Origin: a virus
Direction: 5' to 3' (one strand)
DNA: 28,802 bases
IMG/VR virus record: IMGVR_UViG_3300021964_000367
Coordinates: 1 to 28,802 of that record
The notes beneath the pieces are model-generated. The model ran no database searches and was not told where the DNA came from. It worked only from the letters and a program-made list of their open reading frames with translations. A program made the translations under genes and the position numbers. Positions 1-28,802 of this stretch are shown piece after piece (the first letter of the stretch is position 1; each line of letters opens with the position of its first letter).

Positions 1-983
1 GTGCCTGCGCCAGTGTTTGTACCGAACAGGTCTTCTTCAGCTTGATAACCTATTCCACTCAGCGCTCCCAAGCCTAACTCCATAGCATAAGCAGTCTGTG
101 GATTCAAGCGGTAAGGGGCCAACATTGTTTCAGATACTCTTGTAAGCGTGCTGGGAGACTCTGCTAGACGAGTAAGGCTGGCCCCCGTCCGTGGGTCAAG
201 CATATCGATATACTGGTTAGCACGAGGTATATCGTCTACTGTTCTACCTGTTGATTTTGCAAGTTGTTCTAGAGCTTCTGGACCCATGCGGGTCATTTGA
301 GCGGCTCTGTTGGTAACCCCAGCAAAAGGGATAGCCATTGACCCAAACTCACCTGCGGTTCTGCCGTACTTACCCAGACCTTTGGTAGTGCCTATTTCTT
401 GTCCTTGTCCGTAAGACAAAACGTAGGGGATGATTACTTTGGCTGACTCGTAGTCACCTGCATTTAGCAATCGCTCAATTACATCACGGTCAACTGTTCC
501 AGGTTCCATGATTCCGGCGGCTTCTAATCCCCCAGAAATAGCATTGATAGCGGCATCTGGTAAAAAAGCAACAGCGGAGGCCACACCCATCAACGCGTCT
601 TCTATGCCTGTAGCTCTCAAAGCCTGACCAACAGGTTCTACCACTGTACCAACAGCACGAGTAATCGGGCCAGCTTCATACCGCTCACCAGACATATCTG
701 TTACGTTGCCCGTGAATCTTGCTGACTCAGGAGTGTACTGCATAGACATAGTTGTCGGTGCAGGTTTGGCTAAGAAGTCCTGTACGGCTTGTCTTTTTTC
801 TTGTGGGATAGCAAACAGTTTGTCTTGTTCCTCGGGTAACATAGGAACATCTTGTGTGAAAGAACGACTGATCAGGTCATACTCTTCTTGAGTTGCGCCT
901 CCTGGAAGAGTTTGGCCCTCAAACGCTACTTGAGCGTTGTCTTTTTCTGTTTCTGTTTGTAAACCGCCGCGAGGAACACCCAT
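1..983 (-). CDS. Large virion protein, N-terminal part (runs off left edge)
   Basis: The frame is open from ATG 983 to the window edge: 327 codons without a stop. AGGA lies 7 nt before the ATG, and the previous gene ends 9 nt upstream. The protein begins MGVPRGGLQTETEKDN. It has a Gln/Glu-rich N-terminus, then a mildly hydrophobic helical stretch at about residues 128-160 (MGVASAVAFLPDAAINAISG), then a mixed Gly/Ala region. I recognise no enzymatic domain in this part. It follows two other large virion proteins in the same transcription unit. In podoviruses this position is usually held by internal (ejected) virion proteins, which can be over 1000 residues long, so an ejection protein is my inference. 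A lytic or peptidoglycan-cleaving domain could lie in the missing C-terminal part. The coding call is firm; the function is not. Confidence 0.75.
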   Translation of the reverse strand, partial: MGVPRGGLQTETEKDNAQVAFEGQTLPGGATQEEYDLISRSFTQDVPMLPEEQDKLFAIPQEKRQAVQDFLAKPAPTTMSMQYTPESARFTGNVTDMSGERYEAGPITRAVGTVVEPVGQALRATGIEDALMGVASAVAFLPDAAINAISGGLEAAGIMEPGTVDRDVIERLLNAGDYESAKVIIPYVLSYGQGQEIGTTKGLGKYGRTAGEFGSMAIPFAGVTNRAAQMTRMGPEALEQLAKSTGRTVDDIPRANQYIDMLDPRTGASLTRLAESPSTLTRVSETMLAPYRLNPQTAYAMELGLGALSGIGYQAEEDLFGTNTGAG

Positions 984-992
984 TATATTTTC

Positions 993-3611
993 CTATTTGA
1001 ATCCACCGTCCGTGTACTGAAGCGTGATTTGGTCTATGTCCCTCAACCCCCTGTAAAGAGAGGCCGGAGCACCTGCCCTTTTAGCTTGACCAACGCTCAT
1101 TTGGAAATAGGTCTCTTTTGGCAAGACGCCGCCGTTTTCTAGCATATCAACATAATCTACAAAATTACTGTTATATGGATAAGGGTCGGCTTCGTTACCT
1201 CTTGGTATAGGAGGCAGATATTGTATGTTTTGTTCGTTACCCAAAACCCCACGAGCCTCTGCCAGATCGTTGTAGCGATTTCTCAACAACTCTGAGAACT
1301 CCAGCATGGCGACTTCTGGGTTTGCAAAAAACTCATTTGGATTTACATTCAATCTCTCAATGATTTCCTGTTCCGCTACTGCATACCTGTCACTCAAAGC
1401 AGATGCCGCAATCAACGTACGAGAGAAACGGTTCATGACATCTCTGCCTCTCACCGTTTTACTAAAATCCACAAGACCTTGAGCTGATTCAGGCAACAAG
1501 GAACCAACATTGTTCATAGCAAATTGTTTGAGTGAATTATACGGACCAACAGCGTCACCCAGCAGATTCAAAATTTCTTGGCCCTCTGTCAGGGCTTGTA
1601 TGTTTGTAGTAACTCTTCTATTGAAGTTTTCTACTTGTTGTGTAGTGAGGTCTTCATATCTTACACCTGTGTCTGGCAATGTTTGAACAAGCGGATTACC
1701 TTCCACTAACTTCTGATTGCCTTGGTCGTCAGTTCCATATTTTGGTGGAGTAAGAGCGTAAGCTAGTCCCCCAGTGGGTGTACCCTCAGGAGTTCTAGTT
1801 AAGATCCTCCTGCCTTGGTTGGCCCCCATCTTAGGAATCATGTAAACACGACCAACACCGTCTGGTCGAGTGATTTCTACTGCATCGCGCTCAGTGCCTA
1901 CTAAGAACCCTTCTGGGGCAAGCCGTGCATCTGCTAAGTTGCCAGTGGGAGAAACAAAGAAGTTACCGCCCAAGAAGAAACCTGCCGCTTGTCTATAACC
2001 GATATCACTGTTTGTATCGGGTATAAGGAGATCTGTTCTTTGTGCGTCGCTAAAGTCTAAAGCTCCTGCCCCTGTGAGGGTCTTAATACTTGTTGCATCA
2101 AGTATCTTGGCATCTTTCGGCAACGCTTGCAGGCCGTCTGGGGTTACCCTTTTCAGGCCGTCTGCAGATCTTTGGGCAGTAAACACCTGTGCTTTGCCGT
2201 TTTCATCTGTATAGTACATAGAAACAGGAGGCAATCCTGCAAATTGGTTATTGGCAGACCAAGCCGCAAAATTGATGTCATTGAATTGCTTGGTGTTTGC
2301 TGTGTCCGTTCTCAAACCGGCTTCAAATGCTGTAGTCGCCATTTGTCTCATGGCGGCGTTATAGTCATTCAAGTCAGCTTCTGAAGCTGTTATCGCTTGT
2401 TGAGCTATAGTCAAATTTTGAGAATTCAACTCGTCTCGTTGTCTTTGCCCCTCTTGGAATGCAAACTGTTTGAGTGCTCTATCTTGTGCCGCTTTCTGGC
2501 TTTCTATAACACTGATGTCTCCTGCAAGTTGACTACCGCCAGCCGTGAGAGCTTGTAGCAAGGATCCTGGAGTATTAGCAATCACTCCTCCAGCTTTTGC
2601 AAGAGCAAGAGCGGCCTGTATATCCCTGTTTTGTGTATCGCCTGCGCCAAAGAATTGTTCTGCCTCTGCGAGTAATTCCTCGCGAGTTTTTGGTTTCCTT
2701 AAATACGGGTCAAGCATTGCACTGTACTGTTCTTGTAATGCTTCCGGTGTTCTTTTTTCAGGCAGATAAGGAGACAAGAACTGTTGGTACTCTTCCATAT
2801 ATTGACCTGCTACTGCTGGGTCAACCATGCGTGAATCAGGTGGAGTTACACCTTGCAAATAATCATAAGTAAACTGCGACCTGTCTAACTCTGGCAACGC
2901 CATGTAGTCTTCAGACAAAACGGGCGACATAGGCAACTCAGGTTGCCTGCGTTGCATGATGCCTTGAAAAGAGTTTGGGTCAACATCCACAGGCGACATC
3001 ATTGGGTTTTGAAAACCAAACATCTCACCAAAACGAGGGCTACCCTGTTGTCTTCTAACAGGCTCTTCGCCTGCCATCATACGCATTACAGCTTCTTCCA
3101 TTCCAGGAGCCTGCATTGACCCACGCATTTGCAGAGTCTCTTCTACTACACCTTCTTGTGGTTCAGCCTCATCTTCGCCAAACAAAGAAGCTAGACCTCC
3201 TTGCGGCATATCCCCTTGCAAGGTTTCCATTATTTGGAATGTCGGTTGCAGAATAGCTAATACAGATTCCGGCGTTTTGTTTGCGTCCTCTTTACCAACT
3301 AAGTCAGCTAGTTCTGAGTAACGTTGTTTCATTGACTTTTGATCACCACGCACTGTGTTGATCATTGACTCTATGTCTTCAGCCTCGTCAATTTCACCAA
3401 ACATTTCTTGCAACCCACTAGCCGCAGACTCAAGACCTGACATTGCCATCATGCCTAGTTCGCCCTCTTGTTGATCTATGGGTGAACCTTGGGGCATGGG
3501 CATTGGTTGATCTACCAAGCCGCTGGTAATACCTGTGCCTACACTCGTCTGAGGAGCCGCCTGTGGCGCTCCAGCAAACATTGCTCGTTGGTATATAGGG
3601 TTGTTTACCAT
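993..3611 (-). CDS. Large internal-virion-type protein, 872 aa
   Basis: An 872-residue protein starting MVNNPIYQRAMFAGAPQ. Its ATG shares one base with the stop of the upstream gene (TAATG at 3611), so translation is probably coupled. The first 250 residues are rich in Met, Pro, Gln and acidic residues and look disordered. Residues about 340-450 are helical and Ala/Gln-rich with coiled-coil character. The C-terminal half is of more ordinary composition and ends in an aromatic-containing segment. I recognise no catalytic motif. It lies between two other large low-complexity virion proteins downstream of the tail nozzle gene, where podoviruses carry internal core or ejection proteins. That role is inferred from position, size and composition. 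A peripheral tail protein is the main alternative. Confidence 0.8.
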   Translation of the reverse strand: MVNNPIYQRAMFAGAPQAAPQTSVGTGITSGLVDQPMPMPQGSPIDQQEGELGMMAMSGLESAASGLQEMFGEIDEAEDIESMINTVRGDQKSMKQRYSELADLVGKEDANKTPESVLAILQPTFQIMETLQGDMPQGGLASLFGEDEAEPQEGVVEETLQMRGSMQAPGMEEAVMRMMAGEEPVRRQQGSPRFGEMFGFQNPMMSPVDVDPNSFQGIMQRRQPELPMSPVLSEDYMALPELDRSQFTYDYLQGVTPPDSRMVDPAVAGQYMEEYQQFLSPYLPEKRTPEALQEQYSAMLDPYLRKPKTREELLAEAEQFFGAGDTQNRDIQAALALAKAGGVIANTPGSLLQALTAGGSQLAGDISVIESQKAAQDRALKQFAFQEGQRQRDELNSQNLTIAQQAITASEADLNDYNAAMRQMATTAFEAGLRTDTANTKQFNDINFAAWSANNQFAGLPPVSMYYTDENGKAQVFTAQRSADGLKRVTPDGLQALPKDAKILDATSIKTLTGAGALDFSDAQRTDLLIPDTNSDIGYRQAAGFFLGGNFFVSPTGNLADARLAPEGFLVGTERDAVEITRPDGVGRVYMIPKMGANQGRRILTRTPEGTPTGGLAYALTPPKYGTDDQGNQKLVEGNPLVQTLPDTGVRYEDLTTQQVENFNRRVTTNIQALTEGQEILNLLGDAVGPYNSLKQFAMNNVGSLLPESAQGLVDFSKTVRGRDVMNRFSRTLIAASALSDRYAVAEQEIIERLNVNPNEFFANPEVAMLEFSELLRNRYNDLAEARGVLGNEQNIQYLPPIPRGNEADPYPYNSNFVDYVDMLENGGVLPKETYFQMSVGQAKRAGAPASLYRGLRDIDQITLQYTDGGFK

Positions 3612-5596
3612 TAAATTATCCCTGCTCCACTAGCCGCTCTGCCTAACCCATACGCGGTTGTCGCTCCGCCTATTACTTGTGAACCAAGACTGGCTGTTGG
3701 TGAAGTCTGAGCGGTGATGGTGTTTTGAGTGCTCGGCGCACCACGCAAGATATCACTGTAGAAACCAAGACGTTGATAAGGCTCGTAAATGTCTTGCAAC
3801 GCCGTTTGCCTTTGTGCATCAAGAATAGATTGATCAACACCACGCTGGTACTGACCAATGCCCATCAAGTTATTGATGTCTGCTGTTTGCATAGCTTGGC
3901 CTGTCTGGGCAAGGTTACCTTGCTGAGTACCCAATGCACCATATGCTTGACCAAGTGCTCCCATGCCACTAGCAACGCCTTGCTGTACGTCTGCTCCTGC
4001 TAGACCTAGCTGAGCGCCTTGAGCACCTATGTCGGAAAGTTGTCTTGCAAGAGCGCCTTGCATTTGTCCTTGTGACATACCCATCGATCCAATGTTTTGC
4101 GACCCAGACATTGCTTGTTGGGCGGCTTGCAATCCTAACGCCGCTCGAGCTTGAGCGGCATCAGCGGCCTGTTGTTCAGCAGACATACTCAAACGGCCTG
4201 ACTCACTCAGCCCTTGTTGCCGCAAAGCGGCTGTATCAATACCGAGCCTTCCTGCCATTTCTTCCGTGCTGATACCCAGCTTAGCGGCATCGGATTCTAG
4301 TTGACCCATTAACTGTTGTGCTTGCATTTGACTACTTGTGCCAAGCTCTAAACCAGCTAAACCGAGTTGTCCGCTTTGTTGTGCGGCTCTCATTGCGGCA
4401 TCTGTGCCTTGTAATCCTAGTTGTCCTCCTGCTTGCGCGGCTTGCAATGCAGTCCCTGCTCCCGCCTGACCAAGAGAACCTGTAAGTTGTGCGCCAGATT
4501 GTCTTCTAGCTTGCTGTGCTTCAAATGCTCTTTGCGCTTGTTCTTGAGCTTGGGAGTACCCTTGTGCTCTCAATTGCGCGGCGGCTCTGCCTTGTTGCTC
4601 TAGCAAGTTTCTGCCCCGTTCTGCCGCAAGTATGCCTTGGCGTGATCCACCAAACGCTCCTGCTTGTATTGCCGCCGCCGCTTCTTGTCTACCTGCAATA
4701 TCACTTGCCCTTTGCAAGTCAGCCATTGTTTGATCAATGACTTGTTGCTCATAAGGACTCATAAAACTAGAAACGGAGCTAGGGTCGTACGCCCCCATTG
4801 AGTCTGCTAAAGTAGCAATCCCCATCTGGGCTGTTCCCAAACCAAAGTCTTTAGCTTGGCGCAGTCCTTGTTGGGCTTGCAGGGCTTGCCGCATAGATTC
4901 AGCCGCCGCACCTGTCATGCCTTGTTGAGCTGAACCTGTTTGCCCCATCGCTTGCTGTAAGGCAAAATCTCCTATGCCTTGCGCTCCAAGACCAATGTCA
5001 GCCATTCTTTGTTGGTTTTGTTGTGCAAGAGCTAGAGCGGCATCTCCTCTTTGGCCTGTCATTCCGGCTAGGTCGGAACCTAGACTACGCAACTCTGTAC
5101 CTACGTCACCTGCAATACCACGGACGTTGCTCATTACCGCACCGAGGTCAGAAGAAGCAAGCTGTGCGGCTCTGTTGCCTGCATCTATGCCTCTTTGTAT
5201 GCCTTGTTGACCTCTACGGGAGGCATCTGCAATAATGTTTGCAGAACCGACAGTGCCTTGAGCCGCCCCTTGCTGATACGGAGAGTAACTCCTAACAGCA
5301 TTAGCCGCCTGTTGTGCCGCTTGTTGATAAGCATCCCCTGCTTGGCCTAATTGACCGATACCTGCTTGCAGTGTCTGTCCTGCTTGGCCTATCAAAGGTG
5401 CAAATGCCCCCACACCACTTTGTGCGAGGCTCATTGCTTGTGACTCTAAAGGGTTTTGCCCAGAGATTTGATATGCAGGAAGTCCGCCAACAGGAGGTGC
5501 GGCTACGAGATCTTTTGCAAGTTGCATCAAGCCTAACTTGTAGGCTTCTATTCCGGGAGCTTCCCGTGTTGTTACTTCAGTATATTCTGTCGCCAT
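3611..5596 (-). CDS. Ala/Gln/Gly-rich virion protein, 661 aa (probable internal/ejection protein)
   Basis: A 661-residue protein dominated by Ala, Gln, Gly and Leu. I find no Cys, Trp or His. Most of it is imperfect helical repeats with recurring GQLGL, AAQQ and GLAG words. A more conserved-looking segment at about residues 275-350 contains MSPYEQQVIDQTMADLQRA and the block QAGAFGGSRQGI. I remember similar words from marine podovirus virion proteins, but no search was run. The C-terminus contains YEPYQRLGFYSDILRGAPST and ends Gly/Ala-rich. The start ATG shares one base with the upstream stop (TAATG at 5596). The length, composition and position after the nozzle gene suggest a protein packed in the virion and delivered with DNA, but nothing in the sequence proves ejection. 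Several long plus-strand frames here are shadows of the biased codon content. Confidence 0.82.
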   Translation of the reverse strand: MATEYTEVTTREAPGIEAYKLGLMQLAKDLVAAPPVGGLPAYQISGQNPLESQAMSLAQSGVGAFAPLIGQAGQTLQAGIGQLGQAGDAYQQAAQQAANAVRSYSPYQQGAAQGTVGSANIIADASRRGQQGIQRGIDAGNRAAQLASSDLGAVMSNVRGIAGDVGTELRSLGSDLAGMTGQRGDAALALAQQNQQRMADIGLGAQGIGDFALQQAMGQTGSAQQGMTGAAAESMRQALQAQQGLRQAKDFGLGTAQMGIATLADSMGAYDPSSVSSFMSPYEQQVIDQTMADLQRASDIAGRQEAAAAIQAGAFGGSRQGILAAERGRNLLEQQGRAAAQLRAQGYSQAQEQAQRAFEAQQARRQSGAQLTGSLGQAGAGTALQAAQAGGQLGLQGTDAAMRAAQQSGQLGLAGLELGTSSQMQAQQLMGQLESDAAKLGISTEEMAGRLGIDTAALRQQGLSESGRLSMSAEQQAADAAQARAALGLQAAQQAMSGSQNIGSMGMSQGQMQGALARQLSDIGAQGAQLGLAGADVQQGVASGMGALGQAYGALGTQQGNLAQTGQAMQTADINNLMGIGQYQRGVDQSILDAQRQTALQDIYEPYQRLGFYSDILRGAPSTQNTITAQTSPTASLGSQVIGGATTAYGLGRAASGAGII

Positions 5597-7359
5597 TAGG
5601 CCGCTCCATTCTCAAGGCTACGCATAAAATCATACATTTTTTGAGCGCCTTTTCTGCGGTCACCATTACCTGCGTTACGCACTGCTTGTGCAGTAAGCAC
5701 AAACTCACCATCACTCAACAACGCAGGAATAGAATCACTGGTTCCTGTTCCAGGACCCACGATTTCGCCACCAGATTGAGCCCTTAGTGGCATGGTAGAT
5801 CTAGACATGGGGCCAAGATAAGGGTTAACAAAATTATCAGCAGTATAAGCAGGTACAAAACTAGGATCTACTGGATTCATAGCCGCTACCTGTTCTTGCT
5901 GACCGAACCCTTGGTAGTAAGGGTTATCACCAAAAAACTTAGTTCTGTCAAAGCCATACTTTAGCGGATCTCTTTCTAAATAGTCGAACCCTGTTTCACG
6001 TGAAACGAGTCCTGGAGGGCCGATTTCTGGCTCACTAAAAATGTTAGTTCCTAACAAAGCGTCACTTGTTAAACCCGCGCCGACGGCTGTCCCTGCTAAC
6101 GGCCCATATTTAGCAAGCAAAGTTGGCCCTGCTTTTTTAGTAGCAGAAGCCAAAGTGGATTGAAAAATTTGATCTTGTGCCGTTTGTGTTAATGGCTCAA
6201 GCCCCGCATTTGTGAGGGCTGTATTGGTCGCGGCAATTTCTGTAGCGGCATCTTGTGCCGCCTGTGTGGTCACTTCAGCCATGTTTGGTTGAATGGCTTC
6301 TCTGCTTGGGCTGAGATAATCACTGTAAAAATCAGTAATGCCGTAATTGTCTCCTGGAGTCACAGTTTGTTTTAACGCATCGGTCAAACTTGGTCGGACT
6401 GAAGGAGCAAGATTAGGAGCATCTGGCACAACAAGATTAGGAGCATCTGGCACAACATTGGTAGCTACCGTCTGGGCGTCTGGCGTCATGAGTTGTGCAT
6501 CAACAGGGGCTACTGCCTCAGGGCCAGTTACAGGGATATCACCTAAAGCCTCTTGCGGCAAAGTGTTTAAGTATTGAGCTTGCGCCGCCGCCGTTCTATC
6601 CGCTACAGCCTGTTGAGCCGCACCAACCGCATCGGGGACCGCCGCTGTAAACGGGTTATCAAAACTAAAGGCTTCCCTCAAGCCTACGTCACCTAGTTGA
6701 CCTCCTGCGGCGGCTTTACTGCCGAAGAAAGTCCCGCCGTCCCTAAACGCCATATTGCCAAGACCAGCAAGACCACCAGATATCACAGCACCTTTTAAAG
6801 AGTCTTTAAGACTTTGCCCCGATATTAAGCCTCCAGCTAAACTTCCTAAACCAGTTGCAAAAGCAATGGGCATAGCAGGCAATAAGAAAGGAGCAACAAT
6901 AGGCAAGACAATAGGTGCAATCTTTTTAAGCACACTGCCTACTTTCTTGACTGCTTTCTTTATGCCTTTGAAAAGTTTTTTGAGGAAAAACTCAGGCTGA
7001 CCCGTAACAGGGTTAATAGAATTGAGTTCGTTACCTACGATATACCGTTCTGGTTCTATCCCCATCTCTTGCATCTGGGAGAACAGCATACTTTTTAGTT
7101 TAGGATTAGCATCCAAAACTTCTAGGGGGACAACTGTTTCCCCCTCTGCGGCGTGAACAACGTATGTGTCCCCATACCTGCCAAAATCAGCCAACATATC
7201 AGCGGCATTTTTCATTTCAGGTATGCCATGCTGGTTATCCAGCATGGGTTGTTCTACGACTTCATAGCCTAAACCGGCGAGACCTTGCATATCCTCGTTC
7301 CTTTCAAAAAGCGTGAAATATGCAGGGTGCGTGACGTCCTGAATTAACGCTAGGCTCAA
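5596..7359 (-). CDS. Virion-associated protein with hydrophobic domain and conserved C-terminal motif
   Basis: The frame opens at TTG 7359 and has a stop just upstream. TTG 7359 has no visible Shine-Dalgarno, whereas in-frame ATG 7290 has AAGGA 8 nt before it. The intervening codons (DVTHPAYFTLFERNED) read like real protein, so I keep the outer boundary; the true start may be 7290 (564 aa). The protein contains a GRYGDTYVVHAAEGETVVP segment, then NSINPVTGQPEFFLKKLFKG, then a basic and hydrophobic stretch (about residues 128-200: KKIAPIVLPIVAPFLLPAMP) suited to membrane interaction. The C-terminus carries GGEIVGPGTGTSDSIPALLS and DGEFVLTAQAVR. I associate these blocks with marine phage virion proteins, from memory. 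The gene also contains a tandem repeat and a parS-like palindrome. A role in membrane penetration during DNA delivery is speculation. Confidence 0.78.
   Translation of the reverse strand: MSLALIQDVTHPAYFTLFERNEDMQGLAGLGYEVVEQPMLDNQHGIPEMKNAADMLADFGRYGDTYVVHAAEGETVVPLEVLDANPKLKSMLFSQMQEMGIEPERYIVGNELNSINPVTGQPEFFLKKLFKGIKKAVKKVGSVLKKIAPIVLPIVAPFLLPAMPIAFATGLGSLAGGLISGQSLKDSLKGAVISGGLAGLGNMAFRDGGTFFGSKAAAGGQLGDVGLREAFSFDNPFTAAVPDAVGAAQQAVADRTAAAQAQYLNTLPQEALGDIPVTGPEAVAPVDAQLMTPDAQTVATNVVPDAPNLVVPDAPNLAPSVRPSLTDALKQTVTPGDNYGITDFYSDYLSPSREAIQPNMAEVTTQAAQDAATEIAATNTALTNAGLEPLTQTAQDQIFQSTLASATKKAGPTLLAKYGPLAGTAVGAGLTSDALLGTNIFSEPEIGPPGLVSRETGFDYLERDPLKYGFDRTKFFGDNPYYQGFGQQEQVAAMNPVDPSFVPAYTADNFVNPYLGPMSRSTMPLRAQSGGEIVGPGTGTSDSIPALLSDGEFVLTAQAVRNAGNGDRRKGAQKMYDFMRSLENGAA
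5992..6007. other. parS-like centromere palindrome (candidate ParB binding site)
   Basis: The plus strand reads TGTTTCACGTGAAACG. The 14-bp core GTTTCACGTGAAAC (5993-6006) is a perfect palindrome, and the 16-mer matches the widely conserved chromosomal parS sequence TGTTTCACGTGAAACA at 15 of 16 positions. It lies in the C-terminal third of a virion gene and encodes Val-Ser-Arg-Glu-Thr there. I found no second copy and no other CACGTG in the window. parS is the loading site for the CTP-dependent clamp ParB in bacterial chromosome segregation. Function in a phage is inference. Confidence 0.5.
6408..6455. repeat. Perfect 24-bp tandem duplication inside virion gene
   Basis: Two identical 24-bp units, 6408-6431 and 6432-6455, lie head to tail in frame in the 5596-7359 gene. 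They encode the octapeptide VVPDAPNL twice. The flanking text (LMTPDAQTV upstream) looks like a more diverged copy. The identity at DNA level suggests a recent slippage duplication within a Pro/Ala-rich linker. Confidence 0.85.
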
Positions 7360-7400
7360 TAATACGCTAGAGTTTTTGACTCAGCAACTTATACCACAAA

Positions 7401-7700
7401 TCAAGGTGTGCTTACAGTCACTGCCCCTAACGCCATTGTGCCAGAAACCCCATTAGGATGGGGGGTGTTAGCTTTTGTAATTTTCAAAAAACCGTCTTGT
7501 TCGAACACATCTCCAGGAGCTAGTCCTGAATCATGAGTCTGCAAATCTGTCAGTGTGAGTTTTGTATACCTTGCATCTCCAGGATTTTGAACCTGTCGTA
7601 TGAATAACTCAAACGAACGCTGTATGTCTGCTTGATGTTGTTGGTTGTATTGCGTAGGCGCATTGGGAAAAAACGGTCTTGTTAAACTACGGGAAGACAT
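7401..7700 (-). CDS. Conserved small protein, 99 aa, between nozzle and internal proteins
   Basis: A 99-residue protein starting MSSRSLTRPFFPNAPTQYNQ. The ATG at 7700 shares one base with the stop of the nozzle gene (TAATG), so it is probably translationally coupled. The N-terminal half is polar and helical (YNQQHQADIQRSFELFIRQV). The C-terminal half is beta-prone and ends in a small Gly/Ala/Val-rich tail (GTMALGAVTVSTP). No Cys, signal peptide or membrane segment is visible. The size and helical N-terminus would fit a trimeric connector between fibre and tail, but I recognise no family and assign no function. Confidence 0.72.
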   Translation of the reverse strand: MSSRSLTRPFFPNAPTQYNQQHQADIQRSFELFIRQVQNPGDARYTKLTLTDLQTHDSGLAPGDVFEQDGFLKITKANTPHPNGVSGTMALGAVTVSTP

Positions 7701-9619
7701 TATCTACTCCCATCTGGGCGAATATCAACTCGAGGTATTCCTAACCGCCATTGCGTCCCTACAGTATTTGATTCTACTTTCACAGCAAACGATCTGCCTC
7801 TTAAACGCACAAACGTTTGTTCTGTAAATTGCTCAACAGGGGTAGTGGCTGTTTGAGTCACAGTAGAATCATCCTCTTGTAAATACTGCCCTCCAGGAAA
7901 ATTCCTTGCTTCTAAAGTAAACACCGCAGAAGGGTTACTCACAGTAGAGGCTGAAAACGTAAGATCTGGTATGAGCCTACTCAAGAAAACAAAATCGTTA
8001 CCCGCCTCAATACTCAATTGACTACTTTCAATATAACTGGTGATTGCCACAGCGGGGTTTTGGCTACCGTCATCTAAACCATTCTCATGTAAATACAGGT
8101 AACCGTCTGTACCTGCGGCAATAGGAAACTGGTTTATTCCTTTATCTTGCCAAGCAGTTCTGGCTAACGTGCCTATACTCCATGTTTTCTCTGCATAGTT
8201 ATAAATAACATACCTATCACACTCCCCTGAGGTTGAAGAGGGGTAAAACCACCAGACTTCAGAAAAAGAGCTGTTGACACAAGCAGTCACAATTTCTGCA
8301 GAATTAAAGTTAAAGTCATTGAAAACGTAAGACCTTACAGTGCAGGGTAACTTTTGGACTTGTCCGGTATACACATAAAAGTCCCCTTCTCCCATCCAGA
8401 ACACATTATCATCTACTGCAACCGCCGCCATAGGGCCGACCAACGTAGAATTTTCAGTTAACTGGTTTATACCGAACGTGAAGGGGGGTCCAAGATACTG
8501 CATGGCATGGACAGAGGTGTCTGTGAAAATGAGGATCTGTTGTCTTGTTTCTATGGCTGTAAGTATTTCAGAACCAGAACCAAGCCTTAGACTACCTGCG
8601 GTGTTTGTTGCAGTAGACTGCCACTCGGTAAGGTTTTCCTGTGAACTAAACCGCACCAACAAAGGGTCTTGTGTGCCTATGTTATCTTCTGCGTCACACC
8701 CAAATACAATAACGTGTCTGTCTCTGTCACTAACTAATATTTGTTTTGCTATTGTCGGGGTGGTTGCATCCGCCCCAGCAACGTCGGACAAAGCTGTCGC
8801 TCTATTTGTGCCTAAAACATCTGTGTTGGTATCCCAATAATAAATACCTCCGTCTCGCACACAGAACAACAGATCTTCCCCGTAGTTATCCTGCCTCCAA
8901 ATCCGCAACTGGTTGATAGCGGTGAACGGAACAGGCTCTCCCCAAGGTGAAGTACCCCATGTTCCTGCTCCCCATCCTGTACCAGCAACCACAACACCAA
9001 GACCGACATTTATCTGGTATTGAGCGGAAACAGATGCCCCTCCATTACCTGTGTCTGAGGCATTTGCGTTTACTTCTGTAGGGGATAACTGACCGTCTAC
9101 AGTAATATCTGCAATACTTGTCCCCGCAGTTCTAGCAACAATATCGTAGGTGTTCCCAGTTATATTTGTGGCTTCGTATTCTTGGTTCAAGACCGCCGCA
9201 GTGATGTTGCCACCTAGACTGACCGCACTTGAAAAAGTAACAAAATCGCCTTCTGCACAACCATGACTTACATGGGTAACTGTTATTGAAGAAGAACCGT
9301 TAGTTGCGGCGAAAGTGATAGAACCTGATGGCGTAGTTCTGAGCGGTGTAATGTCCCAAAAATAACCACCTTGGTCTATGTAGAATTTAGAGCGCGTACC
9401 CACACCCGTCAATAGCGTACCAGAAAGATTAACCCAGCTATGAAGAGAACGACACGCGCCTAAAAAACTATAAGCAGATTTTTTTACCCACCCGCCGATT
9501 TTTTGCGGAAACCCCAAATGAAATCTTGTTTTATCAGAGTCAAACCAACCGCCTTCATTACTAAATGAAGTATTGTCCCTGTTGATCCCAGGTCTAAAAG
9601 ATAGTTTAGTAAGAGGCAC
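7700..9619 (-). CDS. Tail nozzle / DNA-stabilisation protein (P22 gp10-like)
   Basis: A 639-residue protein with a GTG start at 9619 and AGGAG 6 nt upstream. The N-terminus (FRPGINRDNTSFSNEGGWFD, then KTRFHLGFPQKIGGW) is typical of the P22 gp10 / phage-stabilisation family that forms the nozzle closing the podoviral tail; the family call is from memory. Residues about 100-172 look like an inserted beta-rich domain (VTHVSHGCAEGDFVTFS). A tryptophan-glycine module follows at 213-227 (GTGWGAGTWGTSPWG). The rest looks like a beta-propeller-like body with repeated W, Y and D residues (IETRQQILIFTDTSVHAMQY; EVWWFYPSS). It would sit below the adaptor ring and bind fibres. The length is somewhat above that of P22 gp10, consistent with the insertion. 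Position between fibre and internal-protein genes supports the call. Confidence 0.75.
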   Translation of the reverse strand: MPLTKLSFRPGINRDNTSFSNEGGWFDSDKTRFHLGFPQKIGGWVKKSAYSFLGACRSLHSWVNLSGTLLTGVGTRSKFYIDQGGYFWDITPLRTTPSGSITFAATNGSSSITVTHVSHGCAEGDFVTFSSAVSLGGNITAAVLNQEYEATNITGNTYDIVARTAGTSIADITVDGQLSPTEVNANASDTGNGGASVSAQYQINVGLGVVVAGTGWGAGTWGTSPWGEPVPFTAINQLRIWRQDNYGEDLLFCVRDGGIYYWDTNTDVLGTNRATALSDVAGADATTPTIAKQILVSDRDRHVIVFGCDAEDNIGTQDPLLVRFSSQENLTEWQSTATNTAGSLRLGSGSEILTAIETRQQILIFTDTSVHAMQYLGPPFTFGINQLTENSTLVGPMAAVAVDDNVFWMGEGDFYVYTGQVQKLPCTVRSYVFNDFNFNSAEIVTACVNSSFSEVWWFYPSSTSGECDRYVIYNYAEKTWSIGTLARTAWQDKGINQFPIAAGTDGYLYLHENGLDDGSQNPAVAITSYIESSQLSIEAGNDFVFLSRLIPDLTFSASTVSNPSAVFTLEARNFPGGQYLQEDDSTVTQTATTPVEQFTEQTFVRLRGRSFAVKVESNTVGTQWRLGIPRVDIRPDGSR

Positions 9620-9638
9620 AAATATCTCCTAAACAACG

Positions 9639-9986
9639 TTAAGCATTTAGAGCTTCCATCTTAGCCCAGATTTCATTTGCGGTTGCCGTAGGGTCAAAAG
9701 GTATCCACACGCCAGAATTTGGTATTGTTTCAGTAGGGGCCTCTTCCCATTCGCCCCAATCTTCTCCATTAGTTTGTAAGTAATTCTGCAAATCAACTTT
9801 TGCAGCAAAAACAGAAAAATCACCGCTGGCGTTGTCTTTGGAGATACCTACATAATAAAAATCTTGTGGTGAAGGGTCACCTGAAGGAACGGCACAGGTT
9901 CCTATAACCTGATTCTCTCCCGTGTATAAAAACTCAGGCTGTTCCCCGCCTGCGTTCAAAGTGTACTTTATTACTTGATGCGGCAT
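9639..9986 (-). CDS. Small acidic protein, 115 aa, overlapping the glycosyltransferase gene
   Basis: A 115-residue protein starting MPHQVIKYTLNAGGEQPEFL. GAGGTG lies 4 nt before ATG 9986. The first 53 nt overlap the 3' end of the glycosyltransferase gene in another frame, the largest overlap in the window between two convincing genes. The protein is acidic and beta-prone, with Trp-rich patches near the middle and C-terminus (GEDWGEWEEAP, SGVWIPFDP). It ends in a short helix (TANEIWAKMEALNA). It lies just before the nozzle gene. I recognise no family. A small virion or fibre-associated protein is plausible from position only. Confidence 0.68.
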   Translation of the reverse strand: MPHQVIKYTLNAGGEQPEFLYTGENQVIGTCAVPSGDPSPQDFYYVGISKDNASGDFSVFAAKVDLQNYLQTNGEDWGEWEEAPTETIPNSGVWIPFDPTATANEIWAKMEALNA

Positions 9987-10707
9987 TTTGCACCTCGTGC
10001 TGGTAAGCGTATTGTCCTGTGAATAAATATGCCCCCATATGCCCTAGTTGACACCACGGGGCGAGCCAAACTTCTCCACCCAACTCTCTATACGAATGAC
10101 AGAAACTATAGTCTTCAGATAATAGTTGATTATCTACATTTATTACTTTAAAAAAATCATATGTTTTATCTGGTTTTGCAACAGTCCCTGACCACTGCCG
10201 TTCTACATACCAACCAACATGAGGTTTTAACTTTTCAAAAACGGCTCTTTTTATGAGCATAAAACCAGTGCCGATATGTTTAACTTGGAACGGCTCATTT
10301 GGGTCTTGCATAGAATGGCCTTCCAGTTCATTAACATTAAATATGCCTGTTAGTTTACTAAGATCCGGATGATTACGAATTGCTCCTTCTTTTATGTCGG
10401 ACCAATTGATTCCTTTCATTGGTACAGCCCCACCTATGAGGTCTTTACCAGTTTTAATCATTTTAGCAATATCGTTCGGATTAAATTTTTGGTCTGCATC
10501 TATAAACATAAGATAGTCTGCATCTGTGTCCAAAAAAATTTTCGCAATTTTGTTTCTGGCTCTTTGCACTAGGCTCTCGTTTCCAACAAAGACATTCGTT
10601 AATTTTATGCTATTAACCAAACACGCTTCTTGAAAATTAAGTATAGATTCCGTGTATTCTGAGCAACACACCCCTCCATACATAGGAGTACCGACGACTA
10701 TATGCAT
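9934..10707 (-). CDS. Glycosyltransferase, GT-A fold (family 2-like)
   Basis: A 257-residue protein starting MHIVVGTPMYGGVCCSEYTE, the usual opening beta strand of a GT-A nucleotide-sugar transferase. The acidic metal-binding motif is at residues 70-72 (LMFIDADQKF). An acceptor-side block follows (HIGTGFMLIKRAVFEKL, 144-160), then a candidate catalytic-base Glu-Asp pair at 198-199 (SEDYSFC) and a late His at 223 (CQLGHMG). These are the landmarks of GT2-type enzymes. Sugar donor and acceptor cannot be read. The ATG shares one base with the stop of the upstream coiled-coil gene (TAATG at 10707). Lying between fibre and nozzle genes, it may glycosylate a virion protein; modification of host surface glycans is the alternative. 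The gene looks more AT-rich than its neighbours by eye. Confidence 0.82.
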   Translation of the reverse strand: MHIVVGTPMYGGVCCSEYTESILNFQEACLVNSIKLTNVFVGNESLVQRARNKIAKIFLDTDADYLMFIDADQKFNPNDIAKMIKTGKDLIGGAVPMKGINWSDIKEGAIRNHPDLSKLTGIFNVNELEGHSMQDPNEPFQVKHIGTGFMLIKRAVFEKLKPHVGWYVERQWSGTVAKPDKTYDFFKVINVDNQLLSEDYSFCHSYRELGGEVWLAPWCQLGHMGAYLFTGQYAYQHEVQNAASSNKVHFERRRGTA

Positions 10708-11585
10708 TAGCCAGCCTCTTTAAGTATTTCGTCTGGAACGTAGTTAACTAGGCTTTGTTCATCTAGCAAAGAAAACCCTCTTCTTTCTGCAAAAATTCTA
10801 GGATTGTCTGCCCACTTTTCTGTCAAAGCCTCCATCCATTGGAGAGTCATTTCATGCGTAGGTGCTTTACCTTCCTTTAAAAGTTCCATTTCTGTATGAA
10901 GATAAGCGTCTAACTCTAATTGCGCCTGTGCTCCATTTATACCGAGCTCAAAAAGATAAATATGATTACCCTCATCTATCCTACCCCCAGACGCTCTTGC
11001 AGATATAAGTGCCTGTTTTAAAGCCGTCATAATGTGATACTTTACTTCTTCTTTTTCGTATTCTTCTTCTGTAATCCCTTCTTTTTTTACGTGGGTCAAA
11101 AGATTGTTGTATTGGTTTATAAACGAGTTAATTTTTCTGACCGCTCCCCCCACTAACTCTTTAGAATGCTCCATAGCAACTTGCATTCTTTCTATTTTTA
11201 GTTCAAGCATCTGCCTTTCAAAGAAGTCCTCTGTTTCTTGTAGCTTTCTTTCCCAACGCTCAAGTTTTATTTTAACTTTTTTAGAATTAAAGTAGGCTTC
11301 TGTTAAAGCTGTTTTTGTATTTTCAATTTCAGCTAACGTAAACTTCATAGCTCTAATTGGAGTTAACGCAGTTACATCAACTGTGACTGCCATAAACTGA
11401 GAATGAGATTTGTGGAAATTACTAGAAGCGTCTCTAATCGCAGGGAGGTTCTCCGCAATGTTTGCAATCATTTGTTTGTACTCAGGCTTATCTTGCGGTA
11501 AGCACGGAGATATACTTTCTCTAGTAACCAAACTATAAGAATCTTTTTTGCTGTCCACTAAGTTAGAAACCATTTTATTCTTCAT
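10707..11585 (-). CDS. Coiled-coil protein of unknown function, 292 aa
   Basis: A 292-residue, strongly helical, charged protein. Residues about 80-180 form long heptad-like runs rich in Glu, Lys and Leu (KLERWERKLQETEDFFERQ), and a second helical block lies at 185-250. No transmembrane segment or catalytic motif is visible. It starts at ATG 11585, 3 nt after the adhesin gene ends, and its stop overlaps the glycosyltransferase start, so the two are probably expressed together. Both genes look more AT-rich than the flanking structural genes. That pairing suggests a partner, scaffold or substrate-presenting role for the transferase, but this is inference; an elongated virion component is equally possible. 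Confidence 0.7.
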   Translation of the reverse strand: MKNKMVSNLVDSKKDSYSLVTRESISPCLPQDKPEYKQMIANIAENLPAIRDASSNFHKSHSQFMAVTVDVTALTPIRAMKFTLAEIENTKTALTEAYFNSKKVKIKLERWERKLQETEDFFERQMLELKIERMQVAMEHSKELVGGAVRKINSFINQYNNLLTHVKKEGITEEEYEKEEVKYHIMTALKQALISARASGGRIDEGNHIYLFELGINGAQAQLELDAYLHTEMELLKEGKAPTHEMTLQWMEALTEKWADNPRIFAERRGFSLLDEQSLVNYVPDEILKEAG

Positions 11586-11588
11586 AAT

Positions 11589-13112
11589 TTATTGGACTCC
11601 ACCGCCATCATTTGAACACCCGCCTAGATAATATCTATCACCAACCAAATCACCAAAGTCGCTTGAGTTTCCTGTTGTGGATATAGTGACATACTGGATT
11701 ACATTTTGGTCAGAATAACCACCTGAATATATACGACCGCCCGCAAATGTCACCCTAGTTGTGGAGCTACAAGCGGCCATACCCGAAGTGTTTGTGAGCA
11801 AATCGCCAAAATCTCCAGTGTACCCAGAAGTAGCAAAAGTGTTGTAAAATATAGCATTTGTGAAATTTAGAGCGTTGGTGCTACTCGGCTGATAAACCCC
11901 CCTAGTAGAGCTAGACCCTCCACAGTTATACCCCGCAAAACTGGTGTAGCAACTACCATAAGACGAGGAATTTCCTGTGGTGGCGGTAGTTATTCTTTGG
12001 AAGTCACTAAAACCTTGACCATCATAACCAGACTCTCCTCCCATATAAAGAATATGAGTTGGACTAGATATACATTCTCCGTATCTTCTACCCATACCAT
12101 AACCGTGGTCGGCCAAATCACCAAAATCAGTGGCATTACCTGTTGAGGCAATAGTTACATAATCAATACGGCTTGTTGAGTAATAGTCAACGCCGCCTAG
12201 AAAACAAGCCCTAGTGGAGTTATTCCCTCCGCCTAATTGGAATCTTCCTACGGTTAAGTCGCCAAAATCCGACCAGTTTCCTGAAGAAGCTATGGTTCCG
12301 TAGTCTATGAAATTAGCGTAAGTAGCTCCCGACGCATTTCCCCCCGCAGCCAACCCCCGCGTAGTTGATGCGGCAGAAGTTAGGTCACTTATGGAGTTTA
12401 CAATATCTCCGTAGTCAGTAGCATTACCTGTAGTGCTTATTGATATTTTGTTAATAGTGGCATGTTTTGAGCTTCCGGAATCTGTTCCCCCCATAAATAA
12501 CCCGATAGGTGGCGCAGTGGGGGTTACAGAATTAGACGAACTGCTATACGAGCCGTACCCTGCGCTGTTTTGCGCCCGAACTTGGAAGGTGTAAGAGGTG
12601 CCGCCAGTCAACCCCGTTACAGTTATCGGAGTACCACCCGCCGTTGCTGTAATACTTCCCGGAGTTGAAATCGCTTGGTAGTTGATAATAGTTGCGCCGC
12701 CAGTCTGTGTTGGGAAAGAAAGATTGGTAAACGCAACACTTGCCTGTTCTTCTCCTGCTGTCGCTGTGCCTATAGTTGGAGCGTTCGGAACAATAGCAGC
12801 TACAGTAGAAGACGTGTTACTGTTAGCCGCTGTGCTACCAAATGGGTTAGTAGCGGTTACGACACAACGCACGGTAGCGCCAACGTCAGAAGAGGTAATA
12901 GTGTAACTACTGCTAGTTGCGCCTCCGATATTACTCCCGTTTCTTTGCCACTGATATGCATAAGTTGGAGTAGTGATACTCGTCCATGTACCAGTAGTGG
13001 TGCTAATGGCTTGGTTATAGACAGGGGTCGAATCACTTAAAGCGGGGGCAACAGTATTTACAGGAGCTTCCCCTCCCTTACCGCCTACCAGCATGAGCAT
13101 TATGCCTGCCAT
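11589..13112 (-). CDS. Tail adhesin: Ig-like + fibronectin III + six-repeat propeller-like domain
   Basis: A 507-residue protein; AGGA precedes ATG 13112. The N-terminus (MAGIMLMLVGGKGG) is short and hydrophobic. Residues about 17-105 are an Ig-like domain with the core Trp (YAYQWQRNG) and Cys (VRCVVTATNPFG). Residues 109-200 are a fibronectin type III domain (VPNAPTIG ... GGTSYTFQVRAQNSAGYGSY). Residues 203-507 hold six repeats of about 50 residues. Each has a RxxFxGG-like strand and a word like ISTTGNATDFGDL, at about 224, 274, 321, 376, 426 and 477. Six such units ending part-way through a repeat suggest a closed six-bladed beta-propeller, kelch-like. It lies among the fibre genes, so a host-receptor-binding role is likely. 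The domain order is read from sequence; the propeller fold is inferred. Confidence 0.8.
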   Translation of the reverse strand: MAGIMLMLVGGKGGEAPVNTVAPALSDSTPVYNQAISTTTGTWTSITTPTYAYQWQRNGSNIGGATSSSYTITSSDVGATVRCVVTATNPFGSTAANSNTSSTVAAIVPNAPTIGTATAGEEQASVAFTNLSFPTQTGGATIINYQAISTPGSITATAGGTPITVTGLTGGTSYTFQVRAQNSAGYGSYSSSSNSVTPTAPPIGLFMGGTDSGSSKHATINKISISTTGNATDYGDIVNSISDLTSAASTTRGLAAGGNASGATYANFIDYGTIASSGNWSDFGDLTVGRFQLGGGNNSTRACFLGGVDYYSTSRIDYVTIASTGNATDFGDLADHGYGMGRRYGECISSPTHILYMGGESGYDGQGFSDFQRITTATTGNSSSYGSCYTSFAGYNCGGSSSTRGVYQPSSTNALNFTNAIFYNTFATSGYTGDFGDLLTNTSGMAACSSTTRVTFAGGRIYSGGYSDQNVIQYVTISTTGNSSDFGDLVGDRYYLGGCSNDGGGVQ

Positions 13113-13124
13113 AACTTTTTCCTA

Positions 13125-14195
13125 TTAAGAAACTGATCCAGATACGACGCAGACAGTACCGCTAATAAACAATATGGTAGCGACACCTCTGGTCAATAAA
13201 GTCATACTCGACTTATCACTGTCAACACCCGCAATATAAGCTGTAGTGATGGAACAAGTAATAGTTACGTTTCCGGTGGTGTTGTTAAAAATGCTGATTG
13301 CATCACCTTCGGAAAAAGTCGCATCTGGTATAGTAATACTACCGCCAGAACCTACCTGAACGTATTTACCCACATCACCTGTAGCTAAGGTATAAGAGCC
13401 TGTCTTGGTTCCAACAGGGGACACATTGCTCGTACCGACCTCATTGGTCCCATCGGCAGTGCAGTTACTCAAATCACCTGCACTTGGAGTGCCAATATTA
13501 GGGGTAGTCAAACTTGGGCTGGTGCCAAAGACTAACGCACCTGAACCTGTCTCATCTGTAACGGCGGACGCTAAATTAGCTGAAGAAGGCGTACCTAAAA
13601 AAGTAGCCACGTTACTTCCTAAACCGCTTACTCCTGTGGATATAGGCAAACCAGTGGCATTGGTCAACGTGCCTGCGCTTGGTGTCCCTATATCTGGGGT
13701 AGTTAGCGTTGGGCTGGTCAACGTTTTATTTGTCAGAGTTTGAGTACCAGTAAGAGTCACCAAACTAGGATCTACTGGTATAGCTACAACTGCGGCAGAT
13801 GCTCCAGCACCGTCTAAATAAACGAGCTTAGTTTCCCCTGTTCCAATTGTAACGTTTCCACCAGAACCTTGTGAAATATTGATCGACTGACTACCCGTAG
13901 TAGCATTTTCAATCCACATAACACGAGTATTTGTATTAGGGGCAATAGTCAAAGTACGAGTTGCAGTCAAAGTTGCACTAGAAGTGACTTTGAAATACAT
14001 AGCTCGGGCAGGATCGGTTGCACCATCCGCAACCGTCGTGGTGGCATCTGCGTCTGTTGCAAAGCCATCTTGGGTAGCATAACCAAGAGCTTCACCTATC
14101 AACTCAAGGTTCGTGTTTGTACTTGTACCCCAAGTGCCGCTTTCATCACCTGTCGCGATTTCTTTGAGGCGTAAATTATTGACGTAAGTAGCCAT
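13125..14195 (-). CDS. Phage tail fibre protein with repetitive shaft
   Basis: A 356-residue protein starting [20 protein letters not shown], with GGAG before ATG 14195. The N-terminal region (residues 1-45, with [18 protein letters not shown]) looks like a virion-anchoring domain. Residues 150-260 are a Thr/Ser/Gly/Leu-rich shaft with near-repeats ([22 protein letters not shown], recurring as [15 protein letters not shown]), typical of trimeric phage fibres. The C-terminal 90 residues are a compact beta-rich head ([20 protein letters not shown], then [18 protein letters not shown]). It lies directly upstream of the adhesin gene, separated by 12 nt, so the two may form one fibre assembly. The fibre call rests on composition, shaft repeats and position. 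Confidence 0.78.
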
Positions 14196-14212
14196 TTGAG
14201 TTCTCCGTTAAA

Positions 14213-14428
14213 TTAGAGGGACGCCTCGCCAGAAGCTGAAGGAACGCTCGTAGCGTATATCTTCATACTTTGCTTCAAGTTTAAGGTTTGTCCACAATCT
14301 GAGCAAGTGTCTGCTTCTAATTCGCTTTCATCTAAATCGTAACCGCAGTTAAGACAGTACACCTCAATTTCGTGTTTACATACTATGGTTGAATCATCAA
14401 CCGTTATAGCTTCATTCAACTTTCTCAC
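14213..14428 (-). CDS. Small zinc-ribbon protein, 71 aa
   Basis: A 71-residue protein with two CxxC knuckles, C25-x2-C28 (CLNCGYDLD) and C42-x2-C45 (CSDCGQ), 13 residues apart, which is the spacing of a zinc ribbon. An extra Cys and His (C17, H19) lie upstream. The ATG at 14428 overlaps the end of the 22-residue-repeat gene by 4 nt (ATGA). No DNA-binding or enzymatic domain is added. In a virion operon it may be a small structural, assembly or regulatory protein; the sequence does not decide. Confidence 0.68.
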   Translation of the reverse strand: MRKLNEAITVDDSTIVCKHEIEVYCLNCGYDLDESELEADTCSDCGQTLNLKQSMKIYATSVPSASGEASL

Positions 14429-15492
14429 GCGGCGATCTCCTTCCAGACAGTAGATTGACTAGGTATAATCTTACTCCAAACCACAACATCTCCTATGATG
14501 CCTGTCGCAACCACTCCTATGGGATAAACCTTTGCTGAGCCTATTTGTGTTGTAGACCCAAGAGCAGTTGTGGCTTGCACCCCTGTGGGGAAAGCATTCG
14601 CACCTGCTTCAACAGTAGCAGTGCCTAATGCAGTGGTTCCTGATACCCCAGTAACATTTACGGTAGCATCAGCTTCTACTGAAGCTGTTCCTAACCCAGT
14701 GTTTCCTACTACACCAGTTGGGTAAACATAGGCTTCTGCAATGATTACATCACCGACAGCACCAGTAGCTGAGACGCCTGTCGGATGGACGCCTACACCT
14801 TCAGCGACATTGGCTGTGCCTAGCCCAGTAGTTCCAGATACACCTGTAGCCGCAACAATAGCGTCACCTGTTATTGTCGGACTTCCAAGCTCTCCTGTGG
14901 AAGCGTTGCCAATAACATTGATTTCACCACCAGCGTCTACAACCACGCTACCCAGAGTGAATGTTGCTTCTAATCCAGTGGGGAATATGCTTACTGCCTC
15001 TTGGACAGTTACTGAGCCTATCTGTCCAGAGGCTTGGAGTCCTAAAGAAGTACCCCAAGAACGCTGACCCCAAAAACCTCGACCCCATCCACCGAAACGA
15101 ACAGTCTCGTTCCATACAGTGTAATTAGCTACGCCTGTAGCAGAAACACCAGAGACACTAACTGTCGTATCACCACCAACAGATTCTTCACCCAATGCCG
15201 ATGTTCCAGCAACACCTGTCACAGAAACAGTAGCTACGCCTGTAACAGTTGGGCTTCCTAAACCTGTTGTTCCAGCAACACCTGTAGGACTGATGTTTGC
15301 TGGTGCTATTGTGGTTGTAGTTCCTAAAGAGGAAGTTAAACCAAAACCAGTAACAGAAACATCAGCGTTAGCCTGAACAGTTATAGAACCTAGGGACGTA
15401 GTCGCCTCTAGAGAAGAACTACCCTCTCCGTAAGCCTGATTACCCCATCCGTCTCTACCCCATCCTTGGAAGCTAACGGTTACATCAGTCAT
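14425..15492 (-). CDS. 22-residue-repeat virion protein with two Trp-Gly modules
   Basis: A 355-residue protein built of about fourteen repeats resembling PTGVSGTTGLGTATVEADA. The GV of the unit recurs almost exactly every 22 residues (71, 93, 115, then 173, 195, 217, 239, 260, 282, 304, 326). Two tryptophan-glycine modules start two blocks: residues 8-22 (FQGWGRDGWGNQAYG) and 133-147 (FGGWGRGFWGQRSWG). The array therefore looks like a duplicated block, the second with more repeats. The pattern fits a beta-solenoid or an elongated beta structure. The same unit occurs in the 16893-17615 protein and the Trp-Gly module in the nozzle protein. A peripheral tail or fibre component is inferred. Start ATG 15492 has no clear Shine-Dalgarno. 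Confidence 0.75.
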   Translation of the reverse strand: MTDVTVSFQGWGRDGWGNQAYGEGSSSLEATTSLGSITVQANADVSVTGFGLTSSLGTTTTIAPANISPTGVAGTTGLGSPTVTGVATVSVTGVAGTSALGEESVGGDTTVSVSGVSATGVANYTVWNETVRFGGWGRGFWGQRSWGTSLGLQASGQIGSVTVQEAVSIFPTGLEATFTLGSVVVDAGGEINVIGNASTGELGSPTITGDAIVAATGVSGTTGLGTANVAEGVGVHPTGVSATGAVGDVIIAEAYVYPTGVVGNTGLGTASVEADATVNVTGVSGTTALGTATVEAGANAFPTGVQATTALGSTTQIGSAKVYPIGVVATGIIGDVVVWSKIIPSQSTVWKEIAA

Positions 15493-15498
15493 TGACTA

Positions 15499-15945
15499 TT
15501 ATGCAATCCTAATGATGGCGTTGCTAGAGTCAGCTGTTGGGAAAACAATAGTAAAGTCACCGGCGGTTGAGGTCTTATCAGCACCAAAATCTAACACGGC
15601 AACGGCTTTATCTGACTGGGTGCTATTATAAATCAAAGCACCACGAGCAGTGATCGTTGCTGTTGACCAAGTGGTGTCGTTAAAATCCAAAAACGCAGTG
15701 GTCCCAGAACTCGTCGGGGCTACGGTGGTCAACGTATTACCGCCGGCAGTATAACCGGTGCCACTTACTTCGTTAGTCGTAGAATACGCAGTAGTAGTCG
15801 CATCCAGTGTGGCTGAGCTAGTGAAAAGCGCAATTTCAAAAGTATCCGCAGTTGTTGCGCCACGCACCACTGTTGTTCCAAAAGCGTGAATACCATTAAG
15901 GAGTTCTACTTTGAAACTTGTACACATTGCTTGAGTTATCGCCAT
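15499..15945 (-). CDS. Conserved virion structural protein, 148 aa
   Basis: A 148-residue, Thr/Ser/Ala-rich, beta-prone protein starting MAITQAMCTSFKVELLNGIH. It contains EVSGTGYTAGGNTLT at mid-length, then a GALIYNS strand, AVAVLDFGADK, and ends FTIVFPTADSSNAIIRIA. GAGGG precedes ATG 15945 by 7 nt. I recall this text pattern from virion genes of marine tailed phages, usually without a named function; no search was run. It sits between the small helical protein and the solenoid repeat protein, so a tail or fibre-base component is likely. No catalytic motif is seen. Confidence 0.74.
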   Translation of the reverse strand: MAITQAMCTSFKVELLNGIHAFGTTVVRGATTADTFEIALFTSSATLDATTTAYSTTNEVSGTGYTAGGNTLTTVAPTSSGTTAFLDFNDTTWSTATITARGALIYNSTQSDKAVAVLDFGADKTSTAGDFTIVFPTADSSNAIIRIA

Positions 15946-15955
15946 TATCTGACCC

Positions 15956-16246
15956 TCACAGTTTGCTAATAATACGAGCCATATCGCTATGACCCTGTTT
16001 GGCTAACATCGCACACAGGGTTGTCCTGTCTGATCTGATAGCTTCCTTCATGTAGAATAAGATCAACTCTCTGATCCGCTCCTTATACACCAAGGCTTGC
16101 GCCTTGACCATATCATCAGCTGTATCACTGATTTCAATAAGTTTGTCAAGAACTCGCTCCGTTATTTCCTCAGGAGTAAATCCTCTATTTTGCGTGGTAT
16201 GCACCGCAACTTCTGAAAAAATGGAAGTAGCTTCAGCTCCGTTCAT
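15956..16246 (-). CDS. Small helical protein, 96 aa
   Basis: A 96-residue, almost entirely helical protein starting MNGAEATSIFSEVAVHTTQN, with FTPEEITERVLDKLIEISD and a central YKERIRELILFYMKEAIRSD helix. It overlaps the end of the adaptor gene by 4 nt (ATGA). No membrane segment, Cys pair or nuclease motif is visible. Its position right after the adaptor gene suggests a head-tail joining or assembly role, which is inference; I do not recognise the family. Confidence 0.72.
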   Translation of the reverse strand: MNGAEATSIFSEVAVHTTQNRGFTPEEITERVLDKLIEISDTADDMVKAQALVYKERIRELILFYMKEAIRSDRTTLCAMLAKQGHSDMARIISKL

Positions 16247-16896
16247 GATTGTGCAACTCTCCTAACAAGCCCTGTTCTGTACGCATCCGTTATTTCTTTA
16301 GCTTCGCCAAAGTTCTTGAGTGTAGCGATAGCCTCAGCAAATCTTTTTTCGTAGTTTGCCATTATGTCTGGCTCACCTTTCATATAAGTGTACGCTTCTA
16401 TAAGAGAACCGTACAGCATCGCTATTTTAGCATTTTCACTGAGCCACGTTGTACCACTATCTGATCCACTAGTGAGGCTAACAGGGCGGTAAAAATAATG
16501 AAGCTCCACGTTAAGGTTACTAGCAGGAGTAGGGGCCAGAATAAAATACCCTGTATCAAAAAGTGCATAGTATCTAGGGTTTCCGGTTACCGTTGAATCA
16601 GGGTTGTATTCTTGGACATAGTTGACGTCTTTATAATCTAGGAAAACAACATCACCATCACTGTTTGTATAAGACAGAGAAAAAGGAGCTAAGAAATCAC
16701 TAGGACAAACGAGATACTTGTCACTTGCTGTCGTATTGGCAGTGGCATTTCTACGGAAAAAAGTCAACTGAACGTTTTTAAGAATACGCTCTTCAGCGTT
16801 TTCAATAAACGTAGATAGGTTACTGACAAAACTAGCCTCAGTGTTCTGAGTGTAGTCTTGTATTGCCGTTTTAAGTTGTCCGTAAGTAAAACTCAT
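16243..16896 (-). CDS. Head-tail adaptor protein (phage adaptor family, tail-tubular-A role)
   Basis: A 217-residue protein starting MSFTYGQLKTAIQDYTQNTE. The N-terminal helices (FVSNLSTFIENAEERILKNVQ) and the beta middle (YLVCPSDFLAPFSLSY, DVVFLDYKDVNYVQEY, GNPRYYALFDTGYFILAPTP) match what I remember of the adaptor proteins that join portal to nozzle in podoviruses, functionally like T7 gp11. The C-terminal helices (AKIAMLYGSLIEAYTYMKGE) would dock on the portal. About 200 residues is the usual size. It overlaps its neighbours by 4 nt on both sides. A second adaptor-like gene lies at 17615-18295, so the window may encode two stacked ring proteins; which one contacts the portal cannot be decided here. 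Confidence 0.72.
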   Translation of the reverse strand: MSFTYGQLKTAIQDYTQNTEASFVSNLSTFIENAEERILKNVQLTFFRRNATANTTASDKYLVCPSDFLAPFSLSYTNSDGDVVFLDYKDVNYVQEYNPDSTVTGNPRYYALFDTGYFILAPTPASNLNVELHYFYRPVSLTSGSDSGTTWLSENAKIAMLYGSLIEAYTYMKGEPDIMANYEKRFAEAIATLKNFGEAKEITDAYRTGLVRRVAQS

Positions 16897-17615
16897 GCTG
16901 ACACCGTATTAACTTTATAGCCCATTCCACTATGCACAGAACAATATGTATAGAGCGTTGGCGCACCTATCGCTACATCAATTTGCGTGTACGCGCCTGC
17001 CGATCCTGGAGTTCCGTTATATGTAACACCTGTCGTGTATTCTACTCCACCGCCATGTGTGCCGTCTGGTGTTGTAGAAAAACGCAAAGGATGACCTGAA
17101 TTAGTGCCATCGGATTGATCATACCGATATATCAAGCCTTCGGTTACATCTAGTCCTGCAGGTCCGGGTTGCGCTCCGTCTTGATAATAAACATTACCCC
17201 CTCCAGGATTGTATACCGTCATTGTATACGTTGCTTCAATCGGAATTACACTAACTGTTCCTATAACCGTACTTCCTGAAACCCCTGTAGGCTGGACAGT
17301 CACACCACCTGTCTCTTGCGCTTGGACGGTTACACTACCAACGACCCCAACACCTGTGACAGAGCCAAGGGTTTCATTTTCAACAGTGGGGATACCAACA
17401 TAAACATTGTATGGCTCTGTCCGAGCAGGTCGTGGCTCATACAACGCTTGTGGGTCAACAGGGGTTGTGATCGGTTCAAGTTGTGGGTGCTTCGGCTCAT
17501 AGCACTCTTGACAAACAATAAACCCTGTCCATTCTTTTTGCATAGACAAGTACGGGTATTGTTGTCCACACCTGTCACATATTGATACCGAATGAGTGCC
17601 TATTGCATAGCTCAT
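16893..17615 (-). CDS. Zinc-ribbon + repeat + cupredoxin-like virion protein
   Basis: A 240-residue protein. I place the start at ATG 17615, fused to the upstream stop (TGATG), rather than the in-frame GTG at 17621. Three parts are visible. Residues 1-45 hold C13-x2-C16 and C35-x2-C38, a zinc-ribbon pattern (CDRCGQ ... CQECYE). Residues about 83-125 hold two copies of the 22-residue repeat seen in the 14425-15492 protein (VQPTGVSGSTVIGTVSV). Residues 130-240 resemble a cupredoxin: a His in a GHPLRFS strand (H175) and, near the C-terminus, CSVHSGMG with C225, H228 and M231. This is the His ... Cys-x2-His-x2-Met ligand pattern of a type-1 copper site. Copper binding is unproven; in a virion the fold may be purely structural. 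Confidence 0.75.
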   Translation of the reverse strand: MSYAIGTHSVSICDRCGQQYPYLSMQKEWTGFIVCQECYEPKHPQLEPITTPVDPQALYEPRPARTEPYNVYVGIPTVENETLGSVTGVGVVGSVTVQAQETGGVTVQPTGVSGSTVIGTVSVIPIEATYTMTVYNPGGGNVYYQDGAQPGPAGLDVTEGLIYRYDQSDGTNSGHPLRFSTTPDGTHGGGVEYTTGVTYNGTPGSAGAYTQIDVAIGAPTLYTYCSVHSGMGYKVNTVSA

Positions 17616-18295
17616 CAGCACACCCTATAAAAGTTTCTGTTAGGAGTGGCTTTATAATTAGCTCTATCCCTATCTTCCGAAGCCGCCCTCAGGAATTCTT
17701 GTTCGTAAACTGCTTGCAAAAGCTGTGTTCTATCTGGCGCTCTTTTCATGCTCAGATAATATGCCAATCCTGCCGCCAAACAAGGGTAAAAGCGGAAAGG
17801 GACTTCTACTGTGTTTTGTTGTGTATCTGCGTCGTCGATACGAACCAAACGATCGTATACAAGGCTGTAGGCTTTGTCTGGGGTCGGCCAAACCTTTACC
17901 TGTGGGGCAATTTGCCTGTCTACATAAAACTGCGTAGGACGCGCCTGTGTGTTTTTAGAGGGTATGTTTAAAAACTGTTGCCTGCCTACGCGCTCGATAG
18001 TTATGTCTTGCTGGTCACTTTGCCCTGCGTTAGTTCTAACAACAGCAGACAATATGTCAATGGTGTCTGCTCCAAGGCTATAAGAAGCCGTCCCTTGAAC
18101 TAAAGAAACCGTAGTTTCTTCAATAGTCCAACGATTCAGTCCACGGTTTGCCCAATCAGCAAAAAGTAGATTCAAAGAGCGTTTGGCGGACTTAAGGTCA
18201 TAACCCGTTTTAGGCTCTAACCCGCACCGCTCAAATGCTTCTTCAATATACTCCGCTACATCAAGCTCAAAATCTTTAGAACCAGAGACAGCCAT
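17615..18295 (-). CDS. Tail accessory / adaptor protein (P22 gp4-like role)
   Basis: A 226-residue protein starting MAVSGSKDFELDVAEYIEEA. It has an N-terminal helical part (DVAEYIEEAFERCGL, then SAKRSLNLLFADWANRGLNR), a beta middle (TVSLVQGTASYSL, DTIDILSAVVRT, QFYVDRQIAPQVKVWPTP), and C-terminal helices (YPCLAAGLAYYLSMKRAPDR). The architecture and size suit a gp4-like tail accessory protein that plugs or extends the portal. I recall the family from marine podovirus genomes without a firm name. Its stop is fused to the start of the cupredoxin-like gene. Together with 16243-16896 it probably builds the head-tail connector. The family call is from memory; the connector role is inferred. Confidence 0.7.
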   Translation of the reverse strand: MAVSGSKDFELDVAEYIEEAFERCGLEPKTGYDLKSAKRSLNLLFADWANRGLNRWTIEETTVSLVQGTASYSLGADTIDILSAVVRTNAGQSDQQDITIERVGRQQFLNIPSKNTQARPTQFYVDRQIAPQVKVWPTPDKAYSLVYDRLVRIDDADTQQNTVEVPFRFYPCLAAGLAYYLSMKRAPDRTQLLQAVYEQEFLRAASEDRDRANYKATPNRNFYRVC

Positions 18296-18309
18296 TTTAT
18301 ACTCTACCT

Positions 18310-18570
18310 TTAGCTACAAGGGCCGCTGACCATTCTGCCACTACTAGCACTGCCGCCATAACGCATTTTTTTGCGCTTAGAGTCACCGCCATAACCCATC
18401 TTTTTACGGGGAGACATCATTTCGCCCCCATCCTTCTTTTTCTTGCGACCAAAATCGTTTTTCATAGCGGCATATGCCTCCGAGCTAATAGTTGATTCAC
18501 TTTTGGGTCTTGAAGTACCCGCCTTTTTCCTAGCATTGATGTTGTCGTAAAGACCACGCTTCTTTGCCAT
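18310..18570 (-). CDS. Small Lys-rich protein with KKxGG motifs
   Basis: I place the start at ATG 18570 (86 aa, MAKKRGLYDNINARKKAGTS), with an AGG element 8 nt upstream. An in-frame ATG at 18612 would add 14 residues but has no good ribosome site. The protein is strongly basic. After SEAYAAMKNDFGRKKKK it has DGGEMMSPRKK, then two KKMxYGG units, and ends GRMVSGPCS. Its GGEM word recurs in two other small proteins near the portal (26290-26463 and 26463-26765). Such charge suggests binding to DNA or to an acidic virion surface. No fold is recognised. Confidence 0.7.
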   Translation of the reverse strand: MAKKRGLYDNINARKKAGTSRPKSESTISSEAYAAMKNDFGRKKKKDGGEMMSPRKKMGYGGDSKRKKMRYGGSASSGRMVSGPCS

Positions 18571-18615
18571 TGTAGATACCTGCTTAGTTTCTTGTGAACG
18601 AGTTATCGGCATTCA

Positions 18616-18837
18616 TTATCCCGACACAAACCGTAATAAAGCATCAATATTGACAAAACCACCAAATACGATGCCGCCTACTAAAATCCATTTAGCTTGA
18701 AACACCGCTTTCTTGACATCTTTCATGTCCTGATGCAAAGAGTCCACGGTGCTCCTAATGTGCGATTGATTAGTGCGCAACTCGGTGATCTCAAGTTCAA
18801 GTTCATGCAGTGTTTTAGCCATCCCTGCCGCTACCAT
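18616..18837 (-). CDS. Small coiled-coil membrane protein, 73 aa (holin/XhlA-like?)
   Basis: A 73-residue protein. Residues 8-48 are a charged amphipathic helix (LHELELEITELRTNQSHIRS, then LHQDMKDVKKAVF). Residues 49-70 are one hydrophobic segment (WILVGGIVFGGFVNIDALL) with a short tail. The helix-plus-one-TM layout resembles XhlA-type or spanin/holin-accessory proteins. ATG 18837 overlaps the upstream gene by 7 nt; an internal ATG at 18822 (MAKTLHELELEI) is an equally plausible start, and neither has a strong Shine-Dalgarno. A candidate holin lies elsewhere (25686-26168), so this may be a second lysis factor or a virion membrane protein. Confidence 0.68.
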   Translation of the reverse strand: MVAAGMAKTLHELELEITELRTNQSHIRSTVDSLHQDMKDVKKAVFQAKWILVGGIVFGGFVNIDALLRFVSG

Positions 18838-19115
18838 GCTTTACAAGACCAATAACGTGCACTGAACTTGTCTTTAGCGGTGGCGCAATTATGCCTAGCT
18901 CTAAAAGATTTACGACGTCCAGGTTGATCTTTTTTAATAGTCATATTAGGGTCACCGAAACGAACCAGTTTTACCTCACTGCCTTTTTTAGCCAAGACAG
19001 CGGATTTTTTAGGACCATTCGGTGTTCTTTTTGGCTTGTTATAGCCTGAAAAAGTTTCACCTCGATAAGTAAGTCTACCAGAGGGAGTCCTTTTAACGTT
19101 CTTCGTGGTTGCCAT
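18831..19115 (-). CDS. Small basic protein with conserved RKSFRARHxC motif
   Basis: A 94-residue, Lys/Arg-rich protein starting MATTKNVKRTPSGRLTYRGE. The N-terminal half is basic and probably flexible (GYNKPKRTPNGPKKSAVLAKK). The C-terminal 30 residues form a dense motif, GRRKSFRARHNC then AKDKFSARYWSCKAW, with two Cys, a His and aromatic residues that look structurally constrained. I remember this C-terminal motif in short uncharacterised proteins of many phages, but give no family number. The ATG shares one base with the stop of the upstream gene (TAATG at 19115). The charge suggests nucleic-acid contact; the role is unknown. Confidence 0.72.
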   Translation of the reverse strand: MATTKNVKRTPSGRLTYRGETFSGYNKPKRTPNGPKKSAVLAKKGSEVKLVRFGDPNMTIKKDQPGRRKSFRARHNCATAKDKFSARYWSCKAW

Positions 19116-19906
19116 TACAACTCACTCCCGTTCTTAATATAAACGCCATCAATTGCGGCAGAAACAACTATATCAGCACCTGCTGAGTCACCTATACATC
19201 GATACTCAATGTCAGTTTTTTCTTCAAACTTCAAAGGAAAAGAATAATCGATTGTGGTCTGACTCTCTGCCTTAGCGAACCTGTCTTTAACCTGAAACAC
19301 CTCACCAAAAGGCCGAGCAACAAGGGAGATCGTGGCATACTTGTTGTTCTGCGTAGTGGCTACAGTCACATCAGTCTGGTAGACGTACAGCGTGAATCCC
19401 GCCGGTACAGTCCACAAAGCCATCAAAGACTGCCCATCACCTGTCGCTACGGTGGCATATTTGTTTGCAGGAACGCCGGTTGTGACAGTTCCAGTGCCAG
19501 CATAGATAACCCCTGCGTTAGTGCCACCAGTTCCGGCAGTGCGAACAATCATACGATTGATACGCAAGAATGAATTGGTAGTATTGACAGCGGTTTGACC
19601 GTTAAGGGTGACGATCTCATTGATTTCGTTATAGTCAGCATCCAGCCCATATAGCTGAACAGTTCTAGCCCCCGTACCTGCTGATGTGTCGGCGGTGCTA
19701 GAGCTAGACACTTTAAGAACAGTCGCGACGGATAGGTAGGAATACAATCCTCCCTCCGCCCACACTGTTTCTAAAGAATCATCTACGTCCGAGTTAAAAC
19801 CAAACTTATGCAGATCATAATGATAGGCAATTTGGCCCCTAGCGACCTGTAGCTCAAAAGGCTCTGAGGTCCCTACTCTACTTATTGACGATACTTCTCT
19901 AGCCAT
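19115..19906 (-). CDS. Virion structural protein, 263 aa, beta-rich
   Basis: A 263-residue protein starting MAREVSSISRVGTSEPFELQ. It is mostly beta-prone with Thr/Ser/Gly loops. Near residue 30 is AYHYDLHKFGFNSDVDDSLE, then TVWAEGGLYSYL, a Thr-rich middle (TSAGTGARTVQLYGLDADYN), and a C-terminal beta section ending AIDGVYIKNGSEL. No enzymatic motif or repeat is visible. It lies in the block of small virion genes between the capsid and adaptor genes, where head-surface, decoration or collar proteins are expected. I recall similar sequences among uncultured marine viruses without a function. The Shine-Dalgarno is weak. Confidence 0.74.
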   Translation of the reverse strand: MAREVSSISRVGTSEPFELQVARGQIAYHYDLHKFGFNSDVDDSLETVWAEGGLYSYLSVATVLKVSSSSTADTSAGTGARTVQLYGLDADYNEINEIVTLNGQTAVNTTNSFLRINRMIVRTAGTGGTNAGVIYAGTGTVTTGVPANKYATVATGDGQSLMALWTVPAGFTLYVYQTDVTVATTQNNKYATISLVARPFGEVFQVKDRFAKAESQTTIDYSFPLKFEEKTDIEYRCIGDSAGADIVVSAAIDGVYIKNGSEL

Positions 19907-19914
19907 GCTTTTAC

Positions 19915-20187
19915 CTAGCTATAAAAGATGGTCATTGCCGAAACATTTGTAGCAACACTAACGTAGATATCACTGCACCTTATGCCCTCGTCTGGTATAT
20001 TCACCGAGTGAGAGTCACTGGCTAAGAAATCGATATCTAGTGCAGTTGCTCCGCCATTGCCGTCTGTAATTGTTAACCTACCCGCCCCCGCGCCAGTCAA
20101 AACTTGTATCTGGCGAACTCGAGCAGGACCGACCCCAGCCGATCCTGTCCCAGTGAGGCGTTTGGCTCTTACATCAGAACCAGCCAT
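19915..20187 (-). CDS. Small virion protein, 90 aa
   Basis: A 90-residue protein starting MAGSDVRAKRLTGTGSAGVG. A Gly/Ala/Arg-rich N-terminus is followed by a compact beta-prone core (VRQIQVLTGAGAGRLTITDG, DIYVSVATNVSAMTIFYS). GGGGG precedes ATG 20187 by 5 nt. It sits between two other beta-rich small genes in the post-capsid operon. The size and beta content would fit a head decoration protein, but I recognise no family. Confidence 0.7.
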   Translation of the reverse strand: MAGSDVRAKRLTGTGSAGVGPARVRQIQVLTGAGAGRLTITDGNGGATALDIDFLASDSHSVNIPDEGIRCSDIYVSVATNVSAMTIFYS

Positions 20188-20200
20188 ATCAACCCCCTAA

Positions 20201-20665
20201 TTAAGAAAGGTTTCTATCTTGAAGATATAAGACAGTAACCGTGGCGGCTCCAGCAGTTGCGGCTGTGCCTGTCTGATTGTATGTGACTGTAACATCCACA
20301 TCAGACGTACCAATATCCACTAAATTACCAATCTGGCTCACATCAGAACTAGCCAGCACTCTTGCTTGAGCTCCTGCCGCCAATGCGTCTGCATATTTGT
20401 CAGCAGTCGTGCCATCTCCAATATCAAGAGTGTTAGTTGTGCCAGCATCAAACGCGGTCGTAACATCGACTGCAATCTGGTAAATTTGGCTGTTAGCAGG
20501 GAGGGTTGCAACAACAGTGGTTGAACCGTTAGCACCAAAAACAACACTGCCACTCTGGGCCATCAAAACAAAACCAACATTGGCTTTATTTGTACCAACA
20601 GTGGTTCCAGTAGTGTCTTTGATTGTTCCGGCTTTGATAGGACCGGAGAAAGTGGTAGTACCCAT
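20201..20665 (-). CDS. Small virion protein, 154 aa, first gene after the capsid terminator
   Basis: A 154-residue, Thr/Ala/Gly-rich beta-prone protein starting MGTTTFSGPIKAGTIKDTTG. AGAGGTG lies 7 nt before ATG 20665. The centre (ATLPANSQIYQIAVDVTTAF, then DIGDGTTADKYADAL) and the end (DVTVTYNQTGTAATAGAATV, then LYLQDRN) read as a jelly-roll-like or Ig-like beta sandwich. The FSGPIKAG opening is familiar to me from virion proteins of marine phages, without a firm name. It is the first gene downstream of the terminator and candidate promoter, so it may lead a separately controlled tail transcript. Confidence 0.74.
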   Translation of the reverse strand: MGTTTFSGPIKAGTIKDTTGTTVGTNKANVGFVLMAQSGSVVFGANGSTTVVATLPANSQIYQIAVDVTTAFDAGTTNTLDIGDGTTADKYADALAAGAQARVLASSDVSQIGNLVDIGTSDVDVTVTYNQTGTAATAGAATVTVLYLQDRNLS

Positions 20666-20732
20666 GAAGAATCACCTCTTGCACAAGGATTCGCTCTACA
20701 GTAAGTGCAAAATCAGGGGGCATAGACCTGTC

Positions 20733-20762
20733 TGTAAAGCTGTTATGATGCCCTTCTGTCAA
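20733..20762 (-). promoter_or_regulatory. Candidate sigma70-type promoter after the capsid terminator
   Basis: On the minus strand a perfect -35 hexamer TTGACA (20762-20757) is followed after 18 nt by TTTACA (20738-20733), a weak -10 match. It lies about 10 nt downstream of the terminator stem and about 70 nt upstream of ATG 20665, the right place to restart transcription for the post-capsid genes. The -10 is poor, so the call is tentative. The rest of the gap shows nothing else I can name. Confidence 0.3.
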
Positions 20763-20771
20763 AACTATACG

Positions 20772-20804
20772 CAAAAAAAGAGGGGGACACAAGTGTCCCC
20801 CTCT
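20772..20804 (-). terminator. Rho-independent terminator after the major capsid gene
   Basis: AGAGGGGGACAC (20779-20790) and GTGTCCCCCTCT (20793-20804) form a perfect 12-bp stem around a 2-nt spacer, in practice a slightly shorter stem with a larger loop. On the minus-strand transcript the stem is followed by a run of U (20778-20773). It lies 29 nt after the capsid stop codon. On the plus strand the stem is followed by GG and six T, so it could also stop transcription from the other direction. Confidence 0.88.
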
Positions 20805-20832
20805 GGTTTTTTCGTTTCAGAAGAAACGAGTG

Positions 20833-21741
20833 TTACGCGCCTTGCGAACCAAACACACAACGTGGGTCAGATACACCAAAGCTGTAACGCTCTCGAGCCT
20901 TATAGCGAACATTGCCTGTCTCAAAATCACCTTCCATAGAAGTTTTGATTGGAGAACGGACAAAGTGCTTAAAGCCGTTAGGCGAATCAGTCTTGATGAA
21001 GAAGCCGTCTGGGTCAGTGAGGAAGTGATTCACCACATAACCTTCTGGCAACATACCCATGTTTCTCAGGGCGTTGATATCGTTGTCTGCTGTGGACGGA
21101 CGCAGATTAGAAGCCATCAAGCGTTCTGCAACAAATTGCAGTGCTGGTGGAATAATCAGCTTACGACCTTGCAGAGCGATCTTCAAGCCACGCTCGTCGA
21201 TAAACGCCGCGATATCAATCAGAGATTGTTCTAGCGAAGTCTCGTTGAGGTCTGCTTGAGTAGCCAACGTGTTAGACAGGTTGCCGCCTCCTACAGTGGG
21301 GTGGTTAGTAGCACAAAGCTCTACGCCATCACCAATGGGGAAGTTGCTATCAAAGGCATTGTTAAGAACAGATGCGGCTTTGACCTGCTTAGTGTTCGCC
21401 ATGCTTCGAGCCAGCGCACGAGTGTAGCGAGAGCTGAGTCGATCGTAAAGGTTATCCTCTACAGCCTCTTCAGTAATCGCAAACGCAAGCGCGATAGTTT
21501 CGTGAGTGTAACGAGCCGTAAATGATTCGTTAGCAGTATCATAAGCTACTGCCGCGCCTTCACCTTTAACAGGTGCTTGCCCGAATCCAGCCAACATTAC
21601 TTCCTCTTCAAACGCACGATCAGAGGTTTCACTCTCGAAGATTTCGGCGTGTTCGTTATCGTAACGATCATACTCCAAACCGAACAGAGCGTTTAGTCCT
21701 GGCTCCAGTTCTTTTAGGAGTTGGGAACGAGTAATAGCCAT
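20833..21741 (-). CDS. Major capsid protein (HK97 fold)
   Basis: A 302-residue protein starting MAITRSQLLKELEPGLNALF; AAGGAG lies 8 nt before the ATG and overlaps the previous stop. The layout suits an HK97-fold shell protein: an N-terminal helix, an E-loop-like region (residues 55-75, VKGEGAAVAYDTANESFTAR), a long spine helix (SSRYTRALARSMANTKQVKA), and the word CATNHPTVGGGNLSN (about 143-157), which I associate with Mu gpT-like capsid proteins. The C-terminus includes GFKHFVRSPIKTS and ends RYSFGVSDPRCVFGS. The coding sequence follows the scaffold and decoration-type genes and precedes a strong terminator, the usual place for the most highly expressed gene. A prohead protease was not seen, which fits a podovirus with a separate scaffold. 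Confidence 0.88.
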   Translation of the reverse strand: MAITRSQLLKELEPGLNALFGLEYDRYDNEHAEIFESETSDRAFEEEVMLAGFGQAPVKGEGAAVAYDTANESFTARYTHETIALAFAITEEAVEDNLYDRLSSRYTRALARSMANTKQVKAASVLNNAFDSNFPIGDGVELCATNHPTVGGGNLSNTLATQADLNETSLEQSLIDIAAFIDERGLKIALQGRKLIIPPALQFVAERLMASNLRPSTADNDINALRNMGMLPEGYVVNHFLTDPDGFFIKTDSPNGFKHFVRSPIKTSMEGDFETGNVRYKARERYSFGVSDPRCVFGSQGA

Positions 21742-21753
21742 TTCCTATTCTCC

Positions 21754-22371
21754 TTATACACCAGCACCAGTACCGTTAGCACCGTAACGATAGAAGTGAT
21801 TGTTTAATTGAACGATAGCCAACCTTCCCGCAACTGTAGCATCATCATTGTCCGGAGTATCTTCGAACCCGATGATACGCATATTCAGCGTATTGGTGGT
21901 GTTGACAGTTGAGACAGCCAGTTCAGCACTTGACTTGCCGGTAGTAGCATTACCGGAAGCGGCGGTGCCGAAGTTAGCATTGCCATGGACGACACCATCT
22001 GCGGCGGCGGCATCACAATTGATCAAGAAAAGTTGATCAGGATGTGCGGCAACTAACGCAGTAGCTTCAGTATTCGCCTTGACGGAAGCAGTTCCGGGCC
22101 ACTTATTTGCAAAAGTGGGAACTCCGTTCAAGTCTGTATACTGACATCCAATAAAAGCACCCAGCAAAGGTACAGTGCCGCCAGCGGCGGCTCCAACGAT
22201 ATCAATCATTCCATTAGCAAGGGGAATAACGGGGGAACCTTCGTAAATTGTACTGGAAGAACCCGCTACACTCGCTGTTTGGATTTTGAAAGACATAACA
22301 CCGTTGGTGTTTGCACCTGCACCGAGCATTTTGTATGGGCGTAGCCCAAAAGCGGCATCTATATTTGCCAT
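21754..22371 (-). CDS. Probable capsid decoration / head structural protein, 205 aa
   Basis: A 205-residue protein starting MANIDAAFGLRPYKMLGAGA. It is rich in Ala, Gly, Thr and Asn and beta-prone throughout (GVMSFKIQTASVAG, YEGSPVIPLANGMIDIVG, VPLLGAFIGCQYTD). It ends in a Gly-rich tail (YRYGANGTGAGV). A GAGG element lies 9 nt before the ATG. It is immediately upstream of the capsid gene, where many phages encode a decoration or cement protein. I recall this type of sequence next to capsid genes in marine phages. The role is inferred; no known decoration fold can be read directly. Confidence 0.72.
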   Translation of the reverse strand: MANIDAAFGLRPYKMLGAGANTNGVMSFKIQTASVAGSSSTIYEGSPVIPLANGMIDIVGAAAGGTVPLLGAFIGCQYTDLNGVPTFANKWPGTASVKANTEATALVAAHPDQLFLINCDAAAADGVVHGNANFGTAASGNATTGKSSAELAVSTVNTTNTLNMRIIGFEDTPDNDDATVAGRLAIVQLNNHFYRYGANGTGAGV

Positions 22372-22386
22372 TGCTCAGATCCTCTT

Positions 22387-22842
22387 TTAGTCGGCAGACT
22401 TATTGCCGCCGAACGTTACACGAGATTGCCTATTGTTTTCAATAGGCATAGACGGATGTTGTTCCCTCATGAGATCATTGTCAACAGCCAGCATTTGATC
22501 CATTGTCGCTTGGCGATAATGGGAATTACGCTGTTGCCTTGTCTCTTCTGGGAACCTTGCGAGTACCAGACCACCAACACCAATCACTCCGGCGTGTTTG
22601 CCATCTTGAACGGTGGGGGCTTCAAATTCTGGATACTCATCAGCGCGAACTAATTCAAAGCCTTCGCGGAGGCGAGCAGATAGGTTCTTTTTATCGTCAT
22701 AACCCATGACAGATTCACGGATCCAACGATGTACAAAACCTTCTGGTGCAGGGGGTGCGTCCAGTGTTGACGGGGGTCTCCAAGGCTGTGCTCTGGAGGT
22801 TTTTGCCCGAGTTTGGGCATTGCGTGGGCTTTTATCTGTCAT
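22387..22842 (-). CDS. Conserved protein of the capsid operon, 151 aa
   Basis: The frame extends to an ATG at 22887 inside the scaffold gene, but ATG 22842 has GAGG 5 nt upstream, overlapping the scaffold stop, and gives MTDKSPRNAQTRAKTSRAQP, so I use it. A basic, Pro-rich N-terminus (PWRPPSTLDAPPAPEGFVHR) leads into a globular core (RWIRESVMGYDDKKNLSARL, FELVRADEYPEFEAP, then GVIGVGGLVLARFPEE). It ends in a polar Arg/Gln/Asn-rich helix. No catalytic motif is seen. Its place between scaffold and capsid genes suggests a head-assembly or minor-capsid role. I recall the text pattern from marine phages without a function. Confidence 0.75.
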   Translation of the reverse strand: MTDKSPRNAQTRAKTSRAQPWRPPSTLDAPPAPEGFVHRWIRESVMGYDDKKNLSARLREGFELVRADEYPEFEAPTVQDGKHAGVIGVGGLVLARFPEETRQQRNSHYRQATMDQMLAVDNDLMREQHPSMPIENNRQSRVTFGGNKSAD

Positions 22843-22849
22843 AGATTCC

Positions 22850-23752
22850 TCACGAAGGTTGTTGCATACGGAGCAGTTGCTTCGCATACTGTTGTTCAGT
22901 TATACCAAGTTTTTTAGAAATTGCAACTTGAGACGGAGTTAGTTTGACTGTTTGTTTACCACGACCATTGCTAGATCTACTTGCTCCCGCGACCTGTGGC
23001 CCAGATTTTTTCTTGGCCGTAAACTTGTGGGGGAACTCATTACGCATACGTTTGTCTACTTCTGCGTAATATTCATCACTTGTAGGGTCGTATCCTTCTT
23101 GCTCTGTCAGCTGTTTATGTAAATACAACGCCGTCAAAGTCATCGGTTCATCTGCGCCAAACCATTCATTTTTCGCGGCCCATTCTTCTGCTTTAACATC
23201 AGGAGCTTGTGGGGCTTGTGGGGCTTGTGGGGCTTGTGAAGCCTGTGGAGCTTGTGGAGCTTGAGCACGACGAGCTTGCTCCGCTTTAACATACTCAAGG
23301 CGCTCACGTTGACCAGCTAATTGAGCTAATCGTTTATTTGCTTCAAACTGCGCGTCTGTGTCCCCAATATCAGCGGCTCTTTTGAGGGTTTGTTTTAACA
23401 ACTGCTCCTCTGTATTCACCCTGTTTTCAAACTCAGTCACATAAGAAGCATCTAAAGAAGTTGTTCTTTGTTTTGCCTCATCAAGTTGTGTCTGTACAGA
23501 CTTCGCATAATCTAAAGCGGCTTGTTCGCGCCGTTCTGCCTCACGCATTTTGGCAGTGAGTTTGCTGATCCGTTTTTTAACGCCATCACTATATTGTTCT
23601 AGCTCGTTTTCGGAAGTGGTCTCACCCTCAGGCTCTTTCTCTTCGGCAGGGGCTTCCTCTTGAGCGGATGGTTCTTCAACAGGAGTTTCCTCCTCTATTT
23701 CAACGGCAATTTCTTCCGCTTCGTTTTCTACTTCATTTTTTGCTTCGGGCAT
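22850..23752 (-). CDS. Capsid scaffolding protein
   Basis: A 300-residue protein with the layout of a podoviral scaffold. It has a very acidic N-terminus (residues 1-50, Glu/Pro/Ala-rich), a charged coiled coil (about 55-165, SDGVKKRISKLTAKMREAER), a Gln-Ala-Pro linker (164-184), and a basic C-terminal helix-turn-helix-like part (LTPSQVAISKKLGITEQQYA) that would contact the capsid protein. It lies two genes upstream of the capsid gene and just after the GroES-like gene. A coiled coil with a basic C-terminal capsid-binding helix is known for P22 and phi29-type scaffolds. AGAGG lies 4 nt before ATG 23752. Catalytic protease residues are not apparent. Confidence 0.8.
   Translation of the reverse strand: MPEAKNEVENEAEEIAVEIEEETPVEEPSAQEEAPAEEKEPEGETTSENELEQYSDGVKKRISKLTAKMREAERREQAALDYAKSVQTQLDEAKQRTTSLDASYVTEFENRVNTEEQLLKQTLKRAADIGDTDAQFEANKRLAQLAGQRERLEYVKAEQARRAQAPQAPQASQAPQAPQAPQAPDVKAEEWAAKNEWFGADEPMTLTALYLHKQLTEQEGYDPTSDEYYAEVDKRMRNEFPHKFTAKKKSGPQVAGASRSSNGRGKQTVKLTPSQVAISKKLGITEQQYAKQLLRMQQPS
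23201..23263. repeat. 9-bp tandem repeat coding for Gln-Ala-Pro linker
   Basis: Seven imperfect 9-bp units in the scaffold gene encode QAP QAP QAS QAP QAP QAP QAP (residues 164-184). On the plus strand several units are nearly identical (GGGGCTTGT). It forms a flexible linker between the coiled coil and C-terminal part. Such a tract is prone to copy-number change. Confidence 0.85.
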
Positions 23753-23766
23753 GGTTCCTCTCCATG

Positions 23767-24261
23767 TTATAGATGCAGGATGTCGTCAGGGCTTGAGATT
23801 TTAGCTAAAATTTCATCATCATTAAGCAATCTAACCTCACCGCCTTCAATCTTAAAGCGGCTACCCGCATATCGACCGAAAATGACCCAGTCGCCTTCTT
23901 TACACCACGGCTCTGTTTTGGGGCCAAATTTATCTAGGTCTTTATATGCAAGTGGGCCAACTTTGAGCACATAACCACAAACCGTAGCAACGCGCTCTTT
24001 TTCCTGAGTTTCCGACGTGAGCAAAATACCACCATCAGACTTTTTCTTGCCCTGATAAGGCAATAACAAGATCCTCCACCCTGTAGGTGTGGGTAATCTT
24101 TCAAGTGCTGTTTGTGGGATTTTACTGGGATCTAAAACAACTTCATCAGCATCCACATAAGCTTCTGATAGTAATCCGTTGTTTTGTTGTGTGGGGGGTT
24201 TTTGTGCCTTTTGTGCTCTTTCTTTAGCAATGTGCTCTGGTACTAACAGAGAATCAGTCAT
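23767..24261 (-). CDS. GroES-like co-chaperonin (phage Cpn10)
   Basis: A 164-residue protein. Residues about 58-155 follow the GroES fold: TPTGWRILLLPYQ (first strand), KKKSDGGILLT (72-82), aligning with the GroES mobile loop KSAGGIVLT including its hydrophobic tripeptide, then TVCGYVLKVGPLAYKD, CKEGDWVIFGRYAG, and the C-terminal NDDEILAKI, like the GroES ending. The mobile loop binds the apical domain of GroEL. The first 57 residues are an extra polar region rich in Gln, Pro and acidic residues, absent from bacterial GroES (about 97 aa). It overlaps the upstream gene by 8 nt and lies just before scaffold and capsid genes, consistent with helping capsid folding through host GroEL, as T4 gp31 does. 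Confidence 0.86.
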   Translation of the reverse strand: MTDSLLVPEHIAKERAQKAQKPPTQQNNGLLSEAYVDADEVVLDPSKIPQTALERLPTPTGWRILLLPYQGKKKSDGGILLTSETQEKERVATVCGYVLKVGPLAYKDLDKFGPKTEPWCKEGDWVIFGRYAGSRFKIEGGEVRLLNDDEILAKISSPDDILHL

Positions 24262-24451
24262 CGTCTTTTGATACCTTTTTCAGCAGGTCTTTTAGTTCCT
24301 GTTCAGTTGTTGCAAGCTCACCGAGTCTAGCTCTGAGTTCCTTGAATGCGACAAGATCCGCTACTGGTCCAAAACAAATAGCGTCTTTGACCAAATCTTG
24401 ACGTTCGCGTACATTCTTAAGTATTTTTTCATAAATGTAAAGGTCTGACAT
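24254..24451 (-). CDS. Small coiled-coil protein, 65 aa
   Basis: A 65-residue, fully helical, charged protein starting MSDLYIYEKILKNVRERQDL. A short apolar turn (CFGPVADLVAF) separates it from a second helix (LRARLGELATTEQELKDLL), and it ends KKVSKDDD. It looks like a helical hairpin. The ATG shares a base with the lysozyme stop (TAATG at 24451), and its end overlaps the GroES-like gene by 8 nt. No function is recognised; the tight coupling suggests co-expression with both neighbours. Confidence 0.72.
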   Translation of the reverse strand: MSDLYIYEKILKNVRERQDLVKDAICFGPVADLVAFKELRARLGELATTEQELKDLLKKVSKDDD

Positions 24452-24873
24452 TAAATATATTCACCTGTTCTAATCATTTGGGCTACCTCTGTTGCTCTAG
24501 CTCCCACCTGTTCTGCCCAACGGGAGTCTAGAAACTCTTCAGAAGCAGTTTCCCAATCTTGATTAGACATGGCAAATAGTGCTTTCTCAAACTTCATCAA
24601 GCGCGACAATCCTAAATTAAAAACTAGGTTGATCATTGCGTCTTTTCTAACTTCATCTAAACCTTCAAACCAATCAAAAGCTATAGTAAGTTCTACTATG
24701 CACCGCTCTATGTCATTTTTGAGTAAAAAATTTATTTCTTCATCACTCAACCCCAGACCACCGACTTCATCGATATTACGGCCCACACCGATAGTCACAT
24801 AACCCGCACTGCAAGTGTATGCGTGTTTTTCTACGCCCTCATGTTTGCGTAAGAGCTGTATTATCTTTTCCAT
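24451..24873 (-). CDS. Endolysin: T4-type lysozyme (GH24 muramidase)
   Basis: A 140-residue lysozyme that cleaves the MurNAc-GlcNAc bond of peptidoglycan. The catalytic Glu is E12 (LLRKHEG). The second residue is C21 where T4 has Asp20, and T27 matches Thr26, giving the E-8-C-5-T spacing known from GH24 phage endolysins with Asp or Cys at this position. The VTIGVGRN block follows at 26-33, and the C-terminal lobe (RKDAMINLVFNLGL, FEKALFAM) is typical. No signal-anchor or cell-wall-binding domain is present, so release should depend on a holin. Candidates lie at 25686-26168 and 26168-26305. Its location between portal and capsid genes, not in a separate lysis cassette, is somewhat unusual. Confidence 0.9.
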   Translation of the reverse strand: MEKIIQLLRKHEGVEKHAYTCSAGYVTIGVGRNIDEVGGLGLSDEEINFLLKNDIERCIVELTIAFDWFEGLDEVRKDAMINLVFNLGLSRLMKFEKALFAMSNQDWETASEEFLDSRWAEQVGARATEVAQMIRTGEYI

Positions 24874-24880
24874 GTTTTAA

Positions 24881-25684
24881 CTAAATCTTTCTAGGGGGTA
24901 AAGCCGTCGCAATACCTGATTGTTGCACATAAGGATTAGGGCTTTTGAAGGTGTTCTGCACATCCCCTGTTGTAGCTCTACCTACAGTGTTCATCAAATT
25001 GTTGAACTGGCGCTCAGGAGTTGGGGGCGGAGGATTTACTCCCACAAGTCCTGCATAAGGGTTTTTATTGTAGTCAGGGTCGTAAGTGTAGCCACCAGTA
25101 GGCACTTGCACTGTCTCTCCTGTTTCTGGGTTAGTGACTGAAGTTACCGCTTGGGTAACTATAGCTCCAGGAGGTGGGGGTTTTACCCAAGAAGGCAACA
25201 TTGAGGAAGGCACAACGTTCGGGGATTGTTGCAACATTGAGGAAGGCACGACTGTATCTCGCGGCTGGGGAGCAACATCAGTACCACCTCCTATAAACTT
25301 GTTGTAATCAATGGCTTGATTGCCGCCTCCGTAAGTACCTAAACTAGTCAAAGGACCAATACCCAGTTGTTGTAACCCCGTAGTATCAATAATGAGGTTA
25401 CCGTTTTGGTCAAAGTTCAGCTTATCGATATCTTCCGGCCTAAAGTTAGGGTTGTTGAGTATCATGTCAGCCGTGATGCCCGATGAACCCGTCCCACTAA
25501 CAACAGGGGGGTTAGGAGTGGTCGTTGTCGTGTTGCCCCCAGTGGTTGTGGTGCTTCCACCAGCGGCTCCGGTGTTGTAATAAGGGTTGCCACCGAGAAA
25601 CCCAGCTAGATCTAAAGTTTTAGCAGTAGTGGTTCCAGGATCGAAGTTTCTAGTTCCGTCTTCCCCCCTCTGAGCAACAGGCAT
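24881..25684 (-). CDS. Pro/Gly/Thr-rich protein of unknown function, 267 aa
   Basis: The open frame reaches ATG 25720 inside the holin gene, but ATG 25684 has AAGGAG 7 nt upstream and lies 1 nt after the holin stop, so it is the better start (MPVAQRGEDGTRNFDPGT). The protein is low-complexity: a Thr/Gly-rich run (GGSTTTTGGNTTTTTPNPP), then a more ordered segment (ITADMILNNPNFRPEDIDKL, NLIIDTTGLQQLGIGPLTSL), then a Pro-rich part with a duplicated VVPSSML word, and a C-terminal ERQFNNLMNTVGRAT segment. No catalytic or membrane motif is seen. It lies between holin and endolysin. A disordered virion or spacer protein is possible; I do not recognise it. Confidence 0.68.
   Translation of the reverse strand: MPVAQRGEDGTRNFDPGTTTAKTLDLAGFLGGNPYYNTGAAGGSTTTTGGNTTTTTPNPPVVSGTGSSGITADMILNNPNFRPEDIDKLNFDQNGNLIIDTTGLQQLGIGPLTSLGTYGGGNQAIDYNKFIGGGTDVAPQPRDTVVPSSMLQQSPNVVPSSMLPSWVKPPPPGAIVTQAVTSVTNPETGETVQVPTGGYTYDPDYNKNPYAGLVGVNPPPPTPERQFNNLMNTVGRATTGDVQNTFKSPNPYVQQSGIATALPPRKI
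25195..25249. repeat. Direct repeat of 19 bp at 36-bp spacing
   Basis: The 19-mer gcaacattgaggaaggcac occurs at 25195-25213 and again at 25231-25249, in frame in the Pro/Gly/Thr-rich gene. It gives a VVPSSML peptide twice, 12 residues apart. It is a small internal duplication with no sign of a regulatory role. Confidence 0.8.
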
Positions 25685-25685
25685 C

Positions 25686-26168
25686 CTATTTCTCCTTATC
25701 CTGCGTATTACTTGCGCCAAAATAAAAACTTATAACAGCACTCACCGTTCCACCAAGGTAACCGAGGACAAGGCTAACGATCGTGTCACTATTTTGATCG
25801 GGCGGCATAAGGGTGACGAGGAAGATGTACCCCAAAAAGCCAGTAAGACTGAGTAAACCAATAGCACGGGCAGTCCAATCACCAGAAAAATGAGATCGGG
25901 CGTCCTGCTTATCTCTCGTTTCAAGCTCAAAGATGTCAACATCCATCTCCTTCATTTTAGCTTCAAATTTCAGCTCTGCTTCGCGTATACGAGCGATATC
26001 TTCCGGCCCTGCGGCACGAAAAGCCTTATCTATGGCAGTAGGAGTAGGATCACAGCCCAGCACTTCACCAATAATTTTGCCAGCGGCCCCACCTATAGGA
26101 CCACCCAAAGCGGCCCCTAGTGTAGGCGCAATCGCACCCACAACATTTTTGATTTTACCAAAACTCAT
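25686..26168 (-). CDS. Holin (3-TM / gene-transfer-agent-type), 160 aa
   Basis: A 160-residue protein. The first 40 residues are Gly/Ala-rich and amphipathic (IAPTLGAALGGPIGGAAGKI). Residues 55-95 are a charged helix (REAELKFEAKMKEMDVDIFE). After GDWTAR come two clear membrane segments: 102-121 (AIGLLSLTGFLGYIFLVTLM) and about 130-150 (IVSLVLGYLGGTVSAVISFY), ending FGASNTQDKEK. This order matches what I recall of the family called holin of 3TMs for gene-transfer release, found with phage endolysin genes. It would permeabilise the inner membrane to release the lysozyme encoded two genes downstream. The start overlaps the previous gene's stop by one base (TAATG at 26168). The first hydrophobic stretch may or may not cross the membrane. 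Confidence 0.76.
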   Translation of the reverse strand: MSFGKIKNVVGAIAPTLGAALGGPIGGAAGKIIGEVLGCDPTPTAIDKAFRAAGPEDIARIREAELKFEAKMKEMDVDIFELETRDKQDARSHFSGDWTARAIGLLSLTGFLGYIFLVTLMPPDQNSDTIVSLVLGYLGGTVSAVISFYFGASNTQDKEK

Positions 26169-26305
26169 TACAGAACCGCCAAGGCTACAACTAGACCAAC
26201 TGTGACCAACGTCGCCACACCAATCCTTTCAACAGTGCTTTTTTGCATCCAATCCCATACTGGTTGGCCTACCTTGGCTAACGCTTTATTCACGATATTT
26301 TGCAT
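26168..26305 (-). CDS. Small single-span membrane protein, 45 aa
   Basis: An uninterrupted 45-codon frame starts at ATG 26305 with GAGGAAA 6 nt upstream. Its TAA shares one base with the holin start (TAATG at 26168). The N-terminus is amphipathic (MQNIVNKALAKVGQPVWDWM) with a basic patch. The last 19 residues are hydrophobic (RIGVATLVTVGLVVALAVL), giving one membrane span. It overlaps the preceding 57-codon gene by 16 nt. Its direct coupling to the holin makes a holin partner or antiholin the first guess, but this is inferred from position only. Confidence 0.65.
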   Translation of the reverse strand: MQNIVNKALAKVGQPVWDWMQKSTVERIGVATLVTVGLVVALAVL

Positions 26306-26463
26306 TTAGGGTTTCCTCGCATTTCACCGCCATGCCTTTTCTTTGACCGTTTAGCTACGTCCAAAGCAATCGCCACAGCCTGCTTCTGGGGTTTGCCAGC
26401 CGCCATTTCCGTACGGATGTTTTGGCTGATTGTTTTCCTGCTAGATCCTTTTTTCAAAGGCAC
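26290..26463 (-). CDS. Small basic protein, 57 aa, GTG start
   Basis: A 57-codon frame starts at GTG 26463, fused to the stop of the preceding gene (TAGTG), with AGAGG 9 nt upstream. The sequence is PLKKGSSRKTISQNIRTEMA then GKPQKQAVAIALDVAKRSKK and a GGEMRG tail. The PLKKGxSxKTIS and PQKQAVAIAL words recall very small basic proteins repeatedly encoded by phages, with no known function; this is from memory. The tail shares the GGEM word with the two Lys-rich proteins at 26463-26765 and 18310-18570. The charge suggests nucleic-acid binding. Confidence 0.7.
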   Translation of the reverse strand: MPLKKGSSRKTISQNIRTEMAAGKPQKQAVAIALDVAKRSKKRHGGEMRGNPKCKIS

Positions 26464-26765
26464 TAAAAAACACCTCTGAACTTAGTTCCTCGCAACGCCG
26501 CGCCACCCCCACGACAAATATCACCGTTGGTAGCACGATCGCTAGTAGCGTCTAAGGTAGCGTTCACCATGCCACCGTCTTTCATACGCAACATTTCACC
26601 ACCGCCCATCTTCTTGTCGCGTTTTTGTTTGGTCGCGGACTTCATAGACTCAGAAGTATTGCCGTCATTATCCATATCTAAAAAATCAGGTTTTGCATTG
26701 CCGCCATTTTTCATCGCTTTCCTTCCTTTAACAGAACCGCCTTTAGTTTTTCTAGTGTTTTCCAT
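26463..26765 (-). CDS. Lys/Gly/Met-rich small protein, 100 aa
   Basis: A 100-residue, basic, low-complexity protein starting MENTRKTKGGSVKGRKAMKN. It carries FLDMDNDGNTSESM (a Asp/Asn-rich stretch reminiscent of a calcium-binding loop, too weak to call), then KKMGGGEMLRMKDGG, and a C-terminal CRGGGAALRGTKFRGVF. The ATG shares one base with the portal stop (TAATG at 26765). It is related in style to the small proteins at 26290-26463 and 18310-18570 through the GGEM word. A DNA-binding or portal-associated role is possible; nothing is proven. Confidence 0.72.
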   Translation of the reverse strand: MENTRKTKGGSVKGRKAMKNGGNAKPDFLDMDNDGNTSESMKSATKQKRDKKMGGGEMLRMKDGGMVNATLDATSDRATNGDICRGGGAALRGTKFRGVF

Positions 26766-28802
26766 TAACCCCCTCTCCTCTGTGCCGCTTGCTGTTGCAT
26801 TCTCAACATAGCTATCTCCTCACTGGATTGTATACGCTCCCTACCCAGCGCAATATTTTCCGCCTGTCTTTGTTGGTCAAAAGCCAGTTTCTGCTGATCA
26901 AGCTGTTGGTCAGCTTGTTGGTCTTGCGCCCTCAACTGTATCTCTTGTTGTTTAATAGCTACCAACGGGTCTTCTTCTGACTGCGGCGGGTTTTGTTGCT
27001 GGAACTGCTGGATAAGCTGTTGCTGGATTTGAGCAATCATAGCCTCATGCTGTTCCGGCGGTGCTTGTTGTGACTGCGGGTCTTGCGCCATCTGTTGGTC
27101 ATGCAACACACGAGCTTGCATACCTAAATGCTCATAAATGTGTTTTTCTAGCGTAAGCAAAACCGCTGGTTGCATCTGAGCCACACGACTGTTCATATAA
27201 GCTAAATGCACAGCTATATGTGCTTGATGGTCTTGCTCTGGGAAAGCCTGTAGCTTACCTTGCCCAGCCGCCGCAGAACTCGCTTCTTGGTTTTCCGTAG
27301 CGGGGTCTATTGGTCTTTGCTCAGGTTCTGGTTTGAGTATCTGCTCAATGTTTTGAACACCCAACGCAGTATAGACCCTGCTGTAGGCTTCATGTAGATT
27401 GTGGATTTCTGGCGCGGCCTGTGCTAACTTCAACTGCTCCTGCGCCAAAACCACCCGTTGTGACATACTAAAAATATTCGGGTCACTTACAGGTAAAATA
27501 TCTACACGGGCATCAAAGTCTTGCGACTTGATCATCGCGTCAACCCCAACGTTATACGGGTAAGGCTGGGGGTCTTCTGCAAACAACCTGCCAAGCATCT
27601 TTAATTCTTGCTTCAAGCTGTTGTGCATCCGCTTATGCACAGCACTCACAATACGAGCACCGCGCTCAAGCAACGCAATGGTGGTTCCTACCGGCATTTC
27701 CTTGTTGCCATCGGCTATACCTATATCGGTATTGCCAATAAACCGCTGGGCAGACTCAACAACAAAACCCATCAGCTGGAAAAGCGTAGCACTTGGCTCT
27801 TTGTACGGTAGGGGGATAAGACTAGCTTTTAGATCACCTCCTGGAACGTCAACATCTCTGAACTCTCCGGGCTGTAACGGGTTATCGTCGTCCGCAATCC
27901 GCAAACCTCTAGCCTTAAAACCACTAGGCATATTGGCTAACGTCCCAGCATCTATCAATTGACGCAAATTACTCGTCGCAGTACGCGACAAATTGCCTAA
28001 TAAATGAATTAACCCAAAACCGTAAAAACCGAGTCCTGGAGTGAATTTATACTGAACAAAATGGTCTATTTTGTCCTTTCTTGGGTCCTCTGGGGAGTAA
28101 TTTCGGCGAATGCTGACTACATCGCTACTGTCTTTGCACAAAGTAACGATATACGGCAGTTTTATACCCGATTCCTCACCATCTGGCATCAAATCTGGGT
28201 ACTCTGGAAGGTCCAAATAGCAATGGCACTCGTAAAACGTCAGCTGTTCGTTTGTGCCTGTGGGCTGTATGCCCTCTAAACGGTCATATTCTTCGGTAAT
28301 TTCGTCCGATTCGCCAGAACCAGCCTTTACCTCAACCTCCGCATAGACTCCAGCTACCTGTAACTTCCTAAACTCGTTCTCGCTGAGCTTAAAAACGTGC
28401 GTTATGCGCTCCGCAGTGGCTACATCAGTAGCACTGTACGGTACAATCACGTCTTCTGCGGGGATAAAACGGCTGACAGGCCGTCCCAAGGAGTCATCTA
28501 GGTATATTTTCTTAAAAGCACTGCCAGCCAAACCTAAAAAGTAAAGCATTTGGTCAAATTCTGGCTCGTATTCCTCCATCTCATACATGATCTGGTAGTT
28601 CATGTAATCTTGAACACGTCTAGCCTGTGCCTCTACCTCTGGATTAGGCAAACCAACAATGCTTGCTTTAACAGGACCAGTGCTGGGAAGCATCTCTTTG
28701 TATGCCCCAGCCTGAAATTGAGTAACCGCCTCGTTAAGTATGGGGTGGGTAACACCCGTTGCACCATCAAAAGGCTGAGTACGGTCTTCGTAACGCAAAC
28801 CT
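26765..28802 (-). CDS. Portal protein (P22-like), 5' end cut by window edge
   Basis: The frame is open to the right edge. The first in-frame start-like codon (TTG 28798) is only 4 nt from the edge and is surely internal, so the gene is partial; 678 residues are visible. The text (YKEMLPSTGPVKASIVG, YMNYQIMYEMEEYEPEFDQM, GLAGSAFKKIYLDDSLGRPV) and the later SGFKARGLRIADDDNPLQPG match a P22-type portal, the dodecameric ring for DNA entry. The C-terminal 120 residues are strongly Gln-rich and helical (MIAQIQQQLIQQFQQQNPPQ), comparable to the portal barrel or a disordered tail. A terminase gene is expected just outside the window. Confidence 0.88.
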   Translation of the reverse strand, partial: GLRYEDRTQPFDGATGVTHPILNEAVTQFQAGAYKEMLPSTGPVKASIVGLPNPEVEAQARRVQDYMNYQIMYEMEEYEPEFDQMLYFLGLAGSAFKKIYLDDSLGRPVSRFIPAEDVIVPYSATDVATAERITHVFKLSENEFRKLQVAGVYAEVEVKAGSGESDEITEEYDRLEGIQPTGTNEQLTFYECHCYLDLPEYPDLMPDGEESGIKLPYIVTLCKDSSDVVSIRRNYSPEDPRKDKIDHFVQYKFTPGLGFYGFGLIHLLGNLSRTATSNLRQLIDAGTLANMPSGFKARGLRIADDDNPLQPGEFRDVDVPGGDLKASLIPLPYKEPSATLFQLMGFVVESAQRFIGNTDIGIADGNKEMPVGTTIALLERGARIVSAVHKRMHNSLKQELKMLGRLFAEDPQPYPYNVGVDAMIKSQDFDARVDILPVSDPNIFSMSQRVVLAQEQLKLAQAAPEIHNLHEAYSRVYTALGVQNIEQILKPEPEQRPIDPATENQEASSAAAGQGKLQAFPEQDHQAHIAVHLAYMNSRVAQMQPAVLLTLEKHIYEHLGMQARVLHDQQMAQDPQSQQAPPEQHEAMIAQIQQQLIQQFQQQNPPQSEEDPLVAIKQQEIQLRAQDQQADQQLDQQKLAFDQQRQAENIALGRERIQSSEEIAMLRMQQQAAQRRGG

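Follow-up and report, generated by a model that had tools for sequence, protein, structure and literature searches.

A cupredoxin-like domain with a putative type-1 copper site in tail and virion-operon proteins of marine phages

In cells, cupredoxins serve as electron carriers and as oxidase domains. In amicyanin, the ligand loop has the spacing C-x2-H-x2-M. Another kind of beta-sandwich, the Ig-like decoration domain, is an optional and mobile addition to the structural proteins of phage virions. Metals in phage tails have been considered in the “Ferrojan Horse” proposal, in which iron in the tail fibres of phages would dock to siderophore receptors (PMC11705849). Here, we describe a gene in a 28.8 kb virus contig of an uncultured marine phage (28,802 nucleotides, analysed over its whole length and called the window below), the product of which combines a zinc-knuckle module, a repeat-like linker and a C-terminal domain predicted to be a cupredoxin.

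Gene, neighbourhood and protein layout

The gene (16893..17615, minus strand, like all other features of the window given below) encodes a virion-operon protein of 240 amino acids, with an ATG at 17615 and the stop codon at 16893-16895. An alternative GTG is present two codons 5′ of this ATG; the homologues begin at the ATG-equivalent MSYA/MTFA. Residues are numbered from the ATG (M1, H8, C13, C16, M25, C35, C38, H43, M132, H175, H187, C225, H228 and M231). The gene is under purifying selection: for the cupredoxin part, comparison of the window with the related copy L001 (copies from other records carry such L numbers) gave a dN of 0.040 and a dS of 0.49.

The surrounding genes form a structural operon, from the portal and the major head protein through tape-measure-like proteins, which supports the virion-operon location given in a preliminary description of this locus. 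Directly upstream lies the gene for an SU10_adaptor-like head-tail adaptor (17615..18295; PF24175, E 3.5e-14), and directly downstream that for a second SU10_adaptor-like protein (16243..16896; PF24175, E 3.6e-24; phrog_2941). Because the gene sits between two proteins of PF24175 (phage SU10 adaptor), we infer that its product is located near the head-tail junction.

Further observations concern the window at large. One genome here encodes two SU10 adaptor-like proteins (PF24175), one on either side of the cupredoxin gene. A GroES-like co-chaperonin (23767..24261; PF00166, E 2.6e-12) is encoded within the structural operon, and a GroES-like co-chaperonin is annotated at a comparable place in phage 023Pt_psg01. 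A phage lysozyme (24451..24873; PF00959, E 5.2e-13) and, among the tail genes, a family-2 glycosyltransferase-like protein (9934..10707; PF00535, E 1.7e-4, slightly below the cut-off) are also present.

The N-terminal zinc-knuckle module (residues 1-76; 17388..17615) is phrog_28581-like (E 6.9e-15) and contains the two CxxC knuckles previously noted, C13-D-R-C16 (17568..17579) and C35-Q-E-C38 (17502..17513). AlphaFold2 modelled residues 11-40 with a mean pLDDT of 92-95 and the rest of the module with low values. The fold search of the PDB returned weak matches that include small zinc domains (best E 0.5), and Pfam gave DUF4428 at 0.21 only. The module corresponds to a core protein of some 110 amino acids with at least 600 pattern-matched relatives in IMG/VR. 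The cysteines of both knuckles are kept or lost nearly as a set: all four (CCCC) occur in 86 of 181 distinct N-terminal sequences, while the others have SSxE, CTGV and similar combinations with at most one Cys, the sole intermediate being one CCCD. That the four cysteines are either kept whole or replaced nearly whole supports a putative zinc site in this module that would be dispensable in many relatives. Across L323-L402 and other homologues, the nearly all-or-none cysteine sets make this a clear example of a putative zinc site lost as a unit from a phage structural protein.

A close relative, L323, with an N-terminus 80% identical to that of the window protein, ends where the latter continues into the linker and the cupredoxin. 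Because close relatives such as this one stop before these parts, the cupredoxin is, on the sequences compared, an optional C-terminal extension of a wider zinc-knuckle core protein. In phage 023Pt_psg01, the zinc-knuckle and cupredoxin domains are encoded by adjacent genes.

The linker (residues 79-125; 17241..17381) is repeat-like. It had been described as sharing the 22-residue repeat of another virion protein, and this stands in part. The other protein (14425..15492) does have a period of 22 residues (shifted by 22, it is 30% identical to itself), and the local resemblance between its repeat and residues ~80-130 of the window protein is real (E ~1e-6 to 1e-4); the likeness is loose, however, for the stretch in the window protein comprises about two copies only, with a best shift of 26. 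In copy L075, a cupredoxin is fused to a repeat like that of the 14425-15492 protein and to a GWG sequence. Beside the gene of the repeat protein, a 71-aa protein with two CxxC pairs is encoded (14213..14428; double zinc ribbon PF12773 at 0.0027, below the cut-off). The cupredoxin-like domain itself (residues 128-240; 16896..17234) is supported by the AlphaFold2 model, by fold matches in the PDB and BFVD and by PHROGs, where it matches phrog_27200, phrog_30742 and phrog_693 (tail fibre). The proposed fusion of the C-terminal domain to a zinc-knuckle domain and a repeat stretch is thus supported.

Predicted fold and proposed ligands of the C-terminal domain

With an alignment of 91 sequences (IMG/VR and the window) as input, AlphaFold2 predicted for the C-terminal domain a nearly all-beta structure of nine strands (mean pLDDT 96.9, pTM 0.89). 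H175 (17091..17093, within GHPLRFS), the first proposed copper ligand, is placed just before a strand (model strand 52-55); the penultimate strand ends with C225; the next loop holds H228 and M231, and a final strand comes after. These predicted positions of strands and ligands are in the order found in plastocyanin and amicyanin. The ligand loop, C225-S-V-H228-S-G-M231 (16923..16943), and H175 occur where they had been reported, and the C-x2-H-x2-M series, with its Cys closing the penultimate strand of the model, has the amicyanin-like order and spacing attributed to it.

Searched against the PDB, the model found rusticyanin first (E 1.7e-3, TMq 0.56) and Cu nitrite reductase second (TMq 0.58), followed further down by CueO and laccases, interspersed with Ig-like domains; a Met148Leu rusticyanin is among the matches. 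The matches to single cupredoxins are weak, that E of 1.7e-3 being the best; the search of BFVD also gave matches. The model is thus a cupredoxin-like beta-sandwich whose best fold matches in the PDB are blue-copper proteins. A fold other than a Greek-key sandwich, or ligands that vary among homologues, would speak against the proposed site; as far as the model and the conservation among copies indicate, neither was encountered.

The ligands proved to be the most constant part of the domain. Alignment A7 combines the window copy with 15 diverged ones from cultured phages, and identities in it fall as low as 32%. Just four of its columns are invariant (first-row H43, C93, H96 and M99), and they coincide with the proposed copper ligands. 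The full set (HCHM) is kept by 286 of 294 distinct copies, three have HCHL, and L216 carries an Asp variant of the set. Type-1 sites with leucine in place of methionine are known, natural as well as engineered ones. None of the 294 copies lacks the Cys or the second His alone; the two are lost together, and always with the first His. The resulting site-less sets are YSQM (L026), NSQM (L046) and NSNL (L319 and L404). In these four copies, the rest of the domain is close to relatives despite the joint replacement of His, Cys and His, and in L319 a domain with a lost site is followed by an intact one in the same protein. A tight DNA pattern search for the lost-site motif returned only three contigs, all already known.

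A tree of the copies, for which the ligand columns were left out, requires two independent losses of the Cys and second His, each accompanied by that of the first His. Joint loss of this kind is the pattern that a shared metal site predicts for such sequences; two events are too few for significance. We preferred this count of two to pairwise co-loss statistics, which are inflated by shared ancestry (other conserved columns also gave small values).

Sequence links to known cupredoxins hold for the family and not directly for the window copy. The latter alone has no match to Pfam Copper-bind (PF00127), either as a protein or in its record, and its sequence comparison with the PDB found no cupredoxin. 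Direct sequence comparison of alignment A2 and of copy L110 with the PDB likewise found none, and the domain alignment A3 gave chance matches only (SUMO, antibodies). By contrast with the window copy, L110, from IMG/VR, scores 22.1 bits against PF00127, above the cut-off of 21.2 bits, and L486 and others fall slightly below that cut-off. In profile-profile comparison (hhalign), A7 matched bacterial pseudoazurins at E 2.6e-6 (probability 88.7) with the Cys and second His aligned; A5 and A2 matched them weakly (probabilities 28 and 52), the first His being aligned too with A5 and unaligned with A2. Compared with the PDB by sequence, A7 gave two matches only at E<=1, Cu nitrite reductase (0.05) and pseudoazurin (0.55). 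The A7 profile also found a copy in phage P-HM1 (E 6.3e-10), which in turn matches plastocyanin 1b3i at 4.6e-5; nearly all other PDB matches of this copy are blue-copper proteins.

Other metal centres and a chance origin of the motif were considered and rejected: a c-type haem, since 50 residues separate the His from the Cys and there is no CxxCH; CuA, since the domain has a single Cys; and chance, since C-x2-H-x2-M occurs once per 658,017 residues in background open reading frames without the domain, equal to 0.00017 per 115 amino acids. Within the window, it occurs once among 18,148 six-frame residues.

In principle, the domain could be an Ig-like beta-sandwich that has no metal site and shows the His/Cys/His/Met pattern by coincidence, as the Ig domains among the weak fold matches would allow. 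The ligands are, however, the only invariant columns and are lost as a set, the P-HM1 copy provides a transitive sequence match to plastocyanin, and the motif has the low chance rate just given; we regard a fortuitous pattern as highly improbable. A cupredoxin fold with a type-1 ligand set, as predicted by the model, is by far the best reading of the domain, and we hold it with high confidence.

Distribution of the domain and presence in virions

With an IMG/VR relative as the query, 212 phage records matched at E<=0.01, nearly all of them marine cyanophages, with pelagiphages and Methylophilales phages in addition. Some genes that bear the domain are labelled hypothetical; the others have annotations as a tail fibre, a baseplate wedge tail fibre connector (T4 gp9-like) or a virion structural protein. 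P-HM1 and P-SSM2 have five matches each. Three cyanomyovirus baseplate wedge proteins, L236 (S-CAM22), L235 (P-TIM68) and L242 (Bellamy), have intact ligands near the C-terminus; the domain-bearing baseplate proteins of S-CAM22 and P-TIM68 are T4 gp9-like tail-fibre connectors. A metal-binding component of the particle had been expected to be unusual; that expectation fails, as the domain is widespread in marine phages. These phages share a large, apparently undescribed family of tail domains, and the sequences suggest that many ocean phages may carry a copper-binding module on their particles.

Outside phages, the whole window protein had no match in bacterial genomes, and the plasmids searched had no match to the domain. 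Alignment A3 found nine loci in bacterial genomes, two of which, in single-cell assemblies of SAR11, resemble phage tail fibres (L484 has PF03906). Among copies labelled as marine gammaproteobacterial, SAR86 and Lewinella, some have lipoprotein signals (lipobox), and two of these also have cadherin repeats. The marine bacterial proteins L482, L483, L488, L489 and L490 contain the same domain with intact ligands, several with a lipobox. It is likely that the domain has been exchanged between phages and bacterial surface proteins.

Published mass spectrometry has placed homologues in virions. S-SZBM1_206 was detected in CsCl-purified virions with nine peptides and an emPAI of 0.98 (PMC9146016); it has 498 amino acids and an intact site at its C-terminus. 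S-SCSM1_231, also with an intact site, has the GenBank note “virion protein”. In S-TIM5, the copy AEZ65678 is another with an intact site. S-SZBM1_53 (PMC9146016) and S-CREM2 gp130 (PMC10665884) were likewise detected in virions, and both contain copies of the domain without the site. We therefore rejected these two as proof of copper sites in virions. The persistence of site-less copies in virions means that the domain is also of use without a metal, the simplest function being that of a module for binding or spacing.

The same persistence is in keeping with a structural or adhesive cupredoxin fold whose site holds zinc or Cu(I) to stiffen it and is in nature neither redox-active nor copper-selective. 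Assembly in the cytoplasm, which offers zinc but very little free copper, would favour such a site, as would the replacement of Met by Leu in three distinct copies and the Asp variant of L216. A purely structural zinc site would, however, need no Met, and all four positions, the weak axial Met included, are kept in nearly every diverged copy. We consider a merely structural site unlikely, while giving it more weight than any other competing explanation. Copper is favoured over zinc because the Met is retained and because of the link to plastocyanin. Metal binding would matter in most copies, where the site is under strong selection.

The intact type-1 ligand set of most copies and the resemblance of the P-HM1 copy to plastocyanin could also point to a redox module, which would transfer electrons to or from a periplasmic or outer-membrane partner during entry. 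Against such a function, the domain is part of tail-fibre and baseplate proteins of phages with unrelated hosts (SAR11, methylotrophs and cyanobacteria), genomes have up to five matches, site-less copies exist, and no partner surface has been identified. Electron transfer is, in our judgement, very unlikely.

Possible role of the site and comparison with known systems

Copper is tightly buffered in the bacterial cytoplasm, the site of virion assembly. The protein, presumably anchored in the particle by its N-terminal zinc-knuckle module, would be assembled in the host cytoplasm without copper, and would take up Cu(I)/Cu(II) after exposure to the periplasm or to seawater. Loading after release is likely because assembly is cytoplasmic, and we think it quite probable that copper is bound in the released particle. 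The cupredoxin would then lie exposed, as a decoration or adhesion domain that depends on its metal, and would help the particle to hold the host surface. Copper as the metal, exposure of the domain and the role in adsorption are what we infer; adsorption is favoured because of the tail-fibre and baseplate context and the lipoprotein relatives. Adsorption or decoration as the role is a serious possibility, and we propose it tentatively. As a whole, the reading of the product as a virion zinc-knuckle protein with an optional cupredoxin, in which H175, C225, H228 and M231 would form a copper-loaded type-1 site serving adhesion or decoration, appears probable to us.

The particle-bound copper might instead be recognised by a copper receptor or chelator system in the outer membrane of the host. 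This “Trojan horse” would parallel the published occurrence of iron in phage tail fibres and its proposed docking to siderophore receptors (PMC11705849), and it could draw on the presence of the domain in tail fibres and baseplates of Prochlorococcus, Synechococcus and Pelagibacter phages and on the lipoproteins among the bacterial relatives. No such receptor is known, however, and in type-1 sites the metal is buried, a single His lying close to the surface, which sets them apart from a siderophore; by analogy with iron, receptor recognition of copper would be conceivable, and we deem it distinctly improbable.

Returning to metal-dependent adhesion or decoration, a wider proposition would be that marine tailed phages as a class bear functional blue-copper proteins in their tails and baseplates, loaded with copper after lysis and used for host contact, such that copper availability tunes adsorption in the ocean and phages are part of the pool of organic copper ligands. 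We put this forward as a speculation that is possible and rather unlikely to hold in full. What gives the site its interest is that the ligand set is the best-conserved feature of the domain across phages of Prochlorococcus, Synechococcus, Pelagibacter and marine methylotrophs and is common to marine bacterial lipoproteins. This would open a direct test of phage-tail metals in adsorption, an idea discussed for iron only in the papers covered here, and offers a testable function for several large tail-fibre families now called unknown.

Among open-licence papers, none was found to join a cupredoxin with a phage tail fibre, a virion or a cyanophage structural protein, the single joint match concerning Borgs; earlier notice elsewhere is possible, and individual phage proteins may already be labelled as cupredoxins in InterPro. 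The novelty lies in a cupredoxin in a new place.

The closest described proteins are those of the plastocyanin/azurin family (PF00127; amicyanin, pseudoazurin, plastocyanin and rusticyanin), which share with the window domain the beta-sandwich (here predicted) and the His ... Cys-x2-His-x2-Met order. In contrast to them, the window protein has no apparent signal peptide and is fused to a phage virion protein, and a conserved GTHGGGxEYTTGVT between the first His and the Cys loop sets the phage domain apart. The families phrog_693, phrog_30742 and phrog_27200 contain the same domain as the window protein, but they are labelled as tail fibre or unknown only, with no metal site noted in the collection searched. 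The Ig-like decoration domains are, like the cupredoxin extension, optional beta-sandwiches, but are without the conserved set of metal ligands. In the iron-containing tail fibres (T4 gp37 with its HxH sites; gp12 of alterophage R22Y), metal is also bound by tail-fibre residues, marine phages included (PMC11705849); there, HxH motifs of a trimeric fibre hold octahedral Fe, whereas the family described here has a predicted cupredoxin site formed by a single chain, with Cys and Met among its ligands.
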